Positions 1 through 64,000 of a DNA stretch of 64,000 bases are shown piece after piece. The stretch comes from Pedobacter sp. FW305-3-2-15-E-R2A2 (lineage in GTDB: Bacteria > Bacteroidota > Bacteroidia > Sphingobacteriales > Sphingobacteriaceae), in NCBI RefSeq assembly GCF_038446955.1, contig NZ_CP151803.1, positions 1,054,001 to 1,118,000 on the forward strand, in the 5' to 3' direction. A program made the position numbers and the translations under genes. Under the pieces are notes generated by a model. The model was not told the origin of the DNA and made no database searches. It worked only from the letters and a program-made list of their open reading frames with translations. The stretch's first letter is position 1. Every line of letters begins with the position of its first letter.

Positions 1-643
1 TATAAAGAAATGAAATAATGAGGATTCCGGGGATGATATGATTTGAATTGATTTTTGCGTGTTTTGGCCTGTTTCCAGGGCTATCAGTAAAGAGATTGGG
101 TGATTTTCCCGGGGAATACACTTTGGGCACTGAGAAAATGATTTCCATCGATTTATGGAGTCAAACTTCGTTTTTTATAGAAAACAATCGTTTGTGTAAC
201 ATTGGTGTGGTGTTTTTTTTGAATGGTATTTGCAGAATGCAGGTGTTATTTCTGTAGGATTTTTTTTTGCGATTTTTGATGGATGCTTTTCTTTTTGATT
301 TATTGTAACTCCTCTCTTTACTGTGCCTATAGTGTTAATAATGACGTAATGCAAACGTTTGTGTTGTTAAATTTTGTTAAATGACGTTCGATTAACAATA
401 AATTAGATGTTGAACCCGCTTCTAAAATATAACCAGCTATTCGACCAAATAGTTTTTTAGAGGAGGTTCTTAAGAAAATAACTAATTCAACTTAACCTAA
501 ACCAAACCCCGTATGACTAAATTTAGACTCATCTAGTACCTGTTCGTTTGGACATGATGGCTTTATTAAAGCTATTCTTCCGTCTCAGACAAATCCTCCC
601 TTTGTTATTGAACACAGCTTAATTTTTAATTAAACAAAAATTT
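1..643. promoter_or_regulatory. Gene-free control region and leader upstream of the first susC
   Basis: No convincing gene is seen here. The stretch is AT-rich with several long T runs. At 352-361 there is a perfect 10-bp palindrome (CAAACGTTTG) with a central CG, the shape of a LacI-type or catabolite-type operator. Directly after it two near-identical TTGTTAAAT units occur in tandem (about 364-381), and ATGACGT occurs twice, at about 341 and 382, flanking this block. I do not find a clean TAnnTTTG box, so the promoter is not placed. About 200 bases lie between this block and the susC start, a leader length common for SusC operons. Regulation by an unlinked regulator is an inference. Confidence 0.35.
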
Positions 644-3600
644 ATGAATAAGTTTTACAAAAAACTCTTTATGGTCAGCCTATTGCTGTTTTTTTCCGCA
701 TTTGCTTTTGCGCAAAAGAAAATTACAGGAACCGTTACCGGTGCTGACGACGGACTCCCTCTTCCAGGAGTATCGGTTATTTTAAAAGGAAGTGCCAAAG
801 GTGCAAGTACAGATAATCAAGGGAAATTCATCATTGATGCCCCCGCAGATGGAACATTACGTTTCTCTTATATCGGGTATGATGCCAAAGAAGTCGCTAT
901 TGCAGGGAAGTCAGAAATTATCGTGAAACTGAAGGTTGCGGCGAACTCATTAAATGATGTGGTCGTGATCGGTTTCCAGGAAGTATCCCGTAAGAAATCT
1001 ACCGCTGCAGTATCTACGGTTAAGGCCAAGGATCTGGAAAACCTACCTTCTCCTACATTTGATAAACTATTACAAGGTAGGGTAGCAGGTTTGAACGTAC
1101 AAAGCTTTTCCGGTGAACCTGGAGGCAGGCCTACTTTTGTGGTGAGGGGAAACTCTTCCATTGGAAGAGCGGTAAGTGCAGCAAGGGCATTGAGTAGTCC
1201 TTTATTTGTAATAGATGGTATTCCAATGGCCAATGAAGACATTTCTTCTTTTGGAGATCTGACCGGAACCAATGTTATTGCCGGACTTAACCCTAATGAC
1301 ATTGAATCGATTGATGTGCTGAAAGATGCAGCTGCGGCTTCCATATATGGTTCCAGAGGAGCAAATGGGGTAATCGTAGTTAAAACAAAACGAGGAAAAA
1401 CGGGGAAACCGGAAATCAATGTAAATGCCTATGCCGGAATTTCCAAACATGGGGAAATGGCAGAATATATCATTGGCGCTCAGGAACGCAGATTTAAGAT
1501 GGATTACCTGACTAAATATGCTAATCATTCAGATGAGGGGCTTTTTCCGCAGATATTGACAGATAGTCTTAACCCAGCATTTAACAATGCAAACGATTGG
1601 CAGGGTATGTTTTTTCAAACAGGGATTATTCAGAATTATGACCTTTCTGCGTCAGGTGGCGTAGAAAATATCAATTACCGTTTTAGTGGTAACTATTACG
1701 ATGAACAGGGGATTATCAAAGGGACGGGATTCAAAAGATATTCCATGGCCGGTACAATGGGCGTAAAACTGACCGACAAATTGAAAATGGATGCGATGTT
1801 CAGGTTATCCCGTGGAGATCGTTCCCGTGCACGTGGACAGGCACCATGGGAAAACCCCTTGCCAATCAGTGCCGGTACTTTCCCCACCTCATTATTGTAC
1901 ATCAGTCCCTCTGACCGAGCCAATTTCACCGGAGAACTGGAAAATGCGAAAGATAAAAATATTAACGATGATGTTACTGCCAGTCTGAGTCTGGATTATG
2001 ACATCGTTAAAAACCTTCATTTCCGTACACAGGGTGCATTGCAGTCAAGCAAGGGAGGTAGAGATATTTTCAGGCCTAGTGTACTGGACGCAAATAATGT
2101 GTTTTACGCGCAATCTTCCAGAGCCAATTATGATAACTTTAATATTGATAACCTTCTGACTTATTCGCTTAAACCTGCTGAAAATCATAACCTGACTCTT
2201 TTGGGTGGTAATACCATTAACTATACCACCAACGAGTATACTGGTGTGGGCGGTACAGGAATTGGTAATAATGTCATCACAACTGTAAAAGGGCTGGAGC
2301 CGAAGAACTATGTGATGGAAGACCCTTACGGAAACATGATTACAGGATCAAAGACCGCAGCTGCTGGTCTGCTGTCTTTCTTTGGTCGTGCGAGTTATGA
2401 TTTTAAAGATAGGTATCTATTTACTTTTAGTTATCGCGCAGATGCATCTTCCCGTTTTGGAAAAAACTACAGATGGGCTTATTTTCCGGCAGTTTCAGCA
2501 GGATGGGTGGTGTCTGACGAACCTTTCATGAAGTCAACCGAAAACTGGTTATCTTCCTTGAAATTCAGAGGTAGTTACGGCGTCTCTGGAAATCTGCCCG
2601 GTGACTATTATGCTCCTTTTAACTCTTACCTGACTGGTCAGGGAGGTTATGAAGGTTCTGGCCAGTCCAGTACTTATAATGGGGTTAATGCGGTGACCAT
2701 TAATCCTAGGTCTATCACTCAGGATAACCTGACCTGGGAACGGTCCATCCAATCGAATATTGGTATAGATGCCGAATTCTTTAAAGGCAGGGCAATGGTA
2801 AGTATCGATGCTTATAACCGTGGAACTTCAGATATATTTTTTGATTTAAACTTGCCGGTAACGAGTGGTTATGATAAAGTGAAAACAAATGCGGTTGACA
2901 TCAGAAACTTAGGTGTTGACTTAAACCTGTCTGGAAGAGTATTTAATCCGGAGAGTAAATTTCAATGGAATCCCCGGTTGGTAATGTCCTTTAATAAGAG
3001 CCAGATTGTTTCCCTTCCTGACGGCAACAGAGATATTATGGTGACTGATCCCAATACCGGAACAACGTTCATACTGACCAAAGGACGCCCGGTTTATGAG
3101 TTTTTTCTGGTTAAATCAGAAGGCGTGTACTCTACAAAAGATCAAATTCCTTTTGACCCAAGAACCGGTGATCTGATTACCTACTGGAATGGATCAAGAG
3201 TTGCACAACCAGGTTCTTATCGCTGGATAGATCAGAATTATGATTATGACGTATGGGATCATTTTGATAAAGTAAGGGTAGGTAACCCTAATCCAAGAGT
3301 AACAGGTGGTTTCAGTAACAGCTTTACTTTTAAGAATTTCTCTCTGGAAGTTTATACCACTTTTGTTCTGGGCAGGGAAGTTTATAACACGTATATATCA
3401 AGTCTGTTAGACAAATACAAACAATTAGGTAGTTTTCCTGGAACAGGATTACTGGACCTGAATAAATTGCCAGTATGGCGCCAGCCTGGTGACAATGCTA
3501 AATACGCAGATTTGAACCCTTATGGTCCTTATTACTATCAGTTCAATAACTTCTCTTCCGCTTATATGGAAAATGGAAATTATTTGAAGATCAAATACAT

Positions 3601-3805
3601 CAATCTTGCTTATAACTTCCCGGCTAAGATGTTGGAGAAATTCAAGATGAAACGTTTACAGGTATATACGATTATAGATAACGTGTATTCTTTCCAAAAA
3701 TCAAGCTTGCCTGATGTGGAAGCTGTAAATGAGCTGGGAGTTTACTCCGGCGATAGCTATCCTGTTCCAAGAAAATTCACTTTTGGTATACAGGCCAGCT
3801 TTTAA
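644..3805 (+). CDS. SusC/RagA family TonB-linked outer-membrane transporter
   Basis: This is the outer-membrane beta-barrel of a SusCD uptake pair, which takes up a bound oligomer or siderophore-like ligand using TonB energy. At 1053 residues it has normal family length. It shows a signal peptide (about 1-23, ending FAFAQ), a carboxypeptidase-regulatory-like beta domain (about 26-105), a TonB-box-like stretch near NDVVVIGF, and a plug domain containing the typical SIYGSRGANGVI segment (about 230-245). The long barrel ends in phenylalanine, as outer-membrane barrels do. It has no STN domain, unlike the SusC at 50181, so direct signalling through a FecR anti-sigma is not expected. SusD follows 34 bases downstream. 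The substrate cannot be read from the sequence, since no glycoside hydrolase or peptidase lies in the operon. Confidence 0.95.
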   Translation: MNKFYKKLFMVSLLLFFSAFAFAQKKITGTVTGADDGLPLPGVSVILKGSAKGASTDNQGKFIIDAPADGTLRFSYIGYDAKEVAIAGKSEIIVKLKVAANSLNDVVVIGFQEVSRKKSTAAVSTVKAKDLENLPSPTFDKLLQGRVAGLNVQSFSGEPGGRPTFVVRGNSSIGRAVSAARALSSPLFVIDGIPMANEDISSFGDLTGTNVIAGLNPNDIESIDVLKDAAAASIYGSRGANGVIVVKTKRGKTGKPEINVNAYAGISKHGEMAEYIIGAQERRFKMDYLTKYANHSDEGLFPQILTDSLNPAFNNANDWQGMFFQTGIIQNYDLSASGGVENINYRFSGNYYDEQGIIKGTGFKRYSMAGTMGVKLTDKLKMDAMFRLSRGDRSRARGQAPWENPLPISAGTFPTSLLYISPSDRANFTGELENAKDKNINDDVTASLSLDYDIVKNLHFRTQGALQSSKGGRDIFRPSVLDANNVFYAQSSRANYDNFNIDNLLTYSLKPAENHNLTLLGGNTINYTTNEYTGVGGTGIGNNVITTVKGLEPKNYVMEDPYGNMITGSKTAAAGLLSFFGRASYDFKDRYLFTFSYRADASSRFGKNYRWAYFPAVSAGWVVSDEPFMKSTENWLSSLKFRGSYGVSGNLPGDYYAPFNSYLTGQGGYEGSGQSSTYNGVNAVTINPRSITQDNLTWERSIQSNIGIDAEFFKGRAMVSIDAYNRGTSDIFFDLNLPVTSGYDKVKTNAVDIRNLGVDLNLSGRVFNPESKFQWNPRLVMSFNKSQIVSLPDGNRDIMVTDPNTGTTFILTKGRPVYEFFLVKSEGVYSTKDQIPFDPRTGDLITYWNGSRVAQPGSYRWIDQNYDYDVWDHFDKVRVGNPNPRVTGGFSNSFTFKNFSLEVYTTFVLGREVYNTYISSLLDKYKQLGSFPGTGLLDLNKLPVWRQPGDNAKYADLNPYGPYYYQFNNFSSAYMENGNYLKIKYINLAYNFPAKMLEKFKMKRLQVYTIIDNVYSFQKSSLPDVEAVNELGVYSGDSYPVPRKFTFGIQASF

Positions 3806-3839
3806 GGACGACAAATAAGTATTAATTAGAACGACGATC

Positions 3840-5360
3840 ATGAATTTATCAAAATATAGAATAATAAGTATGCTCCTTTTAGGAGGAATGCTTTGCGGAG
3901 GATTACTTTCCTGTAAAAAATTATTAGATCTTAAGCCCGAAGATTCCGTATACGAAGCCGTGTTTTGGAAAACAGAAACGGATGCTACTTCCGGATTGAT
4001 GGGGGCTTACTCCTTATTGCGTAAATCGCTGACGCTTGGTGGACAGGGCATGTCAAACTTTGTGTATGGTGATTTTACGACAGGTGTATTTAAAGAAGGT
4101 GGAGATTATGCACTGAATTTCCTGGTAAAAGGAGATGAATACTATGGAACAGGAACTAGTGTGGATGATTTTAGAGGAGATTATATCGAGGACTTCCAAA
4201 ACTGGACGCCTTATTTCAAGACGATAACCCAGGCAAATACAGTGATAGAGAAAGTAAGCAAAATGCCTGATAATGCCTTTAAAAGTCTTGCTGTCAAACG
4301 CAAGATAATTGGAGAGGCCTTATTTATCCGCGCTTTCACCTATTTTTATATGGTCAGGATTTGGGGAGATGTACCATTGGTACTTCAATATGACCCGGAT
4401 CCGGTATCGTCTAAAAATATTCAGCGAACCAATGAAGCTGTGGTTTTGGATTCCTGTGCATCCGATATGAACAAAGCCAGGTTATTAATGGGCTGGAATA
4501 CCGGAGGGGATCATGCGGTAAGGGCTGATAAAGGTGCTGCATTTGCTTTGCTTGCTCATGTAAACAGGTGGAAATACTTTGTGACCAAAGAATCTGATCA
4601 AACTTTACTGACTAAATCCATAGCTGCAATTGATTCCATTACTGCTTCAGGGAAATACAGTCTGGTACCTGCTGCTAATTTTGACCGCCTGTTTAAAGGA
4701 AGGTCAGAAGAAGGGATTTTTGAAATCAATACCAGCGCTGATCAGCTGGAATATCAACCAAATGGAGGTTTTTATCTGTATACACTAGGGCAACCTTATA
4801 TTCCGGAAAAATCAAAATCAACGGTCTTTAACAGCGAAGTGGTGGGAGGATTCTTTAATGATCCTACGGATGCCCGTTACGACTATTATTTTGACCGCAC
4901 TAAAGTAGAGGACCTTATTCTGACCAAATATATCGGGAAGAACAACCAGAACCGGTTTTTCCTGGATCCGGGAAATAGCAGAGGCGGACTCGTTAATTGC
5001 AACATCAGTATTTTCCGCCTGGCAGAAATGAAGCTTTTAAGGGCAGAATGTAACGAATTGCTGGGGCGTAGTTCAGACGCTTTAACGGATTTGAATGATG
5101 TGAAACGGAGGTCTAACCTGACGAATTATACTGGCGCTGACTTGAAAACGGAGATTTTTGAAGAGACATTCCGCGAATTGTTCTGTGAAGGACATTCCTG
5201 GTATGACATGGTGAGGAATAAAAGACTCGTAGAATATCTGGATCGTTTTCCTCAATCCAGATTTGACGAGGAAGGTTGGAAATGGCCGATAGCAAGAGCG
5301 CTGTTTGTGACGAATAAAGACCTGGCCCAAAACAAATACTGGATTGGCAGATTAAGGTAA
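3840..5360 (+). CDS. SusD/RagB family surface nutrient-binding lipoprotein
   Basis: This is the surface lipoprotein that lids the SusC barrel and binds the substrate. The 506-residue product begins with a signal peptide and a lipobox LLSC with Cys at residue 25, followed by KK. It shows the SusD-like N-terminal helical TPR region, including the GEALFIRAFTYFYMVRIWGD-type motif, and ends with the conserved ...KYWIGRLR tail. It is co-transcribed with susC (34-base gap) and with the fasciclin lipoprotein that follows. The family is certain; the ligand is unknown. Confidence 0.94.
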   Translation: MNLSKYRIISMLLLGGMLCGGLLSCKKLLDLKPEDSVYEAVFWKTETDATSGLMGAYSLLRKSLTLGGQGMSNFVYGDFTTGVFKEGGDYALNFLVKGDEYYGTGTSVDDFRGDYIEDFQNWTPYFKTITQANTVIEKVSKMPDNAFKSLAVKRKIIGEALFIRAFTYFYMVRIWGDVPLVLQYDPDPVSSKNIQRTNEAVVLDSCASDMNKARLLMGWNTGGDHAVRADKGAAFALLAHVNRWKYFVTKESDQTLLTKSIAAIDSITASGKYSLVPAANFDRLFKGRSEEGIFEINTSADQLEYQPNGGFYLYTLGQPYIPEKSKSTVFNSEVVGGFFNDPTDARYDYYFDRTKVEDLILTKYIGKNNQNRFFLDPGNSRGGLVNCNISIFRLAEMKLLRAECNELLGRSSDALTDLNDVKRRSNLTNYTGADLKTEIFEETFRELFCEGHSWYDMVRNKRLVEYLDRFPQSRFDEEGWKWPIARALFVTNKDLAQNKYWIGRLR

Positions 5361-5388
5361 ATCAGTGTTTCATTTAAAAAAGATTCTC

Positions 5389-6048
5389 ATGAAAAATAAA
5401 CTAGTATACATTTTAACATTCTTCGGCCTTTGCCTGATCGTAACTGCCTGTAAGAAGAATGACTACCTCATTGGCGGAGACGTACATGATCCGAGGGTAA
5501 ATATGACTACCTACGACTTCCTCAAAAGCAAACCGCTGTTCGATACACTGACCAGACTTATTGACAAAGCAGGAATGAAAGAGGAGATCAACGGAAATAC
5601 GACTTTTTTTGCGCCTACCGATTATTCGATAGCTGAGTTGTTGGCCAGACGAACCAGGATCATTCAGCTGAAATACAATAATGAAAATATCAAGTATACG
5701 CTGGATAGTCTTCCTGTTCCGGAATTAAGGGATTCCTTGCGTTCCCATCTTTTTGAAGGGGCCATCAACCGCGAAAACTTGTCTTTGGAAAACAAGTTGT
5801 TTAAAAGTAAATCCAATGAAAATTATTCCATCCTGCTCATTGAAACGACAGCGTATACTGGTACAGTGACCACAAAGCCGCAGTATCTGTACCTGGTGAG
5901 ATTAAGAAACGGGCTGGACCCAAAACCATTGCCTGACAATTATCCGGATGAGGATAAAGACATTCAGGAACTAACCCAGACGTCGGGAATTATCACGACC
6001 AACGGAATCCTGCATGTGTTGAACAACAGGCACAAGTTTTACTGGTAG
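5389..6048 (+). CDS. Fasciclin-domain lipoprotein
   Basis: This 219-residue lipoprotein starts at the ATG at 5389. A GTG at 5365 is in frame, but the later start gives a clean signal peptide with lipobox VTAC (Cys 21) followed by KKN. The body shows fasciclin (FAS1) features: a TLTRLIDKAGMKEEI helix, the NTTFFAPTDYSI core strand, and a C-terminal GIITTNGILHVLNN that matches the second FAS1 motif. FAS1 domains mediate adhesion or ligand binding at surfaces. In this operon it is probably an accessory surface protein of the SusCD complex; that role is inferred from position. Confidence 0.85.
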   Translation: MKNKLVYILTFFGLCLIVTACKKNDYLIGGDVHDPRVNMTTYDFLKSKPLFDTLTRLIDKAGMKEEINGNTTFFAPTDYSIAELLARRTRIIQLKYNNENIKYTLDSLPVPELRDSLRSHLFEGAINRENLSLENKLFKSKSNENYSILLIETTAYTGTVTTKPQYLYLVRLRNGLDPKPLPDNYPDEDKDIQELTQTSGIITTNGILHVLNNRHKFYW

Positions 6049-6073
6049 TATTAACCACATTAAATCAAAAGAA

Positions 6074-7054
6074 ATGAAGATGATAAGATCTGTTTTAATG
6101 CTGATCGCATTAATAAGTGTAGCCTGGTTAGGCTGTAAAAAGATTCCGGTAGGTTTTATTGGTGAATCGATGTATTACAAGGATAGTCCTTTCAAAATTG
6201 AACAGGGGAACATCAAGCAGGTAACGAGCTCACTCAATCTGGATGGTTCTACACTTCCGGTATTGGTGAAATTGTTAGAAGTAAGAAAAAAAGGAACGAA
6301 TCAGCGTGCTGAAGAGTTTTATGCAGAACATGAGGTTTATGTTTATAAGCAACCCATTGACCCGGCAGTAGACACCACCATTGCCATGGTCAATGCTAAA
6401 CGGGAAAAGAAAATGCTTCCTCCATTTGAGTTTTTACCAAGCGGACAGTTCCTTTTCAATGCGGGTACTTCATTCCTCCCTCCGCGATCACAATATGAGT
6501 TCGATATCGAAGTAAGTAATGAAAGCGGCTCTCGTGTGTATAAGAATATTGGTGAAATCCAACTCCAGGATGCAGAATTGTTTAAATCTTATGCCATTGC
6601 CAACAGCTGGTTCTCGGATCAGACTGGATTGAGTGGAACGGTAGCCGTTAATCCGGAAATGATTATCACGAAAGTGAGTAACGAAGGTACAAATGCAATT
6701 GTGAAAATTGTAGATAAAAACGGAGTACCATTCAATCCGAAAAAAGGGGAGATCATCAAAAGAGGAGACCGCCCTACTTTCGAGTCCTACGCTAAATTTA
6801 ATCCGGTAGTGATTGGAGATGAAACAATGACCTGTAATTATGAGATCACGCCTTTTCCAATGAAGCGGATCAGTGGTTACGGTGACTTTCTGATGTATTA
6901 CCGCATCCCAAGTACTTACGCTAAACTGGATAATTTTCCGGCTGGACAAGCGCCAGGTTCTACCTTTAGCATCAACCCGAGATTTGGATTTCAGATCAAA
7001 CAGGAAGGTACTTATCTGATCACAATTAAATTAAATGGCGTGACCCATAAATAA
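6074..7054 (+). CDS. Lipoprotein of the SusCD operon, DUF5007-like
   Basis: The 326-residue product has a signal peptide and lipobox WLGC (Cys 21) followed by KK, so it is a lipoprotein that probably reaches the outer membrane. The rest is beta-rich with no catalytic motif I recognise. Size, lipobox style and position next to a fasciclin protein resemble DUF5007 proteins found beside Bacteroidota SusCD pairs. That assignment is from memory and was not tested. The two beta-sandwich-like halves (about 30-180 and 190-326) would suit glycan or protein binding. It lies 25 bases after the fasciclin gene in the same operon. Confidence 0.6.
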   Translation: MKMIRSVLMLIALISVAWLGCKKIPVGFIGESMYYKDSPFKIEQGNIKQVTSSLNLDGSTLPVLVKLLEVRKKGTNQRAEEFYAEHEVYVYKQPIDPAVDTTIAMVNAKREKKMLPPFEFLPSGQFLFNAGTSFLPPRSQYEFDIEVSNESGSRVYKNIGEIQLQDAELFKSYAIANSWFSDQTGLSGTVAVNPEMIITKVSNEGTNAIVKIVDKNGVPFNPKKGEIIKRGDRPTFESYAKFNPVVIGDETMTCNYEITPFPMKRISGYGDFLMYYRIPSTYAKLDNFPAGQAPGSTFSINPRFGFQIKQEGTYLITIKLNGVTHK

Positions 7055-7088
7055 TTAAATATTGACCCAATAATTAAACTCAACAATT

Positions 7089-7514
7089 ATGAAAATGTTA
7101 TCCCTTTTCCGAATGAGCAGTGCATTGGCAATTGTAATGTTTGCCAGTAGTTTTACCAACAGTAAGGAGCTGAATGTTGTTCCTCAGGCCAATGTGAGGG
7201 TGGTTCCCCCCGTTACGGTAACCGAGACGATCAATATCCCCTGGACTTCTCAGACAGCTACAGCAACCTTAACTTATGGTTTAGCAGGATCACCTCCGTA
7301 CCAGATTACCGCTTCTATCAACGGAACGAGCCTGACCAATCTTAGTCTGGCTTTGGTGAATCATCAGGGAGGAACGATCAATGTAGATACTTTCCAAACG
7401 CATGTAGTAGATTCGGCGGGAGGTTATGAGTATAATATTGAAGTTAAGGTCTCCGGAGTAGTTGGAGGACAATGGAGAATACAATCTTTTACTGTTGAGG
7501 CTATCGTGATCTAA
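7089..7514 (+). CDS. Small secreted protein of unknown function
   Basis: This 141-residue protein has a signal peptide (cleavage likely near residue 25, after SSFTNS) and no lipobox cysteine. The mature part is Thr/Val/Ser-rich and predicted to be a single beta-sandwich. It is the last gene of the SusCD operon and sits just before the terminator at 7568. I do not recognise the family. A secreted partner of the uptake complex is the simplest guess. Confidence 0.7.
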   Translation: MKMLSLFRMSSALAIVMFASSFTNSKELNVVPQANVRVVPPVTVTETINIPWTSQTATATLTYGLAGSPPYQITASINGTSLTNLSLALVNHQGGTINVDTFQTHVVDSAGGYEYNIEVKVSGVVGGQWRIQSFTVEAIVI

Positions 7515-7567
7515 TCCGAAATGCTCAGGCCAGAAATGGCTTTTCAATTTGTTAACATGTTTAATCA

Positions 7568-7609
7568 AACCAAAAGCGGCGCTGTGAACAGCACCGCTTT
7601 TGGTTTTTT
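7568..7609 (+). terminator. Rho-independent terminator of the SusCD-fasciclin operon
   Basis: Arms of about 17 bases (AACCAAAAGCGGCGCTG and its partner, one G-T pair) enclose a TGAA loop and are followed by a T run. It lies 54 bases past the last operon gene and just before the convergent reductase gene. Confidence 0.85.
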
Positions 7610-7628
7610 AAACGATTTGCTTTGCATT

Positions 7629-8648
7629 TTAAATCCCGTTCAGGAAGCTGATCGTATTGATATTGTCTGCATAGTCCCATAACCTTGGATGCTGACTCTG
7701 GCCTGGTGCCAATACTGTTGTTTCGATGTTCAAATCTGCATTTGAAACCACACATTGAATGTTTTCAGCCTCCTGATTTAGTCTTTCCTGAACTTCATTC
7801 AGATTCTGATAGCGTTCATAATATAGAACGGCAAGAGGCGAAGCCATATTTGGGTCTTCTTTTAGCAATAAAAAACCATTGTCATAATGTGTGGCCGCAT
7901 TAACCAGATAAATAGACTTGTTATAGTCGTAATTGTTATTGTACTTGAAATGGTTAACGATGGGCTGAAATGGCTCCAATGGCTCATAAAAGTATTTAAT
8001 ATCGTAATCTTCAGGAATATAAAGTTTAGATACATTTCTGCAACCTAAACCGAAGTAGTCAAAGATGTCATGACCCAGCATTGCAATTTCTGCAGTAGTT
8101 TCCTTTCCGGTCAGCACTGCCACGCTGTTTCTGTTCTTGCGGATGATATTGGGTACTTTACTGAAGTAAAATTCGAAATACCTGGAGGTATTGTTGCTTC
8201 CTGTTGCGATTACTGCGTCAAAATCTTTGAGACGTTCTACGTAAACAATCCGTTCCGCTAAGAGCGGTTCTATCGTGGTCAATTGTCTAAGCAGGGCAGG
8301 AAGGAGCTTGTCATCAGAAGAAGAAAGCTTAATTAAGGCGATATTTCCAGTGGCAAGCACAGAGATCACATCATGAAAACCCACTACCGGAATGTTTCCG
8401 GCTAAGATCAATCCTACTTTTTTAGGGGAATCGCTTACCTTAATATCTTTGAACCAGGTGTCAAGATCGGTTTCGTTCAACATCCTATGTAGGGCATTTA
8501 ATGCCTTTTCCACCTCTTCAACTGTGAACCAGGCATTGCTGTTTGGAGCTGATAAAATTAAATTTTTAAACTCAGGATCCGGGTTGGCTATAAAGTCACT
8601 AAGTTTTTTGAATGCAATAATTAGTTTTTCAGCAGTAAGCATTGGCAT
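7629..8648 (-). CDS. LuxC-family acyl-CoA reductase
   Basis: The 339-residue product matches the LuxC/acyl-CoA reductase family, an aldehyde-dehydrogenase-fold enzyme that reduces fatty acyl-CoA to aldehyde with NADPH. The segment LILAGNIPVVGFHD (about 80-93) is the nucleotide-binding stretch typical of the family. The catalytic cysteine is predicted at residue 203 in FGLGCRNVSK. There is no luxD, luxE or luciferase nearby, so light production is not implied. A ferredoxin is divergently encoded 75 bases away from its true start. Translation could begin at Met1 or Met3. Confidence 0.85.
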   Translation of the reverse strand: MPMLTAEKLIIAFKKLSDFIANPDPEFKNLILSAPNSNAWFTVEEVEKALNALHRMLNETDLDTWFKDIKVSDSPKKVGLILAGNIPVVGFHDVISVLATGNIALIKLSSSDDKLLPALLRQLTTIEPLLAERIVYVERLKDFDAVIATGSNNTSRYFEFYFSKVPNIIRKNRNSVAVLTGKETTAEIAMLGHDIFDYFGLGCRNVSKLYIPEDYDIKYFYEPLEPFQPIVNHFKYNNNYDYNKSIYLVNAATHYDNGFLLLKEDPNMASPLAVLYYERYQNLNEVQERLNQEAENIQCVVSNADLNIETTVLAPGQSQHPRLWDYADNINTISFLNGI

Positions 8649-8675
8649 ATTCCAAATATTTTAAAGTTTATGTGT

Positions 8676-8683
8676 TATATTTG
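8676..8683 (+). promoter_or_regulatory. Promoter -7 box (TATATTTG) for the ferredoxin gene
   Basis: TATATTTG fits the Bacteroidota TAnnTTTG consensus exactly. It lies downstream of an in-frame ATG at 8670, which argues that this ATG is not the start and that translation begins at 8724. No clear -33 element is seen. Confidence 0.5.
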
Positions 8684-8723
8684 CATTGCAAAGGTAAACT
8701 TAGCATTAGATATAGACGAAGAC

Positions 8724-9074
8724 ATGGCTATTAAAATAACAGACGAATGTATTAACTGTGGAGCATGTGAGCCTGAATGCCCCAATAATGCGATTTATGA
8801 CGCAGGCACGGCCTGGAGATTCTCCGATGGTACCAATTTAAATGGTATTATCGATTTCGGAGGTAAAGAAATTGATTCAGAATCTGCGATGGAAGCAGTA
8901 TCTGATGAAGTTTATTATATCGTTTCCGATAAGTGTACAGAATGTAAAGGGTTTCATGATGAACCTCAATGTGCAGCGGTTTGTCCGGTGGATTGTTGTG
9001 TTGATGATGAAGATATCCGCGAAACTGAAGAGGAATTATTGGCGAAAAAGGCCTGGTTACATCAGGAAAATTAG
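8724..9074 (+). CDS. 4Fe-4S dicluster ferredoxin
   Basis: This 116-residue soluble electron carrier starts at ATG 8724, with the MAIKITDECINCGACEPEC opening typical of the family. The first cluster motif is CINCGACEPEC and the second is CTECKGFHDEPQC...CPVDCC, which has the longer loop seen in FdxA-like dicluster ferredoxins. The C-terminus is acidic. It is divergent from the acyl-CoA reductase and convergent with the stress protein, so it is a single-gene unit. A link to the reductase is possible but rests only on adjacency. Confidence 0.92.
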   Translation: MAIKITDECINCGACEPECPNNAIYDAGTAWRFSDGTNLNGIIDFGGKEIDSESAMEAVSDEVYYIVSDKCTECKGFHDEPQCAAVCPVDCCVDDEDIRETEEELLAKKAWLHQEN

Positions 9075-9094
9075 TCTTTAAACTAAAGATAAAA

Positions 9095-9127
9095 AAGAAG
9101 AGGATGTCCATAAGGCATCCTCTTTTT
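9095..9127. terminator. Bidirectional terminator between ferredoxin and stress protein
   Basis: A 9-bp perfect stem (AAGAGGATG with CATCCTCTT) with a 9-base loop is flanked by A5-6 on the left and T5 on the right. It can therefore stop both convergent genes. Confidence 0.8.
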
Positions 9128-9138
9128 ATTTTTAAGAA

Positions 9139-9594
9139 TTAATCTTTATCCTCGAATTTGTTGGGCACGATGAGTACAGGACATGCCGATTTTCTGGCTA
9201 CATGCTCTGCCACACTTCCCATTAAGAAGTGGTATAGACCGGTGCGTCCATATGTGCCGATCACAATCAGGTTGGAGCCCCATTCATCTGATTGCTGAAT
9301 AATACCATGTGCTGCACTATCGATCACACTCAGATAGGTGGTCGGGATTCCCAGGCTATATTTTGATTCTATTTCTTTAAGGAGCATATGACTGTTCTCC
9401 TCACTATTGTCGTAAGTTTCTAAAAAAACAGGCGCTAAAGTCAGGTCCGGATTAATATTTGCCGGTATCGGCTCTATGATGTTCACCAGTGCTACCTCGG
9501 CACCAAATGTCTTTGCGATCTCATAACCTGTTTTGGCCGCCTTTTCAGAACAGGTACTATTGTCGACCGCAATTAAAATTTTTTTAAGGTTCAT
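9139..9594 (-). CDS. Universal stress protein (UspA family)
   Basis: This single-domain, 151-residue USP is cytoplasmic. The N-terminal KKILIAVDNSTCSEKA strand-loop and the C-terminal ATP-binding motif G-x2-G-x9-G-S (GTYGRTGLYHFLMGS) followed by CPVLIVP are intact, so it is expected to bind ATP. It is transcribed alone; downstream lies the bidirectional terminator. Confidence 0.92.
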   Translation of the reverse strand: MNLKKILIAVDNSTCSEKAAKTGYEIAKTFGAEVALVNIIEPIPANINPDLTLAPVFLETYDNSEENSHMLLKEIESKYSLGIPTTYLSVIDSAAHGIIQQSDEWGSNLIVIGTYGRTGLYHFLMGSVAEHVARKSACPVLIVPNKFEDKD

Positions 9595-9932
9595 GATCTT
9601 ACAAATTAAAGGTGATACTATAGATACATCCTGTACCTATTAATTGTTTTTCCATGGGGATATTATAAAAATACGAAATTTTTGAAAAAAGGACAATGGC
9701 CGCTTAAATGTATGAGGGATTAGTGAGCATTCTGTATAATTTCTCTACAGGTACTGTTGATGTGGAAATTAGGCTATCCTCTTATTTACGGCCAGAAAGC
9801 GGTTGGAATGCCTGCCCGTTAGCATACAACAAATAATTTTCTTAAGTGATTTAGGTTTGGCCGAAAATTTGTTGTAAACTTAATGTACGATATATTTTAT
9901 ATTAATTTATTTTCAGTGGTTTTCAAAACAAA
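9595..9932. promoter_or_regulatory. Intergenic region with inverted repeat around a promoter box, upstream of the VgrG cluster
   Basis: No gene is seen in these 338 bases. The right half holds the likely promoter of the VgrG cluster: TAGGTTTG at 9852-9859 fits TAnnTTTG. It is framed by an inverted repeat with 9-base perfect arms (ACAACAAAT at 9826-9834 and ATTTGTTGT at 9867-9875). That arrangement suits an operator over the promoter or a 5' stem. The left half should contain the stress-gene promoter on the minus strand, but I cannot place it. Confidence 0.45.
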
Positions 9933-10733
9933 ATGAAAGGATTAAATTATACAGCAAGGACACCTGGTGCCCGGATTTCCGGATTCAACTGGAATAATGT
10001 CTCGGGTGGCCAAAACACCAAAAAACCTGCTATACTTGTTTTTGTAAATGGTTATAGGATGTCTATGCCTGTTGCAAATATTGTGCGTGAGTTTAAACGT
10101 AGTGATGAAGTGACTCTGGTAGACGTAAACGACTACTGGAGTGATATCGATGATCAGTTTAAAAGCAGGTTAAATGATCAGTATGCATTTTATGCAGATG
10201 GGGATGCTCCAACATTGACAGCAAAGAACGGAATGGGTTTTAATGCACGCAAAATGCACGGTCGTAAGGCCGCACAGAACCTGATCAGAAAGATCTCCGT
10301 ATTAAAATTCAATGATACCCCGCCAAATACCACACCCAGCAGGGCAGATTTCGGCATCACTAATGCCGCTAAAAAGATTCCTATAGATATCGTTTGTCAT
10401 AGTATGGGCTATGCCTATGCGCTGGGAATGATTGAAGAACTGACCGAATCCGGGTATTGGGTAGACCGGCTTTATGCCCTTGCTCCGGAAAACCCCACAG
10501 CAGGTTATACTCCAGATTTTTTAGATGTTGCGAATCAATACGGAAGCGGGCCTGGCGATCCCTGGTACCAGCAAGATAGAATTGCCCCACAGGATAAGAT
10601 TCCCGGCATCAGACAAAGGGCATTTATTCCGGAAGGAATAGATAAAGGGCCATATGATAGCCATAGCATTGCCAATTACGGCTGGATATTTAAGATCAAA
10701 CAATACCAGCAAGGATACATTTCACCAAGATAA
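9933..10733 (+). CDS. Alpha/beta-hydrolase (lipase-like), candidate type VI effector
   Basis: The 266-residue product has no signal peptide. A strand-nucleophile-helix element IDIVCHSMGYAYALGM places the nucleophile at Ser157. The usual first glycine of GxSxG is Cys (C-H-S-M-G). His244 in DSHSIANYGW near the C-terminus is a good candidate catalytic histidine. An oxyanion-like FVNGYRMS stretch follows the first beta-strand. It opens the VgrG cluster and is followed one base later by a lipoprotein gene, the arrangement expected for a Tle-type phospholipase effector with periplasmic immunity. The hydrolase fold is well supported. The effector role is inferred from position and from the absence of a secretion signal. 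Confidence 0.65.
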   Translation: MKGLNYTARTPGARISGFNWNNVSGGQNTKKPAILVFVNGYRMSMPVANIVREFKRSDEVTLVDVNDYWSDIDDQFKSRLNDQYAFYADGDAPTLTAKNGMGFNARKMHGRKAAQNLIRKISVLKFNDTPPNTTPSRADFGITNAAKKIPIDIVCHSMGYAYALGMIEELTESGYWVDRLYALAPENPTAGYTPDFLDVANQYGSGPGDPWYQQDRIAPQDKIPGIRQRAFIPEGIDKGPYDSHSIANYGWIFKIKQYQQGYISPR

Positions 10734-10734
10734 C

Positions 10735-11313
10735 ATGACTAAAAACATTATCTTAATCTGCATCGCAGTTTTATTTCTGTTTGGCACGGCCAGCAGTTGC
10801 ATCAATAAAAATAAAAATATGAGTTCTGAAGAAACAACAAAAATGGATACGACAGCACAAGAAGAATTGAAAACAGCAGCCCACCAGATCCTGACCTCAT
10901 GGCTTGCCGAAGGTATTGAAGGTGTTCAATTCCTTAAGGGAAGTGAATGGAAAATCGATGAGCAGGTTTTTCTGAACAGCAGCAATGACAAAGGATACCT
11001 GTTATTGCTCAATCAGGATAAGGACCCACAGGCAGAGCTGGATTATGTTCAGGTTCTGTATGCCAGCAAAGAAGATGGAAAATGGAACATTTACCTGGAA
11101 TCTTTGCCCAATTTGGTGATTCCCAGAAAAAAAGAAAACGGAAGTTTTGTGGCCAATACGCTCAGCCAGCTGGCAGCTGCAGGAGAGAAAGAAATTGGAC
11201 GGCAATATAAAAATGGCAACGGAGAGATTAATGATGAGTTCATCAACAAAGAATTCAATGAAGATCTAAAGAAAAACCATCAGCGTTTTTTATCGAGAAA
11301 AATTAAGAACTAA
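10735..11313 (+). CDS. Lipoprotein, candidate immunity protein for the upstream hydrolase
   Basis: The start is ATG 10735, one base after the hydrolase stop; a longer in-frame start at 10654 would lie inside the hydrolase. The 192-residue product has a signal peptide with lipobox ASSC (Cys 22), so it is exported and lipidated. The mature part (about 35-190) is mixed alpha/beta with a helix followed by a curled sheet, compatible with an NTF2-like shape, but I recognise no named family. Tight coupling to a lipase-like gene suggests a periplasmic immunity role. An accessory of the spike is the alternative. Confidence 0.6.
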   Translation: MTKNIILICIAVLFLFGTASSCINKNKNMSSEETTKMDTTAQEELKTAAHQILTSWLAEGIEGVQFLKGSEWKIDEQVFLNSSNDKGYLLLLNQDKDPQAELDYVQVLYASKEDGKWNIYLESLPNLVIPRKKENGSFVANTLSQLAAAGEKEIGRQYKNGNGEINDEFINKEFNEDLKKNHQRFLSRKIKN

Positions 11314-11333
11314 CCAGCCCAGCACCTAAGACC

Positions 11334-13151
11334 ATGGAAGAAAGAATTATCACTACGATCAGTATTGATGGGAAACCTATCTCTACTTTTTCGAACTTAA
11401 TGATCAGACAATCATTCAATAATCACCATTTTTTTGAACTGTATGTGAACCACGATACATTTGAAAACCTTGGAGATTACCGTCCAAATAACTCAAAGGG
11501 ACATATAGGTAAACAAATTCTGGTGACCATTACAGAAACATTATCCAGAGCAGAAACACTCTTTGCAGGTGTGATCTGTGAAGTCGCTATGGAGCAAAGC
11601 CATGGCATGCACGGAGAGTTGGTACTCAGAGGTTATAGCCCAACCATCCTGATGGATTATGGTCCGGTATTACAAAGCTATATGGCCAAAAGCCTGTCTG
11701 AGATTGTGCAAAAATCGACCATGAAAATGGTGAGTAATGACCTCAATATGAAGATTGAGCCGAAATTCACGAAGAAGATCAACTATATGGTTCAATATAA
11801 GGAAAGTACTTTCTCCTTCCTGAACCGGTTATCTGCTGAATATGGAGAATGGTTCTATTATGATGGACAAAATACCTATTTCGGCCGACCTAAAGCGCAA
11901 AAGGAAATTAATCTGACCTATGGCCGGGAAATCAGCGCTATGAACTGGTCGATGAAGGTGAGTCCGGTGAATTTTTCTCAGTATTCTTACAATTCAGACA
12001 ACGATTATATTCACGAAACCACCGCTCCTTCTACAGAAGATTCGGATAATGACAATGGTTTTGCCGCTGCTGCCTCAGGAAAGATGTTCTCTGAGGATAT
12101 CAACATCCCGATTAAACCCAGAGTTCAGGATCAGCAGGAACTTGGTGAACTGATTGCTGCCCGTAAAGCAGCTGCAACTGCAGATCTGGTAGCCCTTGTT
12201 GCAAAAACCAGCAGTCCGGCAGTAGTGATTGGTGGAATTGCCAATATTAAGGTTTCTAAAAAAGGAGTACTTGACTTCGTTACTGAAGATTATGGTAAAT
12301 ATCTGCTCACCTCTATTGTGCACGAAGTGGATGGAAATGGACGATATAGAAATACCATTGAAGGCATTCCCGCCCTTAATGAGGTAATTCCGGTAAAACA
12401 AGCCCGTTATCCTGTTGCCGAAGCGCAGGTGGCGACTGTAAAATACAATAATGATCCGATGAATATGGGACGGGTGAAGGTGGAGCTCCTATGGCAGAAA
12501 CCAATAAATGAAACTACCGACTGGGTTCGGGTATTGACACCGGATGCCGGTAGCAGTGACCTGATCAGCGTTAACAGAGGATATGTATTTGTTCCTGAAG
12601 TAGGTGATCAGGTGATCGTAGGTTTCAGGTATAATGATCCCAACCGCCCTTTCATTATGGGTAGCATTTTCCATGGCAAAACCGCCGCAGGAGGATTGGA
12701 AAAAAACCACATGAAAAGCATCACCACGCGTACCGGTCACCTGGTTGAATTTGACGACAGTGAGGAAAATCATGGGATTAAGATCACGGATAAAAACAGC
12801 AATATCATTCATATAGATACCAAAGGAAACAACATCACCGTCACTGCCAATGAAACGATGACCTTCAATGCGAAAAACATGAAGATCAATGTGGCCGAAA
12901 ATATGGACATGCAGATTGGTCAGAATATGACCACCAATGCAGGTGAAAATATTAAGGTGAGGGCAGTGCAATGGCATGAACTTTCCGCAAAAGACATCAA
13001 AGAGAAAGCGGAAGCAAGTATTACCGTACAATCTAAAAAACACTCCAATACGGCCGATGATGTACGTGTGGTGAGTTCTGTGGCAGATCTTCAGATGTTC
13101 TCGGGGAAATCTATTGTGGCAAAAAGTACAGAAAAAAGTAAACTTTTCTAG
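11334..13151 (+). CDS. vgrG: Type VI secretion spike protein VgrG
   Basis: This 605-residue VgrG has recognisable gp27/gp5-like parts. The N-terminal half carries the phage-tail-hub region (QSFNNHHFFELYVN near 25; QYKESTFSFLNRLSAEYGEW near 165). The gp5 OB-fold is at about 360-460 (MGRVKVELLWQ, GDQVIVGFRYNDPNRPFIMG). The C-terminus (about 480-600) is an NAKNMKINVAENMD-type beta-helix with short repeats. It forms the trimeric tip that carries effectors. No sheath, Hcp, baseplate or ClpV gene is in the window, so it is an orphan spike gene working with a system encoded elsewhere, in Bacteroidota most likely T6SS subtype iii. Confidence 0.9.
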   Translation: MEERIITTISIDGKPISTFSNLMIRQSFNNHHFFELYVNHDTFENLGDYRPNNSKGHIGKQILVTITETLSRAETLFAGVICEVAMEQSHGMHGELVLRGYSPTILMDYGPVLQSYMAKSLSEIVQKSTMKMVSNDLNMKIEPKFTKKINYMVQYKESTFSFLNRLSAEYGEWFYYDGQNTYFGRPKAQKEINLTYGREISAMNWSMKVSPVNFSQYSYNSDNDYIHETTAPSTEDSDNDNGFAAAASGKMFSEDINIPIKPRVQDQQELGELIAARKAAATADLVALVAKTSSPAVVIGGIANIKVSKKGVLDFVTEDYGKYLLTSIVHEVDGNGRYRNTIEGIPALNEVIPVKQARYPVAEAQVATVKYNNDPMNMGRVKVELLWQKPINETTDWVRVLTPDAGSSDLISVNRGYVFVPEVGDQVIVGFRYNDPNRPFIMGSIFHGKTAAGGLEKNHMKSITTRTGHLVEFDDSEENHGIKITDKNSNIIHIDTKGNNITVTANETMTFNAKNMKINVAENMDMQIGQNMTTNAGENIKVRAVQWHELSAKDIKEKAEASITVQSKKHSNTADDVRVVSSVADLQMFSGKSIVAKSTEKSKLF

Positions 13152-13168
13152 TTTGATTGACCACAGGT

Positions 13169-14035
13169 ATGGATGTGCATAACATAGAAAAAAAGAACCA
13201 TTTAAAATGGAGTCCGGCACCCTTTAGCCGTTGGTTTGGGGTAGCCCTTGATTTTATAACCCCTGAAAAGGGTAGCCGGGTAAGCTTTGAGGTTCATGTC
13301 GAAAATGTAGGTATGCTATCTGATGGTTCTTACCATTTTCGCATCAACAGGGATAAGCATATTTTCATAGATGATTACGAGCCTGATCTTGTGATCGATG
13401 AAATTGCGGTAAAGTGCAGCGAATTTATTTATCCTCTGGATATTCAGGTTTCTCCTGAAGGGGTATGGACGGGTAGGACCATCCATGGAGAGCTGATCAA
13501 AAGATGGCCGGATTTTAAACAGAAGATGCTGGATGAATACAACGGGGGATATATTGTTCACTACCTGAATAAAATGGAGGAGAATGTGCTGGATCATAAG
13601 AAATTTAGTAAAGCCTTGGAGAAAGACCTTTTCCTGACGCTTTTCTTTAAAAGTACTGCCGCAATCTTCAGACAGAAAGAAGCGGTAACGACAGTTGCAT
13701 TCCCGACGGTACCTACGGAAAGTTCATTTTACTACGCGATAACTGCGGAAATTAAGATAGAGGAAGACCGGACAACCGCGAAGATCAGCGGAACGCTGGA
13801 TCCTGATACTCCTGTATTTGTTTACAGTAAGATTCCGACACAAACAGAACTGGAAATTAATTATGTGCTGGATCCGGAACTAAATCAGATCAGGACCATA
13901 TGGGGAACTGGTTTTGCGGAATTGAATACCGGAAGGGTCGAAACACGTTTTACAGCATTTCATATCAAGGACCGTGATGTAGCCGCTGAGGTTGTAGAAA
14001 ATAAAGCCGGCGGTTCACTTTATTATATAGGATAA
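13169..14035 (+). CDS. Unknown protein between VgrG and the PAAR-like protein
   Basis: This 288-residue protein starts at ATG 13169; an upstream TTG at 13157 is in frame but only 6 bases after vgrG. It has no signal peptide or membrane segment. The first 110 residues look like an Ig-like beta-sandwich (SFEVHVENVGMLSDGSYHFR). A helical section follows (about 110-170), and the last 120 residues are again beta-rich. I do not recognise the family. Its position between the spike and the tip protein suggests an adaptor/chaperone or a spike-borne cargo. Translation is probably coupled to the PAAR-like gene, 8 bases downstream. Confidence 0.65.
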   Translation: MDVHNIEKKNHLKWSPAPFSRWFGVALDFITPEKGSRVSFEVHVENVGMLSDGSYHFRINRDKHIFIDDYEPDLVIDEIAVKCSEFIYPLDIQVSPEGVWTGRTIHGELIKRWPDFKQKMLDEYNGGYIVHYLNKMEENVLDHKKFSKALEKDLFLTLFFKSTAAIFRQKEAVTTVAFPTVPTESSFYYAITAEIKIEEDRTTAKISGTLDPDTPVFVYSKIPTQTELEINYVLDPELNQIRTIWGTGFAELNTGRVETRFTAFHIKDRDVAAEVVENKAGGSLYYIG

Positions 14036-14043
14036 GATCGTTT

Positions 14044-14556
14044 ATGGAAGAGACAGAATATACAACGAGTAAGGCGGAGAAAAGTGGTTTTCTCGTTTGT
14101 CAGGGCGCACAATGTATGTGTAAATTCGGCTCTGGCCCTGCTGAATTACTTGTACTGACACAAACTAAGCACTTTGTGAATGACAATGCGGGTTCTCAGA
14201 AACTGATTGCTTCACATCTGGATATTGGTGTTCCATACAAACCGCCTTTTTTTGGCAGTTGTAAGAAAATGCTCAATAAACCCTGCAATCCGGTGATTAC
14301 CGAATGGAAGGAATATTATGAGGATGTAGAGCTGAGCCATGGTGGAATGCCTTTGCTGGATAAAAGCACTTGTACCTGTGCAATCGGTACGCCGGATTGC
14401 ATTAATATTATTCAACATGGACAAAAAGGCTCGGCTTCAGGAGCCAATGCAGCAAACGCAGAAGAAAAAGTACACAGTCAGATCAATCCACTGGTTAATC
14501 CAAAGGCAATTGATGATAAGGATCCTTTTGCAGGTGTAAATTTAACAGGCGAATAG
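14044..14556 (+). CDS. PAAR-like spike-tip protein (DUF4280)
   Basis: The 170-residue product matches DUF4280, a PAAR-like family placed at the tip of contractile injection systems. Evidence is the cysteine pattern CQGAQCMCKFG near the start, CKKMLNKPCNP in the middle and STCTCAIGTPDC towards the end, with Gly/Pro-rich turns between. These cysteines probably bind a metal and shape the cone. The last 35 residues (Ala/Asn/Lys-rich) look like a flexible tail. It is encoded between the unknown protein and the very large protein, the usual place for a tip that loads the next gene's product. Confidence 0.8.
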   Translation: MEETEYTTSKAEKSGFLVCQGAQCMCKFGSGPAELLVLTQTKHFVNDNAGSQKLIASHLDIGVPYKPPFFGSCKKMLNKPCNPVITEWKEYYEDVELSHGGMPLLDKSTCTCAIGTPDCINIIQHGQKGSASGANAANAEEKVHSQINPLVNPKAIDDKDPFAGVNLTGE

Positions 14557-14558
14557 TT

Positions 14559-17500
14559 ATGGCAGGAGTTAAAGAAATAAAACCAGAAGGCTTTAATGAA
14601 AGCAGCACGAAACCAGGTGGTATTCCCCTTGTTGCACCGGGATCAATGCGGAAAAGAAATGTGACAGGGGAGAATGGACAGGCTTATGTGCTGTTCGAAA
14701 TTCCTTATGAAAAGGACACCCGTTTTATGGCGGAGCTGGATAAGAATACGGCCAACCCGCAAACTACACTGAGTGGATTGAAATGGTTCTGGATCTATAA
14801 TTTTAAAGGACAAATTGTTGGAGAGTGGACCGGTGAAGCTGCAAAAACATATACAGAGGCAACCGGACAACCGGATAAATATAACATTGGTAAAAAATAT
14901 ATACAGTCTCAGTATGCGTTAGTTGGCGCACAGAAACTAAAGCCTGGCAGGGTATTCTGGATGGAAGCATTTAGTCTGCGCCCTGAGCTAAAATCTCCGG
15001 TAGGTGCATTTGTGGTGATGGTGGCAGAAAAACCTATCGTCGTAGAGATCATTGCCGAGAAACCCCTGAGTAAATGTGGTTGTAATGGAGATCAGCCTAC
15101 GGAATACCGATATGGAGAACTCCTGAAAGTTCAGCTGCTGATCCATGAGCTTCGTGGGCAGCATACGGTAATTGTAGAGGTGAAGAGTAAGGATGGAAAG
15201 CAATTGGGGCGTCAGGTACTGACTGCTCTGGTACCTGAGAAAATGGAAGAAACCAATAGTTTTATTGGTGTCAACTATAATTTTACAGGAGAAGTCAATT
15301 TCATCCTGGATAATAAATGGAAGGAAATGCTAGGCCATCAGCAAGGACAGAAAAAAGAATTCGTTGTCCATGTTGGGGTTTGGGAAAACCTGACTGAAGG
15401 TAAACCGCTGGCCAGATTTACCACACAACCGGTTGCCAACTCAACTCATGTGAGTCCGGTAAAGATGCTGCCGAAACAAATTTCACAACGGGATTCCAGC
15501 GTGCTGACCTTGCTTTATGATACAGATGAAGTTGCAAATGCCAGACAGGAGCAAAGCAATCAGGTCGCTAAAATCGGTGTTTCCGCAGTGAAAACCATTT
15601 GTTATGCAGATTGTAAGTATGAAGCAATTCATATTGAAGAGATTGTTCCAGGGGCAAAAGAAGCAGCAGCGAAAGAAAACAAGAAGGAATACGACAATAG
15701 AAAGTTCGTCATGCTGGAAGAGAAAGCTGATGCAGCAACAGGGCCAAGAAAGGTGCTTCATGATTTTACGCACATGACCTATAACATTGTTGCAGGAGCG
15801 GATAAAGGACAGAAAGAAATCACCATTACACTGGCCGAAGTACAGGTAAATGATAAAGTATGTATCAATAACCCCAGACATACGGGCAAAGTATTTAACA
15901 CGGAGAAGATAGACGAAGCGATAGAGCTGGAAAAGAATCAGCCAGTTACTCCCGAAAGAAATGCGTTCATGAAAATTATTGACGGAGGAAAATATACTTC
16001 TAATGTGAGTGGAACCGGCAGTACTTCTAAATTGAAGACGGAGCAGAAACCCGGGTTTTTAATTCTCAATGGGAATACCGACGAAATATTTAAGTTTAAA
16101 GCGGCCTATCAGTATGGTGATATGGATAGTTTCTCTTATCTTTTTTCTTTATGGAATCCTGCAAAAGCGAAACATAAACTGTACCCTTTACTGGTACAAA
16201 GCTGCCGCTACCAGCGACCGGTTACTTTTGCGGTCTATCCGGATATCAAATGGGCCATCAATATTAAGTTCAATTTTGAAAATTTAGGTTGGTTTGAACA
16301 GCAAAAATGGTATAAAGCCTCAAAATATAAGCTGAAGGCGGTCGTATTTGAAGAAACGACCATCAATTTCAATAGCCCTGAACTTCAGGTTGTAGGTGTA
16401 CAACGTTCTGCGGGCGTGATCATTCAGGAAAACAGCAAAGAAGAGCGTAAGAGAAAAAAAGAGGAGTTTGATCCAACCAAAAGCAAAAAGTTAGGCGCCG
16501 GAAGGACGATCTGGGATGTTGGGAAAGATATCGAACTCAACCTGGAAGCACAATGGAATGGTGGGGATAAAAAGGTAGAGCTCACCGATAAATTTCTTAA
16601 GGACGTTTACAGTAAATTCAGGATTGGCTTTGAAATTTACAAGGAGGTTGCCCGGATTATAAAAGGGCAAGGAACACCAAGGGAAAGCATTGATGAGAAA
16701 CAAAAGACCGTTTTTGAGAAATTCAAGAAAGGGCTGACCAGGGAGCGCAAAAAATTAAGCTTTGAATTTACGCCGCCTTCTATTGCAGCCAGCATTGGTT
16801 GGGGACTAGCCGAAGAAAATAACAGCAGTGACCCTTCGCTAAACAACTTGAATAGCCTTGTTGTGGATTATGCCCTGGAATTCAGTCCTATTTTTGGCGC
16901 CTCCATCAAACTGGATTTAATCGCCCTGGTACAAAATGCACATCCTATTGCATATGTAGTGGTCAAACTGGTCGACTTTGCTGCGGCGATGGGTGATGCT
17001 GAAATTATTGCAGAAGTAAAACTGAACGGAGACCTTAACCTGAAAGGAAGTGGTACCAAGAACCTGATGACAGGTGCGAACACCATGACCAATAAGCAAT
17101 ACCTTCAGGATACCAAAGCCAAACCCCTGGAAGGTGATATCAAAATTGAATTAACCGTAACTTTAAAGTTCAAAAAAGACAAAACTTACGATGCTTTCGT
17201 TTATAAGGTAATTGTAAGTGGAGAAATCAGTGCCGAAGCCAAAACATTTGTTAAACTTGGCGCTGCGGTGCAGGTGGATGAAAAAGGATTGCACATTGCA
17301 TGGGAGTTTGTTTTTGGAGGAATCAAGATGACGGTGGTGCTGAAGGCAAGCATCAAAGGTGAATCCAAAGGCCGAAGGAGAGATAGGCCTGATGAGAAAC
17401 CGAAGGAGGACACCTTTCTCAATACTGATAACAAATGGGAATTTGTGCTCCTTAAAGAATCCACCTGGCCAATGGGGAACTGGTATTTTGATGATCCCGA

Positions 17501-17597
17501 TAAACAGACTGCAAATGCACCTGCTACGTCCACACCGGCGTCAACACCAGGTAAGGCCGGCCCAGTCAAAAATGGAGGAGCGTCAGGGACATGGTAA
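14559..17597 (+). CDS. Large beta-rich protein, candidate spike-associated effector
   Basis: This is a 1012-residue protein with no signal peptide, starting 2 bases after the PAAR-like gene. Residues 1-300 read as two or three Ig-like beta-sandwich modules (KWFWIYNFKGQIVGEW; a CGCNG turn near 170). Residues 310-470 contain a long Lys/Glu-rich stretch, and 480-620 a second beta domain. After a charged helical linker (about 680-740) comes a region of alternating hydrophobic strands (about 750-930) that could form an amphipathic sheet or barrel. The tail is Pro/Ala/Thr-rich and disordered. I find no nuclease, lipase or peptidoglycanase motif. Its place behind DUF4280 and before a lipoprotein suggests an effector with the C-terminal part as toxin. 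A structural spike extension is also possible. Confidence 0.6.
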   Translation: MAGVKEIKPEGFNESSTKPGGIPLVAPGSMRKRNVTGENGQAYVLFEIPYEKDTRFMAELDKNTANPQTTLSGLKWFWIYNFKGQIVGEWTGEAAKTYTEATGQPDKYNIGKKYIQSQYALVGAQKLKPGRVFWMEAFSLRPELKSPVGAFVVMVAEKPIVVEIIAEKPLSKCGCNGDQPTEYRYGELLKVQLLIHELRGQHTVIVEVKSKDGKQLGRQVLTALVPEKMEETNSFIGVNYNFTGEVNFILDNKWKEMLGHQQGQKKEFVVHVGVWENLTEGKPLARFTTQPVANSTHVSPVKMLPKQISQRDSSVLTLLYDTDEVANARQEQSNQVAKIGVSAVKTICYADCKYEAIHIEEIVPGAKEAAAKENKKEYDNRKFVMLEEKADAATGPRKVLHDFTHMTYNIVAGADKGQKEITITLAEVQVNDKVCINNPRHTGKVFNTEKIDEAIELEKNQPVTPERNAFMKIIDGGKYTSNVSGTGSTSKLKTEQKPGFLILNGNTDEIFKFKAAYQYGDMDSFSYLFSLWNPAKAKHKLYPLLVQSCRYQRPVTFAVYPDIKWAINIKFNFENLGWFEQQKWYKASKYKLKAVVFEETTINFNSPELQVVGVQRSAGVIIQENSKEERKRKKEEFDPTKSKKLGAGRTIWDVGKDIELNLEAQWNGGDKKVELTDKFLKDVYSKFRIGFEIYKEVARIIKGQGTPRESIDEKQKTVFEKFKKGLTRERKKLSFEFTPPSIAASIGWGLAEENNSSDPSLNNLNSLVVDYALEFSPIFGASIKLDLIALVQNAHPIAYVVVKLVDFAAAMGDAEIIAEVKLNGDLNLKGSGTKNLMTGANTMTNKQYLQDTKAKPLEGDIKIELTVTLKFKKDKTYDAFVYKVIVSGEISAEAKTFVKLGAAVQVDEKGLHIAWEFVFGGIKMTVVLKASIKGESKGRRRDRPDEKPKEDTFLNTDNKWEFVLLKESTWPMGNWYFDDPDKQTANAPATSTPASTPGKAGPVKNGGASGTW

Positions 17598-17620
17598 CAT
17601 AGATGGATTAAAAATGAAAA

Positions 17621-18592
17621 ATGAGAAAATTAATTATATCAAGTTTAGTACTGTTGTCGAGCCTGGGGGCCTGTCAGCAAAAGCAATCATCAGGTACAAC
17701 TATTAAAAGTCAAGACAAGAACATGGATCAGAAAATGCTGGATATTTATAAGCAGGTAAAAACATATGATTACAATCCCTGGTATGAAGTAGAATTCAGT
17801 CAGGATGCTTGTGGCTATGAAATTTTAATCAATGACGTGCCCCTGCACCGTTATTTATTGTTTGGTAGTGCCAATGAGCAACGCATTCAGGTCAATGATC
17901 ATATCCTGACAAGCGGTAAGCAGGAGATTACCATACGGTTGTTTCCACCCCAGCTTTCAGACGATAGCTGGTCGCCGACATTTGTTGATGCGACTAAGTT
18001 TACGATAAAAGTACTTCATCGCAAGCCTGAGGCTTCTTTGGAAGATTATAAACAGGTTTTTGAATTCAGTACGCCCAATAAACCCGGAACAGAAAATTTC
18101 CTGGCCAGCGGGCAAAAAGTTTTTGAATTTAAAGGATCTTTTGATGCAGAGGTTCCTTATCAATTGGAAGGATGGCGCAATTCCAAAGATTTGAGTAAGG
18201 AGAATCAGGACGAATTATTGAAAGAAGCGGTTGCCGCGTATAACAATTTCAGAAACGTGCTGATCAAAAAAGACGTGAATGCATATGCCGCACTGATGTA
18301 TGATAAAGAACTGGAACTGGCAAAAGCTTTTTACTGGGATACTCCTGAAGACTCTAAAGAACGCTGGGATGAAATGAGTGGTACAGTCCGCGAAAAAAGA
18401 GAAATCCTGCCATTAAAAGATTTTAAAATGGTATTGTATGCAGGTGGGAAAGTACTTGCATTACAGCCTACAAGCGAAATGTATAAGGATTACTTATCTG
18501 CCATTCATGCCCAGACTGAAGAGGACGATATTCAGGTTTCCTTCCTGCTCCATAAAAAGGCAGGTAGTAATGAACTGACACCGATACGGTAA
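17621..18592 (+). CDS. Lipoprotein, candidate immunity protein for the large protein
   Basis: The 323-residue product has a signal peptide and lipobox LGAC (Cys 18). The mature part has a beta-rich N-terminal domain (about 45-145) and a second domain (about 190-320) that begins with a helix and looks NTF2-like. It shares with the lipoprotein at 10735 an export signal, a polar linker and a position right after a candidate effector. A self-protection role is inferred; no family name is recognised. The gene is closed off by the strong terminator at 18602. Confidence 0.6.
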   Translation: MRKLIISSLVLLSSLGACQQKQSSGTTIKSQDKNMDQKMLDIYKQVKTYDYNPWYEVEFSQDACGYEILINDVPLHRYLLFGSANEQRIQVNDHILTSGKQEITIRLFPPQLSDDSWSPTFVDATKFTIKVLHRKPEASLEDYKQVFEFSTPNKPGTENFLASGQKVFEFKGSFDAEVPYQLEGWRNSKDLSKENQDELLKEAVAAYNNFRNVLIKKDVNAYAALMYDKELELAKAFYWDTPEDSKERWDEMSGTVREKREILPLKDFKMVLYAGGKVLALQPTSEMYKDYLSAIHAQTEEDDIQVSFLLHKKAGSNELTPIR

Positions 18593-18601
18593 CAACGATT
18601 A

Positions 18602-18639
18602 AAATAAGCCCTGAAACCCGGTTTCAGGGCTTATTTTTT
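18602..18639 (+). terminator. Rho-independent terminator ending the VgrG cluster
   Basis: A stem of about 15 bp (AAATAAGCCCTGAAA with TTTCAGGGCTTATTT) with a 5-base loop is followed by T run 18634-18639. It marks the end of the cluster and separates it from the NlpC/P60 gene. Confidence 0.88.
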
Positions 18640-18775
18640 GCCGGACAAAGACTTCCTGCATAGTTTAGATATCCCGGTAGTAAGTTCAGGGGGCTTTTCA
18701 AAAAAAATCAATTAGGAGTAATTGTAATAATCACACAGTTATGCTTATTTTTATAGCGCCAGACTAACTTATCAT

Positions 18776-19558
18776 ATGGGACAAGAATATGGAATTTGCC
18801 GGGTAGCAGTAGCTCCCCTACGGACTGAAGCCTCAGACAAGGCCGAAATCAGTTCCCAATTGCTTTTTGGAGATCATGTTGAGGTTCTTGAAAAAAAGGA
18901 GAAATGGTGGCTGATCTATAATGCGTATGACGGATATGAGGGTTGGATGGATTTTAGACAGCTCAGTAAACTGTCTCTTGAACAGTACGCTAAAAATCAT
19001 GATTGTGACCATGTGGTTCCTGCCGAGCTGGCAAGTATTGTGATTGACGAGGCGGGTAGTAAATATTTTTTATCTCCTGGAAGTAATCTTCCATTGCTGG
19101 AAGAGGGCTTCTGCTCCCTTGGCTCCGAAAAATTCATGGTAATGTTTACTCCAAAAAAAATCAGCACTTTTTACACTGCGGATGACGTGATCAATAATGC
19201 GTTGTTTTTTCAAAATGTACCTTACCTCTGGGGTGGCAGAAACCTCTTTGGAATGGACTGTTCCGGATTTGTTCAAATCGTCTTTAAATTAAACGGGATC
19301 CAATTGAAACGGGATGCCTGGCAGCAGGCGGAACAAGGTTCAGATGTTAATTTTCTGCCCGAAGTGAAAGCCGGAGATGTTGCTTTTTTTGATAATGATG
19401 AAGGCAGAATTACCCATGTTGGCATCATGTTGAATGCAAATGAAATTATTCATGCTTCAGGGAAGGTAAGGATCGATCCAATAGATGATCAGGGCATTTA
19501 TAACATCGAACTGGGGAAATATACCCATCACCTGCGAATCATAAAGCGCTTTATATAA
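18776..19558 (+). CDS. SH3b-NlpC/P60 cysteine peptidase (C40)
   Basis: This 260-residue peptidoglycan gamma-D-Glu-diamino-acid endopeptidase homologue has an SH3b-like N-terminal domain (about 8-60) and a second small beta domain (about 75-130). The C-terminal NlpC/P60 domain has predicted catalytic Cys162 (MDCSGF), His214 (THVGIM) and a third polar residue His226 (IIHASG). The layout resembles Bacillus YkfC-type enzymes, which cut murein peptides during recycling. No signal peptide is visible, which fits a cytoplasmic recycling enzyme or delivery by another route. It lies after the VgrG cluster but behind a terminator and a 180-base gap, so it is probably a separate unit. Confidence 0.85.
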   Translation: MGQEYGICRVAVAPLRTEASDKAEISSQLLFGDHVEVLEKKEKWWLIYNAYDGYEGWMDFRQLSKLSLEQYAKNHDCDHVVPAELASIVIDEAGSKYFLSPGSNLPLLEEGFCSLGSEKFMVMFTPKKISTFYTADDVINNALFFQNVPYLWGGRNLFGMDCSGFVQIVFKLNGIQLKRDAWQQAEQGSDVNFLPEVKAGDVAFFDNDEGRITHVGIMLNANEIIHASGKVRIDPIDDQGIYNIELGKYTHHLRIIKRFI

Positions 19559-19575
19559 AGCTGACTATTGCGCTA

Positions 19576-20052
19576 TTATGCCCCTTCGACGACACATTGT
19601 GGCTGATGCTTTACGGGGAAATTACATGAATTGGCGATAAAACACATTTTATGGGCTTGTTCGTGTAATGAATTGGCTTTGTCAATATCGGCTTTATTGG
19701 TAATGGTGACTACAGGATTTAGGGTTACTTCAGTAAAGCGACCACTTCCGTTAGGCTCTTCGATCATGATGCCCACTGCATTATCTTTATAATCCATGAC
19801 GATGATGTCGTTCTGTGAGCATAAATGAAGGTACCAAAGCATGTGGCAGGAAGAAAGAGAAGAAACCAGGAGGTCTTCAGGATTGTGTTTGGTTTTATCG
19901 CCTAAAAATGCGGAATCTGATGAACCGGAAAGGTCTGCTTTATTTTCAATTGAAATCACATAGTTCCGATCATAAGAGCGGTAATCCATTGTTCCGGATC
20001 CTTTATTCCCTGTCCAGGTAAGTGCGGTTTTGTATTGATGTTCTTTAGCCAT
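19576..20052 (-). CDS. OsmC family peroxiredoxin-like protein
   Basis: The 158-residue product matches OsmC/Ohr-type thiol peroxidases that reduce organic hydroperoxides. The two expected cysteines are present: one in SSLSSCHMLWYL (about 70), at the start of the long helix, and one in CFIANSCNFPV near the C-terminus. The N-terminal strand YKTALTWTGNKGSGT and NPEDLLVSSLSSC are typical. It is transcribed opposite to the NlpC gene, with 17 bases between the stops and no strong hairpin between them. Confidence 0.88.
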   Translation of the reverse strand: MAKEHQYKTALTWTGNKGSGTMDYRSYDRNYVISIENKADLSGSSDSAFLGDKTKHNPEDLLVSSLSSCHMLWYLHLCSQNDIIVMDYKDNAVGIMIEEPNGSGRFTEVTLNPVVTITNKADIDKANSLHEQAHKMCFIANSCNFPVKHQPQCVVEGA

Positions 20053-20125
20053 GATCTGTCCTTTGTTTACACCAATTTAAACAATCTTCTTTTCCTTTTC
20101 TTAGTTTTTTTGAAAGTAAATGGCA

Positions 20126-21022
20126 TTATTTTGATTCCCAGATCATTACTTGTCTGTCGTCACCTGTAGAAATTAAGTAATGGCCGTCTTCGCTCCAGAT
20201 CAACTTGTTGATGGAATGGAAATGTCCCTGGGTATTCTTTTCCAGGCTTAGGATCTTGTATAGTTTAAAATCCTCTGCTCCCCAGAGTTTAATGCCTTTA
20301 TCCTGACTGCAAGTGGCAAAATATGGCTTTGTAGGGTGGAAAGCAATCGCATAAATGCTGAACATATGTGCGGCGACGCTATTGATCAGCTCATATTGAG
20401 GCAGGTTCCATACTTTCAGCTGGGCATCTCTGCTGCCAGAGATGAGGTAATTTCCAGTAGGGGAGTATTGCAATGCAGTAATGGGTAATTTGTGTGCGGA
20501 TAACTCCCGTATCATACTATAATCTTCGGAATGATAAATCCGGATGACTCCATCTTTTCCACCCAATGCAATTTCCTTTTCATCGTTACTCAAAGCAATG
20601 GAACGCACCGTCTGTGGAATGATTGGGAAATGATACAATAAAGAGAAATCTGTTAAAGACCAAACGGCAAGCAATCCATCTTCTCCCGTACTAATCAGTT
20701 CATTTTTGTAAGCAATGGTTTTTAAATCAAAGACTCCTTTTTGGTGAAAGCTTAATGTAGCGGTTATTTTTTCTTCATCGAGGTTAAAGACCAGAATCAG
20801 TCCACTACGCTGCGCAATAAATAACAGATTTCCGTAGCGGTGCAAAGCATAAACAGAGCTTTGCACCGGAACAAGAACTTTTACAAAACTCATCGTTTCC
20901 AATGACCATTCTACTACGCCTTTATCATTTCCTGCACTAAAGAACGTGTCTTTTTTAGGGGAATTGGCCAGGGCGTAAATGGGGTTTTGGTGACCGTTAA
21001 GGGTATGTAAGTGTTGCAGCAT
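20126..21022 (-). CDS. WD40 repeat protein, seven-bladed propeller
   Basis: The 298-residue product consists almost entirely of WD40 units. Seven blade ends can be counted (VVEWSL, LILVFNL, LLAVWSL, VIRIYHS, QLKVWNL, GIKLWGA, QVMIWES), which makes one closed propeller with no other domain and no signal peptide. Such proteins act as scaffolds. The gene starts only 7 bases after hisIE on the same strand and is probably read through from the histidine operon. A link to histidine synthesis is not known to me. Confidence 0.85.
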   Translation of the reverse strand: MLQHLHTLNGHQNPIYALANSPKKDTFFSAGNDKGVVEWSLETMSFVKVLVPVQSSVYALHRYGNLLFIAQRSGLILVFNLDEEKITATLSFHQKGVFDLKTIAYKNELISTGEDGLLAVWSLTDFSLLYHFPIIPQTVRSIALSNDEKEIALGGKDGVIRIYHSEDYSMIRELSAHKLPITALQYSPTGNYLISGSRDAQLKVWNLPQYELINSVAAHMFSIYAIAFHPTKPYFATCSQDKGIKLWGAEDFKLYKILSLEKNTQGHFHSINKLIWSEDGHYLISTGDDRQVMIWESK

Positions 21023-21029
21023 GTATGAT

Positions 21030-21620
21030 TTATTTGCGGTGTCTTTTTTCCAGGTTTTGTGCGATTTCAGTCAGGCTTTTTCCCTTTTCTCTCAATAGTA
21101 CCAGCAGGTGGAAAATAAGGTCTGAGCTTTCATTTACAAAATCTTCGTCAGTTTCATTCAGTGCCGCGATTACGGTTTCTACACCCTCTTCACCCACTTT
21201 CTGAGCAATTTTGTTTAAGCCTTTCTGACGAAGTTTATTGACATAAGATTCCTCAGAGGGATTTTTATACCGGTCGGAAATAATGCTTTCCAGCTCAAAA
21301 AGGAAGTTCTGATTGTAATCTGTTTTAAAACAGCTTCTGCTACCTGTATGGCAGGTTGGGCCTACCGGACTTGCTTTAATTAAAATCGTATCCCGGTCAC
21401 AATCGATATGTGTTTCTTTTACAAAGAGGAAGTTCCCACTTTCTTCACCCTTGGTCCACAGGCGGTTTTTAGACCTCGAGAAAAAGGTCACCTTGCCTTC
21501 TTCCTGAGTTTTCGTCCATGCTTCCTGGTTCATGTAGCCCAGCATTAAAACTTCCAGGGTCTGTTCATCCTGTATAATTACAGGGACCAGCCCATCCGTT
21601 TTTTCAAAATCTATATTCAT
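21030..21620 (-). CDS. hisIE: Bifunctional phosphoribosyl-AMP cyclohydrolase / phosphoribosyl-ATP pyrophosphatase
   Basis: A 196-residue fusion carries out histidine steps 2 and 3. The N-terminal HisI part (about 1-105) has the metal-binding [12 protein letters not shown] and the [11 protein letters not shown] cysteine motif. The C-terminal HisE part (about 108-196) has the helical [17 protein letters not shown] core. Its start overlaps the hisF stop by 4 bases (ATGA type), so translation is coupled. Confidence 0.95.
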
Positions 21621-22372
21621 AACCTTACAGGTATATTGTGGTATTTTAATTTTTGTTTAAGGTCGGGGATGGGGATTTCACCGAAGTGGAATACCGAAGC
21701 CGCAAGGGCTGCATCAACGCCTGTTTTTTCGAAGACTTCAATGAAATGTTCTACCTTTCCAGCACCACCGGAGGCAATGACAGGGATATTGATCATTTGG
21801 GTAATGGTATTCAGCAGACCACAGTCAAAACCTTGTTTAGTACCGTCATGGTCCATTGAAGTCAGCAGAATTTCTCCTGCACCCAGGCTTTCTGCCTTGC
21901 GGATCCAGTCTTCGGTTTCCAATTCCGTAATGAGCCTTCCTCCGTTGAGGTGCACCATATTTCGGCCTTCTACCAACTTCGTATCTACCGCTACCACGAC
22001 GAACTGTACACCAAAATTTCGGGCTAGTTCTTCAATTAATTCCGGGTTCTTTACTGCGGCGGAGTTGATACTGATCTTATCTGCACCTGCATTTAGCAAG
22101 GCTTCGGCGTCCTGCACAGTGGTGATTCCGCCTCCGATGGTAAAAGGAATGTTCAGCTGACGGGCAACTGACTTTACCATTTCTATCATCGTTTTGCGGC
22201 GCTCATGTGTGGCAGTAATGTCGAGGAACACCAGCTCGTCTGCTCCCTGCTGTGCATATTGCCAGGCCAGTTCTACCGGATCACCTGCATCTTTAAGGTC
22301 AATGAAATTAACTCCTTTAACGGTTCTGCCATCTTTAACATCCAGACATGGAATGATACGTTTGCTCAGCAT
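21617..22372 (-). CDS. hisF: Imidazole glycerol phosphate synthase, cyclase subunit
   Basis: This 251-residue TIM barrel converts PRFAR plus ammonia to IGP and AICAR. It shows the opening [19 protein letters not shown] with the catalytic Asp, and the second phosphate-binding half [13 protein letters not shown]. It works with HisH, encoded two genes upstream. Complete, standard length. Confidence 0.97.
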
Positions 22373-22376
22373 TGGC

Positions 22377-23126
22377 TTAAAGGGAGGTCATTTGCTTCAG
22401 ATTCCAGTCTTTGATCTCGTCAATAGAGATTCTGTTTTCATAGATGGCTTTGCCCACTACCACAGAACGAATGTCTAATTTAGCCAGCTCTTCGATGTCT
22501 TCCATCGAACTGATTCCACCTGAAGCGATCAGTTTAATGAAAGGAGAGTGTTCCAATAGTTTCTTATATAAATCCACTGCTGCTCCGCCCAGTTTGCCGT
22601 CTTTGTTAATGTCTGTACACAGGAACCTGAAAAATCCAAGCTGTAAACATTTGTCAACATAGTCCATCAGTTTAATAGGTGAGCTTTCCATCCAGCCGGA
22701 ATATTTGATCACTTCATCCAAAACATCAATCGCAATCACGATTCTGTTGGCATAATCATATTTTTTACCTACTTCTTTGCTCAGCTCGGCAAGGAAATCA
22801 GGGTTTGTGATTGCCTGGGTACCTACAATAACCCGGTGTATTCCGGCATCCAGTAAGTTTGTTACTTGTTCAATTGTCCGGATACCGCCGCCGTACTGTA
22901 CGCGCATATCTGTTTTACTGATGATTTCAAACAATGCTTTTTGATTGCTAAAGTCACCTTTTGCACCATTTAAGTCAATTATATGGATGAATTCTGTACC
23001 ATTAGAGCGGTAGGTTTCAATCATTTCGGCGATGGAAACATCATATTCAGTTTTCTGGTTATAGTCACCTTCTCTCAGGCGAACCACTTTTCCATCTAAA
23101 ATATCAATTGCGGGGATAATGTACAT
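22377..23126 (-). CDS. hisA: ProFAR isomerase
   Basis: This 249-residue TIM barrel is homologous to HisF. It opens with [20 protein letters not shown], with the catalytic Asp, and has the half-barrel repeats VQYGGGIRT and LIASGGISS. It catalyses the Amadori isomerisation of ProFAR to PRFAR. Four bases separate it from hisF. Confidence 0.97.
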
Positions 23127-23127
23127 C

Positions 23128-23721
23128 TTACTGTTTTAAGTTTGAAAAATTCTTTAATAAATGCTCTCCGGCGATACCGGATTTCTCCGGGTGGAACTGC
23201 ACACCATAGAAATTATCTTTATGTATTGCTGCAGAAAATGGCATCCCATAATTTGCAGTCGCAATATCAAAAGTAGGGTTATATTCAATAAAGTACGAAT
23301 GGACAAAGTAAAATTGTGTCAGGTTTTCAACACCTTCAAACAAGGAATTGTTTTTGTGATCAATGTTATTCCATCCCATGTGCGGAATTTTAATCCCCTG
23401 ATCCTTATTGAATAACCTCGTTTGTAAAGGGAAAATGTTCATCATCGTGGCATCTCCTTCTTCAGAATGGGCGGTGAGGAGTTGCATACCTACACAAATG
23501 CCCAGGACTGGTTTTTTTAATGCCTTAATTGGCTCCACCAATCCTGTATCTTCCAGTTTTTTCATGGCTGCACCGGCATGACCGACTCCGGGAATAATGA
23601 TGTGGGTATATTTCTCCAGATCGGCTTCGGTATTGACCATTCCGTAAGGAAGGTGTTGTCTTTCCAGGGCCGAAGTCAGAGAGAAGATGTTACCAGCACC
23701 ATAGTTTACAATTCCAATCAT
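23128..23721 (-). CDS. hisH: Imidazole glycerol phosphate synthase, glutaminase subunit
   Basis: This 197-residue class I glutamine amidotransferase has its nucleophile in LGICVGMQLL and the triad His/Glu in VQFHPEKSG. It feeds ammonia to HisF. The start codon shares one base with the hisB stop (TAATG). Complete. Confidence 0.97.
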   Translation of the reverse strand: MIGIVNYGAGNIFSLTSALERQHLPYGMVNTEADLEKYTHIIIPGVGHAGAAMKKLEDTGLVEPIKALKKPVLGICVGMQLLTAHSEEGDATMMNIFPLQTRLFNKDQGIKIPHMGWNNIDHKNNSLFEGVENLTQFYFVHSYFIEYNPTFDIATANYGMPFSAAIHKDNFYGVQFHPEKSGIAGEHLLKNFSNLKQ

Positions 23722-24854
23722 TACAATACGCCTTTAGTACTCGGTAAGACTAATTTCTCTGCATCACGTTTAATCGCCATCTTGATCGCTTTTGCAAAAG
23801 CTTTGAAGATCGATTCAATTTTATGGTGTTCATTTTCCCCTTCTGCTTTGATGTTCAGGTTAGATTTTGAAGCATCACTAAAAGATTTAAAGAAGTGGTA
23901 GAACATTTCTGTGGGCATGTCGCCCACCATTTCGCGTTTAAAATCTGCATCCCAAACGATCCAGTTTCTTCCGCCGAAGTCAATAGCTGCCTGTGCCAGA
24001 CAATCGTCCATTGGTAAGCAGAAACCATAACGTTCCAATCCTAATTTATTGCCGATTGCTTTGGCAAAAGCCTCGCCAAGGGCGATCCCTGTATCTTCAA
24101 TGGTATGGTGTTCATCGATGTGAAGATCGCCATTCGTTTTAATTTTCAGGTCAATACTGCCATGACGGGCGATCTGATCGAGCATGTGATTGAAGAAGTT
24201 CAGGCCTGTATCAATCTCTGCTTTTCCGGTGCCATCAAGATCAATATCAATGCTGATTTTAGTCTCATTGGTATTTCTTTCATGATGCACTGTTCTCGTT
24301 CCTGCCTTTAACATCGTGTAGATGTCTTCCCAGTTTTGCGTCCGTAAAGCGATGACCTCTGAAAGCGTTTCTATTTTATCCAGGTTCTCATTTGCGCCCA
24401 GGTCCAGGTTGTTCGACAACCAGATTGCTTTTGCACCCAGGTTTTTTGCCAAGACTACATCATTGATCCTGTCGCCGATGACAAATGAGTTTTTCATATC
24501 GTATCCTTCTTCCAGAAAATGCAGCAGCAGGCCAGTATTGGGCTTGCGTGTTGGCGCATTCTGATGGGCAAAGGTTTTATCAATGATCACTTCACTGAAC
24601 ACGACACCTTCATTGGCAAAGGTTTTCATGACGAAATTATGTACCGGCCAAAAGTTTTGTTCCGGATGTGAATCCGTTCCCAGTCCGTCCTGATTGGTTA
24701 CCATAACCAGGTCAAAATCCAGTTCTTTTGCGATCTTGGAAAGATAATAAAGCGAGCGGGGGTAGAATTCCAGCTTTTCAAAAGAGTCGATTTGCTCATC
24801 AGCGGGTTCCGTAATCAGCGTGCCGTCTCTGTCAATAAATAATACTTTCTTCAT
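23721..24854 (-). CDS. hisB: Bifunctional histidinol-phosphatase / imidazoleglycerol-phosphate dehydratase
   Basis: This 377-residue fusion has an N-terminal HAD phosphatase (about 1-165) with nucleophile motif FIDRDGTLI and the Zn-loop cysteine/histidine equivalents reduced to a short loop ([14 protein letters not shown]). The C-terminal IGP dehydratase (about 185-377) has the metal-binding [16 protein letters not shown] and ENEHHKIES motifs. The two-domain form is also known from enterobacteria and is usual in Bacteroidota. It overlaps hisH by one base. Confidence 0.95.
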
Positions 24855-24857
24855 GGT

Positions 24858-25904
24858 TTAGTGGTTAAGCGATTTTAAGGCTTCTAAGAGAATTTGGTTT
24901 TCCTGGGTGGTTCCTATCGTGATTCTAAGGCATCCTTCACAAAGGGTTACTTTAGAACGGTCTCTGACAATGATGCCTTGTTCTACCAATGCGTCGTAAG
25001 TTTTTAACGCATCAATGACTTCAATTAGTATAAAGTTGGCATCCGAAGGGTAAACTTTTTTCACGAGTGGGAGCTGGGCTAATTCCTGGCTCAGGCTGTC
25101 TCTTTCTGAGACGGTTACCTTGATCCATTCGTTTACCTGTCCGATGTTTTCCAGCGCCTTTAAAGCAAGGTCTTGTGTTGCCTGATTGATGTTGTAAGGT
25201 GGTTTTACCTTATTAAGGATATCAATTACCGGACGGGCGGCAAAAGCCATTCCCAAACGAAGTGCGGCAAGTCCCCAGGCTTTAGAAAATGTTTGCAAAA
25301 TAACCAGGTTAGGATACTCCGTTAGTTCCGGAATAAAGGTCCTTTGTTTTGCGTAATTGATATAGGCTTCGTCAATGATGACCAGGCCGTTAAAATTGGC
25401 TAAAACTGTTTCTATGTCAGTCCGGATAATGGAGTTTCCGGTCGGATTGTTTGGCGAGCAGATGAAGATCAGTTTCGTGTTTTCGTCGATTGCCTCAGCT
25501 ACCTTTTCCAGGTCCAGCTGGAAGCTTGGAAGCAGGTTTACTTTGCGGACTTCAACATTGTTGATATTGGCTGAAACTTCGTACATGCCATAAGTTGGAG
25601 GAAGAATGATCACATTGTCTTTTCCTGGTTCGCAAAAGGCGCGAAACAGAAGGTCAATGGCTTCATCGCTTCCATTTCCAAGGAAGGTGTTTTCTATCGG
25701 TACGCCTTTGATTTTACTCAGCGCATCTTTAAGGTCGAGCTGTAAGGGATCAGGGTATCTGTTGAAATTCTGATCCAGCGGAGAGCCATATCCATTCTCG
25801 TTTGCATCTAAAAAAACGCTTGCTTGTCCTTTATATTCATCTCTCGCGGTAGAGTAAGGGCGGAGATTTTTGATGTTTTCCCGTTGTAAGTTATTGATAT
25901 CCAT
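24858..25904 (-). CDS. hisC: Histidinol-phosphate aminotransferase
   Basis: This 348-residue class II PLP aminotransferase has its Schiff-base lysine in TFSKAWGLAALRLG and the substrate and PLP motifs FICSPNNPTGN and IIDEAYINY intact. It lies between hisB and hisD with gaps of 1-3 bases. Confidence 0.96.
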   Translation of the reverse strand: MDINNLQRENIKNLRPYSTARDEYKGQASVFLDANENGYGSPLDQNFNRYPDPLQLDLKDALSKIKGVPIENTFLGNGSDEAIDLLFRAFCEPGKDNVIILPPTYGMYEVSANINNVEVRKVNLLPSFQLDLEKVAEAIDENTKLIFICSPNNPTGNSIIRTDIETVLANFNGLVIIDEAYINYAKQRTFIPELTEYPNLVILQTFSKAWGLAALRLGMAFAARPVIDILNKVKPPYNINQATQDLALKALENIGQVNEWIKVTVSERDSLSQELAQLPLVKKVYPSDANFILIEVIDALKTYDALVEQGIIVRDRSKVTLCEGCLRITIGTTQENQILLEALKSLNH

Positions 25905-25905
25905 C

Positions 25906-27192
25906 TTATGATTTTAAACGAATAGTGATTGCATTCTTGTGTGCCTGCAGGCCTTCGGCTTGCGCCAGGACTTCTACAGTACGTCCTATATTGGTTAAAC
26001 CCTGTTCGGTGATGTGCTGAAAGGTGATCTTTTTAAGGAAAGAATCCAGAGATACTCCTGAATAAGCTTTAGCAAAACCACTGGTGGGGAGGGTATGGTT
26101 GGTTCCTGAAGCATAATCTCCGGCACTCTCCGGAGTCAGGTTGCCCAGAAATACCGAGCCTGCATTGTAGATTAGAGGTATAAGTGACTCAAAACCTGTT
26201 GTTGATAAGATCAGGTGTTCCGGAGCATAGGCGTTGCTGAAGGCCATTCCCTGTTCCAGATTGTCTACCAGTACCGCATAAGAGTTTTCAATTGCTTTTG
26301 CAGCAATGTCTTTTCTTGGAAGGTCCTGAATTTGCAATTCAATCTGTTTTAGGGTATTTTCTATGATTGCTTTGGATGTAGCCACCAGGATGGTCTGGCT
26401 ATCTGTTCCATGTTCTGCCTGCGCCAGTAAATCTGAAGCGATGTAAGCTGGGTTAGCAGTCTCATCTGCAAGCACTAAAACTTCTGAAGGACCTGCTGGC
26501 ATGTCAATGGCCGTCATGGTGGTTGATTGGATAAATTGCTTCGCCTGAGTCACATAACGGTTTCCCGGTCCAAAGATTTTGTATACTTTAGGTACACTTT
26601 CTGTCCCGTAGGCCATGGCAGCAACGGCTTGAGCGCCACCAACCAGATAAATCCGGTCTATGCCTAGCTTTAAGGCGCAATAGGCAAGGTAGCAATTGGT
26701 CTTTCCATCCTTTTGGGGAGGAGAGCAAACTACAATTTCTTTACATCCTGCTAAAACTGCAGGGATACCGAGCATGAGGAAGGTGCTGGGTAAAACGGCT
26801 GTTCCACCAGGAATATAAAGTCCTACACGCTCTATTGCCCTTGATTCGCGCCAGCAGGTCACGCCTGGCATGGTCTCGATCTTGTTTTCTGAGTTGGCCT
26901 GTGCGGCGTGGAAGGCTTTAATATTAGAATATGCGGTGTCAATGGCTTCCTTTTCTGCTGAAGCAATCTCTGCCGCAATGCTTTCGATTTCTGCTCTCCC
27001 GAGGTAGAGTTGTGTTAAGGATACCTGGTCAAACTGTAGCGCATAATCCCGCAAGGCGATGTCACCCTCCGCTTTTACCCGTTCTACGATGTTCTTCACA
27101 CGATCCTGGATGCTGCTATCGTCTTCGAGTTGTCTTAAACAGATTTCTTCAATTTGCTGTTTAGATAAGTCGTTATAACTGTAGGTTTTCAT
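25906..27192 (-). CDS. hisD: Histidinol dehydrogenase
   Basis: This 428-residue NAD- and Zn-dependent enzyme performs the last two oxidations to histidine. Recognisable parts are GLYIPGGTAVLPST, the NAD-binding VGGAQAVAAMAYGT, the metal-site region AEHGTDSQ and the C-terminal SGTNHTLPTSGFA motif with the catalytic Glu-His pair APEHL. Full length. Confidence 0.97.
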   Translation of the reverse strand: MKTYSYNDLSKQQIEEICLRQLEDDSSIQDRVKNIVERVKAEGDIALRDYALQFDQVSLTQLYLGRAEIESIAAEIASAEKEAIDTAYSNIKAFHAAQANSENKIETMPGVTCWRESRAIERVGLYIPGGTAVLPSTFLMLGIPAVLAGCKEIVVCSPPQKDGKTNCYLAYCALKLGIDRIYLVGGAQAVAAMAYGTESVPKVYKIFGPGNRYVTQAKQFIQSTTMTAIDMPAGPSEVLVLADETANPAYIASDLLAQAEHGTDSQTILVATSKAIIENTLKQIELQIQDLPRKDIAAKAIENSYAVLVDNLEQGMAFSNAYAPEHLILSTTGFESLIPLIYNAGSVFLGNLTPESAGDYASGTNHTLPTSGFAKAYSGVSLDSFLKKITFQHITEQGLTNIGRTVEVLAQAEGLQAHKNAITIRLKS

Positions 27193-27197
27193 TATAT

Positions 27198-28049
27198 CTA
27201 AGCGATTATTTTTTCAATTGGCATCACTACGATCCCTTGTGCACCGGCAGCTTTCAGGCTATTGATCTTTTCCCAGAAGTCGTGCTCTGCAATAACAGAA
27301 TGAACGGCAACCCATTCTTCATCGAATAATGGTACTACGGTTGGGCTTTTCACTCCGGGCAACAGATCTACTACTTTTTTAAGATTGGTTTTTGCCACAT
27401 TCAGGACCACATATTTAGTCTCTTTGGCGCGTAAAACAGAAAGGATTCTTTGTAAGAGCTCCTGAACTTCCGGCAACAACTCTGAACCTTTACTTCCGAT
27501 CAGAACGGCTTCAGATTTCATCACTTCCGAAAAGGGTTTCAATCCATTGCTTTTTAAGGTTCCGCCGGTAGAAACGATGTCGCAAATGGCATCACTTAAT
27601 CCCAATCCCGGACCAATTTCTACAGAACCGGAGATCGTCCTGATGTCTGCATTGACATGATTTTCTTTGAGATATTTATCCAGAATTACCGGGTAAGAGG
27701 TGGCGATGGCTTTGCCTTCCAACTGAGCGATCTCTGTGATTCTGCTTTCATTAGGAATGGCGATCTTCAAGGTGCATTTTCCGAAGCCTAGTTTCTGAAG
27801 ATAGGTCACTTCAGCGCCAGCTTCTACAATGACATTTTCGCCTACAATACCCAGGTCGGCTATGCCATCCTGAACGTATTCCGGAATGTCATCATCTCTC
27901 AGAAAAAGAATCTCTAAAGGAAAATTGGTAACGGTGGATATAAGGGAGCTTTTGTAGTTCTCAAATGATAAACCACAATTTTTAAGAATCTCTACTGATT
28001 TTTCGTTTAGCCTGCCAGATTTCTGGATAGCAATTTTAAGTGTTTTCAA
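27198..28049 (-). CDS. hisG: ATP phosphoribosyltransferase (long form)
   Basis: This is the first enzyme and feedback point of histidine synthesis. It is 283 residues long and therefore the long form, with a C-terminal regulatory ACT-like domain (about 210-283). The opening LKIAIQKSGRLNEKS and the GAEVTYLQKLGFGKC region are typical. The start is a TTG at 28049: an in-frame TAA lies two codons upstream and no in-frame ATG is near, so a weak start codon is used on the first gene of the operon. Confidence 0.95.
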   Translation of the reverse strand: MKTLKIAIQKSGRLNEKSVEILKNCGLSFENYKSSLISTVTNFPLEILFLRDDDIPEYVQDGIADLGIVGENVIVEAGAEVTYLQKLGFGKCTLKIAIPNESRITEIAQLEGKAIATSYPVILDKYLKENHVNADIRTISGSVEIGPGLGLSDAICDIVSTGGTLKSNGLKPFSEVMKSEAVLIGSKGSELLPEVQELLQRILSVLRAKETKYVVLNVAKTNLKKVVDLLPGVKSPTVVPLFDEEWVAVHSVIAEHDFWEKINSLKAAGAQGIVVMPIEKIIA

Positions 28050-28130
28050 TTATGCTGTGTTGAAATTTGTTGATTATTGGACAAGAAGATAGTTCCGAAA
28101 CAAGTTTTGAAGTACAAAACATTACATATA

Positions 28131-28159
28131 CATCGCCGACAGGCGATGGTGCAAATGTA
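28131..28159 (-). promoter_or_regulatory. Histidine operon promoter box with palindrome at the predicted start site
   Basis: On the minus strand TACATTTG (plus-strand 28152-28159) fits TAnnTTTG. Just downstream, 28131-28148 is a perfect inverted repeat: CATCGCC, 4-base spacer, GGCGATG. It covers the predicted transcription start and could be an operator or a 5' stem. A -33 element is not clear. Confidence 0.5.
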
Positions 28160-28321
28160 AGTGATGGTTCAAAATTTGATTCATAATTCTATTTAAGTCC
28201 TTAATCAACAATGACTAGCATGCTGAGGAGCTGCAAATATATAGATACAATTTGCAAATCAAAATATATATGGCATTTTATTTGATTATATCGCTTCAAT
28301 AAATATAATTAACATCTAGTT

Positions 28322-29917
28322 TTGCAAAAAAATACCATCTTGAAAAAAGCGTTACTCTTATTGATCCCCTTTTGTTTACTGTTAAATGCCTGTTCCTGGT
28401 TTAAAGATACCCCTGAGGTAGGTCTAATTCTCTCAGAACATTTCGACAGAAAATTATATAAAGATTTTGACACTGCAGCCTATAATGTAGTGTTTAGGAA
28501 ACACTATGACTCTTTAAAAGGTAAATTATCCAATCCTAATACCATTAAAAAGTTCTATGTGAACCATAATTACGAACCCCGTTTGGTGACTCAGTATTTT
28601 CCGATCGGTGCTTTGGATACACTGGAAGCGTATATCGGAAAAAGTGAAGATCATGGTTTTAATCCGGATAACTTTCGCCGGAAGCAGCTGGATGCGGCCT
28701 TAAAAGAGCTTGCGGGCGATAAATTCAAAAAAATTGAAGAAGTATATCCTGTAATTGCTGATCTGGAGCTGAATGCTGCGGAAGCATTGATCAAGTATGA
28801 TAATTACATGAACTATGGGGTGGTCAACCCGCGGAAGCTCTTTTCCAGATATTATGTCCCGGTAAAACGCCCGGATAGTGCTAGTATGTCTGGTGTATTG
28901 GCCACCAAAGATCTGGGAAAGCTGCTGAAAGAGATTCAGCCTTCTTCGAAACAATACCTTGCACTTCAGCATAGATTGAATATCTTAAAAGCCGACGGTC
29001 ATGGTAAAAGTGATCAGGCAAAAACAATCATGGTCAACATGGAACGTTTGAGGTGGAAGTTACCCGAGATGGGAAAGGAATACGTGGAAGTAAATATTCC
29101 TGATTTTTCACTCACCTGGTTTAATCAGGAAGATACGGTAAGCCATATGAAAGTATGTGTAGGTGGGAAAAGAGAAGAGGGATATGCGGAGAAGATCGCA
29201 AGATATGCGAAGACGGGAAATCTGGATGATAAGCCTAAGAACCACGAAACACCGATTTTATATAGTAAATTGAACTCTATTCAGGTAAATCCGGTATGGA
29301 ATATTCCGGTGAGCATTGCCAGAAATGAAATCTATTGGATGGCACGTAAAGATCCTTACTACCTTTCCAATAGCAACATCAATGTTTATCGAAATGGAAA
29401 GCTCATTGGCGAACCTGATACCATTCAATGGAGCAATTATTCAAGAGAGAAGTTGCCCTATCAATTTAAACAAGGATCAGGAGATGGAAATGCTTTAGGG
29501 AAATTTAAATTCATCTTTGACAATGGATCCAGCATTTACCTGCACGATACCAATAATAAGAATGGATTTAACAAAGCCAACCGCGCGATTAGTCATGGTT
29601 GTGTACGTGTAGAAAAGCCATTGGAGTTTGCACAGAATCTGGTTCGCGACAAATATCAATACGATCAGCTGAGGATGGAAGTAAACCTTCCTCCCCTGGA
29701 TACGAACAGGATGAATGCTTATAGAAAGAAACTGGCTAAAAAAGCTGATACGGTAAATTTATTTAAATTAAAACCTACCTGGTTTGGAACAAAAAAGCCT
29801 GTGCCATTGATTATCAACTACATTACGGCATGGTCTCAAAATGGAAACATCCAATTCAGACCAGATGTATATGGTTTAGATGAAACTTTATGGCTGGCTA
29901 TGAAAAAATTCATGTAA
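28322..29917 (+). CDS. L,D-transpeptidase lipoprotein (YcbB/LdtD-like)
   Basis: The 531-residue product is an envelope enzyme that forms 3-3 peptidoglycan cross-links or attaches proteins to murein. It has a signal peptide with lipobox LNAC (Cys 24), a helical scaffold domain (about 60-240), and a YkuD domain (about 255-440) with HDTNNK and SHGCVRV; the catalytic Cys is at residue 427. No ATG is available. TTG at 28322 or TTG at 28340 must be used, and both keep the signal peptide. A TAnnTTTG-like sequence at 28317-28324 overlaps the first TTG, so that start or that promoter is doubtful. Confidence 0.88.
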   Translation: MQKNTILKKALLLLIPFCLLLNACSWFKDTPEVGLILSEHFDRKLYKDFDTAAYNVVFRKHYDSLKGKLSNPNTIKKFYVNHNYEPRLVTQYFPIGALDTLEAYIGKSEDHGFNPDNFRRKQLDAALKELAGDKFKKIEEVYPVIADLELNAAEALIKYDNYMNYGVVNPRKLFSRYYVPVKRPDSASMSGVLATKDLGKLLKEIQPSSKQYLALQHRLNILKADGHGKSDQAKTIMVNMERLRWKLPEMGKEYVEVNIPDFSLTWFNQEDTVSHMKVCVGGKREEGYAEKIARYAKTGNLDDKPKNHETPILYSKLNSIQVNPVWNIPVSIARNEIYWMARKDPYYLSNSNINVYRNGKLIGEPDTIQWSNYSREKLPYQFKQGSGDGNALGKFKFIFDNGSSIYLHDTNNKNGFNKANRAISHGCVRVEKPLEFAQNLVRDKYQYDQLRMEVNLPPLDTNRMNAYRKKLAKKADTVNLFKLKPTWFGTKKPVPLIINYITAWSQNGNIQFRPDVYGLDETLWLAMKKFM

Positions 29918-29938
29918 AAGTTCTACCTTTGGTTTTTA

Positions 29939-31984
29939 ATGAATTTCCTATACCCAGGTTTTCTTTTTGCACTGCTGGCAATAGCCATTCCTATTGCAAT
30001 TCACTTATTTAATTTCAGGAAATTCAAGAAGGTATATTTTAGTAATGTACAATTCTTAAAGGAAGCCAAAGAACAGAACTCCTCCAGGGAAAAGCTAAAA
30101 CATTTACTGGTTCTGATCAGCAGGATTTTTGCAGTCGTATTTTTGGTCTTTGCCTTTGCACGACCTTTTATTCCATTGTCAGCTACAGGAGAGCCGGGAA
30201 GAAGAAACCTGATTAGCATCTATATCGACAACTCCTATAGCATGGAGACGGTAAACAAGGAGGGGAATTTACTGGATGAAGCGAAAAGGAAGGCCAAAGA
30301 AATTGCGGCGGCTTATCAGCTGAATGATCAGTTCCAGCTCCTGACCAACGATTTTGAAGGGAAACATCAACGGGCAGTCAACAAAGAGGAGTTTATACAA
30401 TTACTGGAGGAGTTGAAGATCTCGCCTGCAAGCAGAAGTCTGCAGCAGGTCGTCAACAGGCTGCAGCGGGAAAGCGGGGCGAACAGAAATCAGATCGCCT
30501 ATTTGTTGTCCGATTTTCAGAAGAGCTTTGTAGGCATTCAGCCGATTGAGTCGGATAAAGACATCCGTTACTCACTGATTAAATTAAACGCGAATAGCCT
30601 TCCAAATATTTCTGTGGACAGCGTATGGAGCTTATCGCCTGTCCATCAGCCGAATCAGGCAGAGCAGTTCGTGGTTCAGCTTCACAACTACGGGGAAGAG
30701 GATGCTGCAGATATTCCTATAAAATTAACGATTAACCAGCAACAGAAGGCCATCAGCAATACAAAAGTCTCTGCCGGTAAATCAGTAAAAGACACTTTAT
30801 CCTTTAGCGGATTACAAAAGGGATGGCAAAAAGGACTGCTTACAATTAAGGACTTTCCACTTACTTTTGATGATGCGCTGAATTTTAGTTTCCAGGTGAA
30901 CACGGAAATGAACGTATTGAACATTAGTGGAGATCCTTCACAAAAATTCATTAAATCGCTGTTTGCTGCTGATCCTTATTTCAAGCTTAGCGAAATGCCG
31001 GAAGCCAATATCAAATATTCCAGCTTTTCTGATTACAGTTTGATTGTACTTAGCGGATTAAAACAACCGTCTTCCGGACTGGCTCAGCAATTGAAAAACT
31101 ACGTGAAAAACGGCGGATCAGTAGTCATCTTCCCGGACCTCGATGCCAATGGTGCGATATATACCCCATTTCTAACCGCTTTATCTTTACCGGCGGTAAA
31201 ACAACTCAATTCCGGACCAGCCATTACGAGTAGCATTGAATTGAAAGATCCTGTTTTCAAAGATGTATTTGATCAGGTGCCTTCCAATATGGATCTTCCG
31301 GTGGTGACCCGTTATTTCAGTTATCTGGAAAAGAATGCCGGAGGAAAACAAGGCATTCTACAATTGCCTTTGGGTCAGTTTCTTTTCGCAAGATATCCTT
31401 CCGGAGCGGGATCCATGTATTTGTCGGCCAGCTCACTGGATCCCAAAGACGGGAACCTGTCCAGACATCCGGTATTTGTACCAATGATGTTTAAAATTGC
31501 TTTCTCAAGCCTCAAGGAACAGCCTTTGTATTATACTTCAGGAGAAAGTGACCTGCTGGAACATCAGAAGATTTCTTTAGGAGCGAATCAATCCTTAACC
31601 TTAAAATCTGATGGGGTAGAAGTCATCCCTGAAGTCAGACAAATACCTGGGAAAACGCTATTGTACGTTGCCGATCAGATCCGGAAGTCCGGTTTCTACG
31701 ATTTAAAGAAAGCAGATTCTGTATTGGCAGTCGTGGCCTTCAACGACAACAGGAAAGAATCTGATATGCATTATGCCACAGATCAAAACCTGACCGATTT
31801 ATTCGGCAAACAAAAGATTGCGCTTTACAATTCTCAGAAAGATGCTTTGTCCTTAAATATCCAGGCAAAAAATAACAGCATAGAGTTATGGAAACTTTGC
31901 CTAATTTTGGCTGTTGTTTTTTTAGCCATTGAAATACTATTGATCCGATTTTTTAATAAAACAAAAAACATACAAACACCATGA
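29939..31984 (+). CDS. BatA-like membrane protein with vWA domain
   Basis: The 681-residue protein opens with a BatA N-terminal region: two membrane helices (about 5-25 and 55-78) around a basic loop. A von Willebrand A domain follows, starting at about 90 with an intact metal site DNSYSM (DxSxS). A long periplasmic beta-rich part and a last membrane helix near 650-672 complete it. Bacteroidota carry many such paralogues of the Bat aerotolerance proteins; what they do is unclear. Its stop overlaps the next start by 4 bases, so it is translationally coupled to the dihydroorotase-like gene. Confidence 0.82.
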   Translation: MNFLYPGFLFALLAIAIPIAIHLFNFRKFKKVYFSNVQFLKEAKEQNSSREKLKHLLVLISRIFAVVFLVFAFARPFIPLSATGEPGRRNLISIYIDNSYSMETVNKEGNLLDEAKRKAKEIAAAYQLNDQFQLLTNDFEGKHQRAVNKEEFIQLLEELKISPASRSLQQVVNRLQRESGANRNQIAYLLSDFQKSFVGIQPIESDKDIRYSLIKLNANSLPNISVDSVWSLSPVHQPNQAEQFVVQLHNYGEEDAADIPIKLTINQQQKAISNTKVSAGKSVKDTLSFSGLQKGWQKGLLTIKDFPLTFDDALNFSFQVNTEMNVLNISGDPSQKFIKSLFAADPYFKLSEMPEANIKYSSFSDYSLIVLSGLKQPSSGLAQQLKNYVKNGGSVVIFPDLDANGAIYTPFLTALSLPAVKQLNSGPAITSSIELKDPVFKDVFDQVPSNMDLPVVTRYFSYLEKNAGGKQGILQLPLGQFLFARYPSGAGSMYLSASSLDPKDGNLSRHPVFVPMMFKIAFSSLKEQPLYYTSGESDLLEHQKISLGANQSLTLKSDGVEVIPEVRQIPGKTLLYVADQIRKSGFYDLKKADSVLAVVAFNDNRKESDMHYATDQNLTDLFGKQKIALYNSQKDALSLNIQAKNNSIELWKLCLILAVVFLAIEILLIRFFNKTKNIQTP

Positions 31985-33243
31985 ATCTTCTCATCACTGG
32001 CGTAACTATTGCCGACCCAAACAGCCAGTTCAATCAAAAAACTTGTGATGTACGTGTAGAACAGGGCAAGATTACTGCTATTGGGAATAACCTGAACCCT
32101 GCAAACAAGGAAGAAGTTTTTGATGGAACCGGTGCAATCTTATCTCCGGGATTCTTCGACCTGAACTGCTCCATTGGGGATCCGGGTTTTGAAACCAAGG
32201 AAGATATAGAAACGGCAACCAAAGCTGCTATGTCCGGAGGTTTTACCGGCCTGGCCGTTTTACCGCATACCAAACCAGTGGTTCATTCTAAGGGAGAGGT
32301 GGCCTATATCATCAATAAAGCAAAGGGAAACCTGGTAGATGTATTGCCTGTAGGGGCAGTAAGTCATGACCTGGAAGGTAAAGAACTGGCAGAAATGTAC
32401 GACATGCAGCAATCCGGAGCTGTTGCTTTCTCTGATGGCAGCAAGCCGATTACAGACGATGGTTTCATGAGCCGTGCATTGCAATATGTAAAAGGCTTCA
32501 ATGGCCTGATGATGGTGCATCCTGAAAATAAATCCATAGCCGGAAAATCGCAGATCAATGAAAGTAAGACCAGTGTATTACTGGGCATGAAGGGGGTTCC
32601 TGCATTGGCGGAAGAAATGCACATCAGCAGAGATATTTTTCTGGCAACTTATCATGATGCGCCGCTACACATCAGCAACATTACTACTGCAGGATCAGTG
32701 GCATTGATCAAAAGAGCAAAAAAGGATGGAGTAAAGATCAGCTGTGATGTCGCTGCACATTACCTGGTGTTTACAGAAGAATTGTTGAACGATTTCGACA
32801 GCAACTATAAAGTGAAACCTCCTTTGCGCGGTAAGTCTGATACAAAAGCATTGTTAAATGGTTTAAAAGACGGAACTATTGATGCGGTATGCTCACAACA
32901 CCGTCCACAGGAGATCGAATTTAAAGCGGTAGAATTTGAAATCGCTTCTTATGGCATCATCGCCCTGCAAACGGTTTTACCTTTACTGATCAAAGCCGGC
33001 CTGGATGCGACTCAGATTGCAGAGAAACTTTCCATCAATCCCCGCAAATTATTAAACCTTCCTGTCCCTGTGATTGCAGAAAATGAAACGGCCAATTTTA
33101 CGGTTTATCATCCGGCAAAGGAATGGGAATACAATAGCACTAACAATCAATCAAAATCGGCAAATTCACCGCTTTTGAATAAAAAATTAACCGGTAAAGT
33201 TCAACTGGTATATAACAACAAACAATTACAAGCATATGGATAA
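31981..33243 (+). CDS. Dihydroorotase-like protein lacking metal ligands (probably non-catalytic)
   Basis: The 420-residue product has the amidohydrolase fold and the PyrC-type layout: GAILSPGFFDL, GGFTGLAVLPHT, and the KVKPPLRG motif near 282. The hallmark HxH metal motif is replaced by N-C-S (62-64, in FDLNCSIGDPG). The usual TDHAPH, with the catalytic Asp, reads CSQHRPQ. The His residues in HISN and AAHYL remain. It should therefore not hydrolyse dihydroorotate. Non-catalytic PyrC-prime proteins are known to stabilise aspartate carbamoyltransferase. No pyrB is in the window, so that role is inferred. Confidence 0.85.
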   Translation: MNLLITGVTIADPNSQFNQKTCDVRVEQGKITAIGNNLNPANKEEVFDGTGAILSPGFFDLNCSIGDPGFETKEDIETATKAAMSGGFTGLAVLPHTKPVVHSKGEVAYIINKAKGNLVDVLPVGAVSHDLEGKELAEMYDMQQSGAVAFSDGSKPITDDGFMSRALQYVKGFNGLMMVHPENKSIAGKSQINESKTSVLLGMKGVPALAEEMHISRDIFLATYHDAPLHISNITTAGSVALIKRAKKDGVKISCDVAAHYLVFTEELLNDFDSNYKVKPPLRGKSDTKALLNGLKDGTIDAVCSQHRPQEIEFKAVEFEIASYGIIALQTVLPLLIKAGLDATQIAEKLSINPRKLLNLPVPVIAENETANFTVYHPAKEWEYNSTNNQSKSANSPLLNKKLTGKVQLVYNNKQLQAYG

Positions 33244-33907
33244 TCATGTAAGAACAGCGCTAATTGCGTCGTTAGATAAATTTGCTGCGGTATCTGGAAA
33301 AGATTCCATCAAATTAGAAGAAGGGTTGATCGAAGTATTTAGTAAGGATCTTGGCTTCCTTGAAAAAGTGGAGGAATTCGATGAGGTGTTTAACGACTAT
33401 CCGGCTTTTGAGGAATTAAGAGAAGTTTTCTTTGACTTGCTGATGATCAATTTCTTCGCCAATGACGTGAAGAAACTGGAAGAAGATTACCTGGAATCGG
33501 ATGAATGGGCAGATATTGAAGAGGAGACGATCGAAAGAGGTACAGAGCTTTTAAACCTGTTGTTGTACATCAACGAATGTCATGATGAGCGCATTAAGCC
33601 AGAGCTGGGCGACTTCCTGAAGGAATTTTTATTGGTAGAAGAAGATGAGTTCCAGGATGAATTCCATATCTATGAAGACCTGATCAGCAACCAGAACCTG
33701 GTAGAAAGCAGCATCGAAGACATCTGTAGTCATGTTGGAATGATCGAAATAGGAGAAGAAATGGAAGATTTATTTATTCCTTTCATGGCCTTCTTCCATC
33801 AGCCAAAAGAGAGCGAGCAGGTGATTATCGATTTGCAGGAATTTAGCCCGAACAAAGAGTTTGATGTTGCAGTTTATACGTTAATTGCTAATTTTAACAA
33901 AAACTAA
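33236..33907 (+). CDS. Conserved acidic protein of unknown function
   Basis: This 223-residue, very acidic, mostly helical protein has no signal peptide or membrane segment. Its start overlaps the previous gene by 8 bases and codon use matches its neighbours, so it is a real gene. I recognise no family. Glu/Asp-rich helices (for example DVKKLEEDYLESDEWADIEE near 80) suggest protein binding. Confidence 0.65.
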   Translation: MDNHVRTALIASLDKFAAVSGKDSIKLEEGLIEVFSKDLGFLEKVEEFDEVFNDYPAFEELREVFFDLLMINFFANDVKKLEEDYLESDEWADIEEETIERGTELLNLLLYINECHDERIKPELGDFLKEFLLVEEDEFQDEFHIYEDLISNQNLVESSIEDICSHVGMIEIGEEMEDLFIPFMAFFHQPKESEQVIIDLQEFSPNKEFDVAVYTLIANFNKN

Positions 33908-33929
33908 CCATTCATCAATTCAAAAGAAC

Positions 33930-34493
33930 ATGAAAGAAACAGCGACTCTTAACCAGCTATCAGCAAAAAATGGTGTCATTATCGCCATTGTGATTGTGGT
34001 ACTTTCCTTAGTCACTCATTTTATCAACCCATTAATGCCTTATACGAACTTCTGGTTCCAGATCGGGATGTTTGTGCTTTGTATCGGCCTGCTAGTGTAT
34101 TCTGGCAAGTCTGTCAGGACTGAATTGGGAGGGTACTGGAGTTTTGGTGATGCTTTCAAATCATTTCTGATCATTGCGCTTATTCTTACGGCAGCGACTA
34201 CACTTTATAACATTTTGTTAATGACTGTTATAGATCCGGGACTTTCGGCCAAAGCTGCATCAGCAATGGAGGAAAGTCAGCGAGCGATGATGAGCAAAAT
34301 GGGAATGTCTGATGAACAGGTCGATGAGGCATTGGCAAAAGCAGGAAGTATGGAAGAGAAGCTAAGGATTACGCCTAAAAATATCATCACCAGCTTTGGT
34401 GTAGGTTTGGCAATTTATAGTGTAATTGCCCTGATCCTTGCTGCTATTCTTAAAAGAAATCCTCCTCTTTTTAAAACAGGAGTTGAAGAGTAA
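33930..34493 (+). CDS. DUF4199 membrane protein
   Basis: This 187-residue inner-membrane protein probably starts at ATG 33930; the upstream in-frame ATG at 33885 lies within the preceding gene. Four hydrophobic helices are visible: two in 14-65, one near 80-105 and one near 150-175, with a Met/Glu-rich loop between the third and fourth. The pattern fits DUF4199, a family seen just upstream of GT2 glycosyltransferases in Bacteroidota. Function unknown. Confidence 0.78.
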   Translation: MKETATLNQLSAKNGVIIAIVIVVLSLVTHFINPLMPYTNFWFQIGMFVLCIGLLVYSGKSVRTELGGYWSFGDAFKSFLIIALILTAATTLYNILLMTVIDPGLSAKAASAMEESQRAMMSKMGMSDEQVDEALAKAGSMEEKLRITPKNIITSFGVGLAIYSVIALILAAILKRNPPLFKTGVEE

Positions 34494-34511
34494 TTCTAAT
34501 ACAATAATATT

Positions 34512-34565
34512 GCAGCGTGCAGTTTTATCATTTTATTTGATGAAATTTGCACGTTGCTTTTTTTT
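34512..34565 (+). terminator. Rho-independent terminator after DUF4199
   Basis: A long hairpin with GCAGCGTGCA pairing to TGCACGTTGC, extended inward by an A/T stem, is followed by T8 (34558-34565). It separates the BatA-DUF4199 operon from the glycosyltransferase operon. Confidence 0.85.
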
Positions 34566-34581
34566 AGCACGTTATTAAGTC

Positions 34582-35535
34582 ATGGATATTTCTATTGTAG
34601 TTCCTTTATATAATGAAGACGAGTCTCTTCCTGAGCTGACTTCCTGGATTGCCAAGGTAATGGCAGAAAATAACTTTTCTTATGAAATCCTGTTTGTCGA
34701 TGATGGAAGTACCGATAATTCATGGTCTGTAATTGAGGATTTGAAAACTCAGTTCGATGCGGTAAAAGGGATTAAATTCAGAAGGAATTACGGCAAATCA
34801 GCTGCCCTGAATGTTGCTTTCGAAGCAGCACAGGGAGATGTAGTGATCACCATGGATGCAGATTTACAGGACAGCCCGGATGAAATTCCGGAGTTGTTCC
34901 GCAGAATTAAGGAAGAGAAGCTGGACATCATCTCCGGATGGAAAAAGAAACGCTACGATCCGATCACGAAGACCATTCCTACTAAATTATTCAATGCAGC
35001 CACAAGAAAGATGTCGGGAATTCAACTGAACGATTTCAATTGCGGGCTAAAAGCATACCGTCATGACGTGGTGAAAACCATTGAAGTGTACGGGGAAATG
35101 CACCGTTATATTCCTGTAATTGCCAAATGGGCCGGTTTCAAAAAAATCGGTGAGCAGGTGGTAGAACACAGGGCCAGAAAATACGGGGTGACTAAATTCG
35201 GACTCAGCCGTTTTATCAATGGTTTCCTGGATTTGTTATCAATCTTCTTTGTTGGCAAGTTTGGGAAAAGACCCATGCACTTTTTTGGTTCGTTGGGTGT
35301 ATTGAGCTTCCTGCTTGGAACTTTTATGGCTTTATGGCTGATTGGAGAGAAACTCTACCATATTGCCATGCTGATCCCATATAAAAGAGATGTGACCGAC
35401 CAGCCCTTATTTTATATTGCATTAGTGGCCATTATACTGGGATCACAACTTTTCCTTACCGGATTTGTAGCGGAACTCGTGACACGTAATGCACCCGAAA
35501 GAAATGCTTATCTGATAGAAAAGGAGATCTCTTAA
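34582..35535 (+). CDS. GT2 glycosyltransferase, DPM1/GtrB type
   Basis: The 317-residue product has a GT-A domain (about 1-230) with SIVVPLYNEDESLPEL, FVDDGSTD and the metal-binding MDADLQDSPDEIPEL. Two C-terminal membrane helices follow (about 235-257 and 272-300). This layout matches polyprenyl-phosphate sugar transferases (DPM1, GtrB, ArnC), which load a sugar on a lipid carrier at the inner membrane. Substrate unknown. It heads a run of overlapping genes down to hscB. Confidence 0.9.
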   Translation: MDISIVVPLYNEDESLPELTSWIAKVMAENNFSYEILFVDDGSTDNSWSVIEDLKTQFDAVKGIKFRRNYGKSAALNVAFEAAQGDVVITMDADLQDSPDEIPELFRRIKEEKLDIISGWKKKRYDPITKTIPTKLFNAATRKMSGIQLNDFNCGLKAYRHDVVKTIEVYGEMHRYIPVIAKWAGFKKIGEQVVEHRARKYGVTKFGLSRFINGFLDLLSIFFVGKFGKRPMHFFGSLGVLSFLLGTFMALWLIGEKLYHIAMLIPYKRDVTDQPLFYIALVAIILGSQLFLTGFVAELVTRNAPERNAYLIEKEIS

Positions 35536-35538
35536 TTC

Positions 35539-36507
35539 ATGTTTTTCTCTATAATTATACCACTTTATAACCGCCCTCAGGAAATAGATGAGTTACTGAA
35601 AACATTAACCCATCAGAGCTATACACAGTTTGAGGTGCTGGTCATCGAAGATGGGTCTACCAATGATGCAAAGGCGATTGTACAGAAATATGAACAATTA
35701 CTGGATGTGAAATATTTCTTTAAGCCCAATGAAGGACAAGGCTTTGCCAGAAATTATGGCTTTGAAAGGGCTAAAGGTGACTATTTCGTTATTTTTGACT
35801 CCGACTGCCTGATTCCGGAAGATTACCTGGAGCTTGTCAAGAACTACCTGTTTGAGCATCACCTGGATGCTTACGGCGGTCCGGATGCGGCACATGAGAC
35901 TTTTACTCCTGTACAAAAAGCCATCAGCTATGCCATGACCTCCCCGTTTACCACCGGAGGAATCAGAGGCAATAAAAAACACATCGGGCAATTCCATCCC
36001 CGAAGCTTCAATATGGGGGTGTCCCGCGAAGTTTATGAAAAAGTCGGTGGATTTATCCTCACCCGTTTAGGGGAGGATATTGAATATAGCATCAGGATTC
36101 ACGAGAATGGATTTAAAATTGGTTTAATTCCTGCAGCTAAAGTTTTTCACAAAAGAAGGACGAGTTTTAGTCAGTTTTATAAACAACTGCACTTTTTCGG
36201 AAGAGCAAGGATCAATATTTACAAACATTTTCCTTCCGAGTTGAAATTAGTACATTTTTTTCCGGCAGCATTCAGCTGTTTTGTCTTATTTAGTGTATTA
36301 ATGAACATCTTATGGCCAACTTTGGCTTATATCTGTGATTTTATATTATTGGTATACTTTGTGATGATCTTTTTTCATTCCTGGCAAGTCAATAAGTCAG
36401 TAAAGGTTGCTTTTTTTAGTATAATTGCATCGTTTATTCAACTAACCGCTTATGGGTTAGGGTTTATGCAAGATTTTTTTAAGCGTGTAGTATTTAAACA
36501 ACAATGA
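35539..36507 (+). CDS. GT2 family glycosyltransferase, membrane-anchored
   Basis: The 322-residue product has the GT-A opening FSIIIPLYNRPQEIDEL, a DSD motif (FDSDCLIP), an acceptor-base region GEDIEYS, and C-terminal hydrophobic segments (about 232-305). It is a processive- or mannosyl-type GT2 of unknown acceptor. Only 3 bases separate it from the first GT2, so both likely act in one glycan or glycolipid pathway. Confidence 0.87.
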   Translation: MFFSIIIPLYNRPQEIDELLKTLTHQSYTQFEVLVIEDGSTNDAKAIVQKYEQLLDVKYFFKPNEGQGFARNYGFERAKGDYFVIFDSDCLIPEDYLELVKNYLFEHHLDAYGGPDAAHETFTPVQKAISYAMTSPFTTGGIRGNKKHIGQFHPRSFNMGVSREVYEKVGGFILTRLGEDIEYSIRIHENGFKIGLIPAAKVFHKRRTSFSQFYKQLHFFGRARINIYKHFPSELKLVHFFPAAFSCFVLFSVLMNILWPTLAYICDFILLVYFVMIFFHSWQVNKSVKVAFFSIIASFIQLTAYGLGFMQDFFKRVVFKQQ

Positions 36508-37292
36508 TAAATTTTTTAAAGGAGAGTACATTTACAGTGAATGAGGTAATTGTCAAAGCATGGGCGGTTACCAGAAGGAATTACTTCTCTATCGCTACAC
36601 TATGCTTTTTAATGTTCATCACCTCTAATGCATCAGGTTTGATGGCATTTTTTCTGAAAGATGTGAATAAAGGTCTGAGTGCGCTAATGGCACTGGTTTT
36701 TATCATGTTCTATTTCACGATCAACCTTTCTCTTTTTCGTTATATTTTCCATTTACTGGATGATGAAGAACGTGATGTGAGCATCGTGAGTACCATTCCG
36801 ACCAAGCGGCAAATTATTAAATTCCTGATTGGAATGTTGTATTTCATCCTTTGCATCGCAGGGGTGTATACGGTAGTCATTCTTCTTGCTTTTCCTTTTA
36901 TTTATACGGGAATCAGAATGGAGATCATTACCAATATTGCGATTTCTATCGGGATCATCGCCATGTTTATTACCTGGGTAAGGATTTCTTTTTATCCATT
37001 CTTTATCCTTGATAAGAATCTTGCACCTTTTGCATCGATTAAATATAGTCTGGCTACTACAAGAGGGAATTTTACCAAGATCTTATTGCTGTTATTGATA
37101 TTGGGGAGTTTTTACCTGTTATGCATGTTCTTTGGTTATATCAAATGGCCGATCATTGCTTTCCTTTTAAATATTCTAAGCTCTTTTATCATTGTTCCTT
37201 TATCGAGTGTTGCCCTGACTATTGCTTATCGCAAAATGGTAAGTGAATACAAAGGCGAAGGAGAACCAGACATTTTACACAATATAGTTTAA
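36504..37292 (+). CDS. Polytopic membrane protein of unknown function
   Basis: This 262-residue integral membrane protein has about six hydrophobic helices (near 25-45, 55-80, 105-130, 135-160, 188-210, 215-245). It overlaps the preceding glycosyltransferase by 4 bases and precedes the GH3-like gene by 9. No named family is recognised. Confidence 0.7.
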   Translation: MINFLKESTFTVNEVIVKAWAVTRRNYFSIATLCFLMFITSNASGLMAFFLKDVNKGLSALMALVFIMFYFTINLSLFRYIFHLLDDEERDVSIVSTIPTKRQIIKFLIGMLYFILCIAGVYTVVILLAFPFIYTGIRMEIITNIAISIGIIAMFITWVRISFYPFFILDKNLAPFASIKYSLATTRGNFTKILLLLLILGSFYLLCMFFGYIKWPIIAFLLNILSSFIIVPLSSVALTIAYRKMVSEYKGEGEPDILHNIV

Positions 37293-37301
37293 AACGCGTT
37301 T

Positions 37302-38834
37302 ATGGGATTAAAAGCGGCATTAAGTAAACCGTTTGCTGCTCTTGTTGTTAAGGGCATCAATAAATGGAAAAAAAATGCAGTAGGTGCTCAGCAGACCATT
37401 CTGGTACAACTCATCGACTCCGCAAAGGATACTGCTTTTGGTAAAGATCATGATTTCGGAAACATCCGGAATTATGAAGACTTTAAGAAAAACGTACCTA
37501 TCAGGGATTATGAAGGCTTGAGGTCTTATATCGACAGGGTAGTGGAAGGCGAGGCCGACGTGATGTGGAAGGGGAAACCGGAATACTTTGCCAAGACTTC
37601 AGGCACAACCTCGGGTGTCAAATACATTCCGATTTCTAAGGAATCTATGCCGGAGCATATTAAAGCTGCCAGAAATGCCTTGTTAACTTATATCCATGAA
37701 ACGGGCAAAGTGAAGTTCATCAATGGGAAAATGATCTTTTTACAGGGAAGTCCGGTGATGCATAAAAAGAACGGCATCAATGTAGGCCGTTTATCCGGTA
37801 TCGTTGCCCATCTTGTTCCTAAATATTTGCAGAAAAACCGTTTGCCTTCTTATGAAACCAATTGCATTGAAGATTGGGAAGAAAAGGTAGATGCGATTGT
37901 TTCAGAAACTTTTCATCAGAACATGACTTTGATCTCGGGGATTCCACCTTGGGTACAAATGTATTTTGACAAGCTTGCCGAGAAATCCGGCGGAAAAAAA
38001 ATCAAAGATATCTTTCCTGAATTTAGCCTCTTCGTTTATGGCGGGGTAAATTACGAACCTTATCGTGCGAAGATAGAAGAGAGCATTGGAAGGAAGATTG
38101 ATGCAATTGAAACTTATCCTGCTTCAGAAGGATTTATCGCTTATCAGGATAGTCAGCAGGATAAAAGCTTATTGCTGTTGGCAAAAGCAGGTATGTTTTA
38201 TGAGTTTATTCCTGCAGATGAATATTATAATGAAAATCCAACACGTTTAAGTCTGGCAGAAGTAGAGCTGGAGCAAAATTATGCTTTGATTCTGAATACG
38301 AATGCCGGATTATGGGGTTACAGCATTGGTGACACGGTTAAGTTTGTTTCCAAAGATCCTTATAAGATTATGGTAACGGGTAGAATTAAACATTTTATCT
38401 CCGCTTTTGGAGAACATGTGATTGGCGAGGAAGTAGAACATGCGTTGCTATCCGTGGCGAATGAAGAAGGTGTAGGTATCACCGAATTTACCGTGGCCCC
38501 ACAAGTGAGTACCCCGCAGGGAGAATTGCCTTACCATGAATGGTTTGTGGAATTCTCGGCCGCCCCGAAAGACCTTCTTGCTTTTAGTAAAAAGGTAGAT
38601 AAGGCTTTGCAAAAGAAGAATATTTACTATTTTGACCTCATTGAAGGAAAAATACTGCAACCTTTAATCATTCGTTCCCTTCAAAAAGATGCATTTGTAA
38701 GCTATATGAGGGGACAGGGTAAGCTCGGCGGACAAAATAAAGTTCCCCGTTTATCAAATGACAGGAAGATTGCGGATGATTTAAGTAGTTTTACAATTCG
38801 TCATAGGGACGAGCAACAAGAAGAATCTAATTGA
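37302..38834 (+). CDS. GH3 auxin-responsive-promoter family protein (acyl-adenylate amido synthetase homologue)
   Basis: The 510-residue product has the three nucleotide motifs of the GH3/JAR1 branch of the ANL superfamily: SGTTSGVKYIPIS near 98, YPASEGFIAYQD near 275, and VTGRIKHFISAFGEHV near 360. Plant GH3 enzymes join amino acids to acyl acids through adenylates. Bacterial homologues are common in Bacteroidota, but their substrates are not established. The neighbourhood (two GT2s, a membrane protein, dxr) hints at a lipid or polar-headgroup role; that is inference. It overlaps dxr by 4 bases. Confidence 0.85.
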   Translation: MGLKAALSKPFAALVVKGINKWKKNAVGAQQTILVQLIDSAKDTAFGKDHDFGNIRNYEDFKKNVPIRDYEGLRSYIDRVVEGEADVMWKGKPEYFAKTSGTTSGVKYIPISKESMPEHIKAARNALLTYIHETGKVKFINGKMIFLQGSPVMHKKNGINVGRLSGIVAHLVPKYLQKNRLPSYETNCIEDWEEKVDAIVSETFHQNMTLISGIPPWVQMYFDKLAEKSGGKKIKDIFPEFSLFVYGGVNYEPYRAKIEESIGRKIDAIETYPASEGFIAYQDSQQDKSLLLLAKAGMFYEFIPADEYYNENPTRLSLAEVELEQNYALILNTNAGLWGYSIGDTVKFVSKDPYKIMVTGRIKHFISAFGEHVIGEEVEHALLSVANEEGVGITEFTVAPQVSTPQGELPYHEWFVEFSAAPKDLLAFSKKVDKALQKKNIYYFDLIEGKILQPLIIRSLQKDAFVSYMRGQGKLGGQNKVPRLSNDRKIADDLSSFTIRHRDEQQEESN

Positions 38835-39982
38835 AAAATATAGCTATACTAGGTGCTACGGGTTCTGTAGGAACTCAAGCCTTAGCTGTAATCCAGGCAA
38901 ACCCGGGATTATACAAGGTTTCAGCACTAACCGCTCAATCGAATGCCGCATTGTTAATCAGTCAGGCGTTAACGTTCCTGCCGGATTTGGTGGTGATCGG
39001 TGATGAAAATCAATATCAGGCGGTAAAATCCGCATTGTCAGGAACTGTGATCCGCGTGTTGGCAGGAGAAGAAGCTTTATGTGAAGCCGCATCCTTAGCC
39101 GAGGTAGATATGGTGCTGACAGCGATTGTGGGTTCCGTAGGTTTACGACCAACTATAGCGGCTATAGAAGCAGGAAAAGAGATCGCCCTTGCGAACAAGG
39201 AAACACTTGTTGTAGCTGGAGATCTGATTACCCGGCTGGCCAAAAAATATGGGGTAAGTATCATTCCGGTAGATTCTGAACATTCGGCAATTTTTCAATG
39301 TCTGGTAGGCGAGGGGAATGAGTCGATTGAAAAGATTTACCTGACGGCATCCGGTGGCCCTTTCAGAGGAAAAGACCGGGAATTTTTGGCCAATGTGACT
39401 AAAGTCCAGGCTCTGAAACACCCGAACTGGGTGATGGGTGCCAAGATCACCATTGACTCTGCTTCCTTAATGAATAAAGGGTTGGAAGTGATCGAAGCCA
39501 AATGGTTGTTTGACCTGGAGGCTGATCAGATTGATGTGATCGTACATCCCCAATCGATCATCCATTCCATCGCACAGTTTAAAGACGGATCGATGAAAGC
39601 GCAAATGGGCGTTCCGGACATGAGACTGCCAATTCACTATGCTTTAGCCTATCCTCATAGAATAAGCAGCGACTTTAGGCGTTTTAACTTTCTGGACTAT
39701 CCTGAACTGAGCTTTTATAAGGCGGATAACGATACTTTTAGAAATCTGGATCTGGCCTATGTTGCACTACGCAAAGGAGGAAACATGCCTTGCATCATTA
39801 ATGCCGCAAATGAGGTGGTGGTTAATGCCTTTTTACAGGATCAGATCGGTTTTTTACAGATGAGTGATGTAATTGAACAATGCATGGAAGAAATTGCATT
39901 TATTGATGAACCAGGCCTGAATAATTATTTAGAAACGGATCATCATACGCGTATATTTGCCAATCAATTAGTAACAAAATAG
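38831..39982 (+). CDS. dxr: 1-deoxy-D-xylulose-5-phosphate reductoisomerase
   Basis: The 383-residue product is the committed MEP-pathway enzyme for isoprenoids. It has the NADPH-binding GATGSVGTQAL, the metal site DSEHSAIFQCL, ASGGPFR, and the flexible-loop region HPNWVMGAKITIDSASLMNK. It begins with TTG at 38831 inside the GH3 stop region. No better start exists, because the N-terminus matches the family from the second residue. Isoprenoid supply fits the polyprenyl-phosphate-type glycosyltransferase upstream. Confidence 0.96.
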   Translation: MKNIAILGATGSVGTQALAVIQANPGLYKVSALTAQSNAALLISQALTFLPDLVVIGDENQYQAVKSALSGTVIRVLAGEEALCEAASLAEVDMVLTAIVGSVGLRPTIAAIEAGKEIALANKETLVVAGDLITRLAKKYGVSIIPVDSEHSAIFQCLVGEGNESIEKIYLTASGGPFRGKDREFLANVTKVQALKHPNWVMGAKITIDSASLMNKGLEVIEAKWLFDLEADQIDVIVHPQSIIHSIAQFKDGSMKAQMGVPDMRLPIHYALAYPHRISSDFRRFNFLDYPELSFYKADNDTFRNLDLAYVALRKGGNMPCIINAANEVVVNAFLQDQIGFLQMSDVIEQCMEEIAFIDEPGLNNYLETDHHTRIFANQLVTK

Positions 39983-40020
39983 AATTTTAACAATCAAAAT
40001 AAAAACATTTAATATAAGAT

Positions 40021-41355
40021 ATGAGCGGATTGATTATGGCTGCCCAGTTACTTCTGGGGTTATCGATACTGGTAATTTTACACGAATTAGGACATTTTCT
40101 GGCGGCACGTGCCTTTGGGATTAAAGTGGAGAAGTTTTATTTGTTTTTTGATGCCTGGGGTGTCAAATTGTTTAGTTTCAAACGTGGTGATTGTGAATAC
40201 GGAATAGGATGGTTGCCGCTTGGTGGCTATGTGAAAATTGCAGGGATGATCGATGAATCAATGGACACTGAGGCAATGAAACAACCGGCACAACCCTGGG
40301 AATTCAGGTCTAAACCAGCATGGCAACGTTTAATCGTGATGCTGGGCGGGGTAATCGTAAATATTGTAGTGGGTATTTTCATCTTCTGGATGATGACTTT
40401 CAAGTATGGGGAAACGTATATTCCAAATAGCTCTGTTCTTAATGGAATTAATCCGGGAGTAATCGGTAAAGAAATAGGCTTACAAAGAGGTGATAGGGTA
40501 ATTGCCGTAAATGGTAAGAAAGTGATCCGCTTTGAGGAGCTGATCAGCTCGAAAGTATTACTGGGTAATACGACGCTGACGGTTGTTCGTGGTAACAAAA
40601 CATTAGATGTTAAAGTTCCTGATAATATCCTGAACAAGGTTTCTGACCTTGGGATCGAAGAGTTTATCAGCAGGGTTCCTTTACTGAGTACTACAGTAGA
40701 TAGCATTATCGCAGGGAAGGCTGCTGCTAAAGCCGGACTGCAAAAAGGAGATCAGATTTTGTTAGTTAACAATGTTCCGGTTAAGTCAAATGTAGATCTT
40801 AGGGAACAGCTTGAAAAATACAAAGGAAAAACAGCAGATTTTGCGGTAAACCGTGCCGGAAAAACAATAGATTATAAGATTCCTGTTGATACTGCAGGTA
40901 CCATAGGCTTTGCTTTTAATATCAATGAGATTAAACAGGAAACCATTAAATACGGTTTCTTTGCAGCCTTACCTATCGGGATTGACCAGGCATGGAAAAC
41001 ATTCAGTGATAATGGTAAAGGAATCTGGAAAGTATTAACCGGAAAGATTAAAGCAAATAAAGCATTTTCAGGCCCTGTGGAGATCGCGCGTAAAGTTTAC
41101 GGTGGTGAATGGATCTGGGCAAGATTCTGGGCTTCTACAGGCTTTATTTCGATTGCACTGGCATTTATGAACTTGTTGCCTATCCCTGCTTTAGATGGTG
41201 GTCACGTGATCTTCCTGTTGGTAGAAATGGTGAAAGGAAAACCACTTAGTGATAAATTCCTGGAACGTGCACAAATCGTAGGTTTCGTAATGTTGCTGGC
41301 ATTGATGGTGTTTGTATTGGGGAATGACATCTTCAAAGCCTTCTTCAAAGCTTAA
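40021..41355 (+). CDS. rseP: Site-2 intramembrane metalloprotease RseP
   Basis: The 444-residue inner-membrane protease has a zinc motif HELGH at residues 21-25 in the first helix, two PDZ domains (about 130-200 and 215-290) and the LDG motif (NLLPIPALDGGH) in a late helix. It cuts anti-sigma factors and signal-peptide remnants. Some Bacteroidota FecR-type anti-sigma factors need such a protease, which could link it to the pair at 48292-49989; that is inference. dxr-rseP adjacency is common in bacteria. Confidence 0.95.
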   Translation: MSGLIMAAQLLLGLSILVILHELGHFLAARAFGIKVEKFYLFFDAWGVKLFSFKRGDCEYGIGWLPLGGYVKIAGMIDESMDTEAMKQPAQPWEFRSKPAWQRLIVMLGGVIVNIVVGIFIFWMMTFKYGETYIPNSSVLNGINPGVIGKEIGLQRGDRVIAVNGKKVIRFEELISSKVLLGNTTLTVVRGNKTLDVKVPDNILNKVSDLGIEEFISRVPLLSTTVDSIIAGKAAAKAGLQKGDQILLVNNVPVKSNVDLREQLEKYKGKTADFAVNRAGKTIDYKIPVDTAGTIGFAFNINEIKQETIKYGFFAALPIGIDQAWKTFSDNGKGIWKVLTGKIKANKAFSGPVEIARKVYGGEWIWARFWASTGFISIALAFMNLLPIPALDGGHVIFLLVEMVKGKPLSDKFLERAQIVGFVMLLALMVFVLGNDIFKAFFKA

Positions 41356-41360
41356 GGCAA

Positions 41361-41897
41361 ATGACAGATTACTTTGAATTTTACGGTTTACCGGTAAGTT
41401 TCAACCCTGATGCAGGTTTGGTGAAAAAGAAGTTCTATGAGCTGAGCAAAAAGTATCATCCCGATTTTTATATTAATGCTTCTGATGAGAAGCAGGAAGA
41501 GGTCTTAGAGCTGAGTACGGTGAATAACAAAGCGTACCAGGTATTGAGCGATCCGCAAAAGAGATTACACTACATCCTGGAACTAAAAGGTCAGCTAACA
41601 GAGGGGGAGAACTATAAGCTTCCTCAGGACTTCCTGATGGAGATGATGAATGTAAACGAATCACTGATGGATTTACAATTTGACCCGGATGCAGAACGTT
41701 TAGCGGGGTTGAAGATTGAGGTAGATGGAATAGAAAAGGGATTAAGTGATAAAATCGCTGCGCTGACGACTTCATTTGAATCAGAGGATGCAGAAGGTCA
41801 GACTGATCTGCTGATCGCTATAAAGGATTTATATTACCGAAATAAGTACTTATACCGGATCCGGGAAAGTATCCATAAGGCCGAATCGGCCGCTTAG
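41361..41897 (+). CDS. hscB: Co-chaperone HscB (J-domain)
   Basis: The 178-residue product has an N-terminal J-domain (about 1-75) with HPDF at 33-36, the HscB form of HPD, and a C-terminal three-helix domain. It delivers the IscU scaffold to HscA in Fe-S assembly. Neither hscA nor iscU is in the window. It ends the operon before the terminator at 41904. Confidence 0.85.
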   Translation: MTDYFEFYGLPVSFNPDAGLVKKKFYELSKKYHPDFYINASDEKQEEVLELSTVNNKAYQVLSDPQKRLHYILELKGQLTEGENYKLPQDFLMEMMNVNESLMDLQFDPDAERLAGLKIEVDGIEKGLSDKIAALTTSFESEDAEGQTDLLIAIKDLYYRNKYLYRIRESIHKAESAA

Positions 41898-41903
41898 GTG
41901 TTA

Positions 41904-41945
41904 AAGCATTGTAAAAAAGCTGATTTCGGCTTTTTTACAATGCTT
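41904..41945 (+). terminator. Rho-independent terminator after hscB
   Basis: A perfect 17-bp stem (AAGCATTGTAAAAAAGC and its complement) with an 8-base loop is seen, followed by a short T-rich tail. It ends the glycosyltransferase-to-hscB operon. Confidence 0.8.
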
Positions 41946-41953
41946 GTTTGAGG

Positions 41954-41961
41954 TACTTTTG
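41954..41961 (+). promoter_or_regulatory. Promoter -7 box (TACTTTTG) for the DUF3817 gene
   Basis: TACTTTTG fits TAnnTTTG and lies 16 bases before the ATG at 41978, just after the hscB terminator. It also argues against the in-frame TTG start at 41948. Confidence 0.5.
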
Positions 41962-41977
41962 CCATCAAATCACTTAT

Positions 41978-42262
41978 ATGACTACATTATCTATTTTTAG
42001 AAAAGTTGCTGTTGCTGAAGGGATCTCATATCTCTTGCTGTTGTTTGTCGCAATGCCATTGAAGTATTGGGCAGGAATGCCACTCGCTGTAAAATATACT
42101 GGCTGGGCGCATGGTTTGCTGTTTGTGATGTATATCGTGATTCTGATCATGGCATGGCAAGAATATAAATGGAAGTTTAGCAAGACTGTAATGATTGGAG
42201 CGGCTTCTTTGTTACCTTTTGCGCCGTTTATCGTGGATAAAAAGCTAAAAGAAGAAAAATAA
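41978..42262 (+). CDS. DUF3817 small membrane protein
   Basis: This 94-residue protein starts at ATG 41978. It has three hydrophobic helices (about 14-32, 40-62, 70-86). RKVAVAEGISYLLLLFVAMPLK and the WAHGLLFVMY helix match DUF3817, small integral membrane proteins of unknown function. It is a single-gene unit between the terminator and tRNA-Leu. Confidence 0.8.
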   Translation: MTTLSIFRKVAVAEGISYLLLLFVAMPLKYWAGMPLAVKYTGWAHGLLFVMYIVILIMAWQEYKWKFSKTVMIGAASLLPFAPFIVDKKLKEEK

Positions 42263-42268
42263 AAATAA

Positions 42269-42302
42269 TTGTTGCTAATTAGGATTGTGTTTTATACATT
42301 TG
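42269..42302 (+). promoter_or_regulatory. Promoter of tRNA-Leu
   Basis: TTGTTG (42269-42274) and TACATTTG (42295-42302) are separated by 20 bases, matching the Bacteroidota TTG-N19-21-TAnnTTTG pattern. It lies 21 bases before the tRNA. This is the cleanest promoter in the window. Confidence 0.75.
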
Positions 42303-42323
42303 CAACCCGCTAACAAAGCAAAT

Positions 42324-42403
42324 GCCCAGCTGGCGGAATTGGTAGACGCGCTGGTCTCAAACACCTGTGGGAAACCGTGCCGGTTCGACTCCGGCGCTGG
42401 GTA
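42324..42403 (+). tRNA. tRNA-Leu (anticodon CAA)
   Basis: An 80-base type II tRNA. It has acceptor GCCCAGC pairing with GCTGGGT (one G-T pair), a D-arm with a 3-bp stem, anticodon loop CTCAAAC with CAA at 42358-42360, a long variable arm (11 bases), T-stem GCCGG/CCGGC with loop TTCGACT, and discriminator A. CCA is not encoded. The anticodon stem CTGGT/ACCTG has a T-T mismatch at its second pair. Confidence 0.93.
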
Positions 42404-42404
42404 C

Positions 42405-42438
42405 AAACCCCTTTCTAATCACTTAGAGAGGGGTTTTT
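42405..42438 (+). terminator. Terminator of tRNA-Leu
   Basis: AAACCCCTTTCT pairs with AGAGAGGGGTTT (one mismatch) across a 9-base loop and is followed by T5. It starts one base after the predicted tRNA 3' end. Confidence 0.75.
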
Positions 42439-42447
42439 GGTTTTTGT

Positions 42448-42834
42448 CTATTTTATAATGTGCCCCGCATCGCGTGGAAACGCAGATTTTAACAGCATAG
42501 CTGCATTATCTTTTGGTTTACCGGCTGCGGTTTCTTTGTCCTTTAACAGACGTTCAGTTTCTAGCAAAGAATAAGTATTACCTTCGATCTGAGATGATTT
42601 CCAACTCAAATCGATAGCCAGTCTTTCCATCTCCTTATTATAAGCCGAGGGAGTCATATGGCTCACATTATTTTGAAATTCTTCCTGTAATTGCTTTAAT
42701 TGATTTGCTTCGTCGGCCGTAAATAAGTCGACATCGCATAATATGTCAGTGATCAATTGGAAATTGAAACCTTCCTGGATTTTGCGTTCGTCAATTTCCT
42801 TCCGTAATATGTAGCTATATGAGCTGAAATTCAA
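42448..42834 (-). pseudogene. Truncated Fic-family protein (N-terminal part only)
   Basis: The 128-residue ORF matches the N-terminus of a Bacteroidota Fic adenylyltransferase, including the inhibitory-helix motif SSQIEG (S-x3-E-G). The reading frame then turns into an unrelated tail (KSAFPRDAGHIIK) and stops. The Fic core with HPFxxGNGR is missing, so it cannot transfer AMP. It lies 45 bases from the tRNA-Leu end, which suggests loss during an insertion or deletion at the tRNA. The unrelated tail marks a likely junction near 42480. Confidence 0.65.
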
Positions 42835-42913
42835 TTACGGATCACATAGCTATATATTATAGATCATTTTGTAGTGTATTTTGAGCTGTATTTCATCTTG
42901 TAATGATCCGTAA
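42835..42913. repeat. 10-bp inverted repeat upstream of the Fic remnant
   Basis: TTACGGATCA at 42835-42844 and TGATCCGTAA at 42904-42913 are perfect inverted arms 59 bases apart. The left arm abuts the Fic start codon. The spacer is AT-rich and repeats CTATAT-type words. It could be an operator of the lost Fic gene or an end of a small element. Confidence 0.55.
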
Positions 42914-42973
42914 CTAAATCAAGGACATTATAAAAAATGGTTATCTCGGATCATTAGTTGATAGGAAACTGGC

Positions 42974-43000
42974 AAGGCGCTAACAATATACTAGCGCCTT
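42974..43000. terminator. Hairpin downstream of the DUF1348 gene
   Basis: A perfect 9-bp stem (AAGGCGCTA with TAGCGCCTT) with a 9-base loop is seen. T tails are weak on both strands, so it may end the DUF1348 gene on the minus strand inefficiently. Confidence 0.4.
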
Positions 43001-43023
43001 TTAAACATTAGTGTTTATCTATT

Positions 43024-43437
43024 TTATAGAATTCGATCTTTTTCATCAATGGCCAGATCATTAATGCTTGCGAACCGTTTCTCCATTAGCCCGCATTTAT
43101 CAAATTCCCAAAGCTCATTACCAAAGCTGCAGAACCATTGCCCTTGATGGTTATGCCATTCATATTGAAAGCGAACTGCTATACGGTTGTCAGTAAATGC
43201 CCAAAGTTCTTTTTTAAGCTTGTAGTTAAGTTCATTCTCCCACTTGTTTGCTAAAAACACTTTGACTTCTTCACGGCCTGAGATAAATTCCGACCGATTG
43301 CGCCATTCTGTATTAAGGGTATAAGCCATGCATATTACTTCAGGATTGCGGCTATTCCATGCGCGCTCTGCAAGCATAACTTTCTTCACCGCGGAATCGT
43401 AGTTAAACGGTGGTACTGGGTTTTTAATTTCCATCAA
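43024..43437 (-). CDS. DUF1348 (NTF2-like) protein, possibly short at the C-terminus
   Basis: The 137-residue product has the NTF2-like DUF1348 pattern: a helix with AERAWNSRNPEVICMAYT, then TEWRNRSEFISGREEVKVFL, RFQYEWHN and the GNELWEFD strand ending in FASINDLAID. Relatives I know run about 15-20 residues further, past an R-K-F/P-rich tail. Here the frame stops after DEKDRIL, so the end may be eroded. Function of the family is unknown; a small-molecule enzyme is likely. Confidence 0.7.
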   Translation of the reverse strand: MMEIKNPVPPFNYDSAVKKVMLAERAWNSRNPEVICMAYTLNTEWRNRSEFISGREEVKVFLANKWENELNYKLKKELWAFTDNRIAVRFQYEWHNHQGQWFCSFGNELWEFDKCGLMEKRFASINDLAIDEKDRIL

Positions 43438-43460
43438 TCATTTGATTTATTTGTTATTTG

Positions 43461-43485
43461 AAAAAAGTCCGGCTTATGCCGGGCT
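43461..43485 (-). terminator. Terminator of the alpha/beta-hydrolase gene
   Basis: AGTCCGGC/GCCGGGCT (8 bp, one G-T pair) with a TTAT loop. On the minus strand it is followed by T6, so it ends the hydrolase transcript that stops at 43619. Confidence 0.75.
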
Positions 43486-43618
43486 TGCTTTGATCAGTGT
43501 ATTTCCGATTTTTCAAGACGCTCTACCGCTATGATTAAAATACACATAACTATCCTCTTCAACCTGCCAACTCCAGGTACAGAGCCTTCACATTTAGGCA
43601 GTATTACGCCCCAAAATC

Positions 43619-44587
43619 TTATTTTGGAAGAGTGGAGAGAAACTTCAGTATTTCATTTCCTATCTCCTGTACATGGGTTTCTAACGCAAAGTGGCCAGTA
43701 TCATAAAATTTTACTATCGCGTTAGGAATATCTTTTTTATAGGCCTCAGCTCCGGCTGGAAGAAAAAATGGATCTTTATTTCCCCATACAGCAAGCAGTT
43801 TTGGTTTATTGGTTCTAAAATACTTTTGAAACGATGGATACAGATCAACATTTGTTTTATAGTCTTTCAACAGGTCAAGCTGAATTTCTGCAGATTCTGG
43901 CCTATCTAGAAAATACTGATCCACCATGTAAGCTTCTGGCGCTACAAGCGATGAATCGGTAACACCAGTAAAATACTGGAATTTCGTTCCCTCTTTGGTA
44001 GAAAAAGCCCTTAGCGCATCTCTATTTTCTTGGGTGTCATTTTCCCAATATTTCTGAATTGGATTCCACCCCGTACTCAATCCTTCTACATAGGCATTGC
44101 CATTCTGCGAAATAATCCCGGTAATTTTCTCTGGATTCGCAAGTGCCAGACGAAATCCGGTTGGCGCACCATAATCGAATACATAAATTGCAAACCTTTT
44201 TAAACCTAATTCATCTATAAAACCCTGCATTGTTTTAGCCAGATTTTCAAAAGTGTAGGCATAAGTTGTGCGATCTGCCAAATCAGTATTTCCAAATCCA
44301 GGAAGATCAGGGGCTATAATGTGATATCTTTTGTTTAATATCGGTATCAGATTACGGAACATATGTGATGATGTTGGGTAACCATGCAACAATAATATTG
44401 TTGGTGCTCCTGCTGGGCCGGACTCTCTGTAAAATACGTCAAGTCCGTTTACATTTACCTTTCGGTGATGAACAACCCCAACTTCTAAAGCAGGACTTGT
44501 TTTAACTGTGGTTGATTGTGCCATAATTTCTGTTCTCCCTAATAAGCCAGTCAAGATGATTGTGAAGGCTATTTTTAGTTTTTTCAT
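43619..44587 (-). CDS. Secreted alpha/beta-hydrolase with Asp nucleophile (epoxide hydrolase/dehalogenase-like)
   Basis: This 322-residue protein starts at ATG 44587, preceded by GGAAAAA; the longer frame would use TTG at 44608. A signal peptide (about 1-24, ending MAQ) sends it to the periplasm. The hydrolase motifs are HGYPTSSHMF (oxyanion region), VFDYGAPTGFR with an Asp nucleophile in place of Ser, GNKDPFF (acid) and DTGHFALETH (catalytic His). An Asp nucleophile points to epoxide hydrolase or haloalkane/haloacetate dehalogenase chemistry. It diverges from a LysR gene that probably controls it. Confidence 0.85.
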   Translation of the reverse strand: MKKLKIAFTIILTGLLGRTEIMAQSTTVKTSPALEVGVVHHRKVNVNGLDVFYRESGPAGAPTILLLHGYPTSSHMFRNLIPILNKRYHIIAPDLPGFGNTDLADRTTYAYTFENLAKTMQGFIDELGLKRFAIYVFDYGAPTGFRLALANPEKITGIISQNGNAYVEGLSTGWNPIQKYWENDTQENRDALRAFSTKEGTKFQYFTGVTDSSLVAPEAYMVDQYFLDRPESAEIQLDLLKDYKTNVDLYPSFQKYFRTNKPKLLAVWGNKDPFFLPAGAEAYKKDIPNAIVKFYDTGHFALETHVQEIGNEILKFLSTLPK

Positions 44588-44625
44588 TTTTTCCTTTTTT
44601 TTATTCAAAAGTAAACCTGATATTT

Positions 44626-44642
44626 AATCATTCAAAATGATT
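44626..44642. promoter_or_regulatory. LysR-type box (ATC-N9-GAT) between hydrolase and LysR genes
   Basis: AATCATT-CAA-AATGATT is a perfect 7-bp inverted repeat that fits the LTTR consensus ATC-N9-GAT and T-N11-A. It lies in the divergent spacer and covers the first in-frame ATG of the LysR frame, which supports the later start at 44676. Confidence 0.6.
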
Positions 44643-44675
44643 TATAAAGATACCATGTATCTCAATTTAAGATTT

Positions 44676-45560
44676 ATGAACACGAATGACCTTAATTTAT
44701 TTGAAGCCGTTGCGCATTATGGCAGTTTTACAAAGGCTGCTGAAGCAATGTTTACCGTTCAATCAAATGTAACTACGCGTATAAAAAATTTGGAGGAGGA
44801 GTTTGGCGCACTGCTTTTTACCAGAAACAACCGCAAGGTTGAATTAACTCCGGAAGGTGAAAAACTGATTCGCTATACCAAGCAATTCAACCATATTTTG
44901 GACGAGGCAAAAAGGTCGATTGGTAAAAGTGATATCGTAAAGGGCCAGATTAAAATTGGATTTTTGGAAACGATGATGACCCTGAAAGGGCCGGAACTTG
45001 TTAATGAACTTGCCTCTAAATTCCCTTTTGTTGACCTGGATTTTAGATCCGCGATGAGAGCCAGCTTAATCAGTGATGTGTTGAATTATAAACTAGATGC
45101 AGCATTTATCCCCGCACCTCTCGATATTCCTGAGCTTGAACAAATTAAAATAACGGACGAACAGGTTGTAATTGTTGCTCCGGCAGATTGTGAAAACCTG
45201 GATATGCTACTTAAAAAAAATCCGCTTAAAACAATAGTTTTCGATCAAGGTTGCGTCTTTAGAGCTAAACTTGACGCTTGGCTTGTAAGCAAAGGTATTG
45301 CCGAATATCATAAAACAGTAATGAATTCCATTGAAGGCGTTGTAAATTTCATTGAATCCGGGATTGGATTTAGTGTTATGCCAGAAGAAATCATAAGTAG
45401 GTTTTATGGTAATAGAAATATAAAAACATTCCATTTGCCAAAGGAGTTGGGTCTTATGACAACGATTTTGGTCTACAGAAAGGATGTGCCACTTTCCCCT
45501 GCTTTAAAAGCCTTTATCAGCATCAGTGGCGGAACAAAAACTAACAATATCAATAAATAA
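44676..45560 (+). CDS. LysR family transcriptional regulator
   Basis: The 294-residue product has an N-terminal winged helix (about 1-60: LNLFEAVAHYGSFTKAAEAM, VTTRIKNLEEEFGALLFTR) and a substrate-binding domain (about 85-285). The start at 44676 is chosen over ATG 44637 because the latter lies inside the predicted binding site. It diverges from the secreted hydrolase, the usual layout for a LysR protein and its target. Confidence 0.9.
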   Translation: MNTNDLNLFEAVAHYGSFTKAAEAMFTVQSNVTTRIKNLEEEFGALLFTRNNRKVELTPEGEKLIRYTKQFNHILDEAKRSIGKSDIVKGQIKIGFLETMMTLKGPELVNELASKFPFVDLDFRSAMRASLISDVLNYKLDAAFIPAPLDIPELEQIKITDEQVVIVAPADCENLDMLLKKNPLKTIVFDQGCVFRAKLDAWLVSKGIAEYHKTVMNSIEGVVNFIESGIGFSVMPEEIISRFYGNRNIKTFHLPKELGLMTTILVYRKDVPLSPALKAFISISGGTKTNNINK

Positions 45561-46215
45561 AGATTTCACATTCAAGTCTAACTATTTTAATAAAATACTT
45601 GATCTTATTAATGCAGAGCAATACAATAATTACCAGTGAACAATTTGAATATATATGCGCATTTTAAATTGCAGATTTTCAAAAAAATCCAATCTCTAAT
45701 TCAGATTGGTGATGTTGTAGATTGTGAGTTTTTGTCATCCAAGGTTATTTGAAAACCTTTCACAAATGACTATAAAAAATTGCTTAATCTTCAATTCGCG
45801 ATGTCGAATTGGTGGTCATCTGATTACTTTGCATGTCATTTAAAATACCTATGCATTTTTCATAATTGTCGTATTAATTTCGATGTCATATTTCTGCGTT
45901 TTCTAACGGTATTAGGGCGATTTTAGCTAGATCTTCCGTAAAATGGTTCGATCTTAGTACGTCCGGGGACGATTGAAAGAAAGCCCGATAAAGGCATTAT
46001 CCAGACTTTGAACCATCAAAGTCTGGATTTTTTGTTTAAAATCAGTGTTTTGTGATAGGTAGCGGATCAAGCGGAATTCATAATCCCTCAAAAAGTGTTC
46101 TATTTTCAAATCACGCTGGATAATATCTTTTCCAACGCTATCCAGTTGTAAAATATAGCAGGCAATCATACAAGTAAGCCGTCTGTACTATAAAACAGAC
46201 GGCTCTGGATCATAT
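45561..46215. other. Long AT-rich gap with hairpins and one doubtful small ORF
   Basis: No secure gene is present. A small hairpin (CCAATCT/AGATTGG) is at 45689-45709. A strong plus-strand terminator is at 45999-46033. A minus-strand ORF at 45954-46169 (71 residues, no recognised family) runs through that terminator, so I do not call it a gene. An imperfectly tailed hairpin AGCCGTCTGT/ACAGACGGCT at 46177-46204 lies just after the stop of the minus-strand gene at 46216 and may terminate it. Confidence 0.5.
45999..46033 (+). terminator. Orphan plus-strand terminator
   Basis: A perfect 13-bp stem (ATCCAGACTTTGA with TCAAAGTCTGGAT) with ACCA loop is followed by T5. The nearest plus-strand gene ends 440 bases upstream, so it may close an unannotated small RNA. 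Confidence 0.75.
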
Positions 46216-47352
46216 TTAGTGGTCTTTTTTGCCTCTTTTTGGGGTTTTAGTCATGTTTGGAATGAAAACCAAATAGTCGTAACCTTTTATAATTCTTTCC
46301 AGCTCCAAATTATCTACTTTAAGCTTCTTTTTAGAGATTGCTTGTTTCAAGGGTCTTAAATCATATGCATACCAATTGTCATCTTTTACGACGGTTAAGA
46401 AAGATTTATATTGATCTAAATCAGCCAATGTTTCACCTTCTTCCTTTCCGATGAGCATAATGTGTAATGACTTCCGGTAATTTGCCTCTTCAATATTGGA
46501 AACCAGGTTGCCAATATCGAATACTTCCATTAAACTCTCTCCTTTAGGCAGGTGATTAGCACCAAATTTGAAAAGATTCTTCTTGTCTTTCCATTCAGGT
46601 AGTTTTTCAAGAACCAGGTGCTTCATGTATTGAACTCTTAAAGGATGAATTCGAGTTAAATATAGTTCCCTGCTTAATTTTAGTGCTTCAAGCTGCTCTT
46701 TCTCGTTGGCTGATAAATTCAGAGCGCTCAATGCGTTCATTTTTGCCAGACAATCGTCAGAGAACAAATAGAATGTGGTGTTGTTTTTTGTGTCATAAGC
46801 AGCGGAATTAGCGATCATCTGCTTATAAATTTCTTTTGCTTTAGCATTTTTGGATTGTTTTCTCAATTCCGAAAGCAGTAATCGGTCTGAAAATAAACTA
46901 ATTTGATCAGCTCCATATAGTTTGATATTCTGCTGAAGTATGTTTTTGAATAAATCAAACTCAGCTTCACCTTGTAAAAAAGATAAAGCTGAACCTGATT
47001 CATTACGGAATTTGTCCAGTTCAGCAGGGGATAAGGATTTAATTTTTGTTGATATTGTGTTGATTGTATATGGATCAATTTCCAGAATATAGTTGTCGAA
47101 CTTAATACTATTAATAATTGCATTTGTGAAGTAAGGGACTTCATTGGTGAAATGTAGCTCGCCCAATAACACAGAATTATTTTTGCTGATTTCATCCTGT
47201 AGGGCAATCCATCCTTTCCCTTCGAAAGTGTTGTTATTGTTTTTTTTAAAGGTGGAGTAGTTTTTTTGAATTAAACTATCCATTAGAGTGGTTTGTGCAT
47301 AACTGAAATTGGTAATAAACAGAGTTAGAATTAGTAGTTTGGTTTTCTTCAT
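46216..47352 (-). CDS. Secreted EreA/ChaN-like superfamily protein
   Basis: This 378-residue protein has a signal peptide (about 1-19, ending SYAQ). Two short motifs recall the erythromycin-esterase/ChaN/TIKI superfamily: LLGELHFTNEVPYF near 62-75, with a Glu-x-His pair, and KFGANHLPKGESL near 265, with a second His. A helical middle part fits that fold. Members bind haem or hydrolyse esters and peptides; which applies here cannot be said. It is transcribed alone in the accessory zone. Confidence 0.6.
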   Translation of the reverse strand: MKKTKLLILTLFITNFSYAQTTLMDSLIQKNYSTFKKNNNNTFEGKGWIALQDEISKNNSVLLGELHFTNEVPYFTNAIINSIKFDNYILEIDPYTINTISTKIKSLSPAELDKFRNESGSALSFLQGEAEFDLFKNILQQNIKLYGADQISLFSDRLLLSELRKQSKNAKAKEIYKQMIANSAAYDTKNNTTFYLFSDDCLAKMNALSALNLSANEKEQLEALKLSRELYLTRIHPLRVQYMKHLVLEKLPEWKDKKNLFKFGANHLPKGESLMEVFDIGNLVSNIEEANYRKSLHIMLIGKEEGETLADLDQYKSFLTVVKDDNWYAYDLRPLKQAISKKKLKVDNLELERIIKGYDYLVFIPNMTKTPKRGKKDH

Positions 47353-47545
47353 CTCTTTTTTTTAGAAAGATACAATAAATTGAATTTATCACCCTGATGA
47401 TTCAATAATATACCTCCAGATATTCCTTTCCGCGACGACAACCTCAGGAGTAAACTACATGCGCTGGCAGATTTCCATTAACTTGTTGTTATAATGTGGC
47501 GCAAACTCCTTGTTGTATCCAGCTGTTCATCGCTGGCTATTCTTT

Positions 47546-47869
47546 CTACAGTTTTTGAACACTCTTTGTAACATGAATACCTTCTGCCATTAGTATCAGG
47601 TCGCTCCATAACATTTCATTTTCCTTGCCTTTTGGAGCAAGAAAAGTCCCTTGTTCCAGCTGCTTATAATAGAGTAAAAAGCCGCCTTTTTCCCAGTGTA
47701 GTAGTTTGATTTGGGTACGACTGTAGTTCAAAAAAACAAACAATTCGCCGCTGATGGGAATGAGTCGCATACCTGAACTCACGAATCCACACAGCCCGTC
47801 AAAGCTTTTTCGCATATCACAGTGGCCTGAATAAAGATAAAAGACTTGTGATGACCCCAAGGAAAATAT
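47546..47869 (-). pseudogene. IS66-family TnpB (Orf2) remnant
   Basis: Translated from about 47869 down, the sequence matches IS66 accessory protein TnpB: FYLYSGHCDMRKSFDGLCGF, SGELFVFLNYSRTQIKLLHW, GGFLLYYKQLEQGTF. The first codons and a proper start are missing; the open frame continues upstream to 48043 into unrelated sequence. tnpA and tnpC are absent on either side, so the element is dead. The region 47353-47545 holds only short broken frames. Confidence 0.8.
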
Positions 47870-48260
47870 GACTAATAAAGATGGATCACTCAAATATGTA
47901 CTTGGTAGGTCGGATACGTATAAGGATGAGTTTAGGATTGCGTATATTGAGTCACTCGATGAAGGGGATAGGAGTTTTATCGATATATGAATTTTCAAAT
48001 TTGAATCCCGACGAACCAGAAGGCATTGTAAATACTTTTTCAACAGTAAATGAGGCTACCAATTTTTCTTTAATGGAGTGTGGTACTGAACTTGATAAGT
48101 TTTTTGAATGTGCCGCTGTCGCTGGAATCCGTAATTTTAGTCACCGATTCCTAGCCCTTCAAAACGTATTCTACTTTCAAATGGCACTGGTTAGTATTTT
48201 CTGCAGAGCAAGCAAAAAAAAGTTTAAATAATAAATATATTGGATTCTTATTTCTAATAT
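47868..48260 (+). other. Degenerate sequence beside the IS66 remnant
   Basis: Short plus-strand frames (a 40-residue one from ATG 47868 and another through 48231 with NLNPDEPEGIVNTFSTVNEA) look coding-like but are interrupted, as if one gene were broken by frameshift next to the IS66 junction at about 47870. I do not recognise the original protein. Confidence 0.35.
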
Positions 48261-48262
48261 TG

Positions 48263-48288
48263 CCCCAAATCATTATATAGATTTGGGG
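48263..48288. repeat. Inverted repeat at the sigma-factor start
   Basis: CCCCAAAT (48263-48270) and ATTTGGGG (48281-48288) form a perfect 8-bp stem with a 10-base loop, ending 3 bases before ATG 48292. In the mRNA it would hide the ribosome entry region; as DNA it could be an operator. Confidence 0.55.
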
Positions 48289-48291
48289 GAT

Positions 48292-48825
48292 ATGCAACAA
48301 CTGATTACTCGCATTAGAGAAAATGCCGACGAGTTTGCATTTAACGAACTATATCAAAAACATGCGCATAATTTCTTTCGGTTTGCACAATCATTTGTGA
48401 GGGAAAGAGAGATCGCCGAAGAGATTGTAAACGACGTTTTGGTCAGGCTTTGGACTGAACGGAGCAAAACTTACCAAATCAAGAACATCCAGGTTTATTT
48501 ATACACATCCATAAAAAATGCCTGTTTAAACCACATCAGGAGTATTTCTTCCAGGAGAAATAATGAAATGAAAGTAACAGAGGCCTATTATTTTCATTTG
48601 TCGGTCGATCCATCCCAAATTCTGATTAGCAAAGAGCTTTCTGTTCATATGTTAAGTGCTATAAATGATTTACCTCCCAGGTGTAAACTCATTTTTAAAA
48701 TGGTAAAGGAGGATGGTTTTTCCTGTAAGGAAGTTGCCTGCATTCTTGGGCTTTCTGATAAAACCGTATTCGCGCAACTTTCCATTGCCCTTAAGAAGCT
48801 GCATATGGTTCTTTATTGTAAATAA
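48292..48825 (+). CDS. ECF RNA polymerase sigma factor
   Basis: The 177-residue product has sigma region 2 (about 15-80: FNELYQKHAHNFFRFAQSFV, EIAEEIVNDVLVRLW) and region 4 (about 118-170: LPPRCKLIFKMVKEDGFSCK, EVACILGLSDKTVFAQLSIA). ATG 48292 is preferred over an in-frame TTG at 48283 that lies within the inverted repeat. Followed by a FecR anti-sigma and an STN-bearing SusC, it should control this uptake locus. Confidence 0.92.
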   Translation: MQQLITRIRENADEFAFNELYQKHAHNFFRFAQSFVREREIAEEIVNDVLVRLWTERSKTYQIKNIQVYLYTSIKNACLNHIRSISSRRNNEMKVTEAYYFHLSVDPSQILISKELSVHMLSAINDLPPRCKLIFKMVKEDGFSCKEVACILGLSDKTVFAQLSIALKKLHMVLYCK

Positions 48826-48948
48826 CATCCTCATTATCAGTTGTGTTTTTCTTTCAATAAATTCCAATAATTTATTTCTAAATCCTTTTAGGAATAATGA
48901 TGCCTTCGCGTGTCTTAACCTGAAATACTATAAATACCATTTTGAACT

Positions 48949-49989
48949 ATGACGGAATCCAGATTTATCGAGCTGATGGCTAAAAATATGGGAAAGTCCT
49001 CTACTCCTGAAGAAATAAGGGAACTGGAAGAGTTTTTCATTCATTTCCCAGAATATAGAAAGATGCAAAATTTCACAGATGCATTAACAACTGAGGAGAA
49101 GCAGTCGGATACCCTGATGAAAAAGGATTTAGATAAGAATCTTGATAAGATTTGGAAGGAAATAAAGAGAGAAGAATCTATTGTGGCTCCTATTGAAGAA
49201 GCTAAAATAAGGCCTTTGGTGTTTTTGAAGTGGGTTGCCGCTGTTTTGTTAATGGGCATATTAGCTGCGGTTTTTTTTCTTGTGCAAAAACCAGATCCTT
49301 CGAATCGGTTCGCCAGTTCCGGAATGCAAAATATCTATGTGCCTTTTGGGAAAGTCAGAGAACTACTATTGCCTGATGGCACCAGGGTTAAATTAAACGC
49401 CGGAAGTACCTTTATCTATCCGAAAATCTTCAGTACAGAAAACAGGGTGGTCACTCTCAAAGGAGAAGGTTTTTTTGAAGTAGCAAAAGACGCAAACAGA
49501 CCATTTCAGGTGCATACAGATAAGCTGAGCATAAAGGTGTTGGGAACAGCATTTAATGTCAAAGCTTATTCAACAGATAAAAAGATCGAGACTATATTGC
49601 TTAGTGGTAAGATTCAGGTTGGATTAAATGACAAACCTGAAAAGAGCATCGTGATGAGACCTAATGAGAAGTTAACCCTAACAAACAAGAATGCGGCAAC
49701 TGAGTACCAACTTGAAGTGCTTTCTGATCTCAACAAGGATGAAGTGGCAGAGATCGCCTGGCTGAGTAATAAGTTGGTGTTTACAAATGAGTGCTTCGAT
49801 GAAGTATCAAAACAGATCGAAAGAAGATTTGATGTAAAAATAGTATTTGAAAATGAGGCCTTGAAAAAGGAAAGAATCAGTGGCGTGTTTAAAGACGAAT
49901 CACTTGAACAGGCACTTTCTTTTATAAAGATGACCACCTCATTTAAATATAGAAGAGATGGGGGAGTAATTTTCTTATCCTTAAGGTAG
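48949..49989 (+). CDS. FecR family anti-sigma factor
   Basis: The 346-residue product has a cytoplasmic N-terminal sigma-binding part (about 1-85), one membrane helix (about 89-111), a periplasmic FecR domain (about 125-225: YVPFGKVRELLLPDGTRVKL, GEGFFEVAKD) and a C-terminal DUF4974 domain (about 265-346), which contacts the STN domain of the transporter. It holds the ECF sigma factor until the SusC partner signals ligand. Confidence 0.93.
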   Translation: MTESRFIELMAKNMGKSSTPEEIRELEEFFIHFPEYRKMQNFTDALTTEEKQSDTLMKKDLDKNLDKIWKEIKREESIVAPIEEAKIRPLVFLKWVAAVLLMGILAAVFFLVQKPDPSNRFASSGMQNIYVPFGKVRELLLPDGTRVKLNAGSTFIYPKIFSTENRVVTLKGEGFFEVAKDANRPFQVHTDKLSIKVLGTAFNVKAYSTDKKIETILLSGKIQVGLNDKPEKSIVMRPNEKLTLTNKNAATEYQLEVLSDLNKDEVAEIAWLSNKLVFTNECFDEVSKQIERRFDVKIVFENEALKKERISGVFKDESLEQALSFIKMTTSFKYRRDGGVIFLSLR

Positions 49990-50077
49990 CATATAATTAA
50001 CCGATAATAGAACCAAATTAAACCAGAAAAAATGCAGAAATTTCACCTCACAGATTCCTGAAAGATCCGATCAAATA

Positions 50078-50152
50078 AGGGAAGAGTTGACGTCTTCCCT
50101 TCAAAAATCCAGATTTAATTCACAAGAGTAAGTGTTTTCGAAGGCCTTACTC
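50078..50152 (+). promoter_or_regulatory. Two hairpins in the leader of the second susC
   Basis: Hairpin one: AGGGAAGA/TCTTCCCT (50078-50085, 50093-50100). Hairpin two: GAGTAAG/CTTACTC (50126-50132, 50146-50152). Neither has a T tail, so they are more likely mRNA-stability or processing elements than terminators. The sigma-dependent promoter of susC is expected in 49990-50077 but is not recognised. Confidence 0.45.
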
Positions 50153-50180
50153 TATCTCTTAATTTTCAAAAACAAATGTA

Positions 50181-53100
50181 ATGAAAAAGATTACGAAAGC
50201 TTTTGCATGGTTATTTGTGCAACCACATTTTAAAATAATTCTGCTAATGAAAGGAGCATCATTACTCATTATGTTCACTTGTCTACAGGTTTCAGCATCT
50301 GTTTACTCCCAGAAAAAGTTTTCACTTGATCTGAAACAGACAGAAGTGAGCAACATCCTGACCAGGATACAAAAAGAAAGTGATTACCGTTTTTTCTACA
50401 ATTATTCCAGCATTAAAAAACTGGGAAAAGTAAAGCTTCAGGTGAAAGATGCATCTATTAATGATGTCCTGGAAGCAATTATGGGGAACAAGCTGCCCTA
50501 TAAAATAACAGCGGATGGTGTCGTATTCATCTACGACCAGGGAGCGGCAAAGGTGCAGGTCCCTATAAAAGGAAAAGTAGTCGATACCAAGGGAGAAACC
50601 CTGATTGGCGTTAGTGTCAAGCTTCAGGGAACCAACGTAGGGGCAACGACCGATGGAAACGGAGCGTTTGTGATTAATGCTCCTGAAAGCGGAGTGTTAG
50701 AATTCAGCTATGTGGGTTATGAAAAGCAGATCGTTAAGATTGCCGGACAAACAAACCTGACCATCACGATGGTAGAAACCAATTCTAATCTGGATGAGAT
50801 TGTGGTTGTGGGGTATGGAACAGCCAAGAAAATTGATGTGACCGGATCAATTTCCAGTGTTAAGGGCAGTGACATTCAGAATTTACCAGTAAGTACAGTG
50901 GCTTCCGCTCTGGATGGAAGGGCAACGGGCGTAAATATCGTACGTAATGATGGTACGCCGGGTGCAGCACCAAGCATTCGTATCCGTGGTACAGGGACCA
51001 TCAACGATGCCAACCCCTTAGTCGTAATTGATGGGGTGCCCTCAAACAATCCCGATGCGTTAAATGATGTGAACCCCAATGACATTGCTTCGGTGGAGAT
51101 TTTAAAAGATGCTTCATCGAGTGCAATTTATGGAACGAGAGCAGCAAACGGAGTGGTTTTGGTGACCACCAAAAGAGGTACTTACAGTCAGAAATTATCG
51201 ACTTCAATAAATGCCTACACCGGAATCTCTAAATCTACCAAATACATCGATTTGCTTACCGCTCCGGATCTTTATATGCTGAAAAGAGAAAGATACACTA
51301 ATGATGGGGTGGCCTTTGAGAAACCATGGGAAGATCCTTACTACGCTACCCAGCGTACAGACTGGCAGAAAGCGATCCTTGGAAGTGGAAAAGTAAACAA
51401 TATTGATGTAAACATTCAGGGGGGAAATGACGCTTCCACCTATTATTTTTCAAGTTCCTTTTATGATGAGAAGGGAATAGTTGACAAATCTTATTTTAAG
51501 CGCTTTAGCACCCGCATCAATTCAGAGCATAGGGTCAAGCCATGGCTGAAGGTCGGACAAAACCTGCAGGTAACGTATGGAGAAAACAATGGTTTCAATA
51601 ATAACGATTCTCAGGCAGGACTGCTCTTTTCTGCATTAAGGTATAATCCAGCAATTCCTGCTGTGAACGAGGATGGATCTTTCGGAACGTCTAAAGCTTT
51701 TGCTAACCAACTGGGGGATATCAATAATCCTTATTCTACAATTCAGAAAGCGGACGCTTACACGCGTAAATACCGGGCGGTGGCCAATGTTTTTGCTGAA
51801 GTTCCAATTTATAAGGACCTGAATTTTCGAGTGAATTACGGGTTCGATGGAACAATTAACCGTACTTATTCTTTTGATATTCAGGATTTAAATCAGGCAA
51901 GACAAAATCCTAATTCCACGCTAACCCAAGGAGAAGAAGATAACTATTCTCATTTATTAGACCTGTTACTTAGTTATGATAAGCAGGTAAATAAACACCA
52001 CATCACTTTTACCGGCGGTTACTCTTTACAAAGTTTCAGAGGTAGCTTTTTCTCTGCCGCAAGAACAGGCTATGATGATACTGCCAAAGACCAAAGGACC
52101 TTAGATAATGGTAAAAACTTATTGGCTGCAAACGGTACTTATAGAGATCCATATGGTCTTGAGTCGGTTTTCGCAAGGGGATTTTATGATTACGACAGCA
52201 GATTTTTAGCTACGTTGACTTTTAGGGCCGATGGATCATCTAAATTTGCCAGTTCTAATCGCTGGGGCTATTTCCCTGCTTTCTCTTTGGGCTGGAGATT
52301 GTCTAATGAGCAATTCATGAAAAATATCTCCTGGATCAGCAATTTAAAAATTACCGGTGGATGGGGAGAATTAGGAAACCAGAATATCGATGGCTTTCAA
52401 TACCTGAGTAAAATAGTAGTGGGTAATGGATATGGTACCAATGGTTATACTTTTGGTGGAAATGGAGTAAGTGGCTCGGCTGTAATAAAAACAGCCAATC
52501 CGGACATCACATGGGAACGTGCAGCAATGACCAATATCAGTGTGGAAGCTGGTTTTCTACAGAATAAGTTGAATACCACCATCACCTGGTTTGATAAAAA
52601 TACGGAAAGCATGTTGGTTCCGGCACTACAAATTGGAACCACAGGAAGGGTGAGCGCTCCTGACCGTAATATTGGAACCATGAATAATCATGGTATTGAA
52701 GTAGAACTGAATTACCAGTCGGGCAATGAATTTCAATATTCCTTTGGTTTAAACGGATCCTTCATTAAAAATAAGGTGACTCAGCTATATGGTACTGGTG
52801 CTTTTATTCCTTCCACTGTTTATGGCCGCTCAAGCCAGGAAATATCGAGAACCTATGAAGGTCAGCCTGTCGCTTCATTCTATGGATGGAAAACAGCTGG
52901 TCTGTATCAAAACCAGGCTGATATCAACAGTGATCCTTACCTGACAAATGATTCCAGAAAAGGATTGATTAAGCCAGGCGATGTTCGTTTTGTGGATGTC
53001 AACGGAGATGGTAAGATTGATGGTTTGGACAGAACTTATTTAGGGAATCCAAATCCTAAGGCTACACTGGGCTTCCAGACCAAGTTATCTTATAAAGGGA

Positions 53101-53552
53101 TCGACTTATCCGCAAATTTAGCGGGGGTGTTTGGAGTTAGTTTGTATAATGCAGACCGGATGCAGGGAATTGATCCAACGTATTCGTTTAATTTATACGC
53201 AGAAGCACTAAACAGGTGGACTGGTCCCGGAACGAGCAACTCCATGCCGAGAATGTCTCTTGACCGTTCAAATGAGAACTACCGCACCTCAGACCTGTTT
53301 ATTGAAAACGGCAATTACGTAAGCCTTAAGAATTTAACGATAGGGTATACGATACCAGCTTCTCTAATGAAAAAGGCAACTTTAAATAACTTGAGGCTTT
53401 ATGTGACCGGACAGAATTTATTTATGATCACTAATTATTCTGGTTATACACCAGAACTCGGCTACACCAATGGCAACAGACAAAGAGGTGTAGATGTTGC
53501 TCAGTATCCATCCGTAAGGTCATTCACATTTGGTTTAACCCTAAAACTCTAA
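50181..53552 (+). CDS. SusC/RagA TonB-dependent transporter with STN signalling domain
   Basis: The 1123-residue product has an extended N-terminus with a signal sequence (about 20-45). A secretin/TonB N-terminal (STN) domain follows (about 52-110: LDLKQTEVSNILTRIQKESD, INDVLEAIMGNKLPYKI). Then come the carboxypeptidase-regulatory-like domain (about 127-205), a TonB-box-like LDEIVVVGYGTAKK, the plug (SSAIYGTRAANGVVLVTT) and the barrel ending FGLTLKL. The STN domain and the neighbouring FecR/ECF genes make it a signalling transporter that induces its own operon. Ligand unknown. Confidence 0.95.
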   Translation: MKKITKAFAWLFVQPHFKIILLMKGASLLIMFTCLQVSASVYSQKKFSLDLKQTEVSNILTRIQKESDYRFFYNYSSIKKLGKVKLQVKDASINDVLEAIMGNKLPYKITADGVVFIYDQGAAKVQVPIKGKVVDTKGETLIGVSVKLQGTNVGATTDGNGAFVINAPESGVLEFSYVGYEKQIVKIAGQTNLTITMVETNSNLDEIVVVGYGTAKKIDVTGSISSVKGSDIQNLPVSTVASALDGRATGVNIVRNDGTPGAAPSIRIRGTGTINDANPLVVIDGVPSNNPDALNDVNPNDIASVEILKDASSSAIYGTRAANGVVLVTTKRGTYSQKLSTSINAYTGISKSTKYIDLLTAPDLYMLKRERYTNDGVAFEKPWEDPYYATQRTDWQKAILGSGKVNNIDVNIQGGNDASTYYFSSSFYDEKGIVDKSYFKRFSTRINSEHRVKPWLKVGQNLQVTYGENNGFNNNDSQAGLLFSALRYNPAIPAVNEDGSFGTSKAFANQLGDINNPYSTIQKADAYTRKYRAVANVFAEVPIYKDLNFRVNYGFDGTINRTYSFDIQDLNQARQNPNSTLTQGEEDNYSHLLDLLLSYDKQVNKHHITFTGGYSLQSFRGSFFSAARTGYDDTAKDQRTLDNGKNLLAANGTYRDPYGLESVFARGFYDYDSRFLATLTFRADGSSKFASSNRWGYFPAFSLGWRLSNEQFMKNISWISNLKITGGWGELGNQNIDGFQYLSKIVVGNGYGTNGYTFGGNGVSGSAVIKTANPDITWERAAMTNISVEAGFLQNKLNTTITWFDKNTESMLVPALQIGTTGRVSAPDRNIGTMNNHGIEVELNYQSGNEFQYSFGLNGSFIKNKVTQLYGTGAFIPSTVYGRSSQEISRTYEGQPVASFYGWKTAGLYQNQADINSDPYLTNDSRKGLIKPGDVRFVDVNGDGKIDGLDRTYLGNPNPKATLGFQTKLSYKGIDLSANLAGVFGVSLYNADRMQGIDPTYSFNLYAEALNRWTGPGTSNSMPRMSLDRSNENYRTSDLFIENGNYVSLKNLTIGYTIPASLMKKATLNNLRLYVTGQNLFMITNYSGYTPELGYTNGNRQRGVDVAQYPSVRSFTFGLTLKL

Positions 53553-53557
53553 TCCCC

Positions 53558-55039
53558 ATGAAAACAAAATTTATAATATATACATTTTTATTTGTGGTGG
53601 TTCTTTCCGCTGCATGCAAAAAAAACCTGGATCTTAAACAAAAAGGTGTTTATAACACCGATAACTATTTCAGGAATGAGACGGATGCTGTGAATGTCAT
53701 TTCCGGTATTTATAACTTATTGGCACAGGAAGATTATATTTCTCATGCGGAGACTACTTTTGATGTGGCCTCAGATGATTATTGGAGATCTGGTGACCAT
53801 GCCGAAGACGAGGCTATTGAAAACTTAACCTATAATGCTTCTAATGCGCAGGTGAATTTTAGCTGGACTTATAAATATGAGACCGTTAACCGTTCAACAA
53901 ACGCCATCATTAACATTCCGAGAATTACGGAAATCACTCCTGCGATAAAAAACCGTTGTATGGGAGAAGCATATTTCTTCCGTGCTTTTGGCTATTGGAG
54001 GTTAATGTTGATTTATGGGGATGTGCCCATTGTTACTGAAGCAGACTATCAAAACAGCAATTTTAATCTGCCAAAATCACCAATAGAGGAAGTCCGTAAA
54101 CAAATAGAAGCAGACCTTTTAAAGGCAGTAGAGCTGTTGCCGGAAAATTACCCGGATTCGGAGCGTGGAAGGGTAAATAAAGGTACAGCATTGGGATTGT
54201 TAACCAAATTGTATATGTATTGGGAGAAATTGCCACAGGCAATTGAGACTGGTGAAAAAGTAATTAATAACAATAGGTATGCTTTAGCAACCAATTATCA
54301 GGATAATTTTACACGGGCCAATGAAAAGAGCACAGAGATCCTGATGTCTGTACAAGGACTTCAGAACGTGGTGCAAAATGACTATACCATTTACTATATC
54401 CCAAGGGCTTGGGGAGGTTATGGATTCAGTCAGCCTTTAAAAGGTCTTGCTGATGAATTTGAGGCGAATGATACCAGAAAAACAGCTACTTTATTGAGTT
54501 TGGGAGATAAGATGGATCTTGGCGATGGAAAAGGGGAGACGGAGTTTACTTCAGACTTATCCTCAACGGGGTACAGCTTCCGTAAATACGCTGTTTTCTA
54601 TCCGTTCAAATCAGATGAGGGTACCGGAGTGGATCATAATTATGCCGTTCCTCTAATGAGATCTGCAGATATCTACCTGTTGGTGGCTGAAGCTAAAATC
54701 CGGACACAGGGAGCCGGAGCTGGTGATGCCCTGATCAATATGATCAGGAAAAGAGCTTCCCCACTATTAATACCTGTTGTAGGTGCAGGAATGCCACAAC
54801 TGATTCATGAAAGACGGATGGAACTGGCAGGTGAGGGAGAGCGACACCAGGATTTGATGCGTTGGGACAAAAAGAATATAATTGACATTGCGGCAATATA
54901 TAATCTTCCAAAATCGAAAGCCCCGGTAGACCAGGCCAAAACAGTAACTTTTATCAGGCCTAAACATTATTATTATCCTATTCCACAGGTGGAAATTGAT
55001 AAGAGCAATGGAGTGCTTAAGCAAAATCCAAACTTCTAG
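53558..55039 (+). CDS. SusD/RagB family lipoprotein
   Basis: This 493-residue partner of the preceding SusC lies 5 bases downstream. It has a lipobox SAAC (Cys 20) followed by KKN. The GEAYFFRAFGYWRLMLIYGD motif and the C-terminal KHYYYPIPQVEIDKSNGVLK tail are typical. It captures substrate on the cell surface. Confidence 0.94.
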   Translation: MKTKFIIYTFLFVVVLSAACKKNLDLKQKGVYNTDNYFRNETDAVNVISGIYNLLAQEDYISHAETTFDVASDDYWRSGDHAEDEAIENLTYNASNAQVNFSWTYKYETVNRSTNAIINIPRITEITPAIKNRCMGEAYFFRAFGYWRLMLIYGDVPIVTEADYQNSNFNLPKSPIEEVRKQIEADLLKAVELLPENYPDSERGRVNKGTALGLLTKLYMYWEKLPQAIETGEKVINNNRYALATNYQDNFTRANEKSTEILMSVQGLQNVVQNDYTIYYIPRAWGGYGFSQPLKGLADEFEANDTRKTATLLSLGDKMDLGDGKGETEFTSDLSSTGYSFRKYAVFYPFKSDEGTGVDHNYAVPLMRSADIYLLVAEAKIRTQGAGAGDALINMIRKRASPLLIPVVGAGMPQLIHERRMELAGEGERHQDLMRWDKKNIIDIAAIYNLPKSKAPVDQAKTVTFIRPKHYYYPIPQVEIDKSNGVLKQNPNF

Positions 55040-55054
55040 TAAGACCTCTTATTT

Positions 55055-55084
55055 AACGGGCACTGACATTTTTCAGTGCCCGTT
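55055..55084 (+). terminator. Terminator of the second SusCD operon
   Basis: A perfect 12-bp stem (AACGGGCACTGA/TCAGTGCCCGTT) with a 6-base loop is followed by a T-rich stretch. Confidence 0.8.
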
Positions 55085-55120
55085 ATTTGTTTGTTAAATA
55101 TTCTGAGCATTCTTTTTATG

Positions 55121-55128
55121 TATCTTTG
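55121..55128 (+). promoter_or_regulatory. Promoter -7 box (TATCTTTG) for the ABC-F gene
   Basis: TATCTTTG fits TAnnTTTG and lies 24 bases before the chosen GTG start. It overlaps the longer ORF, which argues against a start at 55087. Confidence 0.6.
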
Positions 55129-55152
55129 CCGATAATTCAATATTCTCATACT

Positions 55153-56787
55153 GTGATTAATGTAAATAACATCTCCGTTTCATTTGGCGGAACCACGCTA
55201 TTTAGCGACGTAACCTTTTCAATAAACGAGAACGATAAAATCGCCCTGATGGGTAAGAACGGCGCAGGTAAGTCGACCATTCTAAAAATTATTGCCGACG
55301 CGGCTAAACCTACTTCTGGTAACGTAACCGGTCCAAAGGATGCGGTAATCGCTTATTTGCCACAGCATTTCCTCACTGAGGATAAGGTGACGGTTTTTGA
55401 AGAAACGATGAAAGCTTTTGCAGAGGTAAACCAGATGCAAAAAGAACTTGATGAGTTGAATGAGCAGCTTACTATTCGTACCGATTACGAAAGTGATGAC
55501 TACATGAAGCTGATTGAACGCGTGTCGGAACTGAGCGAGAAATTTTATTCGATCGAAGAGGTCAATTATGATGCAGAGGTAGAAAAGGTGCTAAAAGGCC
55601 TGGGTTTTGAACGCAAGGACTTTACCCGTCAAACTTCTGAGTTTTCTGGTGGCTGGCGCATGCGGATCGAGCTGGCTAAAATCCTGTTAAAGAAACCCGA
55701 TCTGATTTTACTTGATGAGCCTACCAACCACATGGATATCGAGAGTATTCAGTGGCTGGAGGATTTCCTGATCAACTCGGCAAAAGCGGTTATGGTGATC
55801 TCGCACGATCGTGCCTTTGTAGATAACATTACCAATCGTACCATTGAGGTTACCATGGGCAGGATCTACGATTACAAAGCTAAATACAGCCATTATCTCC
55901 AGTTGCGTGCTGACCGCCGTGTACATCAGCTGAAAGCTTATGAGGAACAACAACGTTTTATTGCAGATAACCAGGAGTTTATAGATAGATTTAGGGGCAC
56001 TTACTCCAAAACCCTGCAGGTGCAATCGCGGGTAAAGATGCTCGAAAAGCTCGAAGTTATTGAGATCGATGAAGTAGATACTTCGGCATTACGATTGAAA
56101 TTTCCACCATCGCCACGTTCTGGTCAGTATCCGGTAATTGTAGAAGAGCTCACTAAAACTTATGGTGATCATGTGGTGTTCCAAAAAGCATCTATGGTGA
56201 TTAAACAGGGTGAAAAGGTGGCATTTGTTGGTAAAAATGGGGAAGGTAAGTCGACGATGATCAAAGCGATCATGAACGAGATTGATTTTGAAGGAAGTTT
56301 AAAAGTCGGTCACAATGCTAAGATTGGATACTTTGCACAAAATCAGGCCGCATTGCTTGATGAGAACTTAACCGTATTTGAAACCATTAACCAGATTCCA
56401 TTAAGCGATGGTTCTATAAAAATAAAAGACCTTTTGGGTGCCTTTATGTTCAGTGGCGATGATACCATGAAAAAAGTTAAGGTACTTTCGGGAGGAGAGA
56501 AAACCCGTTTAGCCATGATCAAGTTGCTGTTAGAACCGGTAAACCTGTTAATCCTGGATGAGCCAACCAACCATTTGGACATGAAGACCAAAGACATTAT
56601 CAAGGATGCCCTTAAGGATTTTGATGGTACTTTGATTCTGGTATCCCATGATCGGGATTTCCTGGATGGGCTGGCAGAAAAAGTATTCGAGTTTGGTAAT
56701 AAACGTGTTCGAGAGCACTTTGAGGACATCAAGGGATTCCTGGCTTACAAGAAAATGGATAGCTTAAAAGAAATCGAACAAAGTTAA
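55153..56787 (+). CDS. ABC-F family ATPase (Uup/EttA/YbiT-like)
   Basis: The 544-residue product starts at GTG 55153 (INVNNISVSFGG). It is a tandem ABC protein with no membrane part. The first domain has GKNGAGKST, SGGWRMRIELA and LILLDEPTNHMD. The linker (about 240-310) is charged and helical. The second domain has GKNGEGKST, LSGGEKTRLAMI and LLILDEPTNHLD. ABC-F proteins act on ribosomes, rescuing stalled translation or giving antibiotic protection. Nothing marks this as a resistance form. Confidence 0.93.
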   Translation: MINVNNISVSFGGTTLFSDVTFSINENDKIALMGKNGAGKSTILKIIADAAKPTSGNVTGPKDAVIAYLPQHFLTEDKVTVFEETMKAFAEVNQMQKELDELNEQLTIRTDYESDDYMKLIERVSELSEKFYSIEEVNYDAEVEKVLKGLGFERKDFTRQTSEFSGGWRMRIELAKILLKKPDLILLDEPTNHMDIESIQWLEDFLINSAKAVMVISHDRAFVDNITNRTIEVTMGRIYDYKAKYSHYLQLRADRRVHQLKAYEEQQRFIADNQEFIDRFRGTYSKTLQVQSRVKMLEKLEVIEIDEVDTSALRLKFPPSPRSGQYPVIVEELTKTYGDHVVFQKASMVIKQGEKVAFVGKNGEGKSTMIKAIMNEIDFEGSLKVGHNAKIGYFAQNQAALLDENLTVFETINQIPLSDGSIKIKDLLGAFMFSGDDTMKKVKVLSGGEKTRLAMIKLLLEPVNLLILDEPTNHLDMKTKDIIKDALKDFDGTLILVSHDRDFLDGLAEKVFEFGNKRVREHFEDIKGFLAYKKMDSLKEIEQS

Positions 56788-56831
56788 ATAGACAGACTTA
56801 TGTTCTGTTTGATCAAATAGTTCCAGCATTT

Positions 56832-56865
56832 GCAATGTGCACTTTTTGCACATTGCTTTTTTTTT
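56832..56865 (+). terminator. Terminator after the ABC-F gene
   Basis: GCAATGTGCA/TGCACATTGC, 10 bp perfect, 5-base loop, then T9. The 290 bases up to the exporter gene hold nothing else I can name. Confidence 0.9.
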
Positions 56866-57078
56866 ACATTAAAAAATAACCTGATGTAAAAATTAATAAA
56901 ATCAACAATGAACAGATCGGAGAGGCTTGTGGCAGATTATTGTTCAGAGATCATCGATCAGGAGGCAAAAACATTTAATTGCAAATAAATCCTATTCAAC
57001 TTCATTCTTGTCCTAACATCAGGATGACCACTCAAATTACTTTTGTGAGGTAAAACACCTATTTTAAAAGTAACCTGT

Positions 57079-58494
57079 ATGCATGACGAAGTTGTTCCTG
57101 AAAAAGTAGAAGATACCTCTTCAATACGATGGGTCCTTATCTGCCTTTCTCTTTCCATATTGCTTTCCTCTTTAAGTACCAGTATTGCCAATGTTGCGCT
57201 ACCGACACTGGTAGGGGAATTTAAGGGCTCTTTCCAGGAAGTTCAGTGGGTTGTGCTGGCCTATCTTTTTGCTATTACGACGATGATTGTCAGCGTTGGG
57301 AAACTTGGCGATACCATAGGTCGTAAGCGGCTGTTGTTATTCGGACTCTCTTTGTTTACACTGGCTTCGGTTTTATGTGGTGTGGTGTCTTCGCTTTCCC
57401 TGCTGATCGTTTTTCGCGCGGCACAGGGATTCGGTGCAGCTATTATGATGACACTTTCGCTTGCGTTTGTTAGCGAAATGGTACCGAAGGAAAAGTTTGG
57501 CCAAACGATGGGACTACTAGGAACGATGTCAGCAATTGGCACTGCTCTCGGCCCATCACTTGGTGGTTTTTTGATCGTAGGAATGAGTTGGCGGATGATT
57601 TTCCTGATTAATTTCCCTATTGGTATGCTTACTTTTATTCTGGTGAGTCGTACTCTGCCTGCTGATCGCCAGCGGATGAAGAGCAGAAGGCCTGGCTTTG
57701 ACTATACGGGTACATTGTTACTCGCCTTAACCCTTGCAGCTTATGCGCTTGCTATGACGACAGGACGTGGGCATTATGGTAAATTTAATGCTGCTTTACT
57801 CTTGATTGCCATTTTTGGAACCATACTATTTGTATGGGTGGAGCGGACAATTGCGGCACCATTAATCCAGTTGTCCGTATTCCAGAACCCGGTATGGAGT
57901 GCTGCACTGATCATGAATGTATTGGTTGCGACAGTAATGATGGCAACATTGGTGATCGGGCCTTTCTATCTCTCCTCTGCGCTGGGACTCAGCCAGGCAT
58001 CTGTTGGAATGGTAATGTCGATCGGTCCGGTTCTCTCTATATTGAGTGGTGTCCCGGCTGGTCGCATTGTTGACCATTGGGGACCAGCGTTATCGGTCAT
58101 CATTGGACTCATCCTGATGGTTGCTGGTTCATTTATGCTATCCGCTTTTTCAGGGATTTTAGGAATTGCTGGTTACATTACTGCCATTGCGATTTTAACT
58201 CCTGGTTATCAGTTGTTCCAGGCAGCGAATAGCACTTCTATAATGACGGAGGTCCTTCCAGGGCAACAGGGTGTGATGTCTGGGTTACTTAATTTGTCGC
58301 GCAATCTCGGACTGATCACTGGTGCATCGGTTATGGGGGCCGTATTTTCTCTTGCGTCTGGTACAAATGAAATGACATCAGCCGGTGCTGAGGCCATTTT
58401 GATCGGGATGCGGATTACCTTTGCAGTTGCCGGAATACTGATTGTCTTTGCGCTAGCTATTGCGATCCGTAGCTCCAATAAATATAAACGTTAG
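57079..58494 (+). CDS. MFS drug-efflux-type transporter (DHA2, 14-helix)
   Basis: This 471-residue inner-membrane protein has about 14 hydrophobic helices. It shows MFS motif A (GKLGDTIGRKRLLLFGL near 72-88), motif B/C-like FRAAQGFGAAIM, and the GTALGPSLGGFL antiporter motif. These fit the DHA2 (EmrB/QacA) drug:H+ antiporters. It is transcribed alone without an adjacent regulator or EmrA partner. Substrate unknown. Confidence 0.9.
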   Translation: MHDEVVPEKVEDTSSIRWVLICLSLSILLSSLSTSIANVALPTLVGEFKGSFQEVQWVVLAYLFAITTMIVSVGKLGDTIGRKRLLLFGLSLFTLASVLCGVVSSLSLLIVFRAAQGFGAAIMMTLSLAFVSEMVPKEKFGQTMGLLGTMSAIGTALGPSLGGFLIVGMSWRMIFLINFPIGMLTFILVSRTLPADRQRMKSRRPGFDYTGTLLLALTLAAYALAMTTGRGHYGKFNAALLLIAIFGTILFVWVERTIAAPLIQLSVFQNPVWSAALIMNVLVATVMMATLVIGPFYLSSALGLSQASVGMVMSIGPVLSILSGVPAGRIVDHWGPALSVIIGLILMVAGSFMLSAFSGILGIAGYITAIAILTPGYQLFQAANSTSIMTEVLPGQQGVMSGLLNLSRNLGLITGASVMGAVFSLASGTNEMTSAGAEAILIGMRITFAVAGILIVFALAIAIRSSNKYKR

Positions 58495-58600
58495 TTAAAG
58501 TTTACTCCTTATTTATTCAGGAGCGGATACCGGTCGGTCTTTGAACGATAGAAAATAATTTACATCTTCGATATCAATAGGCAAACCAGCCTTACAATGA

Positions 58601-59395
58601 ATGACAGAAGAAACGTATCAACCATGCTATTTAGACTCGATCACTGAAGTCAGTGACAGGTACTATATTTTAAATTGCTTTTCGAGAACATTAGCTAAAG
58701 AAGATTACTATTATGAAATGCACATCGAATCTGACCATACATTGGAGATCATTAAGACGTATGTAGATGGCTATATTTATGTAGAACTCATTTCTGCCAG
58801 TAAGCTGGAAATACATACCGGAGAATTTTATTCAGAAAGCTTCAGCGATGGGGAGATGGGTTATACCAGATTTTTTTTTACTGAAGTTGAAAAGGCGTCA
58901 AGGCTTGAATGGAAATCAAAAGTTATGGATTTGAGAGAAAAATTTGATGATCTATTAAAAGAAAGAGTTTCCGATTACGAATTTGCACGAAATAAAGTCG
59001 TAGATAAATACCAGTCTATTTATGATCAACATATTCAAAGCGGAAATACCTTCGGACTAACGGTCTCTGAAATATCAAAAACCAATCTTTTCAATAGATT
59101 ATATACCATATTTAATGGTAGTGTTTCCACCTACTATTTAGATCAACTGGCAGGGGCAAATGGAAAAACAACATTGATGAAGGATTGGGCACTTGAATAT
59201 TTAGATTGGGAAACGAGGTTTAATAATGTAGTAAAGGTTAATTTGAAAGACGATCAATTAATTAAGACACATGTTGTAAATATTTACACCAACACATTTG
59301 AACATATGATGTCAAATTTAAAGTACAACTATAAAAATGTTGACGAGTTGAAATATACCAGACTTTTTAATTCCGTTATACAAGGACTGAACTAA
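58601..59395 (+). CDS. Unknown protein
   Basis: This 264-residue soluble protein has no signal peptide. The first 100 residues are mixed and Tyr-rich. Residues 100-145 form a charged helix (KSKVMDLREKFDDLLKERVS) that may be a coiled coil, and the last 110 residues are helical. No family recognised. Coding statistics look normal and it is not overlapped by a better candidate. Confidence 0.6.
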   Translation: MTEETYQPCYLDSITEVSDRYYILNCFSRTLAKEDYYYEMHIESDHTLEIIKTYVDGYIYVELISASKLEIHTGEFYSESFSDGEMGYTRFFFTEVEKASRLEWKSKVMDLREKFDDLLKERVSDYEFARNKVVDKYQSIYDQHIQSGNTFGLTVSEISKTNLFNRLYTIFNGSVSTYYLDQLAGANGKTTLMKDWALEYLDWETRFNNVVKVNLKDDQLIKTHVVNIYTNTFEHMMSNLKYNYKNVDELKYTRLFNSVIQGLN

Positions 59396-59510
59396 TATTG
59401 CTTATGTGGGCAGCTACTACTGCAACTCGTCTGCAATCACAGAACAAGCAAATAAAAGTACAGCTGATAATGGAGGGATAGATTTTTATAATTTCTGAAA
59501 AATTTGAATA

Positions 59511-60203
59511 ATGAATGAAAATGACACCAAGCGACTTTCAAGGCTGACTGCAATTTTAACCCAATTGCAAACGAAAAGACTTTTGACTGCAGCGGAGTTG
59601 GCAAATAAGTTTTCGGTAAGTACCAGAACAATTTACAGAGACATCAAAGCATTAGAGCAAGCAGGAGTTCCGGTTTTGACGGAAGAAGGAAAAGGTTACA
59701 CCTTAATGGAAGGTTATAGAATTCCCCCTGTTATGTTCACAGAGAAGCAAGCCAATGCTTTAATTCTTGCTGAACAATTGGTGCTAAAGAATAAAGACGC
59801 TTCTTTTGTCGAAGACTATCTGGAAGCCATCAATAAAATTAAAGCCGTTTTAGGAAATAATGTAAAAAATAAAGCAGAGCTGCTGACCGAAAGAACTCGA
59901 TTTAGTCAAAATGTTAACAGTGAGAGAAATAGTAATAACCTATCTGATTTACAGTTTGCCCTTACAAATTTTTGCCTGATAAGAATCAAATATACCAACG
60001 AAGCGGATAAAAGCACCGATAGGCTGATTGAGCCTTTTGCAATATTAAGCACACAAGAAAATTGGTTATTGGTTGCATGGTGCCGTTTACGCAATGAGTT
60101 TCGGTATTTTCGTTTAGACAGGATTAAAAAACTGGAAATCCTTGCCGAAAAGTTCAGCCCTCACAAAATGACCTTGCAGGAATATTTTGATAAGCATTAT
60201 TAA
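59511..60203 (+). CDS. WYL-domain DeoR/YafY-type transcriptional regulator
   Basis: The 230-residue product has an N-terminal winged helix (about 8-62: LTAAELANKFSVSTRTIYRD) and a C-terminal WYL-type ligand-binding domain (about 140-215), in which the W-Y-L core reads NWLLVAWCRLRNEFRYFRLD. Such regulators sense nucleic acids or nucleotides. It precedes the DUF1761 and YdeI-like genes, which it may control. Confidence 0.88.
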   Translation: MNENDTKRLSRLTAILTQLQTKRLLTAAELANKFSVSTRTIYRDIKALEQAGVPVLTEEGKGYTLMEGYRIPPVMFTEKQANALILAEQLVLKNKDASFVEDYLEAINKIKAVLGNNVKNKAELLTERTRFSQNVNSERNSNNLSDLQFALTNFCLIRIKYTNEADKSTDRLIEPFAILSTQENWLLVAWCRLRNEFRYFRLDRIKKLEILAEKFSPHKMTLQEYFDKHY

Positions 60204-60244
60204 TTTCTTACTACTCTTGACATAAGGCTGTCATTCTGCTGATT

Positions 60245-60252
60245 TAGATTTG
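60245..60252 (+). promoter_or_regulatory. Promoter -7 box (TAGATTTG) for the DUF1761 gene
   Basis: TAGATTTG fits TAnnTTTG. A TTGACA lies 25 bases upstream (60217), slightly further than usual. It overlaps the in-frame TTG at 60250, so the ATG at 60277 is preferred as the start. Confidence 0.5.
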
Positions 60253-60276
60253 CGACATCATTTAAAAAACAACCTT

Positions 60277-60690
60277 ATGATTAGTCAGTTAGCAAACCTA
60301 AATTGGATCGGCGTTTTACTCGCATTTATTACCTATTTTTTTCTCGGAGCCTTATGGTTCACCCTGCTTTTTAATAAGCAATACAAAATTTCTTTAGGTC
60401 GCGATAACGAGACATTACCCAACAAAGCTATTTTTATTGTCGGACCTGCACTTTGTACGCTGGTCATTACCGTGGTGACTGCCGTTTTGATGCATGCCCT
60501 GAATATTCAGTCTTTTGGAGCTGCGTTGGAACTTTCTTTAATTGTTGGTGTCGGGTATTTGTTTGCCAATACGGTCAATATTGCCATCAACCCAAATATC
60601 CCCCGGCCAATTCTCTATGGAATTATAAGCGGAACCTATCATTTAGTGGGTATCCTGTTGGTAAGTGTTATTTTAATGGCAATGAAATAA
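60277..60690 (+). CDS. DUF1761 membrane protein
   Basis: This 137-residue protein has four hydrophobic helices (about 8-30, 50-72, 80-102, 115-136). NWIGVLLAFITYFFLGALWF and the late PRPILYGIISGTYH fit DUF1761, a small inner-membrane family of unknown function. The YdeI-like gene follows after 10 bases. Confidence 0.82.
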   Translation: MISQLANLNWIGVLLAFITYFFLGALWFTLLFNKQYKISLGRDNETLPNKAIFIVGPALCTLVITVVTAVLMHALNIQSFGAALELSLIVGVGYLFANTVNIAINPNIPRPILYGIISGTYHLVGILLVSVILMAMK

Positions 60691-60700
60691 GAAAGCCCGT

Positions 60701-61282
60701 ATGAAAAAAGAAGTTATAGCTACTTTTTGTCCGGCAAGTCAGCAGGATTGGAGAGAATGGTTGATAGAAAACCACAGTTCGAAACAATCGGTTTGGCTTG
60801 TTTACTATAAAAAGAAATGTAATGTTCCAACAATAAATTACAGTGATGCCGTCGACGAAGCACTTTGTTTTGGCTGGATAGACAGCACTAAAAAATCCCT
60901 TGACGATGATACGTTTATGCAGTTTTTCTGCAAGCGGAAGCCGAATAGTGTCTGGTCAAAAATTAACAAACTAAAGGTAGAGCAATTAATTAATAGCGGA
61001 CTGATGACCAGGGCAGGTCTTGATCGTATTGAAGTTGCAAAACAAAATGGTTCCTGGGAAATTTTAGACGGGGTAGAAGAATTGAATATACCGGAAGACC
61101 TGGCTAAAGCGCTTGATACCAAATCAGATTCTAAAGCATATTTTCTGAGTTTAAGCAAGTCTGCCAGAAAAAGTATTTTGCAATGGCTTGTTCTCGCCAA
61201 ACGATTAGAAACCAGGCATAAGAGAATTACGGAGATAGTGGAACTTGCCGCCAAAAAAATGAAACCTAAACAGTTCCGATAA
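60701..61282 (+). CDS. YdeI/OmpD-associated family protein
   Basis: The 193-residue cytosolic protein matches the YdeI/OmdA family: WREWLIENHSSKQSVWLVYY at the start, the DAVDEALCFGWIDS motif (about 49-62), RKPNSVWSKIN, and a C-terminal helical region (SKSARKSILQWLVLAKRLET). The family is linked to stress or peptide tolerance in some bacteria; the molecular role is unknown. Confidence 0.88.
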   Translation: MKKEVIATFCPASQQDWREWLIENHSSKQSVWLVYYKKKCNVPTINYSDAVDEALCFGWIDSTKKSLDDDTFMQFFCKRKPNSVWSKINKLKVEQLINSGLMTRAGLDRIEVAKQNGSWEILDGVEELNIPEDLAKALDTKSDSKAYFLSLSKSARKSILQWLVLAKRLETRHKRITEIVELAAKKMKPKQFR

Positions 61283-61296
61283 AAATTAGTGAATGT

Positions 61297-61338
61297 AAAA
61301 GATGGCCTTTTGAACCTTTTTTAAAGGCCATCTTTTTT
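61297..61338. terminator. Terminator between the YdeI-like gene and the peptide gene
   Basis: AAAAGATGGCCTTT pairs with AAAGGCCATCTTTT (14 bp) across a 12-base loop, with T-rich sequence on the plus side and T4 on the minus side. It serves both convergent genes. Confidence 0.85.
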
Positions 61339-61352
61339 AAACCCGGTTTAGG

Positions 61353-61580
61353 TTAATTGAGTTGGGGAGGGTAACCGCAATCTGATGCTGAACCTCCTTC
61401 GGGGAAAGAGTCTACGCCAGGTATTGAGCCATCCGCGCATAATGTTCTACAGGAATGCTTCGATTTTACAGTCCCGGTATAACAGAAACAATTACAACCA
61501 ACAGGGTCGTGCGGGCCTCCGCCCATGACATGTTTCAAATCTTTTCTTGATAACTTTTGAACCTCTTTTAAATTTCTCAT
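61353..61580 (-). CDS. Double-glycine-leader cysteine-rich peptide (bacteriocin-like)
   Basis: The 75-residue precursor has a leader (1-21/22) VQKLSRKDLKHVMGGG of the Bacteroidota double-glycine type, expected to be cut by a C39-peptidase ABC exporter. The core of about 53 residues holds six cysteines (29, 31, 33, 44, 48, 68) and many Gly/Ser/Pro, which suggests three disulphides or modification. No exporter, modification enzyme or immunity gene is adjacent, so processing must be by a distant system. It could be a bacteriocin, a signal or a surface peptide. Confidence 0.72.
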   Translation of the reverse strand: MRNLKEVQKLSRKDLKHVMGGGPHDPVGCNCFCYTGTVKSKHSCRTLCADGSIPGVDSFPEGGSASDCGYPPQLN

Positions 61581-61839
61581 AATGTCTTTTTTAAGTTTTT
61601 AAATTCGGCTACGAATCAATGTAGGCTTAAACTAAATATAACAATTATAATTGGTAATTGATTAATTGTAAATAATTAAGTCTGATTGTGTTGTTTGTGT
61701 ATCTATTTGTTTAATTGTTGCCTGATTTTAATGTAATATGATAGGATTTGCTACCTTTTGTTTTTCGGTTTTACCATAATTTTACGAAATTTGATAGTAT
61801 TCAAAGTTGATGTAGTTTTACGTAAAAAGGTAATGCGTA

Positions 61840-62223
61840 ATGAATAATTATAATAATGAAATTATGAATATTGTGACACACGAAAAAGGGGTAATTAAGG
61901 TAGCTGAACTCATTTCTGATCAGATTTTAATCGGTAATGTCGAAGATGGGTTGCAATTAATGGGCGATCTGTACTATCAGGGTTATGACAAAATTATCAT
62001 TTATGAAACAAACATCACACCTGATTTTTTCGATCTGAAAACCCGTCTTGCAGGAGAAGTTCTTCAGAAATTCTCTAACTACAGGGTGCAATTGGCCATC
62101 ATAGGCGAATTCAGTAAATACCCCCGAAAAAGTATCCGGGATTTTATTTATGAAAGCAATAAAGGTAAAATCGTTAATTTTCTGCCGACAGTTGCCGCAG
62201 CAAAAGACAAGTTCTTCTATTAA
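61840..62223 (+). CDS. DUF4180 protein
   Basis: The 127-residue product matches DUF4180: an N-terminal strand pair, [40 protein letters not shown] and the closing [10 protein letters not shown] segment. The ATG at 61864 is an alternative start. Soluble, no known function. The 259 bases upstream are AT-rich and hold the promoters of both divergent genes, but none is clear. Confidence 0.85.
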
Positions 62224-62285
62224 GGATATTTCTTTGTCATTTACGTATCGGCAGCGTATCTTTATTCCATAAAAAAGAAAAGGAT

Positions 62286-62777
62286 ATGGATACTGAAAAA
62301 GCAATTCTGGCCGGCGGCTGTTTTTGGGGAGTAGAAGAACTGATCAGGCAATACCCTGGTGTGATTTCAACGGTAGTTGGATATACAGGAGGAGATGTTC
62401 CCAATGCAACTTACAGAAACCATGGCACACATGCGGAAGCCATAGAGATCGTATTTGATCCCAAACAATTGTCCTATCGTAAACTTCTTGAATATTTCTT
62501 CCAGATTCATAATCCGACAACACGAAACAGACAGGGAAATGATATCGGTACTTCTTATCGTTCTGCTATCTTTTTTATACACGAAACACAACGTGATACT
62601 GCAAAGACATTAATCGCAGATATGGAAGCCTCCGGAATCTGGCCGGGACCGATTGTAACGGAAGTTGTTCCGGCAACTGATTTTTGGAATGCCGAAGAGG
62701 AACACCAGGATTATTTGCAAAAACAGCCTTATGGATATACGTGTCATTTTGAAAGGCCGGATTGGAAACTATCCTAA
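62286..62777 (+). CDS. msrA: Peptide methionine-S-sulfoxide reductase MsrA
   Basis: The 163-residue product repairs oxidised methionine. The catalytic motif GCFWG is at residues 11-15 (Cys12). [21 protein letters not shown] and the EEHQDYLQK motif are intact. There is no MsrB domain and no signal peptide, so it is cytosolic. A second Cys near the end (YTCHF) could resolve the sulfenate. Confidence 0.95.
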
Positions 62778-62804
62778 TTCCATCAAATAAACAAATCCAT
62801 TACT

Positions 62805-62835
62805 TTGAACAGCCAGCTGATAAAATACCTTTTGC
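62805..62835 (+). promoter_or_regulatory. Possible promoter of the NIPSNAP gene
   Basis: TTTG at 62805-62808 and TACCTTTTG at 62827-62835, 18 bases apart, resemble the TTTG/TAnnTTTG pair with one extra base in the -7 box. It ends 15 bases before the ATG. Confidence 0.4.
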
Positions 62836-62850
62836 CTTATAAATAAGATT

Positions 62851-63156
62851 ATGGTTACTTGTCATTTAAAATATATTATTGATCCTTATCAATTGACGGC
62901 TTTTGAAGCGTACGGTAAGAAATGGATAGAATTGGTCAATCGCCTTGGCGGACAGCATCATGGTTATTTCATGCCAAGTGAAGGGGCCAATAACATCGCA
63001 TTTGCACTATTTTCATTTCCAAGCCTGGCTGATTATGAAATTTACAGAAACCGAATGCAAACAGATCCTGAATGTCTGGAAACATTCAGAATTGCTCAGG
63101 AAAACAGGTGCATCATCAGTTATGAGCGTACATTTCTAAAACCTGTATTCGAATAG
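62851..63156 (+). CDS. NIPSNAP family protein
   Basis: This 101-residue single ferredoxin-like domain has IDPYQLTAFEAYGKKW, LGGQHHGYFMPSEGANN and FSFPSLADYEIYRNRM, typical of NIPSNAP/dimeric alpha-beta-barrel proteins. Function in bacteria is unknown. Probably a dimer in the cytosol. Confidence 0.85.
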   Translation: MVTCHLKYIIDPYQLTAFEAYGKKWIELVNRLGGQHHGYFMPSEGANNIAFALFSFPSLADYEIYRNRMQTDPECLETFRIAQENRCIISYERTFLKPVFE

Positions 63157-63279
63157 CGGTGTTCAAATGCGGGGCTCCATATCCCGATCGAAATCCCGTA
63201 ACAACAAAACCAGAACTGCGATCAAAAGGAGGAGGAAAATAACCGTTAATAAATAATATCTTCGGATAGATATTTAACC

Positions 63280-63726
63280 ATGAGCGTAAGAAGAATTGCA
63301 AAAAAGTTGTTAAGTCTTGCGGTGGTCATAACTGTTCTGCTCTACGGCTGCTTTTCAAAAGGAAAAGAACCAAAAACGGAGCGTCTCTTTTATCTCGCCA
63401 TCAAGGACAGAGATACTGCATCATTGAGCCTGGAGATTACCGGTACCTTGTTTAAAGGTAAATATGAAATAAATTATCATGGGAGTCATAAAGATTCCGG
63501 CGACGTAAAGGGCAGAATAAAGGGAGATACTTTGCTTGGCGATTACATTTTTCAGCATTATGGAATGGAAAAATGGCACAGGGCGCCGATAGCCTTACTT
63601 AAATGGGAGGAGAAGCTGGTGATGGGAGTGGGGGAAACGGAAACTTTTTTGAGCAAAAGTTATTTTAGAAAAGGTACGGTGATTGATTATGACCATGTAA
63701 AATTCATCTTCCAAAGAACGAAATAG
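63280..63726 (+). CDS. Small lipoprotein of unknown function
   Basis: The 148-residue product has a signal peptide with lipobox LYGC (Cys 24). The mature part is beta-rich with lipocalin-like alternation (SLEITGTLFKGKYEINYHGS, GRIKGDTLLGDYIFQHYG). I recognise no named family. It is followed after 24 bases by the SUKH-like gene. Confidence 0.72.
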   Translation: MSVRRIAKKLLSLAVVITVLLYGCFSKGKEPKTERLFYLAIKDRDTASLSLEITGTLFKGKYEINYHGSHKDSGDVKGRIKGDTLLGDYIFQHYGMEKWHRAPIALLKWEEKLVMGVGETETFLSKSYFRKGTVIDYDHVKFIFQRTK

Positions 63727-63750
63727 TGATTATAGAAGTACCTTAGATTG

Positions 63751-64000
63751 ATGACCATATACAGACTGTTATCCGAAATTCAACTAAAGCATCTGAAAGA
63801 GGGAATAACCATTAACCCGCCTGCTTCTATTCAAAGTATTGAAGCTTTTCAAAGTAAGATCGGCTTCAATTTACCTGCAGATTTTATTGAATTCTACTCA
63901 ACTTGCAATGGCTTCGAATGCGAGGAACACATGTTTAACATCAGGAAATTGGAGGAAATCACAGATTTCGAAAGAGATTATGGAAGCAATTGGTTTCATT
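63751..64000 (+). CDS. SMI1/KNR4 (SUKH) family protein, cut by the window edge
   Basis: The frame is open from ATG 63751 to the end, 83 codons seen. FNLPADFIEFYSTCNGFECE followed by MFNIRKLEEI is the SUKH-1 signature. Many SUKH proteins are immunity proteins against contact-dependent or type VI toxins; others are housekeeping. No toxin gene is visible upstream. Its partner, if any, lies beyond 64000. Confidence 0.75.
   Translation, partial: MTIYRLLSEIQLKHLKEGITINPPASIQSIEAFQSKIGFNLPADFIEFYSTCNGFECEEHMFNIRKLEEITDFERDYGSNWFH

Follow-up and report, generated by a model that had tools for sequence, protein, structure and literature searches.

Among the known systems nearest to the peptide analysed here are the bacteroidetocins, a proposed class IIf of Bacteroidota peptides that, in the description by Coyne et al. 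(2019; PMC6671954), combine a GG leader, a Cys-containing core and a C39-type ABC exporter. As described there, the leader has 15–16 aa and the mature peptide 35–50 aa, bacteroidetocins A and B contain four Cys and all contain at least two, and the genes form a compact locus with a TM protein; most loci also carry a thiol oxidoreductase, deletion of whose gene attenuates activity, and both GG cleavage and disulfides were supported by experiment (PMC6671954). The Pedobacter peptide is similar in its GG leader, its richness in Cys and the presence of C39-ABC exporters and an oxidoreductase in the genome. Measured against that description, however, its 21-aa leader and 54-aa core both fall outside the class IIf lengths, it has six Cys with a CxCxC cluster, and it is encoded by a single gene, with the C39 exporters and the oxidoreductase elsewhere rather than in a compact locus. 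Because the lengths and the locus organisation disagree with those described, we did not file it as a bacteroidetocin. We consider it fairly probable that this single-gene locus specifies a secreted, disulfide-bonded, bacteriocin-like peptide that uses a C39-ABC/HlyD exporter and a VKOR–DsbA oxidase, both acting in trans.

The window, by which we mean the whole 64-kb stretch of DNA that was analysed, belongs to a 7.59-Mb genome assembled as one contig (99.99% complete). It contains an ATG-to-stop ORF of 75 codons on the minus strand at 61353–61580, stop included (genome C1:1115353–1115580); the plus strand has many stop codons across the same interval, and the earlier note on this peptide had named no strand. 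The encoded 75-aa peptide consists of a leader of residues 1–21 (61518–61580, minus strand), ending in GG at residues 20–21 with a predicted C39 cut after G21, and a 54-aa core of residues 22–75 (61356–61517, minus strand) that holds all six Cys, at residues 29, 31, 33, 44, 48 and 68, in the spacing C-x-C-x-C-x10-C-x3-C-x19-C. Minus-strand translation, together with the alignment of eight family members, thus bears out what the note had claimed, a Bacteroidota GG leader joined to a core with Cys at these positions. The leader follows an LSRxxLKxxxGG-type pattern, which we take to be a hallmark of C39-processed GG-leader peptides, and the six-Cys peptide was the only ORF in the 64-kb window that fitted it.

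A Pfam search with the peptide returned no family and a PDB sequence search with its profile returned nothing at E ≤ 1; an AlphaFold2 model from eight sequences reached a pLDDT of 44 and was left unused. When the leader was compared with named models, weak matches were found to TIGR04149 (GG_sam_targ_CFB, with a cut-off of 25 bits; the protein scored 22.8 bits, E = 6e-5, and the genome scan gave 25.0 bits) and to NF047798 (leader_Chryseo, ‘bacteriocin-like protein’; 16.3 bits, below the cut-off of 23.5). The earlier statement that a CxCxC cluster plus three more Cys matches no familiar class holds for the core, whose CxCxC is rare among 156 collected GG-leader peptides; the leader has the weak matches just given.

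Full-length members of the family were found in 6 of the 145 genus genomes, namely our own (G000), G134, G089, G135, G051 and G014; the listing of eight matching genomes also included G076 and G104, which had weak, partial matches in longer ORFs and were excluded as members. A profile search of 399 family genomes, sampled from a larger family and not including G134, added two full-length members from another genus (G211 and G344), and at least 45 of these genomes matched the peptide profile at E ≤ 0.01, mostly through weak leader matches; the counts from this search are lower bounds because of the sampling and because at most 14 candidates were scored per genome. A contig scan also located the peptide in P. 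steynii DSM 19110 and Pedobacter sp. KBW06, loci that were kept out of the member count. Alignment revealed that the six core Cys are invariant in all eight members across two genera, and that L10, S11, R12, G20 and G21 are kept in all eight as well, so that the leader, whose lack of conservation in homologues the earlier note had named as grounds against its proposal, is conserved throughout. Between our copy and those of G134, G089 and G135, dN was about 0.03–0.26 and dS about 0.2–1.4, three methods gave dN/dS values of 0.10–0.25, and 10 of 15, 16 of 23 and 37 of 67 changes, respectively, fell at third codon positions. The peptide ORF is a real, conserved gene under purifying selection.

The nearest profiled neighbours of the gene are HTH/WYL, DUF1761, OmdA/YdeI, DUF4180 and MsrA. 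In agreement with the claim that no exporter or modifying enzyme lies beside the peptide, we found none among the profiled neighbours, including no class I lanthipeptide dehydratase or cyclase genes, and the 64-kb window contained neither a C39 match at E ≤ 0.01 nor a match to the HlyD protein at E ≤ 1e-20. The surroundings of the gene are the same in our genome and G134, partly alike in G089 and G135 and different in the other four members; because they vary, we regard the peptide gene as a single-gene unit. Upstream, an alignment of six sequences pointed to a possible Bacteroidota −7 element, the box TATATTTA at 61633–61640 on the minus strand; the consensus of this element is TAnnTTTG. At the same place in the alignment stood TATATTTA in our genome and G134, TATATTTG in G135 and G051, CATATTTA in G089 and TACATTTA in G014, the TATATTTA/G box being present in four of the six members with one change in the remaining two. 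A sigma-70 promoter scan gave 3 sites against 2.2 expected and was not relied on. The OmdA gene converges on the peptide gene, and an unstranded inverted repeat read by eye in the interval between them, AAAAGATGGCCTTT...AAAGGCCATCTTTT at 61297–61336, may be a two-way terminator; a scan for inverted repeats with a loop limit of 8 did not report it. The OmdA gene carries the Pfam title ‘Bacteriocin-protection, YdeI or OmpD-Associated’ and was considered as an immunity gene. By eye it adjoins the peptide gene in our genome and G134, lies 2.2 kb off in G089 (L051), and did not appear in the 3-kb loci read for the remaining five. Because its position beside the peptide gene is inconsistent among members, this role was not adopted, and no immunity gene for the peptide was identified.

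The word orphan, applied to the peptide in the earlier note, is apt for a single gene with no local partner, but not for the genome as a whole, which offers sister GG peptides, C39 exporters and a putative cysteine oxidase in trans. Outside the window, 78 kb from the peptide gene, lies a tandem array that encodes some 17 GG-leader peptides (genome C1:1032809–1037692; L009 12809–17692). Sixteen of its ORFs fit the leader pattern, fifteen with six Cys and one with five, and an extra ORF (L009 16951–17118) starts too late to fit. The Cys of the array mostly follow the frame C-x3-C ... C-x5-C-x4-C ... C, a spacing unlike that of our peptide; the leader is therefore common to both and the core is not. 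No exporter was present among the ORFs listed around the array. Corresponding pattern matches numbered 19 in G089 (L112), 10 in G134 (L111) and 2 in G135 (L113).

The whole collection of GG-leader peptides comprised 156 distinct sequences, of which 110 have exactly six core Cys; CxCxC occurred only in the eight family members and one other peptide. When cores were clustered at 40% identity, those with two or more Cys gave 73 even clusters and one odd (77 clusters in all, three with 0 or 1 Cys standing outside this ratio). ORFs cut off by the end of a sequence and cores shorter than 15 aa had been excluded, and clusters may still share ancestry. The search pattern is blind to Cys, although it was such peptides and exporters that guided the choice of loci. 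Even parity of this kind fits paired cysteines, as in disulfide peptides. Fourteen further stretches divided into four with pattern-fitting, Cys-rich ORFs (L165, L168, L177 and L178), eight holding a lantibiotic dehydratase and no pattern-fitting ORF (L166, L167, L169, L171, L172, L173, L175 and L176), and L170 and L174, which fit neither type.

A C39 search of the genome returned five matches, four of which are full-length C39-ABC exporters with the Cys and His of the C39 domain in place in the alignment. The absence of any GG-processing exporter, which the earlier note had also named as grounds against its proposal, is thus not what we found. The best candidate exporter is a C39-ABC and HlyD pair at genome 1,554,001–1,557,510. 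No pattern-fitting GG peptide was found in the 20 kb read near this pair, and such peptides were found in 0 of 5 own-type exporter loci, those of our genome and four close relatives. At about 0.181 Mb, two Cys-free GG-leader peptides (L036 6937–7143 and 7633–7839) lie upstream of a C39-ABC exporter that scored 523.2 bits, just below the bacteriocin_ABC cut-off of 523.85. At about 0.584–0.593 Mb (L034 7173–16402) a C39-ABC is accompanied by thiopep_ocin-domain, LanC-like and luciferase-like proteins and a Cys-rich GG precursor, and at about 5.62 Mb (L037 9956–17977) by Lant_dehydr_N and LANC_like proteins; judged by their domains, both are lanthipeptide-type loci.

The fifth C39 match is a 527-aa membrane protein (genome C1:2005329–2006912; L038 9329–10912) in which C39-like, VKOR and DsbA-like parts are fused. 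A PDB sequence search with this protein returned nothing at E ≤ 0.01. In its structure model (pLDDT 83), residues 6–140 resembled the peptidase domain of PCAT1 (8vp5; Z 16.1) and that of the PCAT solved with a leader peptide (6mpz; Z 15.6), residues 174–306 resembled VKOR-like 6wv8 (3.1 Å over 132 residues; Z 13.7, barely above the level warned of as a common helical arrangement), and residues 366–527 resembled ScsC/DsbA-type proteins (6nen; Z 17.6, 2.6 Å over 156). Alignment of 31 of the 35 oxidoreductase sequences (L105, L108, L152 and L159 were left out) revealed that the VKOR-type Cys 210, 218, 285 and 288 and the CxxC of the last, DsbA-like domain are invariant in all 31. Pfam recognised C39 and Thioredoxin_4 in 31 of 31 and VKOR (PF07884) in 16 of 31; PF07884 did not match our own protein at E ≤ 0.01 and did match that of G344. 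Membership of the VKOR family is indicated by the VKOR fold in the model, with its Z near the helical-fold warning level, by the loop Cys pair and by the CxxC. In the eight C39-like domains aligned with the exporters, the positions of the Cys and His that we assume to be catalytic were changed in every case, the DP motif was never whole and its aligned Asp was kept in five. We propose the 527-aa protein as a candidate cysteine oxidase whose degenerate C39 domain is possibly a docking domain for GG leaders.

The oxidoreductase was present at E ≤ 1e-20 in 68 of the 145 genus genomes, the HlyD type in 70 (counted at E ≤ 1e-90; 100 of 145 at E ≤ 1e-20) and both in 58 (Fisher p = 4e-18), and all six Pedobacter genomes with the peptide had both, compared with 58 in the full set of 145 (Fisher p = 0.0035); because some genomes with both parts are close relatives, these p-values overstate independence. 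Both members from the other genus, G211 and G344, also encode the oxidoreductase. Among 36 HlyD loci, our own included, 35 contained a C39-ABC and 25 contained the oxidoreductase, the latter not an unbiased rate because many of the 20 stretches among these loci had been picked for a known GG peptide or an own-type exporter. Every one of the 25 oxidoreductase-bearing loci contained a Cys-bearing GG ORF that fits the pattern (one Cys in L100, two in L103, and in each other locus one or more ORFs with at least three), and the 11 loci without the oxidoreductase gave a pattern match only in L099, which is lanthipeptide-like. In L117 the oxidoreductase lies just beyond the end of the stretch, and a GG ORF was not found within it. 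Fourteen exporter loci had been picked from the HlyD list blind to GG peptides, a subset of the 20 stretches from which L110–L113 and L118, collected with other aims, and L114 were left out; 11 of them contained a GG peptide whose Cys numbered at least four, whereas none of 20 distal control stretches taken within the genus did, also when all frames were rechecked. One control stretch, L132, gave a weak match to the peptide profile (E = 5.6e-4), and its translation had no start before the match and no pattern.

In relatives the parts can stand together. In the G344 locus L178, genes for a C39-ABC, HlyD and the oxidoreductase adjoin those for three six-Cys GG peptides. Our peptide resembles those of the GG-peptide/C39-ABC/HlyD/VKOR-type loci of relatives (such as L178, L101 and L128) in its leader pattern and in having six or more Cys in even number; it differs in lying outside such a cluster and in its core, each component being present in the genome. 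Two genomes speak against the association: G008 has an own-type exporter and the oxidoreductase without the six-Cys CxCxC peptide, though it carries another six-Cys GG ORF (L165), and in G010 the GG ORFs of L168 are rich in Cys while HlyD is broken and no oxidoreductase match was found at E ≤ 1e-20. A LytTR response regulator cluster was found in 15 of the 36 exporter loci and a His_kinase cluster in 5, with one profiled member each. Such genes stand near GG peptides and exporters, for example at L108 2881–3606 and L109 396–1511, which suggests that expression is regulated by peptides.

With the gene conserved, all of the parts present in the genome and these parts clustered in relatives, we infer a route that includes export, disulfide formation, leader docking, killing and the choice of the serving exporter. 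A C39 peptidase-ABC exporter would recognise the GG leader, cleave it behind G21 and export the 54-aa core; the best candidate for this step is the C39-ABC/HlyD pair at 1.554–1.5575 Mb, close to which no pattern-fitting precursor lies. The six Cys would be converted into three disulfides by the C39-like/VKOR/DsbA-like membrane protein at 2.005 Mb, whose C39-like domain lacks the catalytic Cys and His and may dock the leader. The secreted product would most likely act against competing bacteria. The candidate exporter and oxidase are tied to this peptide presumptively, and three other full-length C39 exporters are encoded in the same genome.

The peptide might instead be a pheromone, a GG-leader signalling peptide that is exported by a C39 protein and sensed by a histidine kinase/LytTR pair, and not a killing peptide. 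The LytTR and His_kinase clusters in the exporter loci would agree with this, as would the weak matches of the NF033383 induction-factor model to two family members and of the NF033215 BlpC model to one. However, the profiled neighbours of the gene include no kinase or response regulator, and a short signal should need fewer than six invariant Cys in a 54-aa core, and we think signalling an unlikely function. Modification in trans by the lanthipeptide loci at 0.584–0.593 Mb or 5.62 Mb, which would make the peptide a lanthipeptide precursor, appears improbable. Although the genome does contain thiopep_ocin-domain and LanC-like proteins with a GG precursor (L034) as well as Lant_dehydr_N and LANC_like proteins (L037), and Ser and Thr together number nine in the 54-aa core, the leader of the peptide is unlike that of the L034 precursor, the eight dehydratase stretches named above, all from relatives, hold no pattern-fitting ORF, and L099 is the sole lanthipeptide-like match to the leader pattern that was seen. 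The even parity of Cys would likewise be expected of disulfides, not thioethers.

The name of TIGR04149, which matched all eight family members at E ≤ 1 and with which our leader scored at or just below the cut-off, raises the possibility of an rSAM-modified RiPP such as a sactipeptide. The leader is weakly alike, but a search limited to the SPASM type (TIGR04085) gave 0 matches in our genome at E ≤ 0.01, with 10 of 14 control genomes positive, and the profiled neighbours include no SPASM-type enzyme; we hold such a modification to be very improbable. Hardly more credible is a cytosolic or metal-binding small protein in which the GG is incidental: the CxCxC cluster could bind metal and the locus is a single gene, yet the same leader pattern is carried by the 156 collected peptides with largely different cores, also beside C39 exporters, and GG and LSR are invariant across the family.

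Under the preferred reading, that of a secreted disulfide-bonded peptide served in trans, this group probably makes many bacteriocin-like disulfide peptides, ours among them, and the data point to a large, partly unlinked stock of six-Cys secreted peptides in Pedobacter and its relatives. Because the exporter and oxidase lie far away, cluster-based mining would miss genes like this one. The C39-like/VKOR/DsbA protein can now be named as a testable folding enzyme for six-Cys peptides. More tentatively, this fusion could dock GG leaders and oxidise many unlinked precursors, which shared C39-ABC/HlyD transporters would then export. If this is true, it would be a leader-guided disulfide installer for the peptide, for the array 78 kb away and for others; a literature search of freely accessible papers, preprints aside, found no publication on an installer of this type. 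Should the fusion bind GG leaders, it would open a general route to peptides rich in disulfides, and its degenerate peptidase domain would serve a new purpose.

We also observed a separate GG-leader family in stretches from another genus (g14; L057, L059, L060, L069 and L072), the cores of which start with CxCF or CxC and have CC near the end. In L057, L059, L060 and L069 this family adjoins genes that, judged by eye, are the same in each, for an ABC-transporter ATPase and a GatC-like protein.
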